Source of the DNA: Planctomycetaceae bacterium | Lineage (GTDB): Bacteria > Planctomycetota > Planctomycetia > Pirellulales > Pirellulaceae | Direction: 5' to 3' | DNA: 64,000 bases | Assembly: GCA_012729315.1 (NCBI GenBank) | Contig: JAAYDI010000166.1 | Location: forward strand, 1 to 64,000 | In this document: piece after piece, positions 1-64,000 of the stretch | How the letters are laid out: every line of letters starts with the position of its first letter | How positions within the stretch are numbered: position 1 is the stretch's first letter | Translations under genes and position numbers: made by a program | Notes under the pieces: model-generated | Databases searched by the model: none | Told to the model about the DNA's origin: nothing | What the model saw: only the letters and a program-made list of their open reading frames with translations

Positions 1-106
1 AAATCGAAGCCATGGCACACGTTTGGCTGAAGGCCAAACTCACCTACGGCATGGTCTCCCATGTGTGAATATGGCCTTCGGCCAAACACCTCGTTGTGCT
101 CCCATT

Positions 107-125
107 CCTGGGGCGTTGCCCCAGG
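107..125. repeat. Short perfect hairpin in a noncoding, repeat-like segment
   Basis: CCTGGGGC, a 3-nt loop, then GCCCCAGG. It lies in about 230 bases without a credible gene, next to two related stretches that contain GGCCAAAC (near 30 and 75). The hairpin resembles dispersed REP-like elements common in planctomycete genomes, a resemblance from memory that I could not test. A second element of similar style, with a CCCAGGG/CCCTGGG stem, lies at 56050-56083. Confidence 0.4.
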
Positions 126-181
126 CTGTGATAGTAGCTTCAGAGAGGCAGCCTCGCGGTCACGCATCCACTTTCCCGGCG

Positions 182-215
182 GGGGCACTGCCAGAGCGGT
201 TCTTGGCAGTGCCCC
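182..215 (-). terminator. Strong stem-loop downstream of the MFS gene
   Basis: A perfect 12-bp inverted repeat, GGGGCACTGCCA and TGGCAGTGCCCC, with a 10-nt loop. It begins 24 nt past the stop codon of the minus-strand permease. There is no T-run after the stem, so it may work as an mRNA 3' stabiliser or a non-canonical terminator. Confidence 0.5.
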
Positions 216-238
216 GTGTGATTTGTCGGCAGCCGGCA

Positions 239-1477
239 TCAGGCATCGCGGGCGGAGACCGGCGCGTTGGCATCTGGGGCGGCCTTCTTCTGCTCGGCCG
301 CCGGGTCCTGGAAGACGTTTGCCAGGACCAGGGCCCCGACCAGTGCGATGACGCACGGGACGATCCACACCTTGCGCCACTGGAATTTGCCATCGACCGA
401 ATACTTGTCCATGATGATGCCGGCGAACTGCGTGCCCAGGAACAACCCGACGCCGCTGGTGGCGGCAAAGATCAGGGCCTGCATCGAGCCGACGATCTCC
501 GGCGTGGCGTAGTTGTTAGCGCACATCTGGCCGGCAATGATGAAGAACACGTAGGCAAAGCCGTGCAGCGGCTGGGCCAGGATGATCAACGCCTGCGGTC
601 GACCCACTATGTAGATAACGTAGAGCAGGAACCAGCAACAGGCTCCAATGGCGAGCGTCCACTTGAATCCGGCTTCTTCGGTGAGTTTCGTCAGCAGGAA
701 CCAGGTGGCCGCGGCCTGGGCGATCTGAGCCAGCGCCATGGCGGCCGGCACGATGCGGCTGGAAATCCCCATGTCCTGCATGAACTGCGCGGAACCCAGG
801 AAGTAGAACTGCATCAGGCCGGCGACCACCAGGCTGATGAGGACGAAGACCAGGAAGTTCGTCTGGCCCAGCATGCCCAACGCTTCGAGTACCGGGATCT
901 TGCCGGTGGCCGGCAGCGGCTTGGCTTCCAGCAGGCAGCACCCGAGCGCCATCAGGATGGACAACGCTGCCGCAAAATACAGGCAGTCGCTGCCGTCGCC
1001 CTGGGTCTTGCGCGTCATCCGCCAACCGGTCAGCGACCAGCCCACCAGCGCCCACGCCACAGGGGCCCAGAGAAAGACCTTGGCCGTCACGGCCCCGTCG
1101 GACGTTTCCCGGAACAGGGCCGCGTTGACCAACGGCATGGTCGCCGCATAGCACAACGAGTAGAGGAACATCACGACCAGCAGCGGCGCGAAACGGCTCT
1201 GTTTGGCCGCCACGAACAGCAGCACTGCTCCCACCAGATGGGCCACGATCAGAATCCACTTCATGTCCACGTACTGGTCCGCCAACCATCCGGCCACGAG
1301 CGGGGAGATGATGCAGGCCACCGGGAGCGTGGCGTAGATCCAGCCGGTCTGTTTGCCGGTCATCTTCAGCGGCCCGAGCAAACGCGCGGCCAGCACGGGG
1401 GACCAGGCACCCCACACCGCAAACTCGAGGAACATCACCACGCTCAGAGCGATATACGTACTGGTTTCGATGCCCAC
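239..1477 (-). CDS. MFS permease of the nucleoside:H+ symporter type
   Basis: A 412-residue, 12-helix inner-membrane transporter. The N-terminal stretch FLEFAVWGAW (residues 17-25 region), the following SPLVAGWLADQY and the spacing of helices match the nucleoside:H+ symporter (NupG/XapB-like) branch of the major facilitator superfamily, which is common in planctomycetes as MFS transporters of unproven substrate. The reading frame starts with GTG at 1477, preceded by a good AGGAGG site five bases upstream. The C-terminus is hydrophilic and Ala-rich. The gene is divergent from the ceramidase-like gene and stands alone, with a hairpin right after its stop. Nucleoside transport is a family-level guess; sugar or another small metabolite is equally possible. 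Confidence 0.8.
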   Translation of the reverse strand: MGIETSTYIALSVVMFLEFAVWGAWSPVLAARLLGPLKMTGKQTGWIYATLPVACIISPLVAGWLADQYVDMKWILIVAHLVGAVLLFVAAKQSRFAPLLVVMFLYSLCYAATMPLVNAALFRETSDGAVTAKVFLWAPVAWALVGWSLTGWRMTRKTQGDGSDCLYFAAALSILMALGCCLLEAKPLPATGKIPVLEALGMLGQTNFLVFVLISLVVAGLMQFYFLGSAQFMQDMGISSRIVPAAMALAQIAQAAATWFLLTKLTEEAGFKWTLAIGACCWFLLYVIYIVGRPQALIILAQPLHGFAYVFFIIAGQMCANNYATPEIVGSMQALIFAATSGVGLFLGTQFAGIIMDKYSVDGKFQWRKVWIVPCVIALVGALVLANVFQDPAAEQKKAAPDANAPVSARDA

Positions 1478-1798
1478 GGCTTCCTCCTCGCTTGCACAGC
1501 AAAGTCAGTAATAACAAAAAAAGATCCCCACCAGCCGTCGCGCGCCGCCATTATCGCTGACGGTGCCGAGCGCGGCAAACGCGGCGCTATTCTAAATCCG
1601 CGGCAAACGCCTGAACAGCAGGCTGTGCCACGGTGGTGTGCCGATCGGCGGACCGCCGCGTGTCAGCTGTGCGCCCGCTGCGGTTCAGGTAGAATGGGGC
1701 GTCTCTGCACATGGCGTGAACTGTGGCGCATGCCGAGGCAGGGAAAGCAGCGTCCGCTTCGCGACGCGGAAGGATCCTCTCAGGCACAGTAGCGTCCC
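1478..1798. other. Divergent intergenic region
   Basis: About 320 bases between two divergent genes. It must hold both promoters. TAGAAT-like -10 hexamers occur on both strands (near 1692 on plus; near 1590 on minus), but I could not pair either with a convincing -35. No small gene was seen. Confidence 0.4.
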
Positions 1799-3268
1799 AT
1801 GTGGCAGGCAATGTGGCAGGCAATATCCAACGGTTCGTCACGCCTCGCACCGGCCAGCGCGCGCCGGACACTCGCACTGGCCGCGCTCATCTGGCTCGCC
1901 GGCGCGCCGGGCGTGGCGGATGAGCTGCTGGAGGTCGGGTTCGCGCACGTCGACATCACGCCGGAGGTCAGCCAGGACCAACCGGTCTGGCTGGCCGGAT
2001 ACTATCCGGGGCGCTCCGCGACCGGCGTGCACGATCCGCTCTATGCGCGCTGTGTCGTGCTGAAGTCGGGCGCTCAGAAGCTGGCCTGGGTCTCGCTCGA
2101 CCTGATCGGACTGCAGTTCCCCGACGTGCAGTGTGTGCGTGCGCAGCTGCAGGACTTCTGTTATGTGCTGGTGGCCAGCACGCACAACCACGAAGGTCCG
2201 GACGTGATTGGGGCCTGGGGGAGGACCTTCTTGCAGCGTGGGGTGGACGATGCGTACGTGCAGACCGTGGTCGTGCGGACCGCACAGGCGGTGCGGCAGG
2301 CGGAGCAGAACCTTCGGGCGGTGCGAGCCTGGTACGGGACGGCGGCCGACGCGTCATTGTTGAACGACACCCGGCTGCCGGTGGTCAAGGATGGGGTGCT
2401 GCGCCTGCTGCGATTCACCGGCCTGGAGGACAACGTGGTCAGCGGGCTGGTCGTGCAGTGGAACTGTCATCCCGAAACGCTGGGGGCCGAGAATCGGCTG
2501 ATCACGGCGGACTTTCCGGCATCGACTGTTGCTGCGCTGAGCCGCCAGTACGGGTGTCCGGTCGTATACTTCACCGGCGCGATTGGCGGGTTGATTGCGC
2601 CTCCTCGGAAGCGTGTGCACAACGAGCGGGGGGAGCTGTTGGGGGAAGGGGATTTCGAATTCGCGCGCTGCTATGGCGAGGAAGTGGCGCAGCTTGCGAT
2701 GCGTGCCGAGCAGAGCGCGGTGGCCGTTCGGCTGACGCCCTGGCAGGTGTCCGCGGCGCGGATCGGGATACCGGTGACGAACGAGTTGTATCGCTGGGGG
2801 CGGCTGTTGGGTGTGCTGCGCCGGGACGCCTATGCCTGGAATGGCGCCGATGCGCCGCTGGGTGAGCCGCTGCGCGCCGTGCGAGCGGAGTCCATCTCAG
2901 CCATTGAAACGGAAGTGGCGTGCCTGCAGCTGGGAGACGTGTATCTGGTGGCCGTGCCGGGCGAGCTTTATCCGGAGCTGGTCTGCGGCCCGGTCCCGGA
3001 CCCGGCGGAACCGGGAGCCGATTATCCGCACGCGCCGATCGAACCGCTGGTCTGCGACCTGCTGCCCGGCAAGAAGTGGCTTCTGTTCGGCCTGGCGAAC
3101 GACGAGATCGGCTACATCATGCCGCGCCGCCAGTGGGATCGCGAACCGCCGTACGCGTACGGTCTGAGTGCGCCGCAGTATGGCGAGATCAACAGCTGCG
3201 GGCCGGATGTCGCTCCAGTCCTCATGCAAGCGCTCCAGGGCCGCGTGACGGCACTCCAGAATCCGTAA
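1799..3268 (+). CDS. Secreted neutral/alkaline ceramidase-like protein
   Basis: A 489-residue protein. A probable signal peptide (hydrophobic residues 25-40, ending APGVA-D) precedes a domain that opens with the FAHVDITP motif typical of neutral/alkaline non-lysosomal ceramidase N-terminal domains. STHNHEGPD (127-135), NCHPETLG and TGAIGG match the metal-ligand and active-site blocks of that superfamily, so it is likely a zinc-dependent amidase acting outside the cytoplasm. Planctomycetes carry many such paralogues and true ceramide cleavage is unproven. The start is uncertain: the first 24 bases are a tandem 12-mer encoding MWQA twice, so ATG at 1811 is equally possible, and neither has a clear ribosome site. 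It is convergent with the TPR lipoprotein gene. Confidence 0.75.
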   Translation: MWQAMWQAISNGSSRLAPASARRTLALAALIWLAGAPGVADELLEVGFAHVDITPEVSQDQPVWLAGYYPGRSATGVHDPLYARCVVLKSGAQKLAWVSLDLIGLQFPDVQCVRAQLQDFCYVLVASTHNHEGPDVIGAWGRTFLQRGVDDAYVQTVVVRTAQAVRQAEQNLRAVRAWYGTAADASLLNDTRLPVVKDGVLRLLRFTGLEDNVVSGLVVQWNCHPETLGAENRLITADFPASTVAALSRQYGCPVVYFTGAIGGLIAPPRKRVHNERGELLGEGDFEFARCYGEEVAQLAMRAEQSAVAVRLTPWQVSAARIGIPVTNELYRWGRLLGVLRRDAYAWNGADAPLGEPLRAVRAESISAIETEVACLQLGDVYLVAVPGELYPELVCGPVPDPAEPGADYPHAPIEPLVCDLLPGKKWLLFGLANDEIGYIMPRRQWDREPPYAYGLSAPQYGEINSCGPDVAPVLMQALQGRVTALQNP

Positions 3269-3269
3269 T

Positions 3270-3283
3270 GCCCGCGCGCGGGC
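3270..3283. terminator. GC palindrome between convergent genes
   Basis: GCCCGCGCGCGGGC is a perfect 14-base palindrome in the 23-base gap between two convergent stop codons. It could help to end transcription from both sides, but there is no T-run. Alternating CG would also favour unusual DNA structure. Confidence 0.3.
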
Positions 3284-3291
3284 GGTGCCTG

Positions 3292-4563
3292 CTACGGCTG
3301 CGGGATCCGCCGCAGGTCGTCGAGCAGGGCCGGGGTCGGCAGGTCCTGTTCGTCCGTCTCGTCGACGGTGATCGCCGACATCCGGCGGATCGGGAACTCG
3401 CCGGTCGGCGGTTCCAGGGCCGGCCCGGCGGGGGCCGCCTCGGCATGGTCGGGCGCGAGCGGCGCCGGCACGACGGCCGGCTGAGCGGCCGGCGGGGTGG
3501 GAACCGATGCCGATTCCGATTCCGTCGGCGGTGTCCGCCGCAGATCGAGCGGCGCGTGTGTGACGGAGACCGGCGTGGCCTTGATGCGCGGGCCGAGCGG
3601 TGTCGGCTGCGGTTCCACATCCTCCACGCGGAGTTTCACCGCGGGGGGCGTCATGGCCACCTCTGTCTTGTCGGGCCGCGCGGTCTCGCCGTCGAGCTGG
3701 CGGAGCATCTGATCGGCGGCGGCCAGGGACGCATCGGCCTGTTTAGCCAGCATGAATTCCTGACGCGCGCGGGGCGCATTCCCGGCGTGATAGAGCAGGT
3801 AGCCGAGATTGTAATGGGCTACGGCGGGTGGATGCACGGCGGTCAGTTCCGTCCAGGCTTCGTCGATCTGGCCGAGGTCGACGAGCACGGTGGCCAGGTT
3901 GTTGCGGTAGAGCTTCCGATTAGGCTCGAGTTTTACAGCCTTCCGCAGGGCGGCCAGCGCGGGTTCAGGCCGGTTATGGCGGGCAAGGCACAGACCCAGA
4001 TCGTTGTGGGTCAGCGCGTTGTCGGGCTCGGCCTCCAACGCCCGCTGGTACATGGCCTCCGCCTTGTCAAACTGGTCCTGCCGGTCGTACAGGCGGGCCA
4101 GGCTGATGAGTGTCGGCAGGTGGTTGGGCGTATCTTCCAGGCCCCGTTCGTACTGTTTGATGGCGGCGGCCGGGTTGCCGTTGGCCTCCGCCATCCGCCC
4201 CGCCTGGTAGCACAGGTCGACGCCGATCTTCTTGGGCATGTTGTCGAGCGACAGCGGGTCCGCCGCTTTGTCAACGCGCGGCTTGATGGTCAGCGCGCCG
4301 GCGACGGTAGTCGTGGCCTTCTTCAGGGCACCGGTTACCTTTTCCGTGGGCGACTTCGCCCTCATGTCGGCGGAAATCTGGTTGCCGCTGTTCTGCATCT
4401 CGCGGACCAGGTCATCGTAGCGCCGGTCACCCAGTGGGGCGGTGACGGCTGACGGCCCGGCACCATGCGCTGTCAGCTGATTACTGCCCGACTTGGACCA
4501 GCATCCGAGGCACAGGACACACACGGCCCCCAATCCGATCCAAGAAATTCGTTGCCCGGCCAC
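3292..4563 (-). CDS. TPR-repeat lipoprotein, TadD-like
   Basis: 423 residues from a GTG start that has an excellent AAGGAGGT site just upstream. The N-terminus is a short lipoprotein-type signal ending CLGC (Cys21). About five TPR motifs occupy residues 130-290 (for example AIKQYERGLEDTPNHLPTL and AEAMYQRALEAEPDNALTH), and a Pro-rich tail follows. TadD proteins in Tad pilus loci are TPR lipoproteins that help build the secretin, and this gene is the last of the Tad cluster, which fits that role. It is separated from the previous gene by about 280 bases that contain three 10-base tandem repeats, so it may have its own promoter. Confidence 0.7.
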   Translation of the reverse strand: MAGQRISWIGLGAVCVLCLGCWSKSGSNQLTAHGAGPSAVTAPLGDRRYDDLVREMQNSGNQISADMRAKSPTEKVTGALKKATTTVAGALTIKPRVDKAADPLSLDNMPKKIGVDLCYQAGRMAEANGNPAAAIKQYERGLEDTPNHLPTLISLARLYDRQDQFDKAEAMYQRALEAEPDNALTHNDLGLCLARHNRPEPALAALRKAVKLEPNRKLYRNNLATVLVDLGQIDEAWTELTAVHPPAVAHYNLGYLLYHAGNAPRARQEFMLAKQADASLAAADQMLRQLDGETARPDKTEVAMTPPAVKLRVEDVEPQPTPLGPRIKATPVSVTHAPLDLRRTPPTESESASVPTPPAAQPAVVPAPLAPDHAEAAPAGPALEPPTGEFPIRRMSAITVDETDEQDLPTPALLDDLRRIPQP

Positions 4564-4720
4564 CCCGCACCTCCTTGAGCGTGGATTGGACGCGGCAGGG
4601 CAAACCCAACATTCCCCGCGCTCGGCCGCGTCGTCCCCTGGATTACTTCGCGTAGCTTCAACCTAATGATCGGTCGTGTCCCCGAACCGACTAAAGATCA
4701 ACACAGGCAAATCTTGACAT

Positions 4721-4750
4721 ATACCGGCGATTACCGGCGATTACCGGCGA
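4721..4750. repeat. Three tandem 10-mers (TTACCGGCGA)
   Basis: ATACCGGCGA followed by two copies of TTACCGGCGA. They sit in the 283-base gap upstream of the TPR lipoprotein gene. The period is one helical turn, so all copies face the same side of the DNA, as in some regulator sites. No promoter could be assigned with confidence. Confidence 0.6.
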
Positions 4751-4846
4751 TCTGCCATCGTAGCCCGGCTGGGGGGAGGCCGTCGCAGGCATCCCCTCAG
4801 TCGACCGTTGGCGCACCCCCTGGTCCGGTTGTCGGGCGCACGCAGG

Positions 4847-5407
4847 CTATTTGCTCTCGCCGTCATCCTTGGCGGGCAGCCGGGGCGGCGGGGCAGAGGT
4901 TTCGAAGTTGGTGTTGACCCGCTCGAAGTAGGACGCCGAGCCGTTGCGCGGAATGATGTCGGTGACGGTGACCATCGTCGTCGTGCCGCCGTTGACACTG
5001 GCTGCCATCTTCTCGACCGATTTCACGCGCAGCTCGGTGATTTCCGGTGTGTTGCCGCGCAGCACGAACACGGTGCGGCGGCGCATGGGCATCTGGGTGA
5101 GGATCCACTGGACCTTCAGCTCCCCGGCACGCGTCAGCTCTTGCGTCTCGGCATCGAACAGCTCATCGGGAATCGTGTTCTGCAGTTGCCATCCCCGGTC
5201 CACCATGATCGCGATCGGTGCGTCGATCGCCTGCTGATCCACCAGATTGAACGGTTCTGGCCAGGCGTTGTTCCGATGCCAGTCCACACGGACCCGATTC
5301 CAGAAGCAGTCCCACTTGGCTTTCATCGAATGCAGGTCGGCCTGGGCCTGGCTGCCTTGCAGCACGCACATCAGGGCCAAACTGCACACCAACAGTGTTC
5401 GTCGCAT
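4847..5407 (-). CDS. Exported protein of unknown function in the Tad locus
   Basis: 186 residues. I place the start at ATG 5407 because it begins a standard signal peptide (MRRTLLVCSLALMCVL, cleavage near SQAQA-D), has a purine-rich ACAGGAAC site, and the longer frame upstream is Arg/Gly-rich and unlike a protein. The mature part has no domain I recognise. It contains a segment (RRTVFVLRGNTPEITELRVKS region) that alternates like beta strands, and its C-terminus is hydrophilic and Pro-rich. It lies between tadC and the TPR lipoprotein gene on the same strand, so a periplasmic role in Tad pilus assembly is a reasonable inference. Confidence 0.65.
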   Translation of the reverse strand: MRRTLLVCSLALMCVLQGSQAQADLHSMKAKWDCFWNRVRVDWHRNNAWPEPFNLVDQQAIDAPIAIMVDRGWQLQNTIPDELFDAETQELTRAGELKVQWILTQMPMRRRTVFVLRGNTPEITELRVKSVEKMAASVNGGTTTMVTVTDIIPRNGSASYFERVNTNFETSAPPPRLPAKDDGESK

Positions 5408-5611
5408 GTTCCTGTCCCCCGCAACTGCGACCTTCTCCCCGGTCGCGCTGGTGCCCGCGTCGGCCCACGAGCGTCCCTTGCCACTTGGATCGCGGCGTCT
5501 GATCCGCCGCATTCCCGCACCGATACCCGCGCTGCTCGCACACCCAGACACTGGGCGCACGGCATGAAGGGTCCTCTTCAGTCACATATCGGCACACGGG
5601 TGACACGAGCT

Positions 5612-5639
5612 ACCCTGCGGCTGGAGTCGCCTGCAGGGT
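5612..5639 (-). terminator. Possible hairpin after tadC
   Basis: ACCCTGC and GCAGGGT pair around a 14-nt loop, 26 bases past the tadC stop. The loop can pair further. There is only a weak T-tract. It may reduce read-through from the Tad assembly genes into the exported-protein gene. Confidence 0.35.
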
Positions 5640-5664
5640 TTGCCTGGCTTTCCCAGTTTGCCGA

Positions 5665-6672
5665 TTATCGGTGTCCGGCCATGGCGGGGAACATCTCTCG
5701 CACGATGGTGATGGCTGCCGGTCCGACCAGCACGACGAAGATGCCGGGGAAGATGAACAGCACGAGCGGGAAGATCAGCTTGACGGCGGTCTTGGCTGCT
5801 TTTTCCTCGGCGATCTGCCGGCGGCGGGTGCGCATCGAGTCGCTCTGGACGCGCAGGGCCTGGGCGATACTGGAGCCGAACTTGTCGGCCTGGATCAGGA
5901 TGGAGGCGAGGGCTCGCAGGTCGTCCACGCCGCTGCGCTGTCCGAGTTCCTGCAGGACTTGGGCGCGGCTGCGTCCCATCTGCAGGTGGAGGTTGCACAG
6001 CCCGAACTCTTCGGCGATGACGGGGTAGGACTTCTCCATTTCTTCGGACACGCGGCGCATGGCCTGATCGAGTCCGAGGCCGGCTTCCACGCACACGACC
6101 ATCAGGTCCAGGGCGTCGGGCAGTCCGAGGAAGATCGCTTCTTTGCGGCGTTTGGTGATCCACCACAGCACGAGTTCCGGGAGGTAGAACATGCCGCCGG
6201 CGATCAGGACGCACTTGACGAGGTTCTTCTGGCCGAGCAGGGGCAGGCCATTGAGGTGGGCCACCAGCAGCACTGTTCCGCCGCCGAGGAAGAGTCCGCC
6301 GATGAGCAGGGCGAACTTGAGGCTCAGGAACAGTGACGGCGCAGCTTCACTGCGGAAGCCGGCCTGCACCAGTTTCATGCGTAACTTGCCCGCCTCGTTC
6401 TCGTTCTTGGGTTGCAGCGGTTTGGCCAGCGCGGGGGAGGCCTTTTCCCACACGCGCGTCACGGTCTCGGCTGACAGCGTGCGGTGCGTGCCTTCGGCTT
6501 CCTTCCGCCGGCGAATGGCCGGATCCTTGAACTCGTCGAGTCGTTGTTCGGCTGGCGAAGACCGGGAGCCCAGCAGGTCCAGCAGCAGCCAGGTGGCGGC
6601 GGCGAAGAGGATGAATGCCAGGATGGGCAGGAGCACGGACGATTCGGTGGTGGCGAACAGCGTAGCGGCCAT
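5665..6672 (-). CDS. tadC: Tad pilus inner-membrane platform protein TadC (T2SF family)
   Basis: 335 residues if started at ATG 6672; a start at 6714 adds 14 residues and cannot be excluded. The protein has an N-terminal transmembrane helix, a T2SF (GspF-type) domain with the usual DALDLMVVCVEAGLGLDQAM block and the conserved LGQRSGVDDLRALASILIQADKFG segment, then C-terminal helices ending in a hydrophobic hairpin. In Tad systems TadB and TadC form the inner-membrane platform that works with the TadA ATPase. It follows tadB by about 70 bases on the same strand. Confidence 0.88.
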   Translation of the reverse strand: MAATLFATTESSVLLPILAFILFAAATWLLLDLLGSRSSPAEQRLDEFKDPAIRRRKEAEGTHRTLSAETVTRVWEKASPALAKPLQPKNENEAGKLRMKLVQAGFRSEAAPSLFLSLKFALLIGGLFLGGGTVLLVAHLNGLPLLGQKNLVKCVLIAGGMFYLPELVLWWITKRRKEAIFLGLPDALDLMVVCVEAGLGLDQAMRRVSEEMEKSYPVIAEEFGLCNLHLQMGRSRAQVLQELGQRSGVDDLRALASILIQADKFGSSIAQALRVQSDSMRTRRRQIAEEKAAKTAVKLIFPLVLFIFPGIFVVLVGPAAITIVREMFPAMAGHR

Positions 6673-6742
6673 TGGTCGAGAACTCTCGTAATAAAAGCGA
6701 TCGGGTAGTGCCATGCGCGGTCGGCAGTCCCCCCGCGCCGGA

Positions 6743-7714
<972 letters not shown>

Positions 7715-7734
7715 GGTTTTCCCAATCAGTCGGT

Positions 7735-9057
7735 TTAATCCACCATCATGACGCGTTGCCGGAAGGTACTGGCGGGCAAACGCACGCCGGCCGCCTCCAG
7801 ACGACTCATGAAGGTTGGACGAATGCCGGTCGATTCGAATCGCCCGCGCGCCCGCCCCGTCTCATCGATGCCTTCCTGCACGTACTTGTAGATGTCCTGC
7901 ATGATCACCGTGTCCTGTTCCATGCCGACCACCTCCGTGATGCTGGTCACGCGGCGCGGTCCGCCCTGGAGGCGGTTGGACTGGATGATCAGATGCACGG
8001 CGCTGGCGATCTGCTGACGCATCGCCTTGATCGGCATTTCGAAGCCCGACATCATGATCATCGTTTCGAGTCGGGCGACGCCGTCTCGCGGCGTGTTGGC
8101 GTGGATGGTGGTGAGCGACCCGTCATGTCCGGTATTCATGGCCTGGAGCATGTCGAGCGTTTCGCCGCCGCGGCACTCGCCGATGATGATCCGTTCCGGC
8201 CTCATGCGGAGGGCGTTGCGCACCAGGTCCGTGGCGGTGATCGCCCCTTTGCCCTCGATGTTCGGTGGCCGCGTCTCGAGCCGCACCACGTGCTCCTGCT
8301 GCAGCTGCAGTTCCGCCGCGTCCTCGATCGTCACGATGCGGTCGGAATTGGAGATGAAGCTGGAGAGGGTGTTGAGCAGTGTGGTCTTGCCCGATCCAGT
8401 ACCGCCCGAGATGATGATATTCAGCCGCGCCTTGATGGCGCCTTCGAGCAGCATCACCATCTCCGGCGTGAAGGCCTTGTAGTTGAGCAGGTCTTCGAGT
8501 TTGAGTGGATTGGATCCGAAACGGCGGATGGAGACGGCCGGGCCATCCAGGGCCAGCGGCGGGATGATGGCGTTGAAACGCGATCCGTCGGTGAGCCGCG
8601 CGTCGACCATCGGGCACACTTCATCCACGCGCCGGCCGACATTCGACACGATGCGGTCGATGATCTGCAACAGATGGGCGTTGTCGCGGAACTCCACGTT
8701 GGTCCGCTCCATCTTCCCCCGCCGTTCGACATAGATATTCTTCGGGCCGTTGATCAGGATGTCGCTGATCGAATGGTCCTTGAGCAGCATCTCGAGAGGT
8801 CCGAGGCCGAACGTCTCGTCCAGCACCTCCTCGATCAGCCGTTCCCGTTCGTTGCGGTTCAGGAACGTCTCTTCGGTATCGCACAGGTGCTCGACTACCA
8901 GGCGGATTTCGCGCCGCAGCACTTCCCCTTCCAGCTCGCCGACCTTGGTCAGGTCCAGTTTGTCGACGAGCTTGCTGTGGATGCGGCGTTTGAGTTTGTC
9001 GAATTCTTCGGCCCGGGCCGCATCGACCGAACGCATAGCTGGAACAGGATTCGCCAT
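7735..9057 (-). CDS. tadA: Tad secretion ATPase TadA/CpaF
   Basis: 440 residues. The Walker A box GGTGSGKT is at residues 218-225. The Asp box ([11 protein letters not shown]), a Walker B-like [10 protein letters not shown] and the His box ([13 protein letters not shown]) follow in the correct order. The N-terminal part with [14 protein letters not shown] is the CpaF-type N domain. This hexameric ATPase powers both pilin assembly and, in related systems, retraction. The start has no clear ribosome site, so ATG 9036 (MRSVDAAR) is an alternative. The 298-base gap upstream, between tadZ and tadA, shows no gene. Confidence 0.95.
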
Positions 9058-9355
9058 CTGGCTGTCCGTGTGGGCAAGGTATTTCCTGGGAGGATCCCCG
9101 GGGCAGGCCAGGCTGCGGCATCCGCGGCGCTGGCTGACTCGAGGATCTGCTTATGTGGCTGATGCACGCTCAAGCATTCCGCCGCCGGGCGTCCTGCTTG
9201 CCGCGTCAGTGAAAGCATAGCTCACAGAAAATCCGCCCCGATCACGCGGGTCTGCGGATCTTGCCCCGGTCCCAGACCCGGTCGTTACGACCGACATGGC
9301 CTGCGCCGTCGGCCCTGGCGGACGGCGGGCACCGGTGAGAGTGTCGGGCACCCGG
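9058..9355. other. Noncoding gap inside the Tad cluster
   Basis: 298 bases between tadZ and tadA, larger than most gaps in the cluster. I see no credible ORF. It may hold a second promoter for tadABC, but I could not identify hexamers with confidence. Confidence 0.35.
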
Positions 9356-10564
9356 CTAGGTTTTGGCCTTGTTCTTGCCCCAGAAGGCCAGCCAGCGCCC
9401 TTTGGTGTCGCCCGTATCTTCTTCGGCCCGTTCCGTCCCCGACAGCTCCTCGGCCAGCGCGACGATGGCCTGCGTGATGGCGGCGCGCGGCGCCTGCTCG
9501 ATCAGCGGCACGCCGTTGTTACGCATTTCGACCATCGCGCGATAGTCGTTCGGCAGCCGCCAGTAGATGTCGCGCCCGATCGTCTCCTGCGCCTTTTTGA
9601 GACTGATGTGGCCGTTGTCGAGCCCGATCCGGTTGACCACGATCTGGACCTTCTCTTTGAGCCCCTCCACCGCGTCGAACGACATGAGCAGCCGCACCCC
9701 GTTCCGCAGGCAGGGCAGGTCCAGATGCGTCACCAGCAGGACCTGGTTGGCGGCCTGCAGGGCCGTCATGTCGACCCGGTTGTAGGCTTTCGACAGGTCG
9801 ATGATCACGTGCGAGAAGGTCGCCTTGAGCAGGCCGAACACCCGCTGCAGGTCGTCGGGCGTGATGAGCGAGATGTCCTGCAGCTGGACGGGGCGCGGCA
9901 GCAGGTACAACCCCGAGGAGTGTTTGGTCATCGACCGTTTCAGCAGCTGGAAGTCGAGCCGCGCGATGTTCTGCACCACGTCGACAATTGTGTAGTCGGG
10001 GATGGTGTCCAGGAGCACGTCGGCATCCCCCAGGGACAGGTCGAGATCGACCAGAGCCACGGTATGGGAGGCGTTGGAGGCCAGCGCGCAGCCCAGGTTC
10101 ACCGCCAGGCTGGTCGAGCCGACCCCCCCCGTCACTCCGGCCACGGCGACCATCTGGCACTTGCGGGACCGGCCCAGCCCCGCGCCGCCCCGATGCGCGC
10201 CGATTCGCTCCATCGCCAGCACCAGCTCCTCGATGCCGATCGGCTGTGTCAGGAACTCCTTGGCACCGGCGCGCATGGCCTTCAGGATCAGCTGCCCGTC
10301 CGTGCTGCTGCTGACCACCAGGATGGCGCACTCCGGCGCGGCCTCGCGCAGATTGTGGATCAGCTGCAGCGCCTTATTCGGATCGGCATCGATCCCGATC
10401 ACGGCCACTTCAGGGTGCGTCTGTCCTACGATGTCGACGAAGAACTCATAGCGCGAGGACTCGGCTTCCAGCCAGCACATGTCCATGCCGAGAAGCATCT
10501 TCTTAAGCGCTTCCCGGTGCGCATCATTCGGATCGACAATCGCCAGTCGCAGCACGTTGGTCAT
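9356..10564 (-). CDS. cpaE: Tad localisation ATPase-like protein TadZ/CpaE
   Basis: 402 residues. An N-terminal receiver-like fold (residues 6-120: LAIVDPNDAH, then VAVIGIDAD and ILVVSSSTDG) is followed by a MinD/ParA-type domain. The P-loop reads VTGGVGSTSLA (144-154), so both lysines of the MinD deviant Walker A motif (KGGxGKT) are missing. TadZ/CpaE proteins are known to have atypical P-loops and to mark the pilus assembly site at the pole. Later blocks (VALVDLDLSLGDAD, and VIIDLSKAYNRVDMTAL) match the family. The receiver part has Asp11 and Asp59-61 in places that need alignment, so phosphorylation is uncertain. Confidence 0.88.
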   Translation of the reverse strand: MTNVLRLAIVDPNDAHREALKKMLLGMDMCWLEAESSRYEFFVDIVGQTHPEVAVIGIDADPNKALQLIHNLREAAPECAILVVSSSTDGQLILKAMRAGAKEFLTQPIGIEELVLAMERIGAHRGGAGLGRSRKCQMVAVAGVTGGVGSTSLAVNLGCALASNASHTVALVDLDLSLGDADVLLDTIPDYTIVDVVQNIARLDFQLLKRSMTKHSSGLYLLPRPVQLQDISLITPDDLQRVFGLLKATFSHVIIDLSKAYNRVDMTALQAANQVLLVTHLDLPCLRNGVRLLMSFDAVEGLKEKVQIVVNRIGLDNGHISLKKAQETIGRDIYWRLPNDYRAMVEMRNNGVPLIEQAPRAAITQAIVALAEELSGTERAEEDTGDTKGRWLAFWGKNKAKT

Positions 10565-10586
10565 GGTGCGGTTCTTTCTTTCACTC

Positions 10587-12212
10587 TCATTTCAACGACT
10601 CGTAGCCGACCGGTCCGATCAGCACCGGTTGGGTGCCGGCCACGGTGGCCTCGCCGGCCTCCCCGGCCACCGACGCGCGGACCGGCTTGCGGACCTGCAC
10701 GGATTTGGTGGCGGCCGGCCGTTTGGCCGCGGCCTCGACGTCCCCCGGCAGCGGCGGTACCGCTTCGTGCGGCTGTATCGCCGGGCTGGGAGCCGCTTCG
10801 GTCGGCACGCCGTTCTGGCAGTTCGGGCAACTGCCCTCCTGGCAGCACTTGGGAACTTCCAGGTAGCCGCGGAAGTACAGTTCGACGTCGTTCGGGCTGG
10901 TGGTCGATTCGCCCGGACCGCATGCCGGCAATTCTTCGGCATCGGCCGCTTCCACGAACTCGGGCGTCACCAGGATCAGCAACTCGACTTCGTTCACTTC
11001 CTCTTTCACATGGCGGAACGGCGCACCGAACCAGGGCAGGTCAGCCAGCCAGGGGAGCCCGCGATTCTGGGCTTCCACCCGCTGTTGCAGCAAGCCGGCC
11101 AGGGCCAGCGTCTGCCCCGCCTTCATCTCGACCGCCGTGTCGACCCAGCGGGTACGCAGGCCGGGCACACTGACGCTGCCCAACACCACGCTGCGCGATG
11201 CGTCGATCTCGCTCACCTGTGGCCGCACTTCCAGCCGCAGGTTTCCGTTGCCCAGCACGATCGGCACGAAGTCGACCCGCGTGCCGTACTGCCGATACTC
11301 GATCGACACCGTGCCCAGGCTCTGCGGCACGATGATCGGGAATTCGCCACCCGAGTTGAAACTGGCCGGCCGGCCGCTGACGGTTGTCAACTGCGGTTCC
11401 GCCAGCACCTTGATCAGGTCGTTTTGCCGCAGGGCGTCGATGAAGCCGAAGAACGACGTATCGCCGCTGACCACGCCAAACCGCACGGTGTCGTCGATGC
11501 CCGACGCCAGCGTCTCGGTGACGCCGCCCCCCAGCAGGCCGCTGACCGACTGTACCACGTCCACTTCATTGTTGAGCAGCGCCCAGTCGAAGCCGGCCCG
11601 CCGCAGCTTGGTGCGCGACACCTCCATGACTTTCGTCTTGAGCAGGATCTGCTGCACGCCGCCGATCGTCATGTTGTTCACGACCTTCGGATAATAGTCC
11701 TCGGCGATCCGGACGATGCTGTTGACCATCCCCGGGCTGGGAACATATCCCGACAGGTAGACGCTGTTGGACAACGGGCGCACCCGCACGGCCGCGTCGG
11801 GAAACTCGGCCTTGATCAGCATCTGCAGTTGACGCGCGTCGGGAGTGACCACGACGTCGACCGTGTACAGCCCCTGGTTTTCATCCCACACATTCAACTG
11901 GGTCACGCCCGGATGCAGCGCCGACAGCTGGACCTGGTTGGGCGAGATGGGCGTGGCCCGGACGATTTCCGGGTTGCCCACCAGCAGACGCGGGATCTTG
12001 TGTTCCAGCGTCAGGATGCGGCTGGTTGCCACCACCATCTCCAGACGCTGCGTCGGTCCGTCAATGCTGAACGTGACCGGCTGCGATATGACACCCTGTG
12101 ACTCCGGCACAGCATCCTGCGCCAGGACTCGATCAGGAACGGCACTGAGAATGGCCCATACAGAAAACAGGCCCACGATGGCGGACGCGACCGCCCAGGA
12201 TTGTTTGGACAT
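10587..12212 (-). CDS. cpaC: Tad secretin RcpA/CpaC
   Basis: 541 residues, with a signal peptide (cleavage near VLAQD-A), a BON-like N-terminal segment (the part with LLVGNPEIVRATPISPNQ and SVYLSGYVPSPGMVN), then the secretin core with the conserved VPQSLGTVSIEYRQYGTRVDFVPIVLG block and GLLQQRVEAQNRGLPWLADLPWFG. It forms the outer-membrane channel of the Tad pilus. A C-terminal tail of about 130 residues after LLILVTPEFVEA carries a Cys cluster (PKCCQEGSCPNCQNG) that standard CpaC proteins lack, then a Pro/Ala-rich end. An AAGGA ribosome site lies at a normal distance. Confidence 0.9.
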   Translation of the reverse strand: MSKQSWAVASAIVGLFSVWAILSAVPDRVLAQDAVPESQGVISQPVTFSIDGPTQRLEMVVATSRILTLEHKIPRLLVGNPEIVRATPISPNQVQLSALHPGVTQLNVWDENQGLYTVDVVVTPDARQLQMLIKAEFPDAAVRVRPLSNSVYLSGYVPSPGMVNSIVRIAEDYYPKVVNNMTIGGVQQILLKTKVMEVSRTKLRRAGFDWALLNNEVDVVQSVSGLLGGGVTETLASGIDDTVRFGVVSGDTSFFGFIDALRQNDLIKVLAEPQLTTVSGRPASFNSGGEFPIIVPQSLGTVSIEYRQYGTRVDFVPIVLGNGNLRLEVRPQVSEIDASRSVVLGSVSVPGLRTRWVDTAVEMKAGQTLALAGLLQQRVEAQNRGLPWLADLPWFGAPFRHVKEEVNEVELLILVTPEFVEAADAEELPACGPGESTTSPNDVELYFRGYLEVPKCCQEGSCPNCQNGVPTEAAPSPAIQPHEAVPPLPGDVEAAAKRPAATKSVQVRKPVRASVAGEAGEATVAGTQPVLIGPVGYESLK

Positions 12213-12437
12213 CCGTGTACTTCCTTGCGTTACAAACCAAACGCGCTAAGGTCATCCGTGAAGCGGGACACCCAATCCCGCTGCCCCCTCTGATCGCACC
12301 TCCCCGGCGCCGGGCGCCGGGCGCGTGCGACGGTTCTCGCCACTGGCGGTGACTCCTCTGGCGCGGCCCGCGCCGGCCGGACGCTTCCCCGCCCGCCCGC
12401 GCAGATACCTCACCCCCCCTGAGTCATCGCCCCTTCC
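12213..12437. other. GC-rich spacer in the Tad cluster
   Basis: 225 bases between the cpaB/rcpC stop and the secretin start. It contains overlapping GGCGCC/GCCGGGCGC repeats near 12306-12325 and no convincing small ORF. Confidence 0.3.
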
Positions 12438-13571
12438 TCAATCGGTCTCCTGTGCTGGATCTGGTATGGATTTGTCGGCAGTCGGTGCTGGTGGCGGCAC
12501 GTTGCCGTCACTGCCCCCGTCTGCCGGCGAAACCCGTACGGGCGCGTGCGACGTCGCCGGTGCGGAAGTCTGCCAGGCCGGAACGCGCTGTTCGGCTGAA
12601 TTGCCGCCGGTCTCCGGCAGACCGTTTTCGTCGTGCCACGTGAACTGTGTGCCCCCCTCAGGCGTCAGCAGTGTCATCTGCCAGGCCGGCTCGTGCACCG
12701 ATGGCAGCTCTGGCGGCAGAGCCGTCGGTATCGCCCCGGACGCCATGGCTCCCTGTGGATTCAAGTTGTTCAAAAACCCACCGAGTCCACTCGTGGCCGC
12801 GGCCAGCGGGTTGATCGGGTTCGGATCCTGCCGCTCGTCGGCCGTCTCCGACCGGGTGCCAAAGAGCGACTCGACCGTCGCCGTCTCGTTCTGGTCTTCG
12901 GTGTCGTCCAGCGTCTCGTTGGGCCGCCGCAGTGCCAGCCGCAGAGTCCCCAGTTCGGTCGCCAGCATCAGCTTGGCCACCTGATCCTGCTTGACCAGCA
13001 CCGAGACAGTCTTGGCCACAATCGTGCGGCCTTCCTGGTCGATCTCCTGCGCCGTCTGGTCGTTCACGGCGAACACCCGCACGTTCTTGAGAATCTGGCG
13101 GGTGCCGGTCCGCGGGATGCCGCGCCCTTCCCTGAAATACGCGAAGATGTCGACGCGGTCGCCCGGATTCACCAGACCCGACACGGCCGTGTCCATCTGC
13201 ACCTTGAGGCTGCAGACGCGGTGGCCGTCCGGGATCTTGATCGCCGGGCCTTCGATCTCGTTGGCCAGTTTGGCTTCCAGAATCGGTTCGCCCTGATAGA
13301 AACGGACCCGCGCAAAACGCTCGTTGATGTTCTTGTAATCAACGATGGCCCCTTCCGGAATCTTGGACTTCGGCCAGTCCTCGACCCGGACATTGGATGC
13401 GTTGAGCTGCTCGTTCACGTCAATGTCGGCCGTGGCGACGTAGATCTGCACCATCTCCATGCCGACACTGCCCCCCCTGGATCCCCGTTCCATCACCTGG
13501 CTGATCGCAATCGACGCCACCAGGCCGCAGCCCAGGGCAATCAAGATCAGCAGCATGGATTTCGCACGCAT
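12438..13571 (-). CDS. cpaB: Tad pilus assembly protein CpaB/RcpC
   Basis: 377 residues with an N-terminal membrane anchor (residues 5-25), a SAF domain (IYVATADIDVNEQLNASNV, residues 43-61) and the RcpC/CpaB core (SGLVNPGDRVDIFAYF, then TRQILKNVRVFAVN and VSVLVKQDQVAKLMLA). CpaB sits in the periplasm and cooperates with the secretin. The last 130 residues or so are a low-complexity Pro/Ala/Thr-rich tail not found in classical CpaB. GAGGGA lies before the start. It is transcribed after tadE and before the secretin gene. Confidence 0.9.
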   Translation of the reverse strand: MRAKSMLLILIALGCGLVASIAISQVMERGSRGGSVGMEMVQIYVATADIDVNEQLNASNVRVEDWPKSKIPEGAIVDYKNINERFARVRFYQGEPILEAKLANEIEGPAIKIPDGHRVCSLKVQMDTAVSGLVNPGDRVDIFAYFREGRGIPRTGTRQILKNVRVFAVNDQTAQEIDQEGRTIVAKTVSVLVKQDQVAKLMLATELGTLRLALRRPNETLDDTEDQNETATVESLFGTRSETADERQDPNPINPLAAATSGLGGFLNNLNPQGAMASGAIPTALPPELPSVHEPAWQMTLLTPEGGTQFTWHDENGLPETGGNSAEQRVPAWQTSAPATSHAPVRVSPADGGSDGNVPPPAPTADKSIPDPAQETD

Positions 13572-13667
13572 GAGTATTCCCTCTGCCCAAACAGGTGTGC
13601 TGTGTCAAACCGCCTTGCCTATCGATCGATCGCACATCACATCACACCTGCCGTGTTGCGAGATCGA

Positions 13668-14186
13668 TTACTGCACGCTTTCCCGACGCATCACCGTCGC
13701 TGCTGAAAGCGTCTTCCCCCCAAGATACATTGGCGAAGGAAGCCAGCTTACTTGACTAAAACCGATATCGACACTCACGGTCACCGGATCCCCAAACCCT
13801 GCGTCTTCCGGATTCGTTGGATCAATCGTTATGTTCGCACCCTGAATCGAGCCACTGGACAAATAGTTCGTGACCGTATCCACCACCTCCTGATGTGTAG
13901 CGCCATCCAACACGGCACAGCGGGCACCTTCCCGTGAGGCGTTGGTCAGCACCTGCTGTACCATCACCATCCGCCCATACTCGATCATTCCGAAGACCAG
14001 CAACAGAAAGACCGGAGCTACCACGGCAAACTCGACCGCCGCAGCACCTCGTCGGTTTATTCGGTACGACTGGCAAGGTTTGTGCAGTTTCCGCGCGAGT
14101 GCCCTAAAGCTTGCCGTGCCCTGCCCAGGACCCTGAAGTTGCGCTGTTTTACTGGGTTGACTTGTCGTGCTGAGCTTGGCGATCAT
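13668..14186 (-). CDS. tadE: TadE-like minor pseudopilin
   Basis: 172 residues. I set the start at ATG 14186 because it overlaps the tadV stop as ATGA and because codons farther upstream belong to tadV in another frame. Residues 46-65 give the prepilin signal RRG|AAAVEF with Glu at +5, followed by the hydrophobic helix VVAPVFLLLVFGMIEYGR. The rest (ASREGARCAVLDGATH and so on) is the usual TadE fold. TadE is processed by the TadV peptidase and is a minor pilus or assembly component. The unusually long leader (about 46 residues before the Gly) is atypical for pilins but common in TadE/TadG proteins. Confidence 0.85.
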   Translation of the reverse strand: MIAKLSTTSQPSKTAQLQGPGQGTASFRALARKLHKPCQSYRINRRGAAAVEFAVVAPVFLLLVFGMIEYGRMVMVQQVLTNASREGARCAVLDGATHQEVVDTVTNYLSSGSIQGANITIDPTNPEDAGFGDPVTVSVDIGFSQVSWLPSPMYLGGKTLSAATVMRRESVQ

Positions 14187-14767
14187 ACCAGCATCCCCAT
14201 CCACGCGAAGTAAGCGATCGATCCGATGGCAATCGGGATCCCGTAAGGCAACAGCAACATGGAGCTCTTGCGTTCGGCCGCGATGGTGGACAACTGGTTG
14301 GGGTCGCGGATCGTCAGAATCTCTCCCACAATCATCCACAGCTGATTGAAGTGCTTGCGCCAGGCCCGGCGGCACACGACCATGGCCACCGCCAGGATGG
14401 CTCCCACAATCCCGGTCACACAGAAGGCGTAGAGCGTGTGGGTGGCACCCATCCAGGCCCCCACGCCGGCCAGCAACTTGACGTCGCCGGCACCCATGCC
14501 GCCGATCGCGTACAAGGGAAGCAGTAGCCCCAGGCCGACTGCCATGCCCACCAGGCTCCAGCCCAGTCCGGCATACCACGGGTCACCCGCCGCGGCGGCA
14601 GCACATGTGCTGTAGAACCAGCCGCTGATGATCATGGAAAACGTGAGCCAGTTGGGCACCTTCAGTTCGAAACCGTCGATCACGGCCGCCAAGATCAGGA
14701 AGAGGGTCACGACCCAGACAGCCCAGTTCTCGGCCAGCACTGATCCCAAAGCGTTGAGTGTATCCAT
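14183..14767 (-). CDS. cpaA: Prepilin peptidase TadV/CpaA (A24 family)
   Basis: 194 residues, multi-spanning. The two aspartates of A24A peptidases are visible: AAVIDGFELKVPNWLT near residue 30 and GMGAGDVKLLAGVG near residue 96, the latter being the family's GAGD motif. This membrane protease cleaves the leaders of Flp and TadE. GGAGAACAAC upstream of the ATG is a good ribosome site. The stop overlaps the start of tadE by four bases, so the two are translationally coupled. Confidence 0.92.
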   Translation of the reverse strand: MDTLNALGSVLAENWAVWVVTLFLILAAVIDGFELKVPNWLTFSMIISGWFYSTCAAAAAGDPWYAGLGWSLVGMAVGLGLLLPLYAIGGMGAGDVKLLAGVGAWMGATHTLYAFCVTGIVGAILAVAMVVCRRAWRKHFNQLWMIVGEILTIRDPNQLSTIAAERKSSMLLLPYGIPIAIGSIAYFAWMGMLV

Positions 14768-14834
14768 GTTGTTCTCCGTCTTCGCGTGTACTTCCCGAGT
14801 CCCCGACCGGGCACCCTGCCGCCTGGCCGCGTGC

Positions 14835-14945
14835 CTAGCCCCGCAGGTTCATCAGGCAACTCACCACGGCCGCGATGACCGTGAAAGAGTAGCACACCAT
14901 TTCCAGCGCGCTGGTCATGGCGTCTCCAGGCAGTACCCAGTACAT
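14835..14945 (-). CDS. Small hydrophobic protein of 36 residues between flp and tadV
   Basis: Translates as MYWVLPGDAMTSALEMVCYS followed by a hydrophobic segment (FTVIAAVVSCLMNL) and Arg-Gly before the stop. A clear GGAAAGGAG site lies 7 bases before the ATG, which is the main reason for calling it. It lies in the same direction as, and within the span of, the Tad operon, 68 bases upstream of tadV. The C-terminal half is long enough for one membrane helix. It does not resemble Flp because it lacks the G-x4-E-Y signal. It could be a small assembly factor or regulator; function unknown. Confidence 0.6.
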   Translation of the reverse strand: MYWVLPGDAMTSALEMVCYSFTVIAAVVSCLMNLRG

Positions 14946-15002
14946 CGCGAAGCTCCTTTCCACTGCGAGCTTGCTTTCCCACACCGGCCATCTTCAAGAA
15001 AT

Positions 15003-15037
15003 CCCCCCTTGGCGCTGGAGGCCAGCACCGAGGGGGG
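15003..15037 (-). terminator. Strong hairpin downstream of flp, possible attenuator
   Basis: On the minus strand CCCCCCTCGGTGCTGG pairs with CCAGCGCCAAGGGGGG: 16 bp with two G-U pairs and a 3-nt loop, followed by ATTTCTT. It lies 43 bases past the flp stop and before the 36-residue ORF. Such a hairpin would let pilin mRNA outnumber the downstream assembly genes. Confidence 0.65.
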
Positions 15038-15079
15038 TTCACGTCGTAACATCATCCAATGTGCAACGGCACCGGCCTG

Positions 15080-15265
15080 TTAGCCGCCAGTCGAGCCGAG
15101 CTGGTCAGCCACATCGCTGAACGTCTGATTGGCGTTGCTGCCGATGTTCGAAATCGCGGTCAAGCAGACGATGATGATCAGCGCCAGCATCACGGCGTAC
15201 TCGACTGCAGTCGGGCCATCTTCCGATACGAGGAAACGCTGCACCTTCAAAGCGAGACTCTTCAT
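15080..15265 (-). CDS. flp: Flp/Fap-type pilin
   Basis: 61 residues from ATG 15265, which has GGAGG five bases upstream; the codon before it is GTG and could be read as a start one or two residues earlier. The short leader (KSLALKVQRFLVSEDG) is followed by the cleavage motif G|PTAVEYAVMLALIIIVCL, with Glu at +5 and Tyr at +6, which is the Flp signature. It is the major subunit of the Tad pilus. It is the first gene of the cluster and is followed by a strong hairpin. Confidence 0.93.
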   Translation of the reverse strand: MKSLALKVQRFLVSEDGPTAVEYAVMLALIIIVCLTAISNIGSNANQTFSDVADQLGSTGG

Positions 15266-15268
15266 CAC

Positions 15269-15835
15269 TTCCTCCAGATTCTGGTTCGTCCGTCAGTCGT
15301 GGTCTATCAAGACTGAGGACCGTTGCCATGGTGAAAGGGTACGTTACGAATTCGAGCCGGCACGGTGTGGCTGTCAGAGATGAGCCGTCATGCGCGCTGG
15401 CAGGAATCCGCCAAAAACGAGCTGCTGCCTCGTCCTCTTCACCCGATCTGGGATCGCGTCGCACGCCACACGTGACGTGCCCCGTATCCACCCGTTCGGC
15501 AACCCGGCTATCGTTTCGCGTCGCGACCCGACCCGTGGTTTTGCGATGCCGCCCTTACGGACGGTTTGCCTTTATCGAGGATGGGAGGCCAAATTATCCG
15601 TCGCAGCCGGCAGCAAGTCGCTCCGCCGAATCACGGATCCCAGATGGTCCACTTGCCGATGGCTGCTCTCGCGGTCGGTCGTCAATCACTTGACTGATGT
15701 CCTTCCGCACTTGAAGCCTATGTCACATTCAACAGCTGTCAAATTGAGAGCTTTAGAAAACTTGGCGAAATTCCGAAGATTCTTGCGGGCCAAGACTTTA
15801 CAGATGGCAACGGGCCAAGACTTTGCAGATCGCAA
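15269..15835. other. Long upstream region of the Tad cluster
   Basis: About 570 bases upstream of flp up to the tRNA-Leu terminator. It should contain the main Tad promoter and any long 5' leader. ORFs here have shadow-like composition and no ribosome sites. The only structure I see is a 26-base tandem repeat at its far end (15785-15836). Confidence 0.45.
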
Positions 15836-15836
15836 A
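15785..15836. repeat. Two tandem copies of a 26-base unit
   Basis: Both copies contain GGGCCAAGACTTT followed by (A/G)CAGAT. The pair lies between the tRNA-Leu terminator and the flp upstream region. Purpose unknown. Confidence 0.7.
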
Positions 15837-15839
15837 AGG

Positions 15840-15880
15840 AAAAGAAACAGCCCAACGATGCTTGTCTGACCGCTGGGCTG
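15840..15880 (-). terminator. Rho-independent terminator of tRNA-Leu
   Basis: On the minus strand CAGCCCA and TGGGCTG pair around a 19-nt loop and are followed by TTTCTTTTCC. It starts 18 bases after the tRNA 3' end, which fits a single-gene tRNA transcript. Confidence 0.75.
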
Positions 15881-15897
15881 GCTTGATCCGTCCTCAG

Positions 15898-15982
<85 letters not shown>

Positions 15983-16327
15983 ATGTGTTGCGTAGTCAGA
16001 ACTTACGTCAGACTGTCCCGCGCGCCAAGGGGGCACCCGCCAATTACCGGCCGGGGGGCCGCGTGGGTTCACCTTGCGATGGTTCAGCTTCCGCATGCCG
16101 GGCAAGCCCAGCGATGCCTGGTAAGCGGTGCCTGGTACAGGTTGCAACGATGAGCCAAGTCGAATGCCGGCCGGCCACCGAATGTAGGTGGCGGGACCTA
16201 GGCTGCGGCCGCGAATTCATCTATCTATAGTTCAAAGTTATCCGAGTCCCTCCATGTCCGCAGCAGGGACTGGCCGCGTCCGTCTGGCGGCCGGCGGTGG
16301 GTGGGCCGGCAGTGTGAGTCGTTGTCC

Positions 16328-17833
16328 ATGTGTCAGAGAGTCCAACCGGATCGCGCCCGGCATTTTGCGCTATGGGTCGTCGAGAAGCTGCACGCAGCCG
16401 GGTTCGAGGCATTGTGGGCGGGCGGGTGTGTGCGCGACGAACTGCTGGGGACCGTCCCGCACGATTACGACGTGGCGACCAACGCGACGCCCGACGAAGT
16501 GCGGAGTTGCTTTGGCCGGCGCCGGACGTTGAGTATCGGTGCGGCGTTTGGCGTGGTCACCGTTCTGGGCGGGCGCGACGAGGGGCAGATCGAGGTGGCG
16601 ACATTCCGGTGCGACGCCGGGTACAGCGATGGGCGACGACCCGACTCGGTGTCGTTCAGCACGGCGCGGGAAGATGCGCTGCGACGCGATTTCACCGTCA
16701 ACGGCATGTTCTACAACCCGCTCACGCACGAAGTGATCGACTATGTGGAGGGGCGGCGCGACCTGGAAGCGCGGGTCGTGCGGGCGATCGGCGATCCGCT
16801 GGAACGGTTCGCGGAAGACAAACTCCGCATGCTGCGTGCTGCCCGACTGGCGTGCACACTCGACTTTACTGTCGATCCACACACGTCGGCGGCAGTCCGG
16901 GATCAGGCGTCCGGGATTTCGATTGTCAGTGCGGAGCGGATCGCCGCGGAAATGCGCAAGATCCTGATCTGTCCGCAGCGTGTGCGGGGCGTGGAGTTGC
17001 TGCGCGAGATGCGGCTGCTCGACGTGCTTGTGCCTGAATTCCGCCGGTTGTGGCAGGATGCAGCTGTGGCCGCTCCTCCGTCCACCGGCGCCAGCCAGCC
17101 CCAGACGCCGTGGCAACTCACGCTGCAGATCCTCGGCGGCCTCGAGCACCCGACGTTCCGGGTCGCGCTCGCCGCCTTTCTGTGGGGCCTGTACCAGCAG
17201 GACCCGCAGCCCCCGCGGTTGGTGGACGGGATCGGCCAGCGGTGGCGGCTGACGAACGACGAGCGGCAGGGTACCGCGTGGCTGCTGGCCGCGGAGCCGC
17301 AGGTGCGCCGCGCCTCCAGGCTCCCCTGGCACACGCTCCAACGCATTCTGATCGCCGCGGCGGTCGATGAACTGCTGCTGCTGGCAGACGCGATTGCCAG
17401 CGCCGTGGACGGCGGCACGGGGGAAATCGACTACTGCCGCCGCAAACTGCAACTGCCCCCGGATATTCTCAATCCGCACATGCTCATCTCCGGTAACGAC
17501 CTGCGCGCCGCGGGCTACCAGGCCGGTCCCCGGTTCCGCGCCGTGCTCACCCAGATCCGCGATGCCCAACTCGAGACGCACATTCGCAGCCGCGACGAGG
17601 CGCTGGCCTTGGCGCGGAAACTGCTGGGGCCGGTTCCCTCACCACCTGCAGGAGTTCCCATGGACAAGAAAGCCAAGAAGAAACTCGGCATCCTCAACCA
17701 CCGTCTGCAGCTGGCGCGCCAGCAGTTGGCCGGCGCGCGGAAGCAAAACGACACGCCCGGCGAGGTCGAACGGCTGGAACGCGAAGTCGCGGCGCTCGAA
17801 CAGGAAGTCGAGGCGTTGAAAAACGACGGATGA
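16328..17833 (+). CDS. tRNA nucleotidyltransferase/poly(A) polymerase family protein with a C-terminal coiled coil
   Basis: 501 residues from ATG 16328 (an in-frame ATG at 16301 adds nine). The catalytic head has WAGGCVRDELLG and the metal-binding HDYDVAT, then RRDFTVNGM and EDKLRMLRAARLACTLDF, all class II nucleotidyltransferase motifs. CCA addition fits a neighbouring tRNA lacking CCA, but A-adding or poly(A) activity is possible. The last 57 residues (from 17660) are a Lys-rich coiled coil (MDKKAKKKLGILNHRL and on) that looks like an independent small protein: its Met codon has a perfect GGAG site five bases ahead. The gene's stop codon lies inside a 33-base repeat array. Confidence 0.85.
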   Translation: MCQRVQPDRARHFALWVVEKLHAAGFEALWAGGCVRDELLGTVPHDYDVATNATPDEVRSCFGRRRTLSIGAAFGVVTVLGGRDEGQIEVATFRCDAGYSDGRRPDSVSFSTAREDALRRDFTVNGMFYNPLTHEVIDYVEGRRDLEARVVRAIGDPLERFAEDKLRMLRAARLACTLDFTVDPHTSAAVRDQASGISIVSAERIAAEMRKILICPQRVRGVELLREMRLLDVLVPEFRRLWQDAAVAAPPSTGASQPQTPWQLTLQILGGLEHPTFRVALAAFLWGLYQQDPQPPRLVDGIGQRWRLTNDERQGTAWLLAAEPQVRRASRLPWHTLQRILIAAAVDELLLLADAIASAVDGGTGEIDYCRRKLQLPPDILNPHMLISGNDLRAAGYQAGPRFRAVLTQIRDAQLETHIRSRDEALALARKLLGPVPSPPAGVPMDKKAKKKLGILNHRLQLARQQLAGARKQNDTPGEVERLEREVAALEQEVEALKNDG

Positions 17834-17872
17834 AGAATGACGGATGACGAATGACGGAAGCACGAAGGAATG
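17823..17872 (+). repeat. 33-base repeat, forward copy at the end of the nucleotidyltransferase gene
   Basis: One full unit begins at 17835 (GAATGACGGATGACG..., ending GGAAGCACGAAG), preceded by a partial unit at 17823 that contains the gene's stop codon (GGATGA) and followed by a partial GAATG. The same unit recurs inverted at 17938-18047 and again near 28.2 kb. Confidence 0.85.
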
Positions 17873-17937
17873 TACAAGCATTAATGACGAAGAGTGCCGG
17901 GAGACGTTCCACGCCATTGGAGGTTTGACCGGCACAT

Positions 17938-18047
17938 TCGTCATTCATTCGTCATTCATTCGTCACTCGTCATCCGTCATTCCTTCGTGCTTCGTCATTC
18001 GTCATCCGTCATTCCTTCGTGCTTCCGTCACTCGTCATCCGTCATTC
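17938..18047 (-). repeat. 33-base repeat array, inverted relative to the previous copy
   Basis: Read on the minus strand it holds one 33-base unit, one 32-base unit and a decaying third made of GAATGAC-like heptads. It starts exactly at the stop codon of the surface-protein gene: the final T of that gene plus the first GA of the repeat make TGA. With the forward copy across the 60-base spacer it could fold into a long stem between two convergent genes. Confidence 0.85.
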
Positions 18048-21000
18048 AACCCGCGTCGCGATAGACGCCCGGGTCGTCACGGCCATCGCCGTCCCAGTCG
18101 CCGACCACGGGCAGGTCATGGGCGTCACCCAGCTGGAACACCTGGTCATGGGCATCCAGCTCGCGATTCCCGTTGCTGTCGATATACCAGGTGCCGCGGC
18201 GGTAGACGCCGATCTCGTCGATTCCGTCGCCATTGAAGTCGCCGACGACGGGCAGGTCACCGGCAGCGCCGAACTGGAAGACGGCGTCACGGTGTGTGTG
18301 CCGGCCGTCTCCATCCAGGTCGAGCATCCAGGTGCCGGCACGGAACACGCCGATGGAGCGGATGCCATCGCCGTTCCAGTCACCGGCGACCGGCAGATCG
18401 GCGCCGATGCCGAAGCGGAACACGTGGTCGATCACATCTTCGCGTGGCGCGCCGGCGGCAGTGCGTTTCAGGACGCGGCGCCCGCTGGTGGCCTCCGCCG
18501 GTTCCGGCGGCAGGTTCTTGGGCGGGTTGCCGTTGACCCGCTGCACACGGCGGAACTCGTTATGCGGGTTGGGCAGGCCCGGTTCGGCCGCAATCGCCCG
18601 GTCGTCGCCGCGCCACTCGGGGCCGAAGATACCGATGTCGTCTTTGCCGTCGCCGTCCCAGTCACCCACGATCGGCAGGTCCTCCCGTGTGCCGAGCTGC
18701 GCCCATAGGTCGTCTTCGTCCCAGCGGCCGTTGCCGTTGAGGTCAATGAACCACTGGCCTTCATAATACACGCCGATTTCGCACACGCCGTCGCCATTAA
18801 AATCACCGCTCACAGGCAGCGCGCCAGGCAGGCCGAACGCGAATACACTCGTGCCGTTCGCCATGCCGGCCGGCAGTGTCCAGTAACCCTGGTGCATGGC
18901 CACTGAAACCCATTCGGTGTAGTTCAAATGGGACACTGTGCGCCACCGGCCCTGCGCCGGATCGGTATCCGGACTGTCGCCACGGGGGCTGCCGCCGTTG
19001 ATGACGCTCAGGTGCCAGGTCATCGGCAGCGCGCTGCTCGCCTGATACACGGGTACATGGTCGATGGTGCGGGGCTGGTCGACCGGTGTGGGATTCCAAG
19101 GCACTCCGGGGGGCACCAGCGGCACGTACGGGCTGTATCGGAACGGCTCGATCGGCGGTGGCGGGGGGAGCGGCGGTGGCGGCGGTGGCGTGCGCCCCAC
19201 CATCAGTTCGCTGAAGTTGTTTTCCTGCGACGTCTGGCCGGAGAGAACGGAGATCTGCACGATGGCGTCGGAGGCCGGGTCTTTCACCAGCTGGGCCTTG
19301 ATGGCGTCCAGCTCCGGCGAATCGCCGTTGAACGCGATGCCGGTCGTCGTGCCCGGCGTGTCCAGATAGTCGACGTAGCCACTGGGATGCAGTTCGTACA
19401 CGGCGTAGCTGCCGGGAGGCAGGCTGTGGAACCGGTAGAAGCCGAGCGCGTCCGTGACCGTCGTAATGGGTCCCTCCGTGTAGGCGCCCGGCAGCGCCTG
19501 CTGTGCCAGGATCGGTGTGCCGGTCTGGCCATCGCGCAGCTCCAGGACGACTCCGGCAATCGGCTGATCGTCGGCTGTGCGTAATCCGTCCCGGAGTTCG
19601 GCGATGTTTTCGGGCAGCAGCCCGTCGTCGGTCTGCAAGGCGGCTCCGTCCCGGAACACGTAGCCGGTGAGAGCCGCCGGCGCCAGTTCGGAGAAGTTGT
19701 ATTCGGTCAGGCGTTCTCCTCCGCCGATCGTCACGGCCGTGATGAAATCGGCCACCTGGTCGTTGCCGCCATGCGAGCCGGCCTGCTGACCGCTGTGGAA
19801 GTAGCCGGACGGCTGCAGTTCGTGGACGCCGTACACGCCCGGCTCGAGCTGCATGAACTGGTACCGCCCCGCCGCGTCGGTGGTGGTCGTCTTCACGACG
19901 TGGCCGGCGCTGTCGAGCAGCTGCACGGTGACGCCGGCCAGCACGGTTTCGCCGGCGTCGTAGCGGTCGTTCTGGTTCGGATCGACGTAGACAAGGCCCG
20001 AGATGCCGCCCGGCACGACCTCGCAGAAGTCGTAGTCGGTCAGCCGTTCGCCGGACCCGATCGGAATCTGCGAGATCAGATCGGCCACCGAGTCGTCGCC
20101 GCCGTGGGATCCCGCCCGCTGGCTTCCTTGGAAGTACCCTTCCGGCTGGGTCTCGCGTACCGCGTAGGTCCCCGGCACAATCAGCTCGAACAGATAGTGC
20201 CCCGCGCTGTCTGTGTAGGTGGTCGCCACGACCGCGCCACGATCGTTGAGCAGTTCGAGGCGGACCCCGGCAAGCGGATAGTCGGTCCCGTCGAAGACGC
20301 AGTTGCGGTCGATGTCGGCGAACACCATCCCCTGCAGGCTGCCCGGCAGCAATTCGCCGAAGTTGTAGTCCACGCCGGTGGAACCCCAACGCAGCTGTAC
20401 GCCGCTGAACACGTCGTTGGTGGCGGCCGTGCCGCGCACGACGCCGTCGACCCGGCCCACCGTGTCTTTGCCGTCGAGCCAGGAGGCGGGTTGTGTTTCA
20501 GCCAGCTGATACGAGCCGGCCAGCAGGCCGGTGAACTGGTAGAACCCCTGCGCGTTGGTCTGTGTGGTGGCCACCTGCCGGCCGTCCTGGTCCCGCAGGG
20601 TGACCGTCACGTCGGCAATCGCCTCCTCGCCCGTCTCGCGCAACCCGTTGTTGTTGCGGTCGTGGTAGACGTAGCCGGAGACCGACGACGGTTCGTGTTC
20701 ACAGAAGTCGTAGTCCTGGCCGTCGTCCCCCGCCGTCAGCTGGATATGGGTGATTGTGTTGGCGTCGAGGACCTGGCCGCGTACCTGATTGTCGACGGTG
20801 CCGGCAAACGCGCCGGCGTCGATCAGTCCGTCCGGAGTCGTCTCGATGACCGTGTACATGCCGGGTATCAGGCCGGAAAACGAGTAGTCGCCGTGAGCAT
20901 CGGTCCGCGTCTGGGCCACCAGCCGGCCGTCGCTGTCGAACAGCTGGATCGTGACGTCCGCCAGCGGCTGGCAGGACTGGCAGACGTTGTAGCAGTCGCC

Positions 21001-22158
21001 GTCGGCGTTGGACAGGTGCACGCTGCCGGCGATCGACACCGGCAGGATCTCGCCAAAGTTGTATTCACGCCCCTGCTCGCCACCGCCGAGGAAGATGTCC
21101 TCGATGCTGTCACCCGGATTGACGGCGCGGCCCCGCGGTTCGCCATTGACCGTACCGGGCGTATCGAGCCCGTCGAGATACCCGGCCGGCTGTTGCACTT
21201 CCACCACCCGGTACGTGCCCGGCGACAGATCGGTCACGGCGTAGTAGCCGTTGGCGTCGGTCACGCACTTCACCAGCTGCTGTGGTTCGAGCGTGTCGAC
21301 GGGAATGACATGGACGGTGACCCCCGCCAGACCGCGCTCGTTCGCGTCGCGGATGCCATCGTTGTTATTGTCGGCGTAGACATAGCCGCTGATCGCCGCC
21401 GGCATGACCACCTGCTGCACGCTCAGGAATGCGGCGGCCGTGCGGTCGCGCTTCCCGTCCACATTGTCCTCCGGCAGGTCCAGGCCGCTGGCCTGCAGCG
21501 CCGCGTCGTAGTGGTTCCAGAACAGGGCGCTCGCTTGAGCATCCTGGTAATGCGGCACGGAGAACGTGGCGGTCAGCAACGTGCCCTGGAACTCCACGCC
21601 AGACGTGATCGGGTCAATGCCTGCATTGATCTCCTGCAGATCTGTCGTCGCCGGATCGAAGTACTGGACTTCGTCCACGTCGATCGAGAAGACCAGTTTG
21701 TCGCCGGCACAGAAGCCGTAGAGATCCAGCACCAGCACCATATCCCCGTCGTTCACGTGCGTCTCGACCCGCGCGTTGGGATTGCGCGTGACCAGTTGCT
21801 CGACTTTGAACTCGGCCGGCAGGTCAGCGCCGAGCCCGCCCTTCCGGGTGTCGAAAATCAGGTCGTTCATGCCCAGTCCCGGTTCGCCGCGGTCGCAGTT
21901 GATGACCAGCCGCGTCAACTCGGTGCCGGCTGCCCCGCCTTTGAACTGCACTTCGAACCGGTCGCCGTGGAGGTCCGAACCGACGTCCTCCTCGATATAC
22001 ACGGTGCCCAAGTCGATCGGACTGGCTGCCAGCAGGCGGCGTGTTTCCATGGTTTCGAACTGACAGCGCCGCACCAGCCGCTCGAGCGCTGGTGCCGAAC
22101 GCCTGTCGCGGGCGCGGTGCCGGCGCGGCCAGGGCAGAAGATGCGAGAACAATCCCAC
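18046..22158 (-). CDS. Large cell-surface protein with SdrD_B-like and FG-GAP-like repeats
   Basis: 1370 residues from GTG 22158, chosen because GGGAGG lies six bases upstream; a longer frame to 22248 lacks such a site. Near residue 36 it has METRRLLAA, a form of the planctomycete LEPR-XLL export motif. An unknown beta-rich region of about 230 residues follows, then six SdrD_B-like domains of 110-130 residues (each with YVYxDxNNNGxxD, a GFYxF strand and a YNFGE-type end). Next is a Pro-rich linker (PPPPPPLPPPPP) and about five calcium-site-like repeats (GDFNGDGVCEIGVY, GDWDGDGKDDIGIF). Two SdrD domains have Cys in place of common residues (DFCE, NVCQSCQ). Probably an adhesin or matrix protein outside the cell; ligand unknown. 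Confidence 0.85.
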   Translation of the reverse strand: MGLFSHLLPWPRRHRARDRRSAPALERLVRRCQFETMETRRLLAASPIDLGTVYIEEDVGSDLHGDRFEVQFKGGAAGTELTRLVINCDRGEPGLGMNDLIFDTRKGGLGADLPAEFKVEQLVTRNPNARVETHVNDGDMVLVLDLYGFCAGDKLVFSIDVDEVQYFDPATTDLQEINAGIDPITSGVEFQGTLLTATFSVPHYQDAQASALFWNHYDAALQASGLDLPEDNVDGKRDRTAAAFLSVQQVVMPAAISGYVYADNNNDGIRDANERGLAGVTVHVIPVDTLEPQQLVKCVTDANGYYAVTDLSPGTYRVVEVQQPAGYLDGLDTPGTVNGEPRGRAVNPGDSIEDIFLGGGEQGREYNFGEILPVSIAGSVHLSNADGDCYNVCQSCQPLADVTIQLFDSDGRLVAQTRTDAHGDYSFSGLIPGMYTVIETTPDGLIDAGAFAGTVDNQVRGQVLDANTITHIQLTAGDDGQDYDFCEHEPSSVSGYVYHDRNNNGLRETGEEAIADVTVTLRDQDGRQVATTQTNAQGFYQFTGLLAGSYQLAETQPASWLDGKDTVGRVDGVVRGTAATNDVFSGVQLRWGSTGVDYNFGELLPGSLQGMVFADIDRNCVFDGTDYPLAGVRLELLNDRGAVVATTYTDSAGHYLFELIVPGTYAVRETQPEGYFQGSQRAGSHGGDDSVADLISQIPIGSGERLTDYDFCEVVPGGISGLVYVDPNQNDRYDAGETVLAGVTVQLLDSAGHVVKTTTTDAAGRYQFMQLEPGVYGVHELQPSGYFHSGQQAGSHGGNDQVADFITAVTIGGGERLTEYNFSELAPAALTGYVFRDGAALQTDDGLLPENIAELRDGLRTADDQPIAGVVLELRDGQTGTPILAQQALPGAYTEGPITTVTDALGFYRFHSLPPGSYAVYELHPSGYVDYLDTPGTTTGIAFNGDSPELDAIKAQLVKDPASDAIVQISVLSGQTSQENNFSELMVGRTPPPPPPLPPPPPIEPFRYSPYVPLVPPGVPWNPTPVDQPRTIDHVPVYQASSALPMTWHLSVINGGSPRGDSPDTDPAQGRWRTVSHLNYTEWVSVAMHQGYWTLPAGMANGTSVFAFGLPGALPVSGDFNGDGVCEIGVYYEGQWFIDLNGNGRWDEDDLWAQLGTREDLPIVGDWDGDGKDDIGIFGPEWRGDDRAIAAEPGLPNPHNEFRRVQRVNGNPPKNLPPEPAEATSGRRVLKRTAAGAPREDVIDHVFRFGIGADLPVAGDWNGDGIRSIGVFRAGTWMLDLDGDGRHTHRDAVFQFGAAGDLPVVGDFNGDGIDEIGVYRRGTWYIDSNGNRELDAHDQVFQLGDAHDLPVVGDWDGDGRDDPGVYRDAG

Positions 22159-22266
22159 GATAAGCCTCCCTGCTCCAAACGAAATGGGTCTTGGTGGCCC
22201 CGTGCCGCTCGGCGCGGTCACGCGGCCCAGGAGCCGATGCGCGGACATCGGCAGTCGTCTTGTCTG

Positions 22267-23304
22267 CTACGGCAATCGTTCACGCTGGGCGGAACGTACC
22301 CCATCCTCCATCGCGTCCGGAATTTGCCAGATACGCAGAAACGTGTCGAAACCGCCCGAAACCAGCGTCCCATCCTGATAGGCGAGTGCGGATACCGACC
22401 CAACATGACCAGTCAACTGGCCCAGTTCACTGCGGGCAGTCAGGTCCCACAGGCGGATGATGTTGTCGCTGCCGGCGGTCGCTACCATCTGCCTCCCGCA
22501 CTTGACCATCGCCAGGATCTTGGCCGGTTGCTCGGGCAACGTGTAAGACTGGCCGTCCGTCTGCCAGTTCCACACCCGCACCACGCGGTCTTCGCCACCC
22601 GAAATCAGCTGCGTATCCTCCTGTGCAAAAACAATTGCCCGGATGCGCAGCGCGTGCGCCTTGTTCTCCCGCACCAGCTTCCACGTCGTGAGATCCCAGA
22701 TGCGGATCGTCCCGTCCCGACCGGCCACCGCCACGTGGCGATCGTCTTCGGAGATCGCAATCGCGCGCAAATCGGAGCAGCCGCAATGCAGCTCCCGCGC
22801 GGCTGACTGCTGCGTCACGTCGAGAATCGATAGCTTGTCTTTAAAGCCAGCAGTCACCAGAAAGCGACCGCTGTGGCTGAAGGCGACCGTGCCGATGGCG
22901 TGGTCATAGGCGGCCAGCTGCCCTTTGAACGTACCCGTCGCCACGTCCCACATCAGCACGCGGCGGTCATTGCCCGACGACACCAGCACCGTTCCGTCCG
23001 GAGAAAACGCCACGGCGCGTACCCAGTCGTCGTGGCCGACCAGACGGTGGACCAGCGTCCCGTCGTCCATGTTCCAGATGCGGATCACGTGGTCGTCACC
23101 CGCGGCCGCGATCAGCCGCCCGTGCGGCTGGATGTCCAGCGCCGTCACCACCGCGGGAAACTGGCGAGGACCGTCCGCCGGACTCTGGATGGCCCGCCGC
23201 ATGCTCACCGCCCACAGCGTGTCGGCGCACGCACGACCCCCTCCGCTGATGGTCATCAGCACCACGATCGCTGCCCCAACCAGCCAACGTGCCTGCATTG
23301 TCAT
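22267..23304 (-). CDS. Exported WD40-repeat protein
   Basis: 345 residues from ATG 23304 (ATG 23298 is equally plausible; the long frame to 23352 has no ribosome site). An N-terminal hydrophobic segment (WLVGAAIVVLMTISGG) looks like a signal peptide, so the beta-propeller is probably periplasmic or membrane-tethered. Six to seven WD40 repeats can be traced, e.g. DDHVIRIWNMDDGTLVHRLVGH, NDRRVLMWDVATGTFKGQL, DGTIRIWDLTTWKLV, SDNIIRLWDLTARSELGQLTGH. Such proteins are scaffolds; no partner is evident. It lies 18 bases... downstream of nothing obvious and shares the strand with the surface-protein gene. Confidence 0.8.
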   Translation of the reverse strand: MTMQARWLVGAAIVVLMTISGGGRACADTLWAVSMRRAIQSPADGPRQFPAVVTALDIQPHGRLIAAAGDDHVIRIWNMDDGTLVHRLVGHDDWVRAVAFSPDGTVLVSSGNDRRVLMWDVATGTFKGQLAAYDHAIGTVAFSHSGRFLVTAGFKDKLSILDVTQQSAARELHCGCSDLRAIAISEDDRHVAVAGRDGTIRIWDLTTWKLVRENKAHALRIRAIVFAQEDTQLISGGEDRVVRVWNWQTDGQSYTLPEQPAKILAMVKCGRQMVATAGSDNIIRLWDLTARSELGQLTGHVGSVSALAYQDGTLVSGGFDTFLRIWQIPDAMEDGVRSAQRERLP

Positions 23305-23659
23305 GTGCCCCACCACTGAAGATCCCGAGCATCCGGCGTCGACGGTGCCCACGGCGCGCGGGCCAGAACACGACGTACCGCATTGCTTATCGGACAGTTA
23401 ATTGCCCGCTCGTAAGATGAACCGGCACGATTGTTATTGTCGTTATAACTGGGAGTGCTGCGTAAACTGCGTCTGTTACGCTGCGGTGTGTGGGCAGGCT
23501 GGGGCGTTCTTCGGAACGTGCCAGACAGCAGGCGATAGCGGACGGTCTGGACGGTAGTCCTGGATGGCCATGCCGGTGAACATCAGCACGGCGCCGATGA
23601 TTTGCGGCACATTGCGGACAAGAGGAGTGGTTCGGATGGGGGGCGGAGAAGGGGCCTGG
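23305..23659. other. Intergenic region between the isomerase and WD40 genes
   Basis: About 355 bases. A minus-strand frame of about 44 residues (VPQIIGAVLMFTGMAIQDY and on) is open here but has no ribosome site or conserved start, so I do not call it. AT-rich DNA at 23415-23450 is a likely promoter zone for the WD40 gene. Confidence 0.35.
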
Positions 23660-24751
23660 TCAGGTCTCGCCTTCCAGTTGGTCGAAGATTGTCCAGATGT
23701 AGGTATCGCGGCGGAGTTTGTCGACGTACTCGCGAATCTGCCGTTTGCGGGCTTCTTCCTGGAGGGTGGTGCGGATGTCCGCTTGGGCTTCGGTGAATTC
23801 GATGCGGTGGGCCTCCTGGCGTTCGCGTACGCGCACGATGTGAAAGCCGGTCTTGTCCTCCAGTTTGAGGCTCATCTCGTTGACCGGCAGCGTGAAGATG
23901 GCGTGGTCCAGGACTTCTGACACGAGGCTGCCCTGGGTGGTCCAGTCATAGTAGCCGCCATCGGCGGCGGTGGCCCCTTGCGAGAATTTCCGGGCGACGG
24001 CGGCGAAATCCGCGCCCCGCAGCACCTGATTGCCCATCTCCACGATGGCCTGATCGGCCGACGCACGGTCGGGGAACTTATCGAACCGGACGCTCAGTTG
24101 TTCCCAGCGTGCGCGTGCCGCGATGTCATAATCGCGGCTGTGTTCGTGGTAGTACTGGAGCAGTTGATCGTGCGTGATCACGGGTTCGCGTGTGACCTTC
24201 TGCTGGATCATCGACTTGACCAGCATCTGTTCGCGGAACTCCGCTTTTTGCGCATCAATACTGGTGCCGAACTGTTTGAGTTTTTCCTGGAGCGTGGCGA
24301 GGGAGTCGACGCCCAGCAGTTTCATGGTTTCGGGGACCTGTTCGTCGTAGTACTGCTTGTCGATCTGTTTTTCGATATTGGCCAGTACGTCTTTCTTTTT
24401 GTCGGCGGGGATGGAACGCCAGAAGTCGACCATCACGAGTTTGACTTCGATTTTGCGGGGCAGCATCTGTTTGACGAACAGCGCCCGTTGCTGCTGCATA
24501 TCGTCGTCCGGCACTTTCCCAACGTACTGCTGGAGTGCCTGATCGACGGCGGGCAGCAGGTCGCCGGCCAGAATGGTCTGATCGCCCACAAACGCAAGCT
24601 GTTCTGTCGGGTTGGTCACCATGCTCACCAGGTGTGGCGGCAGCGCCCGGACCATCCTTTCCTGGCCGACACCTGCGCGCACCAGCAGGCTGATCAGCAG
24701 CCCGCAGAGCGCGACGCGTTCGACGAAGAATCGGAGTTGAATGCCAGCCAT
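23660..24751 (-). CDS. Parvulin-type peptidyl-prolyl isomerase (SurA/PrsA-like)
   Basis: 363 residues from ATG 24751, which starts a signal-peptide-like segment (FFVERVALCGLLISLLVRAGVGQ). The N-terminal half is helical, as in SurA chaperone domains (AFVGDQTILAGDLLPAVDQAL). The PPIC domain occupies about residues 200-310, with GADFAAVARKFSQGATAADGG and KTGFHIVRVRERQEAH, the family landmarks. It likely assists folding of exported or outer-membrane proteins. A purine-rich AAAGGA lies 15 bases before the start. Alternative start: 24790. Confidence 0.85.
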   Translation of the reverse strand: MAGIQLRFFVERVALCGLLISLLVRAGVGQERMVRALPPHLVSMVTNPTEQLAFVGDQTILAGDLLPAVDQALQQYVGKVPDDDMQQQRALFVKQMLPRKIEVKLVMVDFWRSIPADKKKDVLANIEKQIDKQYYDEQVPETMKLLGVDSLATLQEKLKQFGTSIDAQKAEFREQMLVKSMIQQKVTREPVITHDQLLQYYHEHSRDYDIAARARWEQLSVRFDKFPDRASADQAIVEMGNQVLRGADFAAVARKFSQGATAADGGYYDWTTQGSLVSEVLDHAIFTLPVNEMSLKLEDKTGFHIVRVRERQEAHRIEFTEAQADIRTTLQEEARKRQIREYVDKLRRDTYIWTIFDQLEGET

Positions 24752-24825
24752 GCGAATTGCCGCTGTTCCTTTTGCAGCTGCGATACCCATCCCCTGAACA
24801 GATGCGGGGCGGGATTATAGTCGGC

Positions 24826-27800
24826 CTAACGCGCGGGTCGCAACACCGATTTCGCCAGGTGCAGGATTTGGTCCGCATCCGCAACTGCCTGCTCGGCCGG
24901 CAGATAGGCATGCTGTTTGTCGACGATGCGGAGCCGGCCGCCGCCGAGCCGCGCGAGTTGCTCCACGCGGGCCCGGTTCTCGTAGCGGAACACCAGGTAG
25001 ATGTCCTCGACGTAGATTGCCGAAACCTGCCAGATTGCGGCGTCGATCCGCAGTTCGGCCAGTTCCAGCAGTCGTTCGACCGGCGCGGGGGGGGAGCCGA
25101 AGCGATCCACCAGCTCCTGGCGGTATTCGTGCAGTTGGTTGACGTCCGTGATCTGGGCCAGCCGCCGGTACAGGTCGATCTTGGCGCGCAAGTCGGGCAC
25201 ATATTCGGCCGGGAACAGCGCCTCGCCCGGAAGGTTGATATGCACGTCGAGCGAGACGCTGGGCGGTAGCTGTTTGAGACGCCGCACGGCGGCTTCGAGC
25301 AGCTGGCAGTACAGTTCGTAGCCGACGGTCGCGATGTGGCCGCTCTGCTGGGTGCCCAGCAGGTTGCCGGCCCCGCGGATTTCCAGATCGCGCATGGCGA
25401 TGGCGAATCCAGCCCCCATGTCGCTGAATTCTTCGATGGCGCGCAGGCGCCGGGCGGCGTTGGGGGTGAGTTGGGTGCGCGGATCGAGCAGGAGGTAGCA
25501 GTAGGCGCGGTGTTTGTAGCGGCCGACGCGTCCTCGCAGCTGGTGCAGATCGGCCAGTCCGTAACGATTGGCCTCGTCCACGAAGATCGTATTGGCGTTG
25601 GGGATATCCAGGCCGCTTTCGACGATCGTTGTGGCAAGCAGGATATCAAACTGATGCTGGACGAAGTCGACCATCACGCGTTCGAGTTCCGTTTCGGGCA
25701 TCTGGCCGTGGGCGATGCGGAGCGACGCTTCCGGGACGATGAACTGCAGGCGTTTGGCCAGTTTCTCGATATCTTCGACGCGGTTGTGGACGAAGTAGAT
25801 CTGGCCGTTGCGATTCAGTTCGCGAAGCACAGCGTGGCGGATCAAGCCGGGGTCGAAGCGGGTCACTTGCGTCTCGACCGCCAGGCGGTCTTCGGGCGGC
25901 GTCTCGAGGTTCGAGATATCGCGGACGCCGACGAGCGACATGTGCAGGGTGCGGGGGATTGGCGTGGCCGTCATCGTCAGCACATCGACCGTGCTGCGCA
26001 GCCGTTTGAGCCGCTCCTTCACTTCGACGCCAAACCGCTGTTCTTCGTCGATGATGACCAGTCCGAGGTTGTAGAGGCGGATGTCTTTCGAAGCCAGCCG
26101 GTGCGTCCCGATCACGATGTCGATCCGTCCGGTGGCCAGCCCCTCGACAATCTCGCGCTGTTCCTGCGGGGTGCAGAACCGGCTGAGCCGTGCGATGTCG
26201 AACGGGAACTCCGCCATCCGCTGGCGGAACGTCTGGAAGTGCTGTTCGGCCAGGATGGTGGTTGGGACCAGGACCGCCACCTGGTAGCCGCTGTCGACCG
26301 CCTTGAACGCCGCACGCATGGCCACTTCGGTCTTGCCGAACCCCACGTCGCCGCAGAGCAGTCGATCCATGGGACGCGGCTGGTGCATATCGTGTTTGAT
26401 GGCTTCGATGGACGCCAGCTGGTCGGCCGTCTCGGTGTACGGGAACGACGTGTCGAATGCCTGCTGCCATTCCGAATCGGCGGCAAAGGCGATACCTGGC
26501 CGCGCCCGACGCGCCGCCTGGATCTCCAGCATCTCGCAGGCCAGGTCGACGACGGCCGCTTCGGCAGCCGCCTTCTGGCGGACCCACGTCTTGCCGCCGA
26601 TCCGCGCCAGCGCCGGGCGGCTCTTGGTGCCTCCCACGTACTTCTGGACCAGACCGATCCGCTGCGCCGGGACATAGATGCGCGCGTTGGCGTGGAACTC
26701 GATCACCAGGTGCTCTTCCACCCGCCCATGCTTCTCGATTTTTCGCAGGCCCCGGTACCGGCCGATCCCGTGTGCCAGGTGCACCACCAGATCCCCCTCG
26801 CGCAGCTCGAGGAAGCTGTCGATCGCCTTTCCCAGCCGCCGCCGCGGCACGCGGCGCAGTTCCCCGCGCTGAAACAGCTCCGCCCCGCTGATCAGCACCA
26901 GCCGTTCGGCAACGAGACGGAACCCTTCGTAGAGCGTGCCGACGACCAGGTGCAGACGCCCGGACTGCGCCAGCTGGGTGGTCGCGAAGATCTCTTCCAG
27001 CCGCTGCAGTTCCGCCTCCATGCGGGCGATCAGGTACACCTCGTGGTCGGCCGCGCTGCGATCCAGCTCTTCCCGCACCCGGGCAATGTCCCCACTGAAC
27101 CGCTCGACCGATTCGATCGGCAGCCGGCAGGTGGGCCCCGGCCCGGCCGGCGCGACCGACCCGGCCAGCGCCAGCGGGAATTGCCATAACGCCCGGGTCA
27201 CCGCGTCCGGACTGGCCACCCCGTCAGGCGATCCCAGATGCGCGAATTGCCGCGCTGCTTCCGCCAGCGCCTGGTCGGGCTCGATCAGCAGCACCCAGGT
27301 GCTGGGAGTCAGATAGTCGGTCAGCAGCGCGGTGCGGTGCGCGTCGGGGCGCAGCGCCGTGATTTCAATCGCCTGCAGCGTCTCAATGCTGCGCTGGGAT
27401 TCCAGGTCGAAGCGGCGAATCGACTCCAGCTGGTCCCCCAGCAGTTCCAGACGTACCGGGCGGTCCCAGTCGGCGGCAAACACGTCCACGATGCCGCCCC
27501 GCGCCGCGAACTCACCCGGCAACTGCACGGCAGTGGTGGCATGGTACCGGTTGGCCACCAGCCAGGCCCGCAGTTCCTCGCCGTCCAGGGCATCCCCCGT
27601 GGCCAGCCGCCGCGTACATGCCGCCACGACCTGCCGCTGCGGCACCCGCTGCATCAGGCTCGGCATGCTGGTCACGACCACCCGTTCCAGCAGCCCGTTG
27701 TCCGTCGCGACAGGCTCCGGAGGCCGCGCGTGCCATTGCTCCAGGTGCTTGAGCGCCCGCAGCCGCAGCCCGTACGTGTCGTCCTGGAGCGACCGCTCGC

Positions 27801-28110
27801 CAATCGCCATGTCCCCGGCCGGCAGACGCTGCGGCGACCCGCCCGCAAACATCTTCAGATCGTCGGCAACCAGGTCCGCCACATCGTCACTGCGGCAGAC
27901 GATCACGAGCGGTCCGGGGGCCTGCTGCAGCAGCCCGGCAGCCAACAGCGCGCAGGATGCCCCCACCACTCCGTCGAATACGGCCGAACGTCCCGCCTGG
28001 AGTTCCGCCACCGCCGCGGAGAAGCCTGCATACGTTTCCAGACGCCGCGCCAAGTCGGTCAACGGGCGCGACGCAGTGTCCACCTGGCATGACTCCATGG
28101 ATGTGGACAT
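24826..28110 (-). CDS. mfd: Transcription-repair coupling factor Mfd
   Basis: 1094 residues from ATG 28110; the frame is open to 28416 only because a 33-base repeat array upstream has no stop in it, so that extension is not protein. Domains: UvrB-like N-terminal region, RNA-polymerase-interacting CarD-like domain near residues 460-530 (LREGDLVVHLAHGIGRYRGL), a RecG-type translocase with Walker A GDVGFGKTE near 588 and DEEQRFGV near 688, then TRCF C-terminal domain. Mfd frees RNA polymerase stalled at lesions and recruits UvrA. The gene neighbour on the same side is the parvulin gene (35 bases or more from its end). Confidence 0.96.
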   Translation of the reverse strand: MSTSMESCQVDTASRPLTDLARRLETYAGFSAAVAELQAGRSAVFDGVVGASCALLAAGLLQQAPGPLVIVCRSDDVADLVADDLKMFAGGSPQRLPAGDMAIGERSLQDDTYGLRLRALKHLEQWHARPPEPVATDNGLLERVVVTSMPSLMQRVPQRQVVAACTRRLATGDALDGEELRAWLVANRYHATTAVQLPGEFAARGGIVDVFAADWDRPVRLELLGDQLESIRRFDLESQRSIETLQAIEITALRPDAHRTALLTDYLTPSTWVLLIEPDQALAEAARQFAHLGSPDGVASPDAVTRALWQFPLALAGSVAPAGPGPTCRLPIESVERFSGDIARVREELDRSAADHEVYLIARMEAELQRLEEIFATTQLAQSGRLHLVVGTLYEGFRLVAERLVLISGAELFQRGELRRVPRRRLGKAIDSFLELREGDLVVHLAHGIGRYRGLRKIEKHGRVEEHLVIEFHANARIYVPAQRIGLVQKYVGGTKSRPALARIGGKTWVRQKAAAEAAVVDLACEMLEIQAARRARPGIAFAADSEWQQAFDTSFPYTETADQLASIEAIKHDMHQPRPMDRLLCGDVGFGKTEVAMRAAFKAVDSGYQVAVLVPTTILAEQHFQTFRQRMAEFPFDIARLSRFCTPQEQREIVEGLATGRIDIVIGTHRLASKDIRLYNLGLVIIDEEQRFGVEVKERLKRLRSTVDVLTMTATPIPRTLHMSLVGVRDISNLETPPEDRLAVETQVTRFDPGLIRHAVLRELNRNGQIYFVHNRVEDIEKLAKRLQFIVPEASLRIAHGQMPETELERVMVDFVQHQFDILLATTIVESGLDIPNANTIFVDEANRYGLADLHQLRGRVGRYKHRAYCYLLLDPRTQLTPNAARRLRAIEEFSDMGAGFAIAMRDLEIRGAGNLLGTQQSGHIATVGYELYCQLLEAAVRRLKQLPPSVSLDVHINLPGEALFPAEYVPDLRAKIDLYRRLAQITDVNQLHEYRQELVDRFGSPPAPVERLLELAELRIDAAIWQVSAIYVEDIYLVFRYENRARVEQLARLGGGRLRIVDKQHAYLPAEQAVADADQILHLAKSVLRPAR

Positions 28111-28148
28111 CTTAGTGGACCGTGCACGGAGGTGCACAGGGGAATAAG

Positions 28149-28375
28149 GAATGACGGATGACGAATGACGGAAGCACGAGGGAATGACGGATGACGAATG
28201 ACGGAAGCACGAAGGAATGATGGATGACGAATGACGGAAGCACGAGGGAATGACGGATGATGAATGACAGGAGCATGAAGGAATGACGGATGATGAATGA
28301 CGGAAGCACGAAGGAATGATGGATGACGAATGACAGGAGCATGAAGGAATGACGAATGACGAGTGACGAATGACC
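28149..28375 (+). repeat. Tandem array of a 33-base repeat, six full units plus a decaying seventh
   Basis: Units start at 28149, 28182, 28215, 28248, 28281 and 28314; a degenerate stretch runs from 28347. Each unit is built from heptads like GAATGAC, GGATGAC and GAATGAC and ends GGAAGCACGA(A/G)G. The 33-base period keeps one frame open for 11-residue repeats, which falsely extends the mfd frame upstream. Units differ by transitions only (C/T and A/G changes). Confidence 0.95.
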
Positions 28376-28498
28376 GGACGCGGGGCGGGCGTGTCGGATG
28401 CGATCGGGTGTGGCAAGGCTCAATGGCCACCGGTCGCGACCAACCCTCCTCCGGCCGGCATCTTCCACAACCCATTCCCACCTCGTCATTGGTTCTTC

Positions 28499-28539
28499 CT
28501 TCGTGCTTCCGTCATTCGTCATCCGTCATTTGTCATTCG
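28499..28539 (-). repeat. Inverted copy of the 33-base repeat at the end of the oxidoreductase gene
   Basis: One unit plus a partial unit in the opposite orientation to the 28149 array, across a unique spacer of about 120 bases. The oxidoreductase gene stops inside it (NDG then TGA). Confidence 0.85.
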
Positions 28540-29976
28540 TTGTTTGTTTTCCTTCAGCACGTCGGCATCCGGACGTGTCTTGTAGAAGTCATCGAGCGGG
28601 TAGCAGCCGGATACGAGCCCGTGGCGCGGGGCGGTCGTGCAGTCGCTGAATGTACGGCAGATCCGCTTGCGCTGCAGGCTGCCGCGCTCCAGGCAGTCGC
28701 TGGGCAGTTCAGGGTATGCCAGCAGCATGCGTCCCATGCCGACGACATCGATCCAGTGGTCCCGCACGACGGCTTGGGCGACGTGTGGCAGGTAGTCCTG
28801 CAGGTAGGTATAGCCGGTGCCGATGCAGAGCAGTTCGGGGACCGCGGCGTGGCACTCTCGGGCCGCCTGGATCAGCCGGCAGACGCCCACCAGCGGATCC
28901 TCCGGCGGCTGATAGCCGTCGCTGGGCGGGAACAGCGCCGGCCGCTGGATGTGCGGGCAATAGTAGGGGCTGCCGCACGTGATGTTGACCGCGGCTACTC
29001 CCCAGGCGTGAAGTTCGCGGAGCAGGCGGATCGGCTCACGCAGGTCGTATTGCAGCGGATTGGAGGCATCGATGCCGAAACCGAACTCGTAGGGCAGGTG
29101 CTGGGCGTGCGGCACCGGTTCGCCGCAGTCCGCGCCAGGCCGGTAGGGGACCGTGTCGAAGGCGCTCAGCCGGACGCCGATCGTGAGGTCCGGATACGTG
29201 TGTCGGACGCGTTCGATGATGGTCTTGAGCGCCCGTGTACGGCCGGCGAAATCCCCGCCATACGGACCGGGCCGGCGCCGGGCGCCGAGCAGCTCGTGCA
29301 GCAGGTAGCCGTGACAGGCTTTGATGTCGACGAACTGGAATCCCACTTCGCGCGCCACGCCGGCGCTGGTCACATAGCGGTCGAACAGCTGTTCCAGCTC
29401 GGCGTCCGACACGACCACCGACTCGTCGTCGGGTTCGATGCCGAACTTGGCATCCAGCAGCGGATGATGGGCGGCGATGAGCGGCTGTCGCTGTGCCGGT
29501 TCGGGGCATGCGAATCGTCCGGAGTGTGTGAGTTGCAGCCCGACAACCAGATCGTCCGTAGTGCCGAACCGCGCGCGGTGGGCCTGCCGCAGCCGTGTGA
29601 TGAGCTGTTCCAGTCCGGCCCGGTTGTCGGGTGTGGCCAGCGTCTGGCGCGGATTGGCTCGGCCGTCCGGCTGCACGGCCGCCGCTTCGCCACCCCAGAC
29701 CAGTTTTGCGCCACTGCGACCGATGCGCTCCCAGCGCCGCAGGGTCAGATCCGAGGGGGACCCGTCGGGGTGCGCATCCCAGCCTTCCATGGGATGGATG
29801 CACCACCGGTTGCCGATCGTGTGGGGTCCCATCCGGACCGGCGCGGCGAGCGGCGAAGACTGTGCGGCTGTCAGGATCGTGTCGTCTACCGGCAGGTCCA
29901 GGCCCAACTCGGTCAGCCGCTCCCGCAGCGCGTCAGGCGACTTGAGCTGGGCGATCTTGGTGTAGGTTGGAGGCAT
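28519..29976 (-). CDS. Old Yellow Enzyme-like NADH:flavin oxidoreductase
   Basis: 485 residues. The N-terminal half has the TIM-barrel FMN-binding landmarks of the family: the phosphate-proximal VRMGPHTIGNRWCIHPMEG block (variant of the usual LxNRxxxxPM), GLQLTHSGRFACP, and GFQFVDIKACHGYLLHELLG with the Lys/His pair typical of substrate binding, then YGGDFAGRTR. A conserved flavin-binding GMGRMLLAYPELP and CRTFSDCTT-like tail follow. The reduced substrate is unknown. The last six residues (RMTNDG) come from the repeat array, which also supplies the stop codon. No partner gene is adjacent. Confidence 0.85.
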   Translation of the reverse strand: MPPTYTKIAQLKSPDALRERLTELGLDLPVDDTILTAAQSSPLAAPVRMGPHTIGNRWCIHPMEGWDAHPDGSPSDLTLRRWERIGRSGAKLVWGGEAAAVQPDGRANPRQTLATPDNRAGLEQLITRLRQAHRARFGTTDDLVVGLQLTHSGRFACPEPAQRQPLIAAHHPLLDAKFGIEPDDESVVVSDAELEQLFDRYVTSAGVAREVGFQFVDIKACHGYLLHELLGARRRPGPYGGDFAGRTRALKTIIERVRHTYPDLTIGVRLSAFDTVPYRPGADCGEPVPHAQHLPYEFGFGIDASNPLQYDLREPIRLLRELHAWGVAAVNITCGSPYYCPHIQRPALFPPSDGYQPPEDPLVGVCRLIQAARECHAAVPELLCIGTGYTYLQDYLPHVAQAVVRDHWIDVVGMGRMLLAYPELPSDCLERGSLQRKRICRTFSDCTTAPRHGLVSGCYPLDDFYKTRPDADVLKENKQRMTNDG

Positions 29977-30093
29977 GGTCGGGCCATCTCCACGGGGGTG
30001 TAGCGGCGTCGCACCGGTGCGGAACGTATAGGATACCCGGTTGGTCTACCGGGAGAAATGACAGTCACTTCAGCCGGCCAGCCGGCACGAGGG

Positions 30094-32430
30094 TCACTCG
30101 CGGGCGGGGCGCAGCGGGCTGAAAGCAAGTCGGAACCGCCGCAGCGTCCGTTCGCCGGCAAACTGGACGGTGGCCGAGCGTTTCACGCCCGTGCCGCTCA
30201 GCGCCACGATCTTTCCCACTCCGTACTGCGGGTGCGCGACGACCATGCCGGGGTGGAACGAGTCGGGTGAGCAGGCGGGGGTAGGGCCCTGGCGGCCGAC
30301 CAGTTCGGCGGCCGTGACCAACGGACTGATCGCCCGTGCCGGCCGCGTCTGCCGCGTGCCGGACCTTGGTTTGCGGCGCGGTGTCGCATCGTCCTGAAAG
30401 TACTCGTCGAAATCATTCTCCGTGTCCAGCATATCGACATCATCGTAATCGTAGGCTGGCAGGTCGTCGGCTTCGGACCAGTCTCCGACGCAGGTGGCTC
30501 CGGCGCCGAGCGTGCCGACCAGTTCCAGTTCATCGGTCGGGAGTTCGAACAGGAACGGGCTGGCCGCTGCGGGATTCTGGTTGCCGCGCAGCGTGCGGAG
30601 CTGAGCGACGCTCAGATGCAGTTCCTCCTTGGCCCGGGTCATGCCGACAAAGAGCAACCGGCGTTCCTCCTCCACCTGATGCGGGTGTTCCTGGCTGCGC
30701 TCATGGGGCAGCAGGTTATCTTCCACCGCCACGATGAAGACCACGGGGAACTCCAGCCCCTTGGCGGCGTGCAAGGTCATCATGGTGACGCGGTCGGTTT
30801 CGGTGTTCCAGTCGTCAACATCGGACACCAGTGACGCCTGCTCGAGAAACGCTTCCAACCCTCCGTCTTCGACGTGCGCTTCGTCGAACTCGCGCGCGTC
30901 GGTCAGCAGTTCGTCCAGGTTCTCGACCCGCTGCTGGTCTTCTTCCGAATCAGACGCCGCTACCCACTCGCGGTACTTTGTGTGATGGAACACACGCTCG
31001 ATCACTTCCTCCACTTTTTCGTCCCCGGCCAAGCGCATGGCGTCGTAGAGGGCGATGAACCGGGCGATTTCCACTGCCGTGCGTTTGGCCAGCGATTCGA
31101 TCAGGCCCGCCTCGCGCGCGGCGCTGAGCAGCGGGATGCGGTGGTGCGCCGCATGGCGCTTCAGGTGTGCGACGGCCGTCTTGCCGATCCGCCGCGGCGG
31201 GGTGTTGATCACGCGCAGGAAGGCAATATCGCTGGCCGGATTGCACAGCAGGTGCAGGTAGGCCAGGATGTCCTTGATCTCTTTCCGCTGGTAGAACTCC
31301 AGGCCCCGTGCGATCTGATACGGCATCCGCACCGACTTGAGTGCGCGTTCCAGGGCCCGCGACAGGGCGTTGGTGCGGTAGAAAATCGCATAGTCGCGCG
31401 GGCGGCGCAGGCCGGCCGCCACTTCGTTGGCAATCCGCGCGGCAATCCCGTCCGCTTCGTCACGGCCGGTCGGATACACGACCACTCGCACCGGACGCCC
31501 CTCGGGGTTGTCGGTGTAGAGTGTCTTCTCCTTCCGTTCCGCGTTGTGCGCGATCAGCCGGTCGGCAGCGCGGAGGATGCACTTGGTACTGCGATAGTTC
31601 TTCTCCAGCCGGACCACCGTGACAGACGGGAAGTCCTGTTCGAACTCCAGGATGTTGCGGATCGTCGCCCCTCGCCAGCCGTAGATCGACTGGTCCGGAT
31701 CACCGGTGGCTGCCAGGTTCGGGTGATCGATCGACAGCGCGCGGACGATGGCGTATTGCGCCAGGTTTGTATCCTGGTATTCGTCCACCAGGATGTACTC
31801 GAACCGCTCGTCCAGCATCGCCCGCAGCTCGGCATTGTCCCGCAGCAGCCGGGCGACGTGTGCCAGCAGGTCGTCGAAGTCGACGGCGTTGGCCGCGACC
31901 AGCCGCTGCTCGTAGACGGGATACACCTTGGCCACCACGGACCCGATTGGACTGCCGACCGCCGCCTCGTAGTCCTCGGGCCCGATCAGGTTGTTCTTCG
32001 CCCAACTGATGGCCGCTGCGACGCGCGACGGCGTCGCGTGAATCAGCTCGAGGTCCAGCTCGTCCAGGGCCTCCCGCAGCAGCTTGAGGCTGTCCTCCGC
32101 ATCATAAATGGAGTAGTTCTCACGCAGGCCGACCAGGGAGGCGTACTGGCGCAGCAGCCGGGCACAGAACCGGTGAAACGTCCCCATCCAGACACGGCTG
32201 CCCGGCGCCAGACGCTCCAGCCGTGCCCGCATCTCGTCGGCTGCCTTGTTGGTGAACGTCAGCGCCACAATCCGCTCGTCTGCAATCCCCTGGGCCCGCA
32301 TGTGGGCCACGCGATGCGTGACCACGCGCGTCTTGCCGGAGCCGGGGCCGGCCAGGATCAGCAGCGGCCCTGCCACGTGCTGAACCGCCTGCCGCTGTGA
32401 GTCGGTCAATGCTGCGGTTATTCCATCCAT
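30094..32430 (-). CDS. pcrA: UvrD/PcrA-type superfamily 1A DNA helicase
   Basis: 778 residues from ATG 32430, which has MDGITAALTDSQRQAVQHV directly after it, as PcrA-type proteins do; a start at 32481 is less likely. Motif I (ILAGPGSGKTR) is near residue 27-36, motif Ia ALTFTNKAADEM, motif II DEYQDTN near residue 218, motif III GDPDQSIYGWRGA, and the later TLHAAKGLEFPVVF and GMTRAKEELHLS motifs follow. A basic linker (residues 700-720) and a Tudor-like C-terminal RNAP-binding end (HPQYGVGKIVALSG) match UvrD/PcrA. It acts in nucleotide-excision repair and in clearing polymerases. Confidence 0.93.
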   Translation of the reverse strand: MDGITAALTDSQRQAVQHVAGPLLILAGPGSGKTRVVTHRVAHMRAQGIADERIVALTFTNKAADEMRARLERLAPGSRVWMGTFHRFCARLLRQYASLVGLRENYSIYDAEDSLKLLREALDELDLELIHATPSRVAAAISWAKNNLIGPEDYEAAVGSPIGSVVAKVYPVYEQRLVAANAVDFDDLLAHVARLLRDNAELRAMLDERFEYILVDEYQDTNLAQYAIVRALSIDHPNLAATGDPDQSIYGWRGATIRNILEFEQDFPSVTVVRLEKNYRSTKCILRAADRLIAHNAERKEKTLYTDNPEGRPVRVVVYPTGRDEADGIAARIANEVAAGLRRPRDYAIFYRTNALSRALERALKSVRMPYQIARGLEFYQRKEIKDILAYLHLLCNPASDIAFLRVINTPPRRIGKTAVAHLKRHAAHHRIPLLSAAREAGLIESLAKRTAVEIARFIALYDAMRLAGDEKVEEVIERVFHHTKYREWVAASDSEEDQQRVENLDELLTDAREFDEAHVEDGGLEAFLEQASLVSDVDDWNTETDRVTMMTLHAAKGLEFPVVFIVAVEDNLLPHERSQEHPHQVEEERRLLFVGMTRAKEELHLSVAQLRTLRGNQNPAAASPFLFELPTDELELVGTLGAGATCVGDWSEADDLPAYDYDDVDMLDTENDFDEYFQDDATPRRKPRSGTRQTRPARAISPLVTAAELVGRQGPTPACSPDSFHPGMVVAHPQYGVGKIVALSGTGVKRSATVQFAGERTLRRFRLAFSPLRPARE

Positions 32431-32842
32431 GTGTCGGCTGCCGGGATGTGGTCTACCGAGGTCCGTGCTGTTGCGCGACAATCGTCTGCCGGATCTTGGA
32501 CCCGGCGGGTGCAGACGCTGACCGCCATTACGCCATTATTATGACTGCCATTATAGAAGACCGCGCGGACAGCTCGCAGGCCCCCCCAAGCGTCTACCGC
32601 GTGCTAGCAGGGACTGGCCGTTTTTTTCGGGAAAGCTATTATTTCCGGGAAAACGGTGCTGTGTGGGCGTGCCAGCGGGCCGGCGATCGCTATACTGGGG
32701 ACCGCACGGTCCTGGTTTTACGCTGCCAGTCTGGCGTGCGTTGTGAGGAGCCGGCGGGCTGAACGTACCACGGGGCGCAGGCCAGGAGATGGCTGCAGGA
32801 CGTACCGTCGTATCGGATTTCTATTAGGGGGAGGGAGTACCC
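32431..32842. other. Divergent intergenic region with AT-rich blocks
   Basis: About 410 bases before the alpha-CTD gene. Several copies of GCCATTA lie at 32523-32555. A GGGAAA...TTTCC inverted repeat lies near 32628-32653 after a run of seven T. TATACT at 32690 is the best -10 candidate on the plus strand, without a clear -35. No gene is evident. Confidence 0.4.
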
Positions 32843-33106
32843 ATGGGAACCCGTATTCCGTTGAGTCGTACCGAAGAGGAGTCGCGCAGGCTTCGTCAGC
32901 GTTTGGAGATGAGTACGGCCGAGATCGGCTTGTCGGTACGGACGACCAATTGCCTGGAGGAACGCGGCATCTTCACGGTCCATGACCTGCTGCACTGCAC
33001 ACCGGGCGATTTGCTGAGCATTTCCAATTTCGGCGAGAAGACGCTGGAGGAGGTCTACGCATCGCTCGAGCGCATCGGTTTTCGCCGCGAAACGCAGCGT
33101 GTCTGA
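32843..33106 (+). CDS. Stand-alone RNA polymerase alpha C-terminal domain protein
   Basis: 87 residues with GGGAGG upstream of the ATG. Residues 25-80 match the alpha CTD of RNA polymerase. Residues equivalent to the E. coli UP-element contacts Arg265, Asn268, Cys269, Gly296, Lys298 and Ser299 are visible as Arg33, Asn36, Cys37, Gly64, Lys66 and Thr67 (in SVRTTNCL and NFGEKTL). A Lys/Arg/Glu-rich helix of about 22 residues comes first, with no alpha N-terminal domain. It could bind DNA or RNA polymerase as a free domain, for instance competing with the real alpha CTD. No rpoA is in this window. Confidence 0.85.
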   Translation: MGTRIPLSRTEEESRRLRQRLEMSTAEIGLSVRTTNCLEERGIFTVHDLLHCTPGDLLSISNFGEKTLEEVYASLERIGFRRETQRV

Positions 33107-33123
33107 GCGCCGGCTGGTGGTCT

Positions 33124-33147
33124 GGACCGGCTGTGAAAGTCCGGTCC
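33124..33147 (+). terminator. Hairpin after the alpha-CTD gene
   Basis: GGACCGG and CCGGTCC pair around a 10-nt loop, 17 bases past the stop. It lacks a T-run. It may end the short alpha-CTD transcript. Confidence 0.5.
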
Positions 33148-33280
33148 CCCGCTTGTAGAGACACGGGCACAGCGGCTATCAAGGAGTCGGTGTGGAAAAC
33201 CAGGTGCAGCGATGGTGGGGGTCTCGATTGCGTGAGTCGGGCCTGACACCTCCCGGTCACTGACTCAGGACAACGCGATT

Positions 33281-34321
33281 GTGGCGCGGCTCTTTCGATT
33301 GTGGGAGAAGAAGCGAGGAGACCGGAGCACGGGCTCCAAGTTCGTCGGAGGGCTTGGAGAGGGGTTGTTTTTTGGCGTGCTGTTCCTGCTCGGCTCACTG
33401 TCGCTGGCCTATCTGGTCGCGGCGCGACTGCTGGGCGCCATGCCTCCGCTGTATCAGCCTGGATTCGGGTTCTGGCTGATGGTGCTGGTGATGATCTCCT
33501 TCATGCTCATTGGGGGGACGGGGGTCGTCTACACGGTACTCCAGGTGGGCGCGTCCGCGGAGCGCCGGTCGGCCATGGCGCGGCGGGCGGCTGACATCGA
33601 GTTGCTCAGTGACGCCATGCCGTCGCGGCGGGAGTATCCGACGGTCCCGCGCGACACGAATCTGACGAACAGTCCGGGGATCCGCCTGGCGTACCGTCTG
33701 CCGGTGACGCACGGTGGTCCCTGGGTGCTGTTCGCCGCCACGGCCTTCTTTCTGGTGTGGAATGGGATTGCCACGGTGCTGGTGCTGGTGGTGTTCCAGA
33801 GTCACCTGTCGGAGCGTCCGGACTGGTTCCTGACGGTGCTCGTACTGCCGTTCGCGGCGATTGGGATCTGGGCCACGTACTATTTCGTCCAGCAACTGCT
33901 GCTCCACACGGGCATCGGGCCGACGACGGTGGAGATTTCCGATCATCCGTTGCGTCCTGGCGAATCCTACCAGCTGTTTGTATCGCAGGCCGGTCGGCTC
34001 AACGTCAAGTCACTCGAGTTGTCGCTGGTGTGCGAGGAGGAGACCACGTACCGCCAGGGGACGGACATTCGGACCGAGCGCTGTCGGGTGTACTGCGAGA
34101 GTATCTTTATTGAGCGGGATTTCCAGATCGACCCGGGCAAGGCGTTTGAGTGCAGTTGCGACCTGCGGGTTCCGGACCACGCCATGCATTCGTTTCAGGC
34201 CAGCCAGAACGCGGTCCAGTGGATGCTGGTGGCTCGGGGGCACGCCGCGTCCTGGCCGGTGTTTCAACGCTGCTTCCCGGTCGTCGTATGTCCGGCCGAG
34301 CCGCGTGGAGAGGACGGATGA
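33281..34321 (+). CDS. Membrane protein of unknown function with a soluble C-terminal domain
   Basis: 346 residues from a GTG start with AGGA about ten bases upstream. Four predicted membrane helices: near residues 26-48, 60-85, 148-170 and 180-202. A soluble C-terminal domain follows (residues 205-346), beta-rich and with four cysteines. Its opening VEISDHPLRPGESYQLFVSQAG resembles the start of arrestin-like beta sandwiches, as does the next gene's product. I do not recognise the family with confidence. The stop overlaps the next start. Confidence 0.7.
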   Translation: MARLFRLWEKKRGDRSTGSKFVGGLGEGLFFGVLFLLGSLSLAYLVAARLLGAMPPLYQPGFGFWLMVLVMISFMLIGGTGVVYTVLQVGASAERRSAMARRAADIELLSDAMPSRREYPTVPRDTNLTNSPGIRLAYRLPVTHGGPWVLFAATAFFLVWNGIATVLVLVVFQSHLSERPDWFLTVLVLPFAAIGIWATYYFVQQLLLHTGIGPTTVEISDHPLRPGESYQLFVSQAGRLNVKSLELSLVCEEETTYRQGTDIRTERCRVYCESIFIERDFQIDPGKAFECSCDLRVPDHAMHSFQASQNAVQWMLVARGHAASWPVFQRCFPVVVCPAEPRGEDG

Positions 34322-34767
34322 TGGAACCGCTGCTGAGCATCCGCCTGCGCGATCAGCGCCATCCGTACCAGCCGGGGGACGCGTTGGAGTGCGCGTACCA
34401 GATCGACGCCGTCGATGCGGCGGACATCCAGTCGATCGAGGCATCGGTGTTGTGGCACACCGAGGGGAAGGGGGACGAGGATCTCGGCGTGCATTACTTC
34501 GAGCGGCTGGAGCAGGGGGAGGTCGACGGGCAGGACTTGCGGGCGCTGCGCGTGCTGTGCACCGTGCTGCCCAACAGCCCGCTGACTTACCCGGGAGTGA
34601 CCCTGAAGATCCGCTGGTGCGTGCGGGTGCGCGCGTTTCTCCGCCGCGGGAAGGAGGTGTTTTTTGAGCAGCCTTTCGTGCTGGGCAGTATTCCTCCCGC
34701 CATTCCCGTGCTTCAGCCTGAGCCCGAGTCTGACAGCCAGGACGATGAGTCGGACGGTATGATGTGA
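34318..34767 (+). CDS. Unknown protein, possibly an arrestin-like beta sandwich
   Basis: 149 residues. Two adjacent ATGs (34318, 34321) overlap the upstream stop codon; 34318 gives an ATGA overlap and is preceded by GAGAGGA. The sequence is soluble, acidic and rich in beta-strand-like stretches (YQPGDALECAYQID, then TLKIRWCVRVRAFLRRG). Its layout resembles the tail domain of the preceding membrane protein, so the two may interact or be related by duplication. The end is acidic and low complexity. No function is claimed. Confidence 0.65.
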   Translation: MMEPLLSIRLRDQRHPYQPGDALECAYQIDAVDAADIQSIEASVLWHTEGKGDEDLGVHYFERLEQGEVDGQDLRALRVLCTVLPNSPLTYPGVTLKIRWCVRVRAFLRRGKEVFFEQPFVLGSIPPAIPVLQPEPESDSQDDESDGMM

Positions 34768-35016
34768 CCCGGCCGCGCGCGCCTGCAGTTTGTCGCTTCG
34801 CAATTACTCGCACTGACCGCCTGCGGCCGCTGACGCGCGAGGGTTGCCACGGGCCGCCGGGAGGTTGCCGCGGGAGCGAGCCGCAGACACAATGATGGGC
34901 AGACGTCGTCCCGTGAGATCACCGCTCAGATGTGCGCGGCGGCCTGCGTTTCAGGCGGCTGGAGGACTTGATGGCCCCCCCCAAGAGACTCGCCTCTGGG
35001 CAGTCAGAGTGATCGC

Positions 35017-35652
35017 ATGATGCCCGAGGGCAATCCGTTTTCTACCCGGTATACCCAACCCGGGCGGCTGGAATACCAGTTTCCGGCTGACTCGAACGCC
35101 CGGCAGTTGGTGGAGCGGCTGGCGGCGTGCGGTTGGTGGGGCCAGATTGTCGGGCCACATGGTGTCGGCAAGTCGACGCTGCTGCAGACGCTGTTGCCCG
35201 AGCTGACGACAGCCGGCCGCACGGTATCGTGGTGGACGATGTCGTCTGGACAGCGGCGCTGGCCGGCCGGACTGCAGGTGGCCGCCCGCTCGTGGCGCGC
35301 GGCTGCGAACGTCCTGGTGGTGGTGGACGGCTACGAGCAGCTGGGGTACCTCGCACGCTGGCGACTCAGACGACGTTGCCGCCAGACAGGCTCCGGATTG
35401 CTGGTCACCACGCACCGCCCCGGCAACTTGCCCACGATCGCCACGCTGTCGTGTCCGCTACCGACCGTCCAGCGGCTGGTTGCCCAGCTGCTCAACACGA
35501 ACCGCGGACTGATCAGTGCCGACGATGTTTCCAGTTGCTACGCGGCGCATCGCGGCAATGTCCGCGAGACTTTCTTTGCCCTGTACGATCTGTACGAACT
35601 GCGGCGCCGCAGCGCCCAGACGCGACAGCCAGATGGCGGCCGGATGCCGTGA
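35017..35652 (+). CDS. Small P-loop NTPase of unknown function
   Basis: 211 residues. Walker A is GPHGVGKS (46-53), and NVLVVVDGYEQLG near residue 108 fits Walker B. A DNA/AAA-type sensor-like LLVTTHRPG lies near residue 130. The compact size and lack of extra domains recall ATPases that act with membrane or DNA partners (for example GspA- or ORC-like STAND proteins), but I cannot choose. The N-terminal 20 residues are basic and aromatic. Ribosome site is weak; ATG 35020 is also possible. Confidence 0.6.
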   Translation: MMPEGNPFSTRYTQPGRLEYQFPADSNARQLVERLAACGWWGQIVGPHGVGKSTLLQTLLPELTTAGRTVSWWTMSSGQRRWPAGLQVAARSWRAAANVLVVVDGYEQLGYLARWRLRRRCRQTGSGLLVTTHRPGNLPTIATLSCPLPTVQRLVAQLLNTNRGLISADDVSSCYAAHRGNVRETFFALYDLYELRRRSAQTRQPDGGRMP

Positions 35653-35870
35653 CACTCACGAGTAATCTTGGTATCGGCTGTCCGGTCCGCAAACTTAACG
35701 CAGTTTTTGGAGTTTTCCCCAGATGCCGCGTTCCCCCAGCCGGCGCGGGCTGCTGCGGTGAGGCGAAGATTTGGGAAATCGGCTCACTTTCACTTAATTT
35801 CGCTGTCCGCATAACCTAGGATTCAGCACGGATCAGACGATGGGTGGATCACACAGTGCGGAGCAGGAAT

Positions 35871-37124
35871 ATGCGTTGCCGGATCTGGTATGCAGCGGTC
35901 ATGAGCCTGGTGATGGGGCTCGCGGGGGCCGTGTGGACAGCTGATGCGCAGGCCAGTGGCCTGTTCGACTGGCTGTCGCGCTGCGGCTCGGAACCCGAGC
36001 CTCAGGTTGTCTGCTATCCGATGACGACCGTCTACCAGACGAGCGTCTCGGAGTGTTGCCAACCGGCGGTGTGTTGCCCGGACCCCTGCTGTCCGCCCGC
36101 TGTGGTGGTTCAGCCGCAGCCGTCGTTTTGGCAGCGGCTTGGTTCGTGCTGGTCGTCTCCGCGTGTGACAGCACCGGCGCCGAGCTACTACCAAACGAAC
36201 TGGAAGAAGGTCCCGGTGACGTCGTACCGGCCGGTCGTGTCCACGGACCCGGTAACCGGTTGTCCGGTGACGGTGATGAGGCCGTGCACGACGTACGAGT
36301 GGCAGCCGCAGCGGCGTACGACGGGTATCTTCGACTGGCTCTGTGGCCGGCGTGATCCACCCGTGGTACAGGTTCCGTATTGCGCGCCGACGATGTGTTG
36401 CGGACCGCCCGAGTGTGTGGTGAGCGGCATCGATTGTGGCTGCACGGGCACTACGGTGCCGTCGGGCACTCCGACCCCTGCTGCGCCGACGCCGGCTCCC
36501 GCGCCCTATTACGCGCCGCCCCCCCCGGCCGGCATGGTAATGCCGCCGAGCGGGCCAGCGCCCTCGCCCGCGGCTGTACCGCAGGGTGTTCCGCCGACAC
36601 AGCCACCTGCGGCCGCTGACACGCGACCGACGCTCAAGCCGGCGGACATCTCCCCCGAGTTTCCGGCCGAGAATCAATTGTCGCCCACTGTTTCCCCCTG
36701 GGATACTGCCCCAGTTGAGCAAGCGGCGCCAGTCGAGCCGGCGGCGCCAGTCGAGTCGGCGGTGCCCGCAGCCCCGGTCGCTCCCACCGATGCGGCAGTG
36801 CCGGACATTCAAAATCTGCAGTCTTTGCCGGCGCTGGGGCCACCGGCTCTGAGTCCGGAGGGTTCGCGGCTACGACCCGTGCCGGATCCGGACGCGACCC
36901 CAGTAGCGCCGACGCAGGAGAGCTATCCGCCGCGGCAGCTGCAGCCGCAGCCGCAGGATCAGGTTGCGTCCTTGCGTACCGGGCAGCGCTGGGCGGTCAC
37001 GACGATCACCTGGCCCGCGCCGCAGGGGCGTGTGGAGGCGGCTGGAGACCGTGTGCCGGTCGTCTCGCCGCGTGACGAGCTGCGGTCGCTCGACGAGAGC
37101 GGCTGGCGGAGTGTGGGGAAGTAG
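35871..37124 (+). CDS. Exported Pro/Cys-rich planctomycete protein
   Basis: 417 residues from ATG 35871, which has GGAG at a normal distance and starts a signal peptide (RIWYAAVMSLVMGLAGAVWTADAQA). The mature N-terminus has Cys-Cys pairs (VSECCQPAVCCPDPCCPP), then repeated segments rich in Tyr/Pro/Cys, and a long low-complexity Pro/Ala region before a C-terminus with an LRTGQRWAVTTITWP stretch. Planctomycetes carry many Cys- and Pro-rich surface or coat-like proteins of unproven role. No catalytic motif was found. It shares direction with the following GTPase gene but is 130 bases away. Confidence 0.7.
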   Translation: MRCRIWYAAVMSLVMGLAGAVWTADAQASGLFDWLSRCGSEPEPQVVCYPMTTVYQTSVSECCQPAVCCPDPCCPPAVVVQPQPSFWQRLGSCWSSPRVTAPAPSYYQTNWKKVPVTSYRPVVSTDPVTGCPVTVMRPCTTYEWQPQRRTTGIFDWLCGRRDPPVVQVPYCAPTMCCGPPECVVSGIDCGCTGTTVPSGTPTPAAPTPAPAPYYAPPPPAGMVMPPSGPAPSPAAVPQGVPPTQPPAAADTRPTLKPADISPEFPAENQLSPTVSPWDTAPVEQAAPVEPAAPVESAVPAAPVAPTDAAVPDIQNLQSLPALGPPALSPEGSRLRPVPDPDATPVAPTQESYPPRQLQPQPQDQVASLRTGQRWAVTTITWPAPQGRVEAAGDRVPVVSPRDELRSLDESGWRSVGK

Positions 37125-37257
37125 TGCGCGTGGCGGGGTTGGCCGCAATCTGTCCCACAGGCCGTGCACTGGCGCGCCGTGCGCTTTACACTCACAACCT
37201 GGGGGAACGACGTGGCGATCGTTCCCGGAGTGCGTATTGTGCCAGGTTATCGCGATC

Positions 37258-38250
37258 ATGCCCGCCAACTTGACACCCCAGTATCACAAGGCAGAGCAAG
37301 AGTATCGTCGCGCCACGTCTCCCGAGGAGGAGCTGGAGTGGCTGCAGGTGATGCTGCGTGAGTTGCCCAAGCACAAGGGCACTGACAAGCTCAACGCCGA
37401 GCTCAAGCAGAAGATCAGCAAGGCCAAGCGGGAGCTGCAGCAGGGGCGGTCGACAGGCCGGCGGGGCGGCGGGCTGCGGCTGCCGCGCCAGGGTGCCGGG
37501 CGCGCCGTCCTGATCGGAGCGCCCAACACCGGCAAGAGCCAGTTGCTGGGGAGTCTCACGCGCGCGACGCCCGAAATCGCGCCCTATCCGTTCTGCACGC
37601 GGGAGCCGCAGCCGGGGATGATGCCGTGGGAGGACGTGATGGTCCAGCTGGTCGACACGCCGCCCATCACGCGCGACGTGCTGGATCCCGCCACGCAAGG
37701 CCTGATCCGGGGCGCCGATCTGGTCCTGTTGCTGGTGGACCTCGCCAGCGACGACGGGATCGACGACCTGCAGGGGGTCCTGGACCATCTGGGCACCACA
37801 CGGACGCGGCTGGGCACGGAATCGTATGTCGACGAGCAGGACGTGGGGCTGGTCTATACGCAGACCTTCCTGGTGCCCAACAAGATCGATGCGCCGGACG
37901 CTGCCGACCGGCTGGAACTGCTGCACGAGTTCTGCCCGTTGGAGTTCCGTGAGTTCGTGATCTCGGCGCTGTCCGGGACCGGGCTGGAAACGCTGCGCGA
38001 CGCCATCTACCGCGCCATGGACGTGGTGCGGGTGTACACGAAGCTGCCGACGCAGAAGGAGCCGGACTACGACCGGCCGTATACGATCCGTCAGGGGGGC
38101 ACGCTGCTGGAAGTGGCGGAGCTGATCCACAAGGACTTCGTCACGCAGCTCAAGAGTGCGCGGGTCTGGGGGAGTCAAGTCCACGATGGCACGTATGTCA
38201 AAGGGGACTATGTCGTGCATGACAAGGACGTGATCGAACTGCACATCTAA
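37258..38250 (+). CDS. DRG/Obg-family GTPase with TGS domain
   Basis: 330 residues from ATG 37258 (the frame farther upstream is antisense to the preceding gene's end and not protein). Residues 1-60 form a helical region (QYHKAEQEYRRATSPEEELEWLQ) like the N-terminal helix-turn-helix of DRG proteins. Walker A is GAPNTGKS (87-94), then G3 VDTPP, G4 NKID, and a C-terminal TGS domain (TIRQGGTLLEVAELIH...). Archaeal and eukaryotic DRG proteins act on the ribosome; this one is a bacterial relative. Note G3 is DTPP instead of DTPG. Confidence 0.88.
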   Translation: MPANLTPQYHKAEQEYRRATSPEEELEWLQVMLRELPKHKGTDKLNAELKQKISKAKRELQQGRSTGRRGGGLRLPRQGAGRAVLIGAPNTGKSQLLGSLTRATPEIAPYPFCTREPQPGMMPWEDVMVQLVDTPPITRDVLDPATQGLIRGADLVLLLVDLASDDGIDDLQGVLDHLGTTRTRLGTESYVDEQDVGLVYTQTFLVPNKIDAPDAADRLELLHEFCPLEFREFVISALSGTGLETLRDAIYRAMDVVRVYTKLPTQKEPDYDRPYTIRQGGTLLEVAELIHKDFVTQLKSARVWGSQVHDGTYVKGDYVVHDKDVIELHI

Positions 38251-38322
38251 CACGCGACACTATAGCGAACTACACATCTAGCGAACGACACATCGCGACA
38301 CACGGCGGACTGGAATCCGGTC

Positions 38323-40068
38323 ATGAGCGAGACGACGTTGAGCAACGCGCAGATTGCCGCGACGTTGGAGGAGTTGGCGGACCTGCTGGAGTTCCAGGGG
38401 GTGAACGCCTTCCGCGTGCGGGCCTATCGCAACGCGGCGCGGGCGATCCGCAATCTGTCCGAGTCAGTGGCCCGGCTGGTGGCCGCGGACCCGCACCGGC
38501 TGACCGAGCTGGAAGGGATCGGCGCGTCGATGGCCGAGAAATGCGTGGCGCTCGTCCGCACCGGGGAGCTCCCGCAGCTGGAGACGCTCCGCGCGGAGGT
38601 CCCCGAGAGTGTGCTGACGCTGATGCGCATACCGGGTCTGGGGCCGAAGAAGGTGGCGGTGCTGCACAAGGAGCTGGGTGTGGCGACGCTCGACGAGCTG
38701 CGCGAGGCGTGCGTGCGGCACGACGTGCGTGCGCTCAAGGGATTCGGTGCCAAGACCGAGCAGGCGATCCTGGACGGCATACACCTGGCGGCGGCAGCCG
38801 GCACGCGTATGTACTGGGCGGAGGCCGATGAGATCGTGGCGGCGCTGCGGGCCCACCTGCAGACCTGCCCGGCCGTGGAGCGGCTGGAGTTTGCCGGGAG
38901 CTATCGCCGGGGGAAGGAGACGGTGGGTGATCTGGATGCCCTGGTCGTCTCGTCCGACGCGCCGCGCGTGATGGAGTGCCTGGCCGCGTTTAGGGAGGTG
39001 GCGGAGACGCTGGCGCGGGGCAACACCAAGATGTCGGTGCGGCTGCACGGCACGCTGCAGCTGGACCTGCGCGTGGTGCCGCCCGAATCGTTCGGCGCGG
39101 CGCTGCAGTACTTCACCGGCTCGAAGGAACACAACGTGGTGCTGCGCGGGCGCGCCAGGCAGCGCGGATTGAAGATCAACGAGTACGGCGTCTACCGGGT
39201 GGAGGGGACGCGCGAGGAGCGGGTGGCGGGGGCGACCGAAGACGGCGTCTACCGGACGCTGGGGCTGCCGGTGTTTCCGCCGGAACTGCGCGAGGCGCGC
39301 CAGGAGTTCCACTGGGCCGAGACGGGCACGCTCCCGGTGCTGGTGACCGAGCGGGACATCCGCGGCGACTTGCACATGCACACGACCGAGACGGACGGGG
39401 TGGCGACGCTGGAGGAGATGGTGGCGGGCGCGCGGCAGCGCGGCCTGCAGTACATCGCCATCACCGACCACTCGAAACGTGTGACGATGGCCCGCGGACT
39501 CGATGCCACACGGCTGCGGCGGCAGTGGGCCGCAATCGATGCGCTCAACGAGACGTTCGATGACTCCTTTCGTGTCCTCAAAGGGATAGAGGTGGACATC
39601 CTTGAACGCGGCGGACTCGATCTGCCGGACGAGGTGCTGGCCGAGGCGGACTGGGTGGTGGCCAGCGTGCATTACGGTCAGAGGCAGCCGCGCGCCCAGA
39701 TCACGGCGCGCATTGTACAGGCACTGGCTCACCCGCACGTCCATGCGATCGCCCATCCCACCGGGCGACTCATCAACCGCCGCGATCCGTACGACGTGGA
39801 CATCGAGGCGGTGCTCGACGCCGCGCAGCAGTACCACAAAGTGCTGGAACTCAATGCGAATCCCATGCGCCTGGATCTGAACGATGTGCACTGTGCGGCC
39901 GCCAAGGCGCGGGGCGTGCGGATCGCCATCTCTACGGACGCGCACAGCGTCGACGGCCTCGACTGCCTGCGCTACGGCCTGCTGCAGGCACGCCGCGCCG
40001 GACTCACCAAGGACGACGTGCTCAACACCCGTTCCTGGCCGCGGCTGCGGGAACTGCTCCACCGCTAA
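38323..40068 (+). CDS. polX: DNA polymerase X with C-terminal PHP domain
   Basis: 581 residues. N-terminal helix-hairpin-helix region, then the nucleotidyltransferase palm with GDLDAL and LDLRVV supplying the catalytic aspartates, then a PHP phosphoesterase domain beginning GDLHMHTTETDG and containing ITDHSKR, HPTGR and STDAHSVDGL metal-site residues. Bacterial PolX enzymes fill gaps and trim 3' ends in base-excision repair. It starts 70 bases after the GTPase gene, separated by short repeats of a CACATC/GCGACAC kind. A 944-residue reverse frame over this gene is a shadow. Confidence 0.94.
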   Translation: MSETTLSNAQIAATLEELADLLEFQGVNAFRVRAYRNAARAIRNLSESVARLVAADPHRLTELEGIGASMAEKCVALVRTGELPQLETLRAEVPESVLTLMRIPGLGPKKVAVLHKELGVATLDELREACVRHDVRALKGFGAKTEQAILDGIHLAAAAGTRMYWAEADEIVAALRAHLQTCPAVERLEFAGSYRRGKETVGDLDALVVSSDAPRVMECLAAFREVAETLARGNTKMSVRLHGTLQLDLRVVPPESFGAALQYFTGSKEHNVVLRGRARQRGLKINEYGVYRVEGTREERVAGATEDGVYRTLGLPVFPPELREARQEFHWAETGTLPVLVTERDIRGDLHMHTTETDGVATLEEMVAGARQRGLQYIAITDHSKRVTMARGLDATRLRRQWAAIDALNETFDDSFRVLKGIEVDILERGGLDLPDEVLAEADWVVASVHYGQRQPRAQITARIVQALAHPHVHAIAHPTGRLINRRDPYDVDIEAVLDAAQQYHKVLELNANPMRLDLNDVHCAAAKARGVRIAISTDAHSVDGLDCLRYGLLQARRAGLTKDDVLNTRSWPRLRELLHR

Positions 40069-40197
40069 CGCGCCACCGCGCCACCGCGCCCGGACGGCCG
40101 CGCTCCGGCGCCGGCGCGGCCGTCCGGGTCGCTTTGCGGCTCCCCGGGGGGGGAGTACAATACCGGCTGTATCCCAATCGAGATGAGGAGCACGCCC

Positions 40198-41535
40198 TTG
40201 GGTGATGAGGCAATTGCGGGACTCCGCGCGGCGCTGAAAGTGTCCCCCGACAACGTGCCCTTGCGTGTGCACCTGGCCCGGACGCTCGCCAGCCTGGGCC
40301 GGCACGAGGAGGCGGAGCAGGAGCTGCGTGAGGCGCTGGCGCTGGCCCCCGACGACGCGGAGGTGAAGTTGGCTCTGGCTCGCAGCTACCGGCAGCAGGG
40401 CAAGCTGAGCCAGGCCGTGGTCATCGTGGAAGATCTGTGCCAGCGGCGCGATACCCCGCCGGCTGCCCACGTGCTGTATGCCGCACTGCTCCTGGCCGAA
40501 GGAGACGTGCGCGGAGCGGTGACGCAGTACAAGCTGGGAGTGGAGGCGGACCCGCAGGTGGCGGACGAGCAGCTCGGCCGGACGCTCGGTATCGGCGAAG
40601 GATACGACGCCGGCGAGGTCGTCGACGGACGCGTGCGGGAGGCCTGGCAGGAACCGGCGGCGGAGCCGTGCTCGGATGTCGAGCGGCCGCAGATCACGTT
40701 CCAGGACGTGGGCGGCATGGAGGCGGTGAAGGAGGAGATCCGCATCAAGATCCTCTACCCGCTGCAGCATCCGGAAATGTATCAGGCCTATGGCAAGCAG
40801 ATGGGCGGCGGGATCCTGATGTACGGGCCGCCCGGCTGCGGCAAGACGTTCGTCGCGCGCGCCACGGCCGGCGAGATCGGCGCCGGATTCCTGTCGGTCG
40901 GCATCAACGACGTGCTGGACATGTGGACGGGGCAGAGTGAGCGAAATCTGCACAGCCTGTTCGAGCAGGCGCGTCTGAACCGCCCGTGTGTGCTGTTCTT
41001 CGACGAAGTCGACGCGCTGGGAGGGCGGCGCAGCGACATGAGAAGCGGCAGCGCCCGGCAGTTGATTAACCAGTTCCTGGCCGAGATGGACGGGGTGGAT
41101 TACTCGAACGATGGGGTGCTGGTGCTGGCGGCGACCAACGCCCCCTGGCACATCGATCCGGCGTTCCGCCGCCCGGGCCGGTTCGACCGCGTGCTGTTCG
41201 TACCACCCCCGGACGCGGCGGCGCGGGAGGACATCCTGCGGATCCATCTGCGCGGCAAACCCCAGGAGGTGATCGACTACGCATCGCTCGCGAAGCACAC
41301 GGTCGACTTCTCGGGGGCCGACATCAAGGCGGTGGTTGAGCAGGCTGTGGAGGTCAAGCTGCGCGAGGCGATTCAGGCCGGCGTGCCCCGGCCGCTGACA
41401 AGCAAGGACCTGCTGGCCGCCGCCCGGGCACTCAAGCCGACTACCCGCGAATGGTTCTCCACTGCCCGCAACTACGCCGTGTACTCCAATCAGGGTGGGA
41501 TCTACGACGACGTATTGAAGTACCTCAAACTGTGA
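40198..41535 (+). CDS. TPR-AAA+ ATPase
   Basis: 445 residues from TTG 40198, chosen because GAGGAG sits eight bases before it; ATG 40183 is in frame but overlaps that site. Residues 1-130 hold three to four TPRs (GLRAALKVSPDNVPLRVHLA and repeats). A classic AAA+ module follows: VGGMEAVKEEI, Walker A GPPGCGKT, Walker B FFDEVDAL, sensor ATN and the RRPGRFDRVLFVPPP block, as in FtsH/VCP-type proteins. It lacks a membrane anchor or protease domain, so it may unfold or disassemble partners bound to the TPRs. The next TPR gene starts 13 bases after its stop. Confidence 0.85.
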   Translation: MGDEAIAGLRAALKVSPDNVPLRVHLARTLASLGRHEEAEQELREALALAPDDAEVKLALARSYRQQGKLSQAVVIVEDLCQRRDTPPAAHVLYAALLLAEGDVRGAVTQYKLGVEADPQVADEQLGRTLGIGEGYDAGEVVDGRVREAWQEPAAEPCSDVERPQITFQDVGGMEAVKEEIRIKILYPLQHPEMYQAYGKQMGGGILMYGPPGCGKTFVARATAGEIGAGFLSVGINDVLDMWTGQSERNLHSLFEQARLNRPCVLFFDEVDALGGRRSDMRSGSARQLINQFLAEMDGVDYSNDGVLVLAATNAPWHIDPAFRRPGRFDRVLFVPPPDAAAREDILRIHLRGKPQEVIDYASLAKHTVDFSGADIKAVVEQAVEVKLREAIQAGVPRPLTSKDLLAAARALKPTTREWFSTARNYAVYSNQGGIYDDVLKYLKL

Positions 41536-41548
41536 GCAGCTAATCCCT

Positions 41549-42841
41549 GTGACACCCCATCTGCAGCGCGCGATGCTGTTGTTCGATCAGGCACGCTACG
41601 ATACGGCCGAAGCGGAATTGCGCCAGGCGCTGGCGAAGGATCCGGAAAACGCCCGTGCGCACGCGATGCTGGCGCTGTGTCTGATCCAGAGCCGGCAGTA
41701 CGAGCGGGCGGCCGCCGCCGTGGACCTGGCGCGGACCCTGTCGCCGGACGACCCGTTCGTGTTCTATGTGGAGTCCCGCATGCTGACGGAGCGCAACTGC
41801 TTTCCGGAAGCGGAGGCGGCGATCCTGGAGGCGATCGGCCTGGACCCGTACGAGGTGGAGTACTTCGCGCAGCTGGCTTGTGTACGCATGGAGCAGCGGC
41901 GGTGGGATGCGGCCCTGGTGGCCGCTGAACAGGGGCTGGAGCTGGACGCCGAGAACGTCACCTGCACCAACCTGCGGGCCATGGCCCTGGTCAAACTCGG
42001 CCGCCGCCTGGAGGCGGGCGAGGCGATCGCGTCGGCCCTCCGCCGGCAACCGGAAGATGCCGACACGCATGCCAACATGGGCTGGTCGCTGCTGGAAAAC
42101 GGTCAGCCGCAACAGGCGTTGGAACATTTCCGCGAGGCGCTGCGGCTGAACCCGAACAGCCAGTGGGCGCGGCAGGGGATCGTGGAGGCCATGAAGGCGC
42201 GATACTTCGTGTACCGCCTCATCCTGGGTTGGTTCCTCTGGATGCTCCGGCTCTCGAGCGGCGCGCAGTGGGGCATCCTGATCGGCGCGTTTGTCGGCTA
42301 CCAGGTGCTGGGGTCCATCGCGCGGGGCAATCCAACACTGGCCCCGTGGATCACGCCGTTGCTGATCGCCTATGTGGTCTTCGCCATCATGACCTGGGTG
42401 GCCAGCCCGCTGTTCGACCTGGTGCTGCGCCTGAATCGCTTCGGACGGCTCGCCCTGTCCCGCGAACAGATCATCACGTCGAATTGGGTCGGGTTGTGCG
42501 TGCTCGCCGCCCTCCTCTCGCTCACCGCGTACTTTCTCCAGGCCGGCAGCCTGTGGCTGCTGTGTGCCCTTGCCTGCGGGTTCATGATCCCCCTCGTGTC
42601 CCGGATCTACGCTTGCCAGCCCGGCTGGCCACGCAAAACCCTCATCGCGATGACCAGCGTCATGGCGAGCCTGGGGATCCTGGTCGTCGGACTGGTGCTG
42701 TGCGGGCGGTGGATCCCCACCGAGCTGCGACCCTACGCACTGGTCGTCGCGCGACTCGCCCTGGTGCTCTTCATGGTCGGTGCCGTCGCCGGACAATTCG
42801 CCGTCAACGCGCTGGTTCAGGTCCGGCCACGCCGTGGATAG
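41549..42841 (+). CDS. TPR-repeat membrane protein
   Basis: 430 residues from GTG 41549, 13 bases after the AAA+ gene. Residues 1-200 are TPRs (AMLLFDQARYDTAEAELRQAL and so on); the rest has five to six membrane helices between 225 and 425 (YFVYRLILGWFLWML, WGILIGAFVGYQVL, TPLLIAYVVFAIMTWV, and others). It could anchor the partner AAA+ ATPase at the membrane through its TPRs, an inference from the coupling and the shared repeats. No known family recalled. Confidence 0.75.
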   Translation: MTPHLQRAMLLFDQARYDTAEAELRQALAKDPENARAHAMLALCLIQSRQYERAAAAVDLARTLSPDDPFVFYVESRMLTERNCFPEAEAAILEAIGLDPYEVEYFAQLACVRMEQRRWDAALVAAEQGLELDAENVTCTNLRAMALVKLGRRLEAGEAIASALRRQPEDADTHANMGWSLLENGQPQQALEHFREALRLNPNSQWARQGIVEAMKARYFVYRLILGWFLWMLRLSSGAQWGILIGAFVGYQVLGSIARGNPTLAPWITPLLIAYVVFAIMTWVASPLFDLVLRLNRFGRLALSREQIITSNWVGLCVLAALLSLTAYFLQAGSLWLLCALACGFMIPLVSRIYACQPGWPRKTLIAMTSVMASLGILVVGLVLCGRWIPTELRPYALVVARLALVLFMVGAVAGQFAVNALVQVRPRRG

Positions 42842-42940
42842 GGGCGCGTCCCCCCACAACACGCGGCCCGCCGGCCGCCTGCCCGACACCACACTGCATG
42901 CTGCACTGCTGGCAGATGAGCTGCGCTCGACGCAATAGGA

Positions 42941-42975
42941 AAGACCGGGAATCCTTAGGACACCCGGTCTTCTGT
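42941..42975 (+). terminator. Rho-independent-like terminator
   Basis: AAGACCGGG and CCCGGTCTT form a perfect 9-bp stem with a 13-nt loop, followed by CTGTTT. It is 100 bases past the TPR membrane-protein gene and would end the AAA+/TPR transcript. Confidence 0.7.
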
Positions 42976-43030
42976 TTACGATTGCCGGCAAGACGTGGCC
43001 AACAGGGAAACGGCAGTCTCGCCAGCTAAA

Positions 43031-43222
43031 ATGACCCCTAGCTCGATCGCCGGTCCGTTGTGGGACCGCACGCCGAACTACCAGCCCGCGGCGGGAACTC
43101 AGCGGGCTCCACAGCCGGTGCAGTCCAGAACAGCCTCGGCTTCACCACCACACGTGACGGACACACAACCAGCGTTGGCACCGTCACAGGCTGTCATGCC
43201 ACAGCAACTCTCGCTGCCGTGA
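43031..43222 (+). CDS. Possible small Pro/Gln-rich protein (63 residues)
   Basis: A 63-residue frame (MTPSSIAGPLWDRTPNYQ and on) rich in Pro, Ala, Gln and Ser. A good terminator begins 20 bases after its stop codon (43243-43264), which is the reason to mention it. It has no clear ribosome site and no known relative that I can recall, and composition alone could arise by chance. Confidence 0.2.
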   Translation: MTPSSIAGPLWDRTPNYQPAAGTQRAPQPVQSRTASASPPHVTDTQPALAPSQAVMPQQLSLP

Positions 43223-43242
43223 CCAGCCATAGCTTGTCGCTG

Positions 43243-43264
43243 ACCGCCCAGAAAGGCGGTTTTC
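43243..43264 (+). terminator. Rho-independent terminator
   Basis: ACCGCC, a 6-nt loop, GGCGGT and then TTTT. It is compact and canonical. It implies a plus-strand transcript coming from about 43000-43240, either the small ORF or a small RNA. Confidence 0.65.
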
Positions 43265-43875
43265 GTGATCGCGACCAACATCGCGACCCTAAAAACAGTT
43301 ACTCATCATGCGAGCCCTCCATAAAGTAAGTACAGCAGTCGAAACCGACGTTGCCACATCGCAGACCAGGGCCGGTGCACGTGCTGTGCGGCCGAAGCCA
43401 ACATGCCCGCGACTGTCTAGCCCGACTCGTGCCTTTCCCACCGACCAGACTCGTTTTCCCCCCAAAGAAAAACAGCTGACTTTGTGGCCTGCGGGGACTG
43501 CGCGAATCGTAAAGGCTAGGTCGCTAGGGTAACATTACCCGGTTGGTTGTCAAGCGTACGGGCGGTCCAAACGGACGGATCCGGGCTTCCCGGTCCGGCC
43601 GTTCATCTGCGGCGTGCCGAGCGTTCTGGCAGGGCGTTTTTGCCGTTTTGCCGGTTCTGACTACCTTGGTGTCCAGGACGGGCGGGCGGCCGCCGTGCCG
43701 ACTCGGGAGTCAGAAAGACCTGGGAAAAGCCGCAAGCTTCTGTTAGGCCACGTGTTTGGGATTGTGTAGATGCAAGATAGGGTTTTGCGATCTATGAGCG
43801 TGGCTCCAGGGTGGGCGGGCCCGGAAGATGGGGAGCGGGGTTGGCGTACCGTGGATTGCCGGGTATCGCCAGTAG

Positions 43876-44826
43876 CTACAGTTTCCACAGCAGCAGCAGG
43901 GTGTAGTCGAGTGCGTTGGCGTTCTGGCCGCTGTCACGCGTATCGTAGCGGTCGATTACACCCAATTTGAGGCTCATGTTGGTGCGTTCGTCGAGCAGTA
44001 CTTCCCAGCCCATATCGGAGCGGATGCGGTAGAGGGTGAAATCTTCCCATTCCGGGTAGTACTCGACCGTGGCGCGGAACTTCTGCCGGTCCGAGATCTT
44101 GTGCTCGAAATCGACGCCGAACATGGCTTCCGGGTCCCAGTCGTTGTCGGACCCGTGGAATTTCCGACTGGTACCGGAGCCGAAGCGTCCGATGAGTTTG
44201 GTGGCGTCGGTTTTGATGAAACGGTAGCCCATTCCGGCGTTGAGTGTCAGTTCCGACGAGTAAGGCCGGAATTCGTCGTATACGAAGATCGCTTTGGCGA
44301 AAGGGGTCCAGCGCGACTCGCCCAGGAGCCAGTCGTGGTGCACTTCGAGCTGGCCATTGTGTTTGGTCATGATGTAGTCGGCCGAGGCTTTGACGTAGTT
44401 GATCGCGACTTTCAGGTCGCTCCAGTCCTTGGTGCGCCGCAAGTTGGCCCCGGTGCGCATGGACAGGGTGGTGGAGTTGCCTTCGGAGCCATCGATGCCG
44501 ATCTCGAAGCTGTTGTCCCATTCATCGGGGATATCCCAGTACCAGGGCAGGAACCAGTTCTGCCACGTGAACTCCTTCATGATCAGGCCGCTGTCGATCT
44601 CTTGAGCGATCGCCTGATCGGCGGGAGCTGTCTGCGGGGCGTCAGCGGCAGTTTCCGGGGGCGGTTGGGGAGCAGCCGTGTCCTGAGTTACCTCTTCGAC
44701 CGGCGGCAGGGGGTACAGCACGGGGTACGGGGTGTCGAATGCCAACGATGGCCGCAGCAGGGAGGTCGGGGATATCAGGGATATAGCACTCAGCAAGACG
44801 AACGCGGGCAATCTCATGCGGGACAT
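43876..44826 (-). CDS. DUF481-like outer-membrane beta-barrel protein
   Basis: 316 residues from ATG 44826, which starts a signal peptide (MRLPAFVLLSAISLISPTSLL). A Pro/Ala-rich linker (residues 45-90) is followed by alternating beta strands: SFEIGIDGSEGNSTTLSMRTGANLRR, DYIMTKHNGQLEVHHDWLL, DFEHKISDRQKFRATVEYYPEW, and a final aromatic ...LLLLWKL, the pattern of DUF481 (YdiY-like) barrels. Salt-induced outer-membrane proteins belong to this family, function unknown. It is convergent with the gene-poor region. Confidence 0.7.
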   Translation of the reverse strand: MSRMRLPAFVLLSAISLISPTSLLRPSLAFDTPYPVLYPLPPVEEVTQDTAAPQPPPETAADAPQTAPADQAIAQEIDSGLIMKEFTWQNWFLPWYWDIPDEWDNSFEIGIDGSEGNSTTLSMRTGANLRRTKDWSDLKVAINYVKASADYIMTKHNGQLEVHHDWLLGESRWTPFAKAIFVYDEFRPYSSELTLNAGMGYRFIKTDATKLIGRFGSGTSRKFHGSDNDWDPEAMFGVDFEHKISDRQKFRATVEYYPEWEDFTLYRIRSDMGWEVLLDERTNMSLKLGVIDRYDTRDSGQNANALDYTLLLLWKL

Positions 44827-45013
44827 AGTCAGACGAGCCTCGGGGTCGATGAGGCGGGTCTTATAACAGGAGTGGCTGGTGGACCACAAGCCCGCTTGGG
44901 AGTGCGCGCCGACTCTGCGGCTGGCCGCTATCGAACCGCCAGGGTCGGCGGGGCCTGTTCAGCGGCCAGCGGCCGTTCGCCTCCGGCGCGGCGCGGATGC
45001 GCAGCAGTACCTG

Positions 45014-45580
45014 TCAGAGGTAGCCGGGCATTGCGCGCGGATAGGGGGGAACCTCGGCTGGCGGCGGTATCTCGCCGGTCTCAGCCGCCCAAGCTTCGCG
45101 CTCTTCCTGGGAGGCGTAGTATCGGAGCCACGTTTCCGGTTCAACGTCGGCATCGAGGCAGTGCCATTGCAGGACGTTTTTCGGCACGTCCACCTTCTTC
45201 TCGGCGGAGGGCAGGATGTCGCGGATCAGCAGGCAGTAGAGTTCGCGGTCTGACAGGTGGTCGGTGAATTCCAGCACGATCTGCTTGGCGTACAGCTGTT
45301 CGATTGTCTGCCACAGCAGGTCATGCAGTTGCTGGTCTTTGAGCGTATCGGGGTGTGGCAGTCGCAGTTCGGGTTCGAACCACTGGCTGATCGGCAGTAC
45401 CGGGGCGCGTTCCCAGGCCAGGATCGACGCCAGGTATTCGTTCTCGGACGGTGTACTGAGCACCCGCGAATTGATGATATCCAGGGACTCGTCGAGGAAC
45501 GGCTCCAGTTCGTCGCGCAGTCGGGCGTTGAGCATCAACTGATCGACGTCATCTGAGGCCGTGCGCGGGTCTTTCGACAT
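45014..45580 (-). CDS. Conserved-looking soluble protein of unknown function
   Basis: 188 residues from ATG 45580 (upstream in-frame sequence is Arg-rich and unlikely to be coding). Acidic, helical and soluble. The segment with DQQLHDLLWQTIEQLYAKQIVLEFTDHLSDRELYCLLIRDILP looks like a compact helical domain. No catalytic motif is evident. Standing alone upstream of DUF481 on the same strand; 190 bases separate them. No function claimed. Confidence 0.65.
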   Translation of the reverse strand: MSKDPRTASDDVDQLMLNARLRDELEPFLDESLDIINSRVLSTPSENEYLASILAWERAPVLPISQWFEPELRLPHPDTLKDQQLHDLLWQTIEQLYAKQIVLEFTDHLSDRELYCLLIRDILPSAEKKVDVPKNVLQWHCLDADVEPETWLRYYASQEEREAWAAETGEIPPPAEVPPYPRAMPGYL

Positions 45581-45769
45581 CTTTGCACACCTGTACTGGG
45601 CACGAGAATATCGACGACGATCGGGCCGGGCAGATCCGTGTCGTTCAAACCTCGACTGTACCAGCAATTGCTTGGCCCGCAATAGCTGAGCGGGCCAAAC
45701 CGGTGTGTTCTCCTGAAGATCCGCAAAGTGGTCCCGACACGACCGTTACGACCGCCAAACTGGAAATCG

Positions 45770-46216
45770 TCACGAGCCGTTACGTTCGATTTCGGCGATT
45801 TTTTCCAGCCGCCGTGCGTGCCGCCCGCCCTCGAATTTCGTGTCGATCCAGACCTCGATCAGGCGGTCGATATTCCGCTGGCCGAGCAGGTCGCCGGACA
45901 GGCACAGCACGTTGGCGTCGTTGTGTCGGCGGCAGATCTCCGCCGTCACGGCGTCGTTGCAGGTCGCCGCCCGCACGCCGTGGAACTTGTTGGCCGCGAT
46001 CGACATGCCGATGCCTGTACCGCAGATCAGGATTCCCCGTTCCGCCTCCCCCTGGGCCACTTTGCGCGCCACGGCGCTCGCGATGTCCGGATAGTCGATG
46101 CTCTCGCCGCTGTGCGTACCTTCGTCCGACACCTCATGTCCGAGCCGCGTGAGCAGTTCCGTCAGCCGATTCTTGACTTCCAGACCGCGATGGTCACTCC
46201 CCACCGATATCCGCAT
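45770..46216 (-). CDS. rpiB: Ribose-5-phosphate isomerase B (RpiB/LacA-LacB family)
   Basis: 148 residues. ISVGSDHRG, DYPDIASAVA, GILICGTGIGMSIAANK and ICRRHNDANVLCLSG match RpiB. It interconverts ribose-5-phosphate and ribulose-5-phosphate in the pentose phosphate route; allose isomerase activity is a known alternative. Its start is six bases after the TsaC-YwlE stop, with GGGAGGTTAA as ribosome site, so the two are an operon. The order sua5-arginine phosphatase-rpiB echoes the Bacillus ywlC-ywlE-ywlF region. Confidence 0.93.
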   Translation of the reverse strand: MRISVGSDHRGLEVKNRLTELLTRLGHEVSDEGTHSGESIDYPDIASAVARKVAQGEAERGILICGTGIGMSIAANKFHGVRAATCNDAVTAEICRRHNDANVLCLSGDLLGQRNIDRLIEVWIDTKFEGGRHARRLEKIAEIERNGS

Positions 46217-46222
46217 TGAGCA

Positions 46223-47377
46223 TTAACCTCCCGAACCACCCGTAGCCACGATCCGCTCCAGGTCGAGCTGAGCGAGCCACGGTTTCAAAAACTCGTCAAT
46301 TTGGCTGGCACACTGTCGATACGTGTCTGTCGTACCGCCCACCGGGTCGGCCACATCGCCTGCCGAGCCGCCCAGCAAGTGGGTGCGTGCTGCCGCACTG
46401 GACCACTCCGCCAGGATCGCCTCCCGGTGTCCTCGCGTCATTGTAAGGATTAGGTCGGCAAACCGCACTAGGCGGTCACTCAAAGGCTGACTTTCGTGCC
46501 GGCTCAGGTCCAGGCCGCACTCCGCCATGACCTCGATGGCTTCGGCGCTGGCACGCCCGCCACTCATGGCCGCGATCCCGGCTGACAGCACCAGCAGACC
46601 ACGGTCCTCCAGCTGCGCTTCCTCCACCCCCAACCGGCGCGCCAGATGCCGCTGCATCAACGCACCCGCCATCGGGCTCCGGCATGTGTTGCCTGTACAA
46701 ACGAACAGAAGCATGAAACTGGCCAGCCGCCTGAGGGTCGATTCGTTGAAGACGCCAGGACGCAGCAGTTGCCAGCAGTTGTCGCGAATCTGCACCACCG
46801 TCGAAGGCTGGCCGAACTTGCACTGGCCGTCATTGAGAATCAACTCCACCCGGTCCCGCAGCGATTCGATCGCCTCGTCCGCCGTCACCGCGGCCGGCTC
46901 CCCCGTCCGATTGGCACTGCTCAACGCCAACGGTCCGGCACACAGCCGGAGCACGGACAGCAGAATCGGGTGCGCGGGCACGCGCAGCCCGATCTGCCCG
47001 GCCGGACAGACCACCTTCTGCACCGCGACCGGCAGCTGCCTGACAACGCTCTCCGGATGGTCATCTTCCAGCACCAGAGTCAGCGGTCCGGGCCAGCAGC
47101 GGCGGGCCAGACGCTGGCCCAGCGTCGAGATCCGCGGCACGTAATCCCACGCATCCTCCGCGCTCTTGATTGCCAGCGTCATGGGGTGCCGAGCATCTCG
47201 CCCCTTCGCCTCCAGCAGCCGCTGGATCGCCCCCTCATGCAACGCGCTGGCCGCCACTCCGTACACCGTCTCGGTGGGAAACACGACCAGTTGACCATCC
47301 ACCAACGCCTCCACGGCGCGATGCACCACATCGCGCTGGTCCTCGACGTTCTTCAGGTCAATCACGGCAGCAGACAT
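46223..47377 (-). CDS. Fusion of threonylcarbamoyl-AMP synthase (TsaC/Sua5) with a YwlE-like arginine-phosphatase domain
   Basis: 384 residues from ATG 47377; farther upstream lies the promoter. Residues 1-210 are the TsaC/YrdC domain (PTETVYGVAAS near 34-44, KGRDARHPMTLAI, SSANRTGEPA), which makes threonylcarbamoyl-AMP for tRNA t6A. From residue 222 a low-molecular-weight phosphatase follows: MLLFVCTGNTCRSPMAG with Cys227 and Arg233, and the acid-loop ADPVGGTTDTY. Thr231 (CTGNT) replaces the Ile of tyrosine-specific enzymes and matches Bacillus YwlE, a protein-arginine phosphatase. So arginine dephosphorylation is the better guess. Followed at once by rpiB. Confidence 0.9.
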   Translation of the reverse strand: MSAAVIDLKNVEDQRDVVHRAVEALVDGQLVVFPTETVYGVAASALHEGAIQRLLEAKGRDARHPMTLAIKSAEDAWDYVPRISTLGQRLARRCWPGPLTLVLEDDHPESVVRQLPVAVQKVVCPAGQIGLRVPAHPILLSVLRLCAGPLALSSANRTGEPAAVTADEAIESLRDRVELILNDGQCKFGQPSTVVQIRDNCWQLLRPGVFNESTLRRLASFMLLFVCTGNTCRSPMAGALMQRHLARRLGVEEAQLEDRGLLVLSAGIAAMSGGRASAEAIEVMAECGLDLSRHESQPLSDRLVRFADLILTMTRGHREAILAEWSSAAARTHLLGGSAGDVADPVGGTTDTYRQCASQIDEFLKPWLAQLDLERIVATGGSGG

Positions 47378-47467
47378 CGGCAGGTAACCTTTCGATTCCC
47401 TGAAACGCCGGCGCCAGGTCCGACGCGGGCGGCCATTTGCGAGCTGGGATACTTGACGTAATTCATT

Positions 47468-47497
47468 ACTATACAAATTGTTGCGCAATATGGTCAA
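47468..47497 (-). promoter_or_regulatory. Sigma-70-like promoter of the tsaC-ywlE/rpiB operon
   Basis: On the minus strand TTGACC (47492-47497), an 18-base spacer, then TATAGT (47468-47473), about 90 bases before the ATG. The spacer contains a TTGCGCAA palindrome (47481-47488), so a bound repressor would block RNA polymerase. Confidence 0.7.
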
Positions 47498-47523
47498 GAG
47501 TTGTTGCGCAATAAGGTTAAGAG
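47478..47523. promoter_or_regulatory. Two operator-like 23-base direct repeats with TTGCGCAA palindromes
   Basis: Copies at 47478-47500 and 47501-47523 differ at only two positions. Each contains the perfect palindrome TTGCGCAA (47481-47488 and 47504-47511). One overlaps the promoter spacer, the other lies upstream of the -35. The regulator is not in this window. Confidence 0.7.
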
Positions 47524-47795
47524 CAGGCCACCCTCAAAACGTGGCGGATCCAAATGCCACGCTCGAGCGGAGCACCGGGCCGTGCTCCGTAGCTGCGCTT
47601 GCTGCGGCAGCCGGTCCGACATGCGCGTGATGGCAAGTGCTGTGTAGGACTGTTGCACGCTGCGGCTCGCCGGGCGGTTGGCTGTCTGTTTCCTGTCTGT
47701 TTCCTATCGTGCGGACTCCGTAGAATCAACCGGCGGTGACGATACGCATTTCCTGTCAGAGCCGGCCGCCGATCTGGTGCGGTCGGGTGCGAACC

Positions 47796-48767
47796 ATGTC
47801 TGCACTTCCCACGCCGCGCGACGTGCTGCCCACGCTTCGCAGGCCGATTATCTTGAGCCTGCTGATCAGTGGGTGTCTGGTCAGTGGGTGCATTTCCAAT
47901 GTTTCGGCGCCGGGGGAACCGGAGCAAGTCTGGGGCCGGCGCGGAATCTCGGCGGGGCGGCTGCAGAAGCCGCGCGCCATGGCCATCGATGCAGAGGATC
48001 GGCTGTATATTGTGGACATGACGGGGCGCATCCAGGTGTTTTCCACGGAGGGGGAGTATCTTCACGGTTGGCGCACGCCGGAGATCGAACTGGGCAAGCC
48101 GTGCGGGTTGGGTTTTGCCCAGGATGGGAATCTGCTGGTCGCCGACACGCATTATTTCCGCATGCTGGTCTACACGCCTGCGGGCGAGCTGCTGCCACAG
48201 CGCACGATTGGCGGTCAGGCGGGGAGCGGTCCCGGCCAGCTGAACTTCGTGACCGACGCCGTGCAGGACTCGCGCGGCTGTTATTACATTGCCGAATACG
48301 GCGACTGTGACCGGATCCAGAAGTTCGCGGCGGACGGCGCGTACCTGCTGCAGTGGGGCGGGCGCGGGCGGGAGCCCGGGCAGTTTGCGCGGCCGCAGGG
48401 CCTGGCGCTCGATGCGCACGATCGGGTCTGGGTGGCCGACGCCTGCAATCACCGGATCCAGGTGTTTGACGCGACGGGTGGAGAGGCCCGCCTGGAGGCG
48501 TTGTGGGGGAGCGAAGGGTCGGAGCCGGGCCAGCTGAGCTATCCGTACGGTCTGGCGTTGGACGGTCGCGGGCACGTGTACGTGTGCGAGTTCGGGAACC
48601 ATCGCGTGCAGAAGTTCACGCTCGACGGGCAATCGCTGGGCTGTTGGGGGATCGGTGGTCGTCAGAACGGCGCGTTGTCGAATCCCTGGGCGCTGGCGTT
48701 GGACTCACGGCAGCGCGTGTTCATCCTGGATACGTACAATCATCGTGTACAGCAGATCCGTCTCTGA
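47796..48767 (+). CDS. NHL-repeat lipoprotein
   Basis: 323 residues from ATG 47796. A lipoprotein signal ends LISGCLVSGC (Cys27 or Cys32). Five to six NHL repeats form a beta-propeller: LQKPRAMAIDAEDRLYIVD, FARPQGLALDAHDRVWVAD, LSYPYGLALDGRGHVYVCEF, and a final LSNPWALALDSRQRVFILD. Such propellers bind proteins, carbohydrates or RNA. It is 14 bases upstream of the large VWA-protein gene, so both may form a surface complex. Confidence 0.85.
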   Translation: MSALPTPRDVLPTLRRPIILSLLISGCLVSGCISNVSAPGEPEQVWGRRGISAGRLQKPRAMAIDAEDRLYIVDMTGRIQVFSTEGEYLHGWRTPEIELGKPCGLGFAQDGNLLVADTHYFRMLVYTPAGELLPQRTIGGQAGSGPGQLNFVTDAVQDSRGCYYIAEYGDCDRIQKFAADGAYLLQWGGRGREPGQFARPQGLALDAHDRVWVADACNHRIQVFDATGGEARLEALWGSEGSEPGQLSYPYGLALDGRGHVYVCEFGNHRVQKFTLDGQSLGCWGIGGRQNGALSNPWALALDSRQRVFILDTYNHRVQQIRL

Positions 48768-48781
48768 AGAGGGCTTGGTTC

Positions 48782-51700
48782 ATGTGGAATCGCGAACTCG
48801 CATTCGACCGGCCCGAGTATCTGTTGCTGCTGTTGCTGCTCCCTGCGCTCTGGAAACTCAGCCAGCGCACGCTTGCGCCGCTGGGCGGTTTCCGGCGATG
48901 GCTGGCGATCGGGCTGCGCACGCTGGTGGTGTTGATGCTGGTCGGCGCGCTGGCCGAGCTGCAGTGGCGGCGGGTGAGTGACAAGGTGACGGTGATCTAC
49001 GTGCTGGACCAGTCGGAGAGCATCCCGCAGGCGAAGCGCGAGTTGATGCGCGAGTATGTGGTTGAGCATGTGCGGCAGCACCGCGACACGCGGCGCGAAG
49101 ACCGTGCGGGGGTCATCGTGTTCGGCCAGGAGGCGGCGATCGAAGTGCCGCCCTATGACGACGATGTGCCGGACACCGGCGCGTGGGAGACGCTGCTGGA
49201 ACGCCGGGATGCGACCAATCTGGAGGCCGCCTTGAAGCTGGCGGCGGCGTCGTTTCCCGAGGACAGTGCGAAACGGGTGCTCCTGGTGACCGACGGGAAC
49301 GAGAATCTGGGGGACGCCCGGGCGGCGGCCGCCATCCTGGCTGCCAACGGGATCGGCATCGACGTCGTGCCGGTGCGGCTCTCCGCGCGTGCGGAAGTGG
49401 CCGTGGAGAAGATCACGGTGCCTGCGGACATCCGCCAGGGCAGCCCGTTTGAAGTGCGCACGGTGCTGCACAACTTCCTGGAAGGGGACCGCCGTGACAC
49501 CACCCGGACGGTGCGCGGCACGCTGCGGGTCACGCGCACCTCCGGTGCGCGCGAGGAGCTGGTGGGTGAAGATGCTGTCGAACTGCCGCCCGGCAAGACC
49601 GTTATCGGTTTCCGCCACACCATCGACCGGCCGGCGATGTATACGTATCACGCGCTGTTCGTGCCGGACGAACCGGCCGACGACCGGCTGTGGCAGAACA
49701 ATCAGGCGTCCACCTTCACCCACGTGCGCGGCCGCGGCCGCGTGTTGCTGATCGAGGACAGCGATCATCCGGGGGAATTCACGCACCTGATCGATCGGCT
49801 GCAGATCATGAACCTGGAGGTCGACGTGCAGCCGAACAACCAGCTGTTCACGAGTCTGCAGGAGCTGCAGAGTTACGATTGCGTGGTGCTGGCCAACGTG
49901 CCGCGCAGCAGTGGTGGCGAGTCGGTGGACGTGGCGGGTTTTCGTGACGAACAGATCGAGATGCTGGTCCGCAACACGCAGCAGATGGGGGCCGGACTGA
50001 TCATGCTGGGCGGTCCCAACAGTTTCGGTGCGGGGGGCTGGGCCAACACGCCGCTGGAAGAAGCGATGCCGGTCGATTTTCAGATCAAGAATGCGAAGAT
50101 CGAAGCCGTCGGCGCGCTGGTGCTGGTCATGCACGCCTCCGAGATGGCGGCGGGAAACCACTGGCAGAAGGTCGTGGCGCGCGAGGCCATCCAGGCGCTG
50201 GGGCCGCTGGACTACTGCGGGCTGCTGCACTGGGACAACTTCGCCAACGAGTCCTGGCTGTGGGGCGGCGCGCAGGGGCTGGTCCGCGTGGGCACGCAGC
50301 GCAAGCAGATGCTGGCGCTGCTCAACCGCATGGCACCCGGAGATATGCCCGCCTTCGAACCGTCGCTGAAGATGGCGTTGGCCGCGTTCAACCGCGTTCC
50401 CGCCTCGATCAAGCACATGATTGTGGTGAGCGACGGGGATCCCCAGCCCCCCTTCAGCTCAACTTTGAATCGCTACAAGCAGGCAGGGATCCAGATCACC
50501 ACGGTGGCTGTGGGGACGCACGGGCCGCCCGGCAGCACGCCGCTGCGGGACATCGCCGCTGTTACCGGAGGGCAGTACTACGTCGTGACCAATCCGCAGT
50601 CGTTGCCGAAAATCTACCAGCGGGAGGCGCGGCGCGTGTCCCGGCCGGTCGTGAAGGACCTGCCCGATGTCTCGCCGGTCATCGTCTATCCGCACGAAAT
50701 CCTGGCGGGGATCGATGGTCCGCTGCCGCCGCTCAAGGGCATGGTGCTCACCTCAGTCAAACAGAATCCGCTGGTGGAAGTCGCCGTCCGGTCCCCCGAA
50801 CCGGCTGACGCGCAGCACGCGACGATCCTGGCCGCCTGGACTTACGGACTCGGCCGCACGGCCGTCGTCACGACCGACGCCGGGCATCGCTGGGCGACCG
50901 CCTGGACCCAGTGGCCGGGCTACGACAAGTTCTACGGTCAGCTGGTGCGGTGGGCGATGCGTCCGGCGAGTGACGGCGGCAAGTACAAAGTCGCCGGCGA
51001 CGTGCGGGACGGCACCGTCCGCGTCGTCATCACGGCACTCGACGCGCACGACGAGTTTCGCAATGCGTTGACCATGAGCGGCGCGGCGGTGGGCCCCGAC
51101 CTGGAGCCGTTCGAGTTTCCGATCCGCCAGCTCGCGCCGGGACGTTATGTGGGCGAGTTCGACGCCGGCAAGGCTGGCAGCTACCATGTGACGGTGCTGC
51201 CGGCGCCGGACGAAGCGCCGGTGGTGACCGGCGTGAATGTGTCCTATTCTGCCGAGTACCGGGACTGGGACACCAATGTCGGCCTGCTGCAGCACTTGGC
51301 CGCCCTGCAGCCGCGTGGCGGCGCGGCGGGGGTCCTGTCGGCGGCCGACCTGGACGAGCCGCAGCTGGACCAGCTGCTCGCGCTCGAGGCCTTCCGCGCT
51401 GATCTGCCGAAGGCGGTGAGCAGCCGGGACGTGTGGCCGGTGCTGCTGCTGGTCTGTAGCGTGCTGTTTCTGGCCGACGTGTTTGTCCGCCGGGTCGCGG
51501 TCTCGCTCGAGTGGGTCGTGCCCGCCGTGCGCTGGGTCCGCAGCCGCGTGCTGCGCCGGCGCAGCGCGGCCGAGGTCGAACAGCGGTTGGCACATCTGCG
51601 CACCAGGAAACAGGAGCTGGCGCAGAGCATCGAGCAGCGGCGGGCCGCCACGCGGCTGGCGCCGGCCGACGAACTGGAGTCGGCCCCGCCGTCCCCGGGC

Positions 51701-51865
51701 GCCACCGCGCCGGAGGATCGGCCGGCTGTCGGGGGCGGGCTGGCACCACCGGCGGCGCCGCGCGGGCCCGCGGCGCCGGAGTCGGACGAGGACAGCTACA
51801 CGGCCCGGCTGCTGGAGGCCAAGAAACAGGCCCGCGCGGAGCAGGACCGGAAGCACAGAAGGTAA
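48782..51865 (+). CDS. Large membrane protein with von Willebrand A and glutamine-amidotransferase-like domains
   Basis: 1027 residues from ATG 48782. Two membrane helices (residues 11-21 and 44-60), then a VWA domain with DQSES near residue 75. A second region around residues 395-470 carries LGGPNSFGAGGWANTPLEEAMPVDF, typical of GATase1-like folds in these proteins, and HMIVVSDGDPQPP near residue 540 belongs to a second VWA-like part. A C-terminal helix (VLLLVCSVLFLADVFV) and a charged coiled-coil tail end the protein. It is 118 bases ahead of a MoxR gene, the chaperone type that usually loads VWA proteins. Confidence 0.8.
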   Translation: MWNRELAFDRPEYLLLLLLLPALWKLSQRTLAPLGGFRRWLAIGLRTLVVLMLVGALAELQWRRVSDKVTVIYVLDQSESIPQAKRELMREYVVEHVRQHRDTRREDRAGVIVFGQEAAIEVPPYDDDVPDTGAWETLLERRDATNLEAALKLAAASFPEDSAKRVLLVTDGNENLGDARAAAAILAANGIGIDVVPVRLSARAEVAVEKITVPADIRQGSPFEVRTVLHNFLEGDRRDTTRTVRGTLRVTRTSGAREELVGEDAVELPPGKTVIGFRHTIDRPAMYTYHALFVPDEPADDRLWQNNQASTFTHVRGRGRVLLIEDSDHPGEFTHLIDRLQIMNLEVDVQPNNQLFTSLQELQSYDCVVLANVPRSSGGESVDVAGFRDEQIEMLVRNTQQMGAGLIMLGGPNSFGAGGWANTPLEEAMPVDFQIKNAKIEAVGALVLVMHASEMAAGNHWQKVVAREAIQALGPLDYCGLLHWDNFANESWLWGGAQGLVRVGTQRKQMLALLNRMAPGDMPAFEPSLKMALAAFNRVPASIKHMIVVSDGDPQPPFSSTLNRYKQAGIQITTVAVGTHGPPGSTPLRDIAAVTGGQYYVVTNPQSLPKIYQREARRVSRPVVKDLPDVSPVIVYPHEILAGIDGPLPPLKGMVLTSVKQNPLVEVAVRSPEPADAQHATILAAWTYGLGRTAVVTTDAGHRWATAWTQWPGYDKFYGQLVRWAMRPASDGGKYKVAGDVRDGTVRVVITALDAHDEFRNALTMSGAAVGPDLEPFEFPIRQLAPGRYVGEFDAGKAGSYHVTVLPAPDEAPVVTGVNVSYSAEYRDWDTNVGLLQHLAALQPRGGAAGVLSAADLDEPQLDQLLALEAFRADLPKAVSSRDVWPVLLLVCSVLFLADVFVRRVAVSLEWVVPAVRWVRSRVLRRRSAAEVEQRLAHLRTRKQELAQSIEQRRAATRLAPADELESAPPSPGATAPEDRPAVGGGLAPPAAPRGPAAPESDEDSYTARLLEAKKQARAEQDRKHRR

Positions 51866-51983
51866 GACGCACGAACCAGATGTCCCGCAGCGGCTCTGGC
51901 CAGGCCCGCGGCTTGGGCGGCGCCGGTGGCTTACAGTACAGATCGTGACCTTTCAGCACCAGACTCTACCAGAGGGAGCATCG

Positions 51984-53039
51984 ATGAGCGTTGCCGAAAC
52001 CCTCCAGCAGCAGGCGGAAGCATTCCGCGTCCGGTATCAGGCCGTACACCAGCAGATTGCCCGGGTGATCGTCGGGCATGACGACATCATCCACGGCGTG
52101 CTCACCTGCCTGTTTGTCGGCGGGCACTGCCTGCTGGAAGGTGTCCCCGGCCTGGGCAAAACGCTGCTCATCCGGACTTTGGCCCAGACGCTGAACCTCC
52201 AGTTCAACCGCATCCAGTTCACACCCGACCTGATGCCGGCTGACATTCTGGGCACGAACATGGTCATGGAGACCCCCGAGGGGAAGCGGGTGTTCGAATT
52301 CCAGCCGGGCCCGGTGTTCACGCAGATCTGTCTGGCTGACGAAATCAACCGGGCCACGCCCAAGACGCAGTCGGCGCTGCTGGAGACGATGCAGGAGTCC
52401 ACAGTCACCTTGGGCGGCAAACGCTATGATCTCGCGCAGCCGTTCTTCGTGATGGCCACACAGAATCCGATCGAGCAGGAGGGGACGTATCCACTCCCCG
52501 AGGCGCAGGTGGATCGCTTCTTCTTCAAGTTGCTGGTGGGGTATTCCAGTCGCGAGGAGCTGTCCGAGATTGTCCACCGCACGACGCGCGGCGTGAACGT
52601 CTGTCCCGAGCGGGTGATGGACGGCCCGGAGATTCTCAGGTGGCAGCAGCTGGTCCGCGAGGTCGTGCTGGCGCAGCACGTGCAAGACTACATCGTGCGT
52701 CTCACGCTGGCCACGCATCCGGGCGGCGACTATGCGCAGCCGGTGACGAACCAGTATCTGCGCTGGGGTGCCAGCCCGCGCGGCGCCCAGACCCTGGCGC
52801 TGGCCGCCAAGGTCCGCGCGCTGCTGGAAGGCCGTTACAACGTCAGTTTTGAGGATGTGCGGCGTGTCTTCCTGCCGGCCCTGCGGCATCGCGTCATTCT
52901 GAACTTCGAAGCGGAGGCCGAGTCGATGGACACCGACCAGGTGCTGCTCGAGATCCTGGCGGCTGTCACGGAAAAGGGGGACGCTGCCCCAGCGCCCCGG
53001 ACCGGCGCAGAGGCCGAAAGTGCTGCGCGCCATGCCTGA
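51984..53039 (+). CDS. MoxR-family AAA+ ATPase
   Basis: 351 residues from ATG 51984 (GAGGGAG ahead; the longer frame is antisense-like). Walker A GVPGLGKT (53-60), Walker B ICLADEINRA near 115-122, sensor ATQNPIEQEGTYPLPEAQVDRF and a Lid domain follow. MoxR proteins act as chaperones that insert metals or assemble VWA-domain partners. Its stop overlaps the DUF58 gene start, and VWA genes lie on both sides, so those are its likely substrates. Confidence 0.93.
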   Translation: MSVAETLQQQAEAFRVRYQAVHQQIARVIVGHDDIIHGVLTCLFVGGHCLLEGVPGLGKTLLIRTLAQTLNLQFNRIQFTPDLMPADILGTNMVMETPEGKRVFEFQPGPVFTQICLADEINRATPKTQSALLETMQESTVTLGGKRYDLAQPFFVMATQNPIEQEGTYPLPEAQVDRFFFKLLVGYSSREELSEIVHRTTRGVNVCPERVMDGPEILRWQQLVREVVLAQHVQDYIVRLTLATHPGGDYAQPVTNQYLRWGASPRGAQTLALAAKVRALLEGRYNVSFEDVRRVFLPALRHRVILNFEAEAESMDTDQVLLEILAAVTEKGDAAPAPRTGAEAESAARHA

Positions 53040-53928
53040 CTCTCGCAACCAGCCGGAACTGTTGAGCCCGGAACTGCTGGCCCGCCTGGAGCGGCTGGAG
53101 CTGGTCACGCGCAAGATCTTCCGGGGCCGACTCAAAGGGGAGCGCCGCAGTCGGCGCCAGGGGCAGAGTGTCGAGTTCGCGGACTTCCGCAATTACGTGC
53201 CCGGCGATGACCTGCGGTTCATGGACTGGAACCTCTATGCGCGGCTCGACAAGCTGTTCCTGAAGCTGTTCCGCGAGGAAGAGGATCTCCACTTCTTCGT
53301 GCTGCTGGACGCCAGCACGTCGATGGATTTCGGGGACCCCACCAAGTTGCACTATGCCAAGCAGCTGGCCGCGGCGCTGGGATTCATCGGCCTGGTGCGC
53401 GCGGATCGCGTCCAACTGGAGACGCTGGGCGGCTCCCGCCGCGCCCGGGCGCCGGTGCTGCGCGGACGCCGCAGCCTCAGGCAGATGCTCGAATGCCTGG
53501 CGGACATGCAACCTGGCGCGAACGTGCCGCTGGCCGAGAGCCTCCGGCATTTCGCGCTGCGCAACAGCGGGAAAGGGATCCTGGTCCTGCTGACCGATCT
53601 GCTGGATAAGCGTGGCTATGAGCAGGCGCTGCGCGTCCTGCTGGCGCAGCGCATGGATGTGTACGTGATCCACATCCTGTCGCCGGAGGAACTGGAGCCG
53701 GATCTCAAGGGTGATCTGCGTCTGGTGGATTGCGAGGACGGCGAGGTGACCGACATCACCGTCAGCCGTCCCCTGTTGGATCGCTACCAGAAGACGCTGG
53801 CTGCGTTCGTGGCCGGCGCCCGCGACTTCTGCACCCGTCGCGGCATGGTATACATGCTGGTCAGCACCGCGGTTCCGGTAGAAGACGTCGTGACCCGCTA
53901 CCTGCGTCAGCGAGGGCTGGTGCGATGA
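53032..53928 (+). CDS. DUF58 domain protein with VWA-like fold
   Basis: 298 residues from ATG 53032; GTG-like or ATG 53020 gives four more. The DUF58 landmark FRNYVPGDDLRFMDWNLYARLDK spans residues 52-74, followed by a MIDAS-like DASTS (93-97) typical of VWA. DUF58 proteins are usual partners of MoxR ATPases. It overlaps the MoxR stop by 8 bases and the next gene by ATGA, implying co-translation. Confidence 0.9.
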   Translation: MPDSRNQPELLSPELLARLERLELVTRKIFRGRLKGERRSRRQGQSVEFADFRNYVPGDDLRFMDWNLYARLDKLFLKLFREEEDLHFFVLLDASTSMDFGDPTKLHYAKQLAAALGFIGLVRADRVQLETLGGSRRARAPVLRGRRSLRQMLECLADMQPGANVPLAESLRHFALRNSGKGILVLLTDLLDKRGYEQALRVLLAQRMDVYVIHILSPEELEPDLKGDLRLVDCEDGEVTDITVSRPLLDRYQKTLAAFVAGARDFCTRRGMVYMLVSTAVPVEDVVTRYLRQRGLVR

Positions 53929-55886
53929 GCTTCCTCAACACGCTGGCGTGGTGGCAGTGGGTGTTGTTGAGCGCGGTGCCGGTGGCGATCGTGCTGCTGT
54001 ACTTCCTGAAGCTCAAACGGCAACCGCTGACGGTCCCCAGCACGTATCTGTGGAGCCGGACGATCGAGGATCTGCACGTCAACAGCATCTGGCAGCGGCT
54101 GCGCCGCAATCTGCTGCTGTTCCTGCAACTGCTGCTGGTCCTCCTGTTACTCCTGGCGCTCCTGCGGCCGGGCTGCCGCGGCACGCAGCTGACCGGGCAG
54201 CGCCTGATCATCCTGATTGACAACTCGGCCAGTATGTCGGCCACCGACGAGCAGCCGAGCCGTTTAGAGCAGGCGAAGCGCCGGGCCCTGGCGCTGGTCG
54301 ACCAGATGCGTTCGGGGGACGCCGCCATGATCATCGCGTTCGCCGACACCGCCCAGACGCAGAGCTTTACGGAGAACCGGCGCATGCTGCGGCGCCAGAT
54401 CGAAGCCATCGCGCCGACCAGCCGGTCCACCGACATCGGCGAAGCGCTGCGCGCCGCCGCCGGACTGGCGAACCCGGGTCTGACCCGACTGGAGGCGGAC
54501 CAGGCGGTCGACGAGTCGCTGCCCGCCACGCTGTACATCCTGAGCGACGGTGGCTTTCCGGCCGTGCCCGATTTCGCGCTGGAGAACCTCACCCCGGTGT
54601 TCCTGCCCGTCGGCCAGGCGGCGACCGGCAACCTGGCGATCGTGGCGTTTGCAACCGATCGGAACCCGGCCCAGCCGGATCGGCTGCAGGCGTTCGTCAG
54701 TGTGGCCAATTTCGGCTCGGAACCGGCCACCGTGATCGTGGAACTGCGGCTCGACGGCCAGTCGCTGGATCTGGTCGAGTTATCGGTGGCGGCAGGAGGG
54801 GAGAGTGGCTGGCACTTTGACCTGCCCGACCTGGACGCGGGAGTGCTGCAGGTGGTGCTGGAGCGCGACGATGCACTCGCGCTGGACAACATGGCGTACG
54901 CGGTGATCAATCGCCCGCGGCGGGCCCGGGTGCTGGTTGTGACAGCGGGCAACGAAGCGCTGCGCATGGCCCTGAACACGCCGCAGGTACAGCAGGTCGC
55001 CGAGGTCACGTGTGTCGAGCCACCGATCCTTACGGACGCGATGCACCTCCGCCAGGCCGCCGCCGGCGCGTTCGACCTGATCGTGTACGACCGCTGCCAG
55101 CCGGCGGAGTTGCCCGTGGCCAACACGCTGTTCCTCGGATCGCTGCCGCCGGGGGGCGCCTGGCAGGCGGGGCCCGTGGGGGACGTGCGGGCGATCATTG
55201 ACATGGATCGGGTCCATCCACTCACGCAACTGGTGGACATGACCCATGTCAAGATCGCGGAGGGGCGGCCCCTGCAGCCGCCGGCCGGGAGCACCGTTCT
55301 GTGCGACTCGGTGCTCGGGCCGGCACTGGCCATCGCGCCGCGTGACGGGCTGGAAGACGCAGTGCTCGGTTTCCCGCTGGTGGTCGCGGAGAATGGCGAG
55401 ACGGTGCCCAACACCACGTGGCATCTGCGCCCCAGTTTTCCCGTGTTTCTGTACAACGCCGTCCGCTACCTGGGAGGCAGCCACAGCGCGCTGGTCACGG
55501 CCAGCGCCGCACCGGGCAGCTCCGTCACGCTGCGTTTCCCGGCGCAGATCGAGTCGGTCACAGTGCGGGACCCGCACGGCGCCGTGAAGCCGCTGCAACG
55601 CACTGGCCAGAGTCCGTTCACCTACGCGGACACGCACGTGCTGGGCGTGTACGAAGTCGACGCGGGGGCGCCGCAGACGGTGGTCCAGCGATTTGCCGTG
55701 AATCTGTTCGATCCGCGGGAGAGCAACCTGCAGCTCCGCTCCAGCCTCGAAATCGGGCATGAGACGGTGCCGGCCCAACCGGCGCTCCAGCCTGCGCGGC
55801 GCGAGTTGTGGAGATGGTTCGTCCTGGCCGCGCTGATCGTGCTGCTCCTGGAATGGTACATCTACAACCGCCGCGTGTACCTGTAG
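53925..55886 (+). CDS. BatA-like membrane protein with VWA domain
   Basis: 653 residues from ATG 53925 (ATGA overlap with the DUF58 stop). N-terminal helices at 12-28 and 63-80 match the BatA N-terminal domain (aerotolerance family). The VWA domain follows with DNSAS (99-103) and TSRSTDIGEALRAAAGL. A beta-rich middle part and a final helix (FVLAALIVLLLEWYIYN) end the protein. BatA-type proteins span the inner membrane and expose the VWA domain to the periplasm. The cluster lacks BatB/C/D-type genes in this window. Confidence 0.85.
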   Translation: MSFLNTLAWWQWVLLSAVPVAIVLLYFLKLKRQPLTVPSTYLWSRTIEDLHVNSIWQRLRRNLLLFLQLLLVLLLLLALLRPGCRGTQLTGQRLIILIDNSASMSATDEQPSRLEQAKRRALALVDQMRSGDAAMIIAFADTAQTQSFTENRRMLRRQIEAIAPTSRSTDIGEALRAAAGLANPGLTRLEADQAVDESLPATLYILSDGGFPAVPDFALENLTPVFLPVGQAATGNLAIVAFATDRNPAQPDRLQAFVSVANFGSEPATVIVELRLDGQSLDLVELSVAAGGESGWHFDLPDLDAGVLQVVLERDDALALDNMAYAVINRPRRARVLVVTAGNEALRMALNTPQVQQVAEVTCVEPPILTDAMHLRQAAAGAFDLIVYDRCQPAELPVANTLFLGSLPPGGAWQAGPVGDVRAIIDMDRVHPLTQLVDMTHVKIAEGRPLQPPAGSTVLCDSVLGPALAIAPRDGLEDAVLGFPLVVAENGETVPNTTWHLRPSFPVFLYNAVRYLGGSHSALVTASAAPGSSVTLRFPAQIESVTVRDPHGAVKPLQRTGQSPFTYADTHVLGVYEVDAGAPQTVVQRFAVNLFDPRESNLQLRSSLEIGHETVPAQPALQPARRELWRWFVLAALIVLLLEWYIYNRRVYL

Positions 55887-56130
55887 CGGCTCGTGCCCGC
55901 CTGCGCCGGCGCAGCAGCCGCCGGTTGCCATCGGTCCTGGTTTTCTCGTTACACCGTCGTGCGCCCGTGCTGCTGCAACTACGTTGGGGCGAAATGGGCG
56001 TGTGGCACGGCCGAGTCTCTGAGTACGCCGAAGGCGTTACACTCCACAGCCCAGGGTCGCCGCGTTTCGCGGCGCACCCTGGGCGGGGAACCGTCCACGA
56101 TGGGGCGGCCGAGCCGTAAAGTAGCCAGCT
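55887..56130. other. Noncoding stretch with a large hairpin
   Basis: About 240 bases after the BatA-like gene without a credible ORF. It contains a GC-rich palindromic repeat at 56050-56083, preceded by CGAAGGCGTTACACTCC. Confidence 0.4.
56050..56083. repeat. Large GC-rich hairpin, REP-like element
   Basis: CCCAGGGTCGCCGCG, a 3-base loop, and CGCGGCGCACCCTGGG: a 15-bp stem with a single bulged C. Such CCCAGGGT/ACCCTGGG hairpins occur widely in planctomycete genomes as REP-like repeats, by recollection. It lies just before a broken gene. Confidence 0.6.
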
Positions 56131-56132
56131 GA

Positions 56133-56325
56133 CCGGCTACGCAGACGTTCATCGTCCAGATGGCGGGGTTCGGCAGCTACCTGCCGACCGAGCGGGCCCT
56201 GGCGGGCGGGCACTATTCGGCCATTCCGCAGAGCAACATCATCGGCCCGGAAGGGGGCCAGATGCTGGTCGACAGGACCGTCGCGATCATCCAGGAACTG
56301 TTTGCGACTCCGTGGTACAACACGA
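56133..56325 (+). pseudogene. C-terminal remnant of a ceramidase-like protein gene
   Basis: The frame opens after a TGA at 56130 and encodes TFIVQMAGFGSYLPTERALA, then a stretch with GPEGGQMLVDRTVAIIQEL. The layout is that of the C-terminus of neutral/alkaline ceramidase-like proteins such as the one at 1799-3268, whose corresponding end reads LLFGLANDEIGYIMPRRQW and GPDVAPVLMQAL. No upstream part is present: only about 50-60 codons survive, and they run into the VTT gene on the other strand. It is best read as debris of a deleted paralogue. Confidence 0.6.
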
Positions 56326-56376
56326 ATTCTTTCTGTGAGACGCGTCACGACGCCCGGGCGCGCGATCGGCTGCCGG

Positions 56377-57021
56377 TCACTGTGCGGAGTCGGCCGGCAG
56401 CCAGTGGCGGGCCAGCGTGGTCCAGAGCAGGGGGAGGGCGATGGAGATCCCCAGCGCCAGCGGCAGCCACTCGTGCTGGCGGGCGACGGTGCCGAAGGCC
56501 GAATAGGCCAGGGCAATGCCCAGGTTGCTGGCCATGACCACGGGCAGGAATCGCCGCCAGGCCAACTGCTGGAGGCCCAGCAGCAATACGCTGGCTTCGG
56601 CAAACACCGGCACGCCGCGCGCCAGCACCAGCAACAGCGGGCCATATCGATCGCTGACCCGCTGCAGTCGCCCGACGTCCTCGGGGCGGCTGAGCCAGCG
56701 TGCCGCGGCCGACCCGCACCAGCGGGCCAGTGCGAACCCGGCGATGGCCGCGATGGTCATGCCCAGCCAGGAGGCCAGCGTGCCGCCGAGCACTCCCAGC
56801 TGCGCGCCGGCGAACGTGCTGACCATGCTGGAGGGCACCGGCAACAGAATATCAGTGGCCAGCAGTCCCACCACCGCTGCCGCCACGATGTGCCGCGCCA
56901 CCTGCTGCTCGGACCATACGTCAAACCACGCTTCCAGCTGCGCACCGAAGAGGACGAAGGGGACGATCGGCACGAGCAGCACGGCGCTCACGAGCAACAA
57001 GGGACGCAGCAGCGTGGGCAT
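56377..57021 (-). CDS. VTT (TVP38/DedA-like) membrane protein
   Basis: 214 residues from ATG 57021 (the region before it is unlike a protein). Six or so hydrophobic segments, with the VTT-domain features LLPVPSSMVSTFAGAQLGVLGGTLASWLG and the reentrant GRR-like VLARGVPVFAEASVLLLGL. TVP38/DedA proteins flip or transport lipids across the membrane, e.g. undecaprenyl phosphate. The remnant of the ceramidase-like gene runs into its end on the opposite strand. Confidence 0.8.
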   Translation of the reverse strand: MPTLLRPLLLVSAVLLVPIVPFVLFGAQLEAWFDVWSEQQVARHIVAAAVVGLLATDILLPVPSSMVSTFAGAQLGVLGGTLASWLGMTIAAIAGFALARWCGSAAARWLSRPEDVGRLQRVSDRYGPLLLVLARGVPVFAEASVLLLGLQQLAWRRFLPVVMASNLGIALAYSAFGTVARQHEWLPLALGISIALPLLWTTLARHWLPADSAQ

Positions 57022-57225
57022 TTCCGGGGTCTGTCTGGCGGGCCTGGCGACGGCGAATTCGCACGTGTGCAACTGGATGGGGACCGGCAGCCTGCCCGCG
57101 GCCCGACCGTGCAGGGCGCCGATCCCTGCACAGTGTGGCACACCGTGCCTGGCCCGGCCAGAGGAGTCGGGGTGGACAGGCGCGGGGCGGCCGCGCCGCG
57201 CGCGGCAGACCGGATGCCGCGCCGG

Positions 57226-58824
57226 CTAGGACAGGACGTCAATGCTCTTTACGGTGCCGCCACCTGACGAGCGGGCGGCGAACAGGCAGCGATCGGCAGC
57301 GTTGACCAGGTCCTTGGGATGGAAACTGCGCGTGGCCATGGTCAGTGTCGCCACCCCCGCGCTGGCGGTCATCGGCACGCTCAGATGCATCTGCTCCAGG
57401 ATCCAGTCGGGCAGGTGATTGACCAGGTTCCGCGCGACAGCCACGGCCTGCAGCCGATCGCAGCCTGGCAGCAGGATCGCGTAGCGGGCTTCGCCCACCA
57501 GCAGGCAGTCGCAGGGATGGTCACTCAACATCTCGATCCCTTGCTGAGCCGCCGCGATTACCTGAGTAGCGCGCGGCGCACCTTCCCGCCCCACCAACTG
57601 CACGTAGTCATCGATCTCGAGCAACACCAGGCTGCATTCGCACTGCCGTCCCCGGCAGGCCCCGAGGATGGCCTGGATGCGGCCGTTCAGGCCCGGGTCA
57701 TGGCTGGTCGCCACCTGGGTTTCCGGGGGTGGGGGTGGGGGCGGGGGTGGGGCGGTGGCGTGGCGGCGATTGGGGACCGGCTGTGGGGCCAGCCCGCGCG
57801 CGAATCGGCCGATGGCCTGATTCAATTCCCGCGATTCATCCGCGCCCACCTGCTGTCGGCCGCCCTCGATCAGCTCGGGCAGCGCCTCTTCAGCCACCTG
57901 CGACATCTGGGCGTACGCGCGCGCCATGATCTCGCGGTACGATTCCTGCAGGTCAACTTCGACGGCGAAGACGTTGGCCATCAACTCGACCCGCTCCTGC
58001 ATCTGACCAACCAATTGGTCGATCTGATCCACGGTTAAGGCGCGGAACCGGTAAGCCGCTTTCAGCAGTTCGGGCATCCGCTGATGCTGACGGTCCACGA
58101 TGATGGAGGCGATGAGCGTTGCGAGGTGCAGGATCTGCGGAAGCGGCGATTCCTGGGCTTCCCGCTGCGCCAGTTGCGCGGGATCATGCGGCGCTATCAC
58201 GGCATCGACAATCGACGTCGGCAGGTTCCAGTGATCCAGCAACTGGCCGCTCAGCTCGACATGATCGAAGCCCAACGCCGCCCGTTCCATCGCCAGCAGG
58301 TCGGCTCCCTGTTCGTGAACGCTGTGCAGGAAGTTCAGGTACGAGTCCCCCAGCTCCTGGACCAGCACCAGCGCGCCGATGTCCTGGAGCAGGCCAGCGA
58401 CGAAAGCCTCGTCGCCGGCGTCCTTCCAGTAGCTCTGGCACAGTTCGCGGGCCGCCACCGCCTTCAGGAGAGTGTACTGCCAGTAGCGCCGGAGTGCCTG
58501 TGCTTCGATGCCTGAGAACAGGCCCACGGGCAGACTGAATCCCAGGGCCATCAGTTTGAGCGGTTTCACTCCCAGGCGTGTGAGTGCCTGCTGCAGGTCG
58601 GATACCTCCCGGGTCATGCCGAACAGGGAGCTATTCACGACGCGGAGCAGCTTGCCCGTCAAGGCCGGATCGCGTTCCACGCAGGCCTTCAAGGCCTGCG
58701 TGTCGACGCGCGGTTCGGCCGTCAAATCCAGCACCTCCACCGCCACGGCTGGCAGCGAATACAGCGTGCCAGCGCGCACGACGAATTGCTGGAGCAGGTC
58801 AGTCGGCACGGCCTGTTCGATCAT
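57226..58824 (-). CDS. HDOD domain protein with degenerate GGDEF domain
   Basis: 532 residues. HDOD spans residues 15-230 (TLYSLPAVAVEVLDL, then FVAGLLQDIGALVL). After a helical linker and a run of ten prolines lies a GGDEF-like domain (CECSLVLLEIDDYVQLVGREG and SAGVATLT). Its active-site motif reads LVGEARYAILLPG in place of GGDEF, so cyclic-di-GMP synthesis is unlikely; it could be a sensor domain. HDOD proteins often regulate motility or stress responses. A good AAGGA ribosome site precedes ATG 58824. Confidence 0.85.
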   Translation of the reverse strand: MIEQAVPTDLLQQFVVRAGTLYSLPAVAVEVLDLTAEPRVDTQALKACVERDPALTGKLLRVVNSSLFGMTREVSDLQQALTRLGVKPLKLMALGFSLPVGLFSGIEAQALRRYWQYTLLKAVAARELCQSYWKDAGDEAFVAGLLQDIGALVLVQELGDSYLNFLHSVHEQGADLLAMERAALGFDHVELSGQLLDHWNLPTSIVDAVIAPHDPAQLAQREAQESPLPQILHLATLIASIIVDRQHQRMPELLKAAYRFRALTVDQIDQLVGQMQERVELMANVFAVEVDLQESYREIMARAYAQMSQVAEEALPELIEGGRQQVGADESRELNQAIGRFARGLAPQPVPNRRHATAPPPPPPPPPETQVATSHDPGLNGRIQAILGACRGRQCECSLVLLEIDDYVQLVGREGAPRATQVIAAAQQGIEMLSDHPCDCLLVGEARYAILLPGCDRLQAVAVARNLVNHLPDWILEQMHLSVPMTASAGVATLTMATRSFHPKDLVNAADRCLFAARSSGGGTVKSIDVLS

Positions 58825-59061
58825 CAGTCGGGATTCCTTCCACCGGAGCAGGAGCGCAGAGTATCACCGAAGCGATGGATCCACTCAAACGTAGCTCACG
58901 ATCCGGACTGATGAGCGGTTACGGCCGACGTGGTCCGAATCTGCCGGTTGGCGCGACCGATAGCGATAGTCCAGGGAGACCAGTTCGACCCGACAGGCGC
59001 ACAACACCACGCAGGCTGCCCGGCAACCCGCCAGAAAGCGCCGACGCACGCAGGCGTGCGA

Positions 59062-59148
59062 CTACTTGCGGTGCCGGATTTTCGCGCGCATACGACGCTT
59101 CTTACGTCCGATCTTGCGCCGACCTTTTCCTGTCTTCTTCGTACCCAC
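59062..59148 (-). CDS. Tiny basic protein, candidate ribosomal protein of the mS38/bS22 type
   Basis: 28 residues from GTG 59148, which has a GGAG site seven bases ahead. An in-frame TGA lies immediately upstream, so there is no longer form. The sequence has GTKKTGKGRRKIGRKKRR followed by MRAKIRHRK: 17 of 28 residues are Lys, Arg or His. The pattern of repeated KKRRM and RHRK recalls the AURKAIP1/COX24 family, i.e. mitochondrial mS38 and mycobacterial bS22, small-subunit proteins. By contrast with Thx-like proteins it has no aromatic residues. Automatic pipelines miss genes of this size. Confidence 0.72.
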   Translation of the reverse strand: MGTKKTGKGRRKIGRKKRRMRAKIRHRK

Positions 59149-59338
59149 TCAAAGTCTCCACAAACTGAAGGATTGCCTGCTGTTCGTCTATCGCCCCCCA
59201 AGGTGAGAACGGCTAGTTTAGCAGGCACCTGCGCTGGACGACAAGTCCCGTGGCAAAGTCGGGCGTAACTGAGCGGGAGTGGGCGGCCCATCGGTGGAGA
59301 CTGCTACTGGAGCCGGCCGCGGGTACGGGGCACCTGTT

Positions 59339-59782
59339 TCACCAGGTCAGCCAATCGTCAATGTCGCGCCGTAACGCGTGCTGGATGAGCGTCAGGAGCA
59401 CGTTGGGATCGTACGGCTTGCCGATGAAGTACTCACATCCAGCGGCCCGCGCCAAACGTACCACGTCCGGCGCGTCCGACCCGCTGAGGATGATGATCGG
59501 TATGTGGCAGGTCTCCGGCGCATCGACCAGTTCGCCACAGACGGTAAAACCGTCCAGATCGGGGAGTCGCAGATCGAGCAGGACGAGGTCGGGCTGGTGG
59601 TCACGCGCCAGGTCCAGGCCGTGCCGCCCCTCGTGGGCCAGCATCGTCGTGAAGCCCTGCCGTTGCAGATGCAGCGAGAGCGCCTCGACCTGCGCGGGAT
59701 CGTCGTCCACGATCAGGATCGATTGTCGGCGGTCGGTTGCAGCCTCACAGGCCTGCAGTTGTGCGACAGCATCGTGGACCAT
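59339..59782 (-). CDS. Single-domain response regulator
   Basis: 147 residues from ATG 59782 (the frame upstream is not credible protein). A receiver domain covers residues 22-140: the acidic pair in ILIVDDDPAQ, the phosphate acceptor Asp70 in LVLLDLRLPDLDG, Ser in IIILSGSD, and Lys in FIGKPYD near 118. No output domain, so it may relay phosphate or bind a partner. No histidine kinase is nearby. Confidence 0.88.
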   Translation of the reverse strand: MVHDAVAQLQACEAATDRRQSILIVDDDPAQVEALSLHLQRQGFTTMLAHEGRHGLDLARDHQPDLVLLDLRLPDLDGFTVCGELVDAPETCHIPIIILSGSDAPDVVRLARAAGCEYFIGKPYDPNVLLTLIQHALRRDIDDWLTW

Positions 59783-59915
59783 GGCCAGACAAATGGAATA
59801 CTTAGTACATGGGGCTGGCGGCGTCCGGCGGCGGGGTGGGGAAATCGGACACCAAGCGTTATGGTACAAAGCTAGATCAGCGGTACGCACGTGTCAAACA
59901 AAAAAGTGCGAACAA

Positions 59916-60845
<930 letters not shown>

Positions 60846-60854
60846 GGGCAAGAC

Positions 60855-61379
60855 TCACCAGCGGTCGCGCAGAGGGTTGAGGATCTCGCTCAGCAGCACC
60901 GCGTGCCGCACCGTGCGCGGATTGTGGAGCAGCGCCATCAGCTCGGTGGCATCGAACGGCACCGCGCCCGGCACCGCGCTGGAGAGCTCGGCGTCGCCTG
61001 TTTCCAACGAGCCGACCTGGTGATCGAATTGCGCCGCAATGTGGGCCTCCATGTGCTCATCCGCCAACCCGACTTCTTCCCCCAGGTGTTCTGCCCGCTG
61101 GGCGAATTCCGCCGTGTCGACCCGAGTCCCCACCCGCGACGACTCGATCGTCGGAGTGAGCCGGGGGGGCGCAGATTGCGGTGGCCGCACCGGTGGGGGG
61201 GGCTCGGTAGAGCGCGGCGGGATCGGTGGAGCAGTGGCGGCGGGACGCGGTGGCGGGGCCACGACCGGAGGTCGGGAGGACGCCAGCGGGGCGGGGGACA
61301 GCGGCCGTGCCGCCATCGCCTGCCGCTGAGCGCGGCGCTGAGCAGCCTGCCGCAGGAAGGCTTCCAGATCGTCAGCCAT
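60855..61379 (-). CDS. Proline-rich protein of unknown function
   Basis: 174 residues from ATG 61379, preceded by a GTGGAGG ribosome site. The N-terminus is a helical, basic stretch (ADDLEAFLRQAAQRRAQRQ), residues 30-75 are Pro-rich, and a C-terminal helical domain has a TPTIESSRVGTRVDTAEF opening and a HNPRTVRHAVLLSEIL end. No family is recognised. It lies between floA (93 bases) and the dehydrogenase (nine bases), so it may belong to the FloA/NfeD operon. Confidence 0.65.
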   Translation of the reverse strand: MADDLEAFLRQAAQRRAQRQAMAARPLSPAPLASSRPPVVAPPPRPAATAPPIPPRSTEPPPPVRPPQSAPPRLTPTIESSRVGTRVDTAEFAQRAEHLGEEVGLADEHMEAHIAAQFDHQVGSLETGDAELSSAVPGAVPFDATELMALLHNPRTVRHAVLLSEILNPLRDRW

Positions 61380-61472
61380 ACATGAGTCCTCCACAGGAAC
61401 GCCTGCCAGGCGGCCGACAAGGTGACCGGCCAAGTGGCTGGCCACGCCACGCCGGCTGGTGGTGGGCCCCGC

Positions 61473-62516
61473 TTACACCGGTTTGGGACGTGTTGCGCCG
61501 GTACCCGCGATGGCCCGCCGCATCTCGGTGTCAGCCTGCACGTTCCGCAGCTTGTAGTAGTCCATGATCCCCAGCTTGCCGCTGCGGAAGGCGTCGGCCA
61601 TGGCTCGCGGCACTTCGGCTTCGGCTTCGACCAGCCGCGCGCGGCTCTCTTCGATCAGCGCGACTTTTTCCTGTTCTTCGGCCGCAGCCATCGCGCGGCG
61701 CCCTTCGGCCCGGGCACGGGCCACACGCGTGTCGGCTTCGGCCTGGTCCGCCTGTAGCCGCGCGCCGATGTTCTCCCCCACGTCGATGTCGGCAATGTCG
61801 ATCGACACGATTTCGAAGGCCGTCTGCGAGTCGAGCCGCTTGGCCAGCACCGCCTTGGAGATCAGGTCAGGGTTCTCCAGCACCTGGGCGTGTGTTTCCG
61901 CGGAACCAATGGCGCTGACGATGCCTTCGCCCACCCGCGCGATGATCGTCTCCTCGGTCGCTCCGCCAATCAGCTGCTGGAGATTGGCCCGCACCGTCAC
62001 CCTCGCTTTGACCTGCAACTGGATCCCGTTCTTGGCCACGGCATCCAGCGACTCCTTGGCCGACCCTTTGGCCGGACAGTCGATCACCTTGGGATACACG
62101 CTGGTCTGCACCGACTCCAGCACATTGCGCCCCGCCAGATCGATCGCCGTCGCTTCGCGGAACGTCAGCTGGATAGTCTTCGCTTTCTTGGCGGCGATCA
62201 GCGCGCGGATCACCAGCGGCACATTGCCACCGGCCAGATAGTGCGCCTCGAGCGCCTTGCTTGTGATTCCCTCGTCGTCGTCCAGTCCGGCCTGCACCGC
62301 CATGATCTTGCTGCGGACAATCACCTTCGGGCTGACCTTGCGAAACGACATCCCCAGCAGATCGGCGAACCCGATGCCGGCGCGCGTCAGGAACGACTGG
62401 ATCCAGAGGCGGAAGTAGGTCACGACCACACCGAAGACGATCAGGATCACCACTGCCGCCACCATGCCGACCAGAACCAGCAGTGTTGTCCAGGGGCTTT
62501 CAGCCAGCAGCATCAT
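61473..62516 (-). CDS. floA: Flotillin-like protein FloA
   Basis: 347 residues. A membrane hairpin or helix at 11-33, then the SPFH core with the [12 protein letters not shown] block, [19 protein letters not shown], and a C-terminal helical region rich in Ala/Glu that oligomerises ([26 protein letters not shown] and so on). FloA forms membrane microdomains and regulates fluidity; it is normally encoded beside NfeD, as here. Two adjacent ATGs (62516, 62513); GAGGA upstream. Confidence 0.93.
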
Positions 62517-62605
62517 AATCCTCGTTCCTCAGCAGAAGGTGCTGCAGCGCACCGGGCCGCCCCGACGCGCGACAGCCGTTCCTGTACCCCACCCGCGTGG
62601 CACTG

Positions 62606-63193
62606 TCAAGCCAAGGGGTCGTCAAATGGTTCGATTCCCAGGGAGTCGATCGGTGTGGAGAGCACGTTGTCGGGCGCGGCCTGCTCAGCCGCGAGCTCCG
62701 CCTCGCTCAGCGGCCGGACCACCAGACGCTGTGTGTTGACGTCGACGACGCGGATCGCCTGCCCCGCGGCGATCACCACCCCATTGCTCACCGCGTCGTA
62801 GACCTGTCCGTCCACCAGCACGTCGCCGCTGGGCAGCAACTCCGTCTTGGCCACGCCCCGTTTGCCCACCATCCGGTCCCGCCGGTGGTACTCCTCGGTG
62901 TCCGGCAGCACCTCCCGTGCGCTGGCCGGCCGTTGGATGAGAATCAGCTTGCCGATCGGCGTATGGCGCCAGGACTTGATGGCCAGCGCGACAACCAGCG
63001 GCACGACTATGGTGGTCACCAGCAGGAACAGCGTGCCGACCACCAGGCTGTGGGAAAAGGCCAGCACGATCGACGTGATGACGGCGATGGCGGCCAGCAC
63101 CCCCAGCAGGCCCGCCGATGGCACGAAGACCTCAAGGCAGACCAATCCGATGCCTGCCAGCAACAGCATCACTGGCCACAGGAGTGATTCCAT
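62606..63193 (-). CDS. Short NfeD-type membrane protein
   Basis: 195 residues. Two to three membrane helices (residues 5-25, 35-60, 65-75) and a C-terminal OB-fold NfeD domain (MVGKRGVAKTELLPSGDVLVDGQVYDAV). It starts 22 bases after the long NfeD gene (minus strand) and precedes floA. NfeD proteins bind SPFH proteins through this OB fold. Confidence 0.88.
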   Translation of the reverse strand: MESLLWPVMLLLAGIGLVCLEVFVPSAGLLGVLAAIAVITSIVLAFSHSLVVGTLFLLVTTIVVPLVVALAIKSWRHTPIGKLILIQRPASAREVLPDTEEYHRRDRMVGKRGVAKTELLPSGDVLVDGQVYDAVSNGVVIAAGQAIRVVDVNTQRLVVRPLSEAELAAEQAAPDNVLSTPIDSLGIEPFDDPLA

Positions 63194-63214
63194 GTTCAGC
63201 TCAACCTCCGTCTA

Positions 63215-64000
63215 TCAGCCTCCGTCTAGGGGCTCGACCAGTACCCGATTGCCCAGCACCTGCAGCACCCGGACCGGCGTGCCTGTCGACACCAGGACTC
63301 CATCGCTCAGCACGTTGACGACGTCGTCTCCAAACCGGGCCTTGCCGGACGGGGTGAGCGGCGTGGTGGTTACCCCGCGTTTTCCCTCCAGGTAGTTCCA
63401 ATCGACCAGCGCCTCGGCACGGTCCAGATCCAGATCCTCGGCGGGGGACGGCAGCATGATGCGGCTGATCAGCCACGACTCGGCCAGATAGCGGCGCATG
63501 ATCCACAAGGCGGTCACAATACCGCCGCAGGCGGCCAGCATCGTGAACAGCGAACTGGAGAGCTTCTCGAGCTGGTACGTGGTGCGCGGGAAGACGAACG
63601 TCTGGCTGGCCAGAATGATCGACACCAGGACCATCACTCCGCCCCCGATGCCGAAGATGCCCAGGCCGGGCAACACGAAGATCTCGATCGCGATGCAGGT
63701 CAGCCCGCCGACGAACAGGATGACTTCCAGCCAGCCGGCGGTGCCGTTGAGGAACTGGGACCAGAAGTACAGCAGGAAGCTGATGCCGGAGATGAAGCCG
63801 GCAATCCCGATACCGGGCGTCGACGCTTCACTGATGAGTGCGAAGAAGGCGATGAACAGCAGCATGCTGGCCAGCCACGGCTGGCTGCCCAGCCGCTCGA
63901 TCGCCACCACCACCGCATTGCGCTGCGCCACCGCGATCGGTTCCTGCAGATGGAAGTGCCGCACCGCCTCCTCAAAACTGTCCGCCGTGTCCATCAGCCA
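63215..64000 (-). CDS. NfeD protein, long form with ClpP-like part cut off by the window
   Basis: 261 codons visible; the open frame runs past 64000, so the N-terminus, likely containing the ClpP-like serine protease domain, is outside. Four to five membrane helices occupy the first half, then an OB-fold NfeD domain (VDWNYLEGKRGVTTTPLTPSGKARFG). In the two-gene NfeD arrangement the long form carries the protease and the short form the OB fold only. An internal ATG at 63994 is not the start. Confidence 0.85.
   Translation of the reverse strand, partial: WLMDTADSFEEAVRHFHLQEPIAVAQRNAVVVAIERLGSQPWLASMLLFIAFFALISEASTPGIGIAGFISGISFLLYFWSQFLNGTAGWLEVILFVGGLTCIAIEIFVLPGLGIFGIGGGVMVLVSIILASQTFVFPRTTYQLEKLSSSLFTMLAACGGIVTALWIMRRYLAESWLISRIMLPSPAEDLDLDRAEALVDWNYLEGKRGVTTTPLTPSGKARFGDDVVNVLSDGVLVSTGTPVRVLQVLGNRVLVEPLDGG

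Follow-up and report, generated by a model that had tools for sequence, protein, structure and literature searches.

The first step in the synthesis of the tRNA modification t6A is carried out by TsaC, which makes threonylcarbamoyl-AMP (TC-AMP) from threonine, bicarbonate and ATP. Its YrdC domain recurs within multi-domain proteins such as TsaN, HypF and TobZ, for which the partial accounts consulted list Kae1/TsaD-like, SUA5, TcdA, acylphosphatase and zinc-finger domains as partners, with no low-molecular-weight (LMW) phosphatase among them. For LMW phosphatases, the rule by which Thr or Ile at position PX5 sets specificity is reportedly owed to Fuhrmann et al. in 2013. According to excerpts of PMC8001253, Thr at PX5 steers YwlE and the PtpB of S. 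aureus to phosphoarginine, and Ile steers to phosphotyrosine. The kinase McsB is given, in part of PMC8370763, a key role in the protein quality control of Gram-positive bacteria, where arginine phosphorylation has been characterised as a degradation tag. Excerpts of PMC11708050 and PMC5177608 already note McsB and McsA in the Gram-negative Chlamydia, so the kinase outside Gram-positive bacteria is not new as such. In B. subtilis, part of PMC7546277 reports that TsaD is phosphorylated at Arg282, that McsB, YwlE and ClpCP set its stability, and that disruption of ywlE lowers expression from the ylxS promoter via TsaD.

The window, that is, the whole stretch of 64,000 nucleotides of planctomycete DNA analysed here, contains one intact gene in which TsaC, a TC-AMP synthase by sequence, is fused to an LMW phosphatase (Table 1). 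Read from the upstream TTG to the stop, the frame comprises 424 codons and has no frameshift. Pfam profiles PF01300 (157.4 bits, cut-off 25.1) and PF01451 (91.1 bits, cut-off 23.2) match in this shared frame, about 15 residues apart, and TIGR00057, L-threonylcarbamoyladenylate synthase, scores 150.2 bits, above its curated cut-off of 123.2. This agrees with an earlier note on the sequence, which had described one frame with a YrdC/TsaC domain and an LMW phosphatase domain. A Pfam profile search of the protein did not match the SUA5 domain (PF03481), and the protein is therefore of the TsaC form and not a Sua5. The KxR and SxN motifs, which we take to be catalytic in the TsaC domain, are retained. 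An AlphaFold2 model built on an alignment of 40 relatives has two confident domains (pLDDT 96.5, pTM 0.91); with VIA-align, the top structural matches of the N-terminal half are Sua5/TsaC2, at Z 26–28. The protein thus resembles TsaC/Sua5 (TsaC2) in profile score, motifs and structure, but differs from Sua5 in that the phosphatase domain occupies the place of the SUA5 domain.

Table 1. Features of the fused locus and its surroundings in the window
Feature	Position	Strand	Basis or remark
Fused tsaC-ywlE-like gene	46223..47377	-	384 aa from ATG at 47377; open back to TTG 47497
TsaC/YrdC domain (PF01300)	46754..47308	-	Profile match; KxR and SxN motifs retained
LMW phosphatase domain (PF01451), YwlE type	46274..46708	-	Profile, sequence, fold and tree
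P-loop CTGNTCRS, PX5 = Thr	46676..46699	-	Window sequence
General-acid Asp-Pro (in DPVGG)	46343..46348	-	Window sequence; DP invariant in the 40-row alignment
rpiB (ribose-5-phosphate isomerase B)	45770..46216	-	NF004051, 186 bits (cut-off 135)
DUF481 protein	43876..44889	-	Operon neighbour
Protein without Pfam match	45014..45682	-	Near the operon
NHL-repeat protein	47736..48767	+	Near the operon

The gene order of Bacillus had been read into this locus. What stands is the position of rpiB, which begins 6 nt downstream of the fused gene; the order as a whole is similar to that of Bacillota but not identical, since in the two Bacillota loci compared (L216 and L218) sua5 is of the long form that includes a SUA5 domain, and L218 has sua5 and the phosphatase gene separated by an mntP-like gene. 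The T. tengcongensis LMW-PTP (PDB 4egs, where the molecule is named ribose 5-phosphate isomerase RpiB) and a Negativicutes locus (L215) share this neighbourhood. In L215, a phosphatase with Thr at PX5 (T-type) is joined in one frame to its neighbour, as in the window; these two cases differ from ours in that the partner is RpiB and not TsaC.

Compared with PDB sequences, the C-terminal domain has YwlE entries as its best six matches: wild-type B. subtilis YwlE scores 88.8–89.6 bits and Geobacillus YwlE 78.6, followed by the T. tengcongensis LMW-PTP (73.0), Wzb entries (42–58) and M. tuberculosis PtpA (30). The top LMW-PTP found by Foldseek is likewise YwlE (4etn, E 2e-16). In VIA-align, the T. 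tengcongensis LMW-PTP (Z 25.1) and YwlE (25.0) are tied and Wzb is near, about 1 lower (23.7–23.8), so the fold by itself does not decide specificity. This near-identity of LMW-PTP folds would also suit a tyrosine phosphatase with a Wzb/LMW-PTP role in which the Thr of the loop is incidental, and Wzb-type NCBIfam models do match the window protein, weakly (54 bits against a cut-off of 243). We consider such a role improbable, given the sequence matches to YwlE and the residues and tree described below.

The active site CTGNTCRS with its Thr, as noted earlier, is read directly in the window, and the domain has no Wzb/tyrosine-type signature: it has Thr at PX5 and DPVGG instead of Ile/Leu and DP[YFW]Y. 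For comparison we assembled 82 fused planctomycete domains (the window and 81 fusions among 100 stretches hand-picked from the LMWPc matches listed) and 49 free-standing planctomycete LMWPc domains (the 30 best-scoring matches, 17 hand-picked from the remaining list and two long frames without TsaC). The catalytic Cys, Arg and Asp-Pro are retained in all 82 fused domains, and PX5 is Thr in 66, Ser in 10, Leu in three, Ile in two and Arg in one; the Thr is thus largely kept in planctomycete relatives. The five Leu and Ile cases are what a tyrosine phosphatase would lead one to expect. Among the free-standing domains, Ile, Leu or Met occupies PX5 in 39 of 49. The tyrosine-type DP[YFW]Y occurs in none of the 82 fused domains and in 28 of these 39 free-standing rows, while the YwlE-like DPxGG occurs in 47 of the 82 and in none of the 39. 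Thr or Ser at PX5 is found in 76/82 fused versus 9/49 free-standing domains (Fisher p 1e-18, a value that takes no account of relatedness or of how the rows were chosen). Four of those nine free-standing rows are ArsC-like by eye, and some planctomycetes have a free-standing T-type phosphatase (L132, L135).

A tree of 96 LMWPc domains was computed with the PX5 column removed; it covered half (41) of the 82 fused planctomycete domains, and all other groups in part. The branch splitting TsaC-linked and YwlE domains from tyrosine-type enzymes has a support of 100/99. On its YwlE side lie 83 rows, four of them free-standing domains with Ile, Leu or Met, and the order of lineages there is poorly resolved. 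The planctomycete fused clade reaches 96 in a quick tree but is weak in the careful one (66/0 with 49 rows, 76/75 with 50 rows; bootstrap unsettled). Sequence, fold, PX5 Thr and tree together support a YwlE-type C-terminal domain, as the earlier note had it, and the grouping with tyrosine-type enzymes by which the note would have been refuted is not seen, even without the PX5 column. With YwlE of B. subtilis and PtpB of S. aureus, the domain shares the LMW-PTP fold, CTGNTCRS, DPxGG and the presence of McsB in the genome, and with YwlE also tree kinship and a sua5/ywlE/rpiB-type neighbourhood. It is unlike both in sitting behind a short TsaC and in belonging to a planctomycete, and it is known here from sequence. 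By analogy with these enzymes, the fused phosphatase is predicted to be specific for phosphoarginine.

The kinase partner had been placed outside the window, and a search of the source genome (5.47 Mb, 96.65% complete, 3.09% contamination) located it. The only guanidino-kinase match lies on contig C114 (C114:57495-58094(-)) and scores 477.7 bits with NF002194, protein arginine kinase, above the curated cut-off of 385. This McsB aligns over residues 31–370 of 380 with full-length McsB structures, at 292–296 bits (296 for this alignment), compared with at most 180 for other guanidino kinases. The motifs NEEDH, CPTNVGTG and GEGS, read in its own row, are retained, and we take them to be functional in McsB. 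Directly upstream lies an McsA-like gene, matched by NF053706 over its length (115 bits, E 3e-33, short of the cut-off of 210). A ClpC with two Clp_N repeats is encoded by an 855-codon frame on contig C208, and its N-domain finds ClpC-type entries as best matches (170–172 bits). A single ctsR-mcsA-mcsB-clpC operon was not found in the source genome: mcsA and mcsB lie on C114, where the neighbours were read by eye, and clpC on C208. The fused domain is the sole LMWPc match in the genome, and the YrdC proteins found are the fused protein and, by Pfam, HypF, with no further one.

By sequence, the source genome therefore holds the writer McsB, a likely activator (McsA-like), the protease chaperone ClpC and one LMW-type eraser, and protein-arginine tagging, known chiefly from work on Gram-positive bacteria, is probably functional in this planctomycete as well. 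In the control search, PF00217 matched none of 14 control genomes, B. subtilis included, and Clp_N missed B. subtilis as well. Since nine of 10 Bacillota were matched for McsB in a separate check (below), we take the misses to reflect a gap in the B. subtilis copy rather than low sensitivity. They are what one would expect if that copy lacked the ctsR-mcsA-mcsB-clpC stretch.

Among 246 sampled planctomycete genomes, McsB was found in 233 and LMWPc in 223. At least 150 carry the full-length TsaC-LMWP fusion, which is therefore not a chance event; one row (G073) is cut on the N-terminal side. McsB is present in 145 of the 150 genomes listed with a full-length fusion, the five without a detected McsB (G053, G102, G162, G189 and G219) being 73–90% complete. 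Contamination is not the cause of this combination, since genomes of one contig, such as G024, G105, G152 and G167, hold both genes. We had considered co-occurrence as proof of a kinase/phosphatase pair and rejected it within this phylum: McsB is present in 145 genomes and missing in five with the fusion, versus 88 and eight without it (Fisher p 0.14), and proves nothing because McsB is nearly everywhere. The PX5 residue did not track McsB in the planctomycete sample either. The six fused domains with Leu, Ile or Arg (G008, G169, G124, G075, G001 and G052) all come from McsB-positive genomes, so residue and kinase do not go together, even though one planctomycete with Ile at PX5 and no McsB found (L159) would on its own fit such tracking. 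Of the fused planctomycete loci, 76 extend far enough to show the next gene, and in 49 of them rpiB comes right after the fusion, versus one of 44 free-standing loci. Six genomes of one family (f44: G070, G088, G106, G168, G195 and G217) are 99–100% complete and have McsB with no LMWPc match; these planctomycetes either have no eraser or use another phosphatase.

Outside the phylum, contigs from many genomes were scanned for relatives of the fusion. Within the best 80 of 591 confirmed relatives, TsaC-LMWP fusions occur in an Aerophobetes MAG, three Omnitrophota, one Gemmatimonadetes MAG and an unassigned bacterium. In addition, a Eubacterium MAG encodes TsaC, SUA5 and LMWP domains in one frame with a broken P-loop, CRENVTIS (L222:2992-4386). 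McsB was checked in 23 genomes hand-chosen from these best 80, leaving the Eubacterium MAG aside. It was found in all six non-planctomycete genomes with the fusion, in nine of 10 Bacillota with sua5 near a T-type phosphatase gene, in two of three planctomycetes (the exception being L159) and in none of four Proteobacteria/Actinomycetota whose tsaC locus, as fetched, had no phosphatase gene.

In a sample of 200 Gemmatimonadota (G249 and G269–G467), 195 have McsB. Here a T-type phosphatase gene often stands beside tsaC, unfused. In 20 of 22 full-length matches, a single stop codon separates the halves, which are thus adjacent genes sharing a frame, and in other genomes (for example G274, G304, G336, G348 and G382) the halves are adjacent separate matches. 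The separate phosphatase domains have Thr at PX5 in 19 of 20 cases and Val in one. Three Gemmatimonadota fusions (L174, L262 and L267) form a 100/100 clade nested within the Gemmatimonadota clade (99/95), and, as this clade contains separate pairs, fusion of the neighbouring genes took place on two or more occasions. The Omnitrophota fusions form their own clade (95/92) and may represent a further independent fusion.

Taken together, these data make it fairly probable that the window encodes a bifunctional protein, a TC-AMP synthase and a YwlE-type protein-arginine phosphatase that reverses McsB, tied to the t6A machinery. Its N-terminal half is predicted to supply TC-AMP for tRNA t6A. In its C-terminal half, the P-loop Cys would attack the phosphate of phosphoarginine, with the Asp of DP as general acid, and the Thr at PX5 would favour phosphoarginine over phosphotyrosine. 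By undoing McsB phosphorylation, the phosphatase would keep proteins from being degraded by the ClpC protease. The fusion itself may have fixed an older neighbour pair of tsaC and a ywlE-like gene, and could tie the amount of the phosphatase, perhaps also its place, to the t6A machinery.

The phosphatase might instead act on the TsaC reaction and not on proteins, as a replacement of SUA5 that handles one of its products (nucleotide or pyrophosphate) or the delivery of TC-AMP. It does sit where SUA5 would be in a long Sua5, a short distance past YrdC in a protein without PF03481. Nevertheless, we hold this to be very unlikely: the LMW-PTP catalytic residues are retained in every fused row, SUA5 and LMWPc coexist in the Eubacterium frame, though with its P-loop broken, and part of PMC10321239 describes single-domain TsaC in other bacteria.

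Whether an arginine phosphatase fused to TsaC has anything to do with t6A is a separate matter, and here the chances are about even that the fusion is mere co-expression of old operon neighbours. Such neighbours are seen in Bacillota (tsaC/sua5 with the phosphatase gene) and Gemmatimonadota loci, the phosphatase has other partners, namely RpiB (L215) and DUF4202 (L098, L115), and T-type enzymes stand free in some planctomycetes. As the only LMWPc match in the source genome, it would also have to serve all phosphoarginine proteins, which, like the varied partners, counts against a dedicated t6A role. On the other side, this pair became fused at least twice and is met in fused form across the phylum, and part of PMC7546277 makes B. 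subtilis TsaD a target of McsB, YwlE and ClpCP. From the architecture and this B. subtilis precedent, a coupling of the phosphatase to t6A synthesis, as the earlier note had hinted, is plausible.

We compared TsaD in 22 usable loci of 26, with the Mesobacillus protein, its start codon guessed, standing in for that of B. subtilis. Counted from this guessed start, the Arg of GGVAANxxLR falls at position 282 (in two further Bacillaceae, by the same guess, at 273 and 279), and it probably corresponds to Arg282 of B. subtilis TsaD. We rejected this Arg as a marker of McsB control. It is present in 21 of the 22 rows regardless of McsB, the source genome and three Proteobacteria without McsB among them, and missing in one Gemmatimonadota row (G249) although McsB is present there; it therefore cannot discriminate.

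A wider reading is more tentative, and we regard it as possible but rather doubtful: that Planctomycetota, Gemmatimonadota and several candidate phyla use McsB/ClpC phosphoarginine degradation outside Gram-positive bacteria, with the eraser inside or beside the t6A machinery and both jointly controlled. If so, translation-fidelity status (TC-AMP supply and TsaD) and degradation tagging would be regulated together. Apart from this, the counts above for Planctomycetota (233/246) and Gemmatimonadota (195/200) add two large phyla in which almost every sampled genome has McsB. There, the recurring fusion identifies the likely eraser and, with the TsaD link of B. subtilis, points to t6A synthesis as a partner process. 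Culturable planctomycetes would allow the phosphoarginine proteome and the fusion to be tested directly.

In the literature searched, with most subscription journals outside it, we found no recognisable description of the TsaC-LMWP fusion or of McsB in planctomycetes. PMC4395418, in which McsB and Planctomycetes appear together, has McsB in its reference list only. Two surveys of TsaC/Sua5 (PMC10321239 and PMC9654439) have no word starting with "phosphatase" in their main text. Automatic annotation surely already names many such proteins by their parts.

Other arrangements of the phosphatase were met in planctomycetes. In two McsB-positive genomes of family f12 (G097 and G174), an LMW phosphatase with CTGNTCRS lies in frame with DUF4202 (L098:135-1241 and L115:2389-3492; 202.7 and 206.6 bits), which is possibly a clue to DUF4202. 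In a further genome (G018), TsaC, LMW phosphatase and aldehyde dehydrogenase share one open frame of 995 codons (L103:1562-4546).
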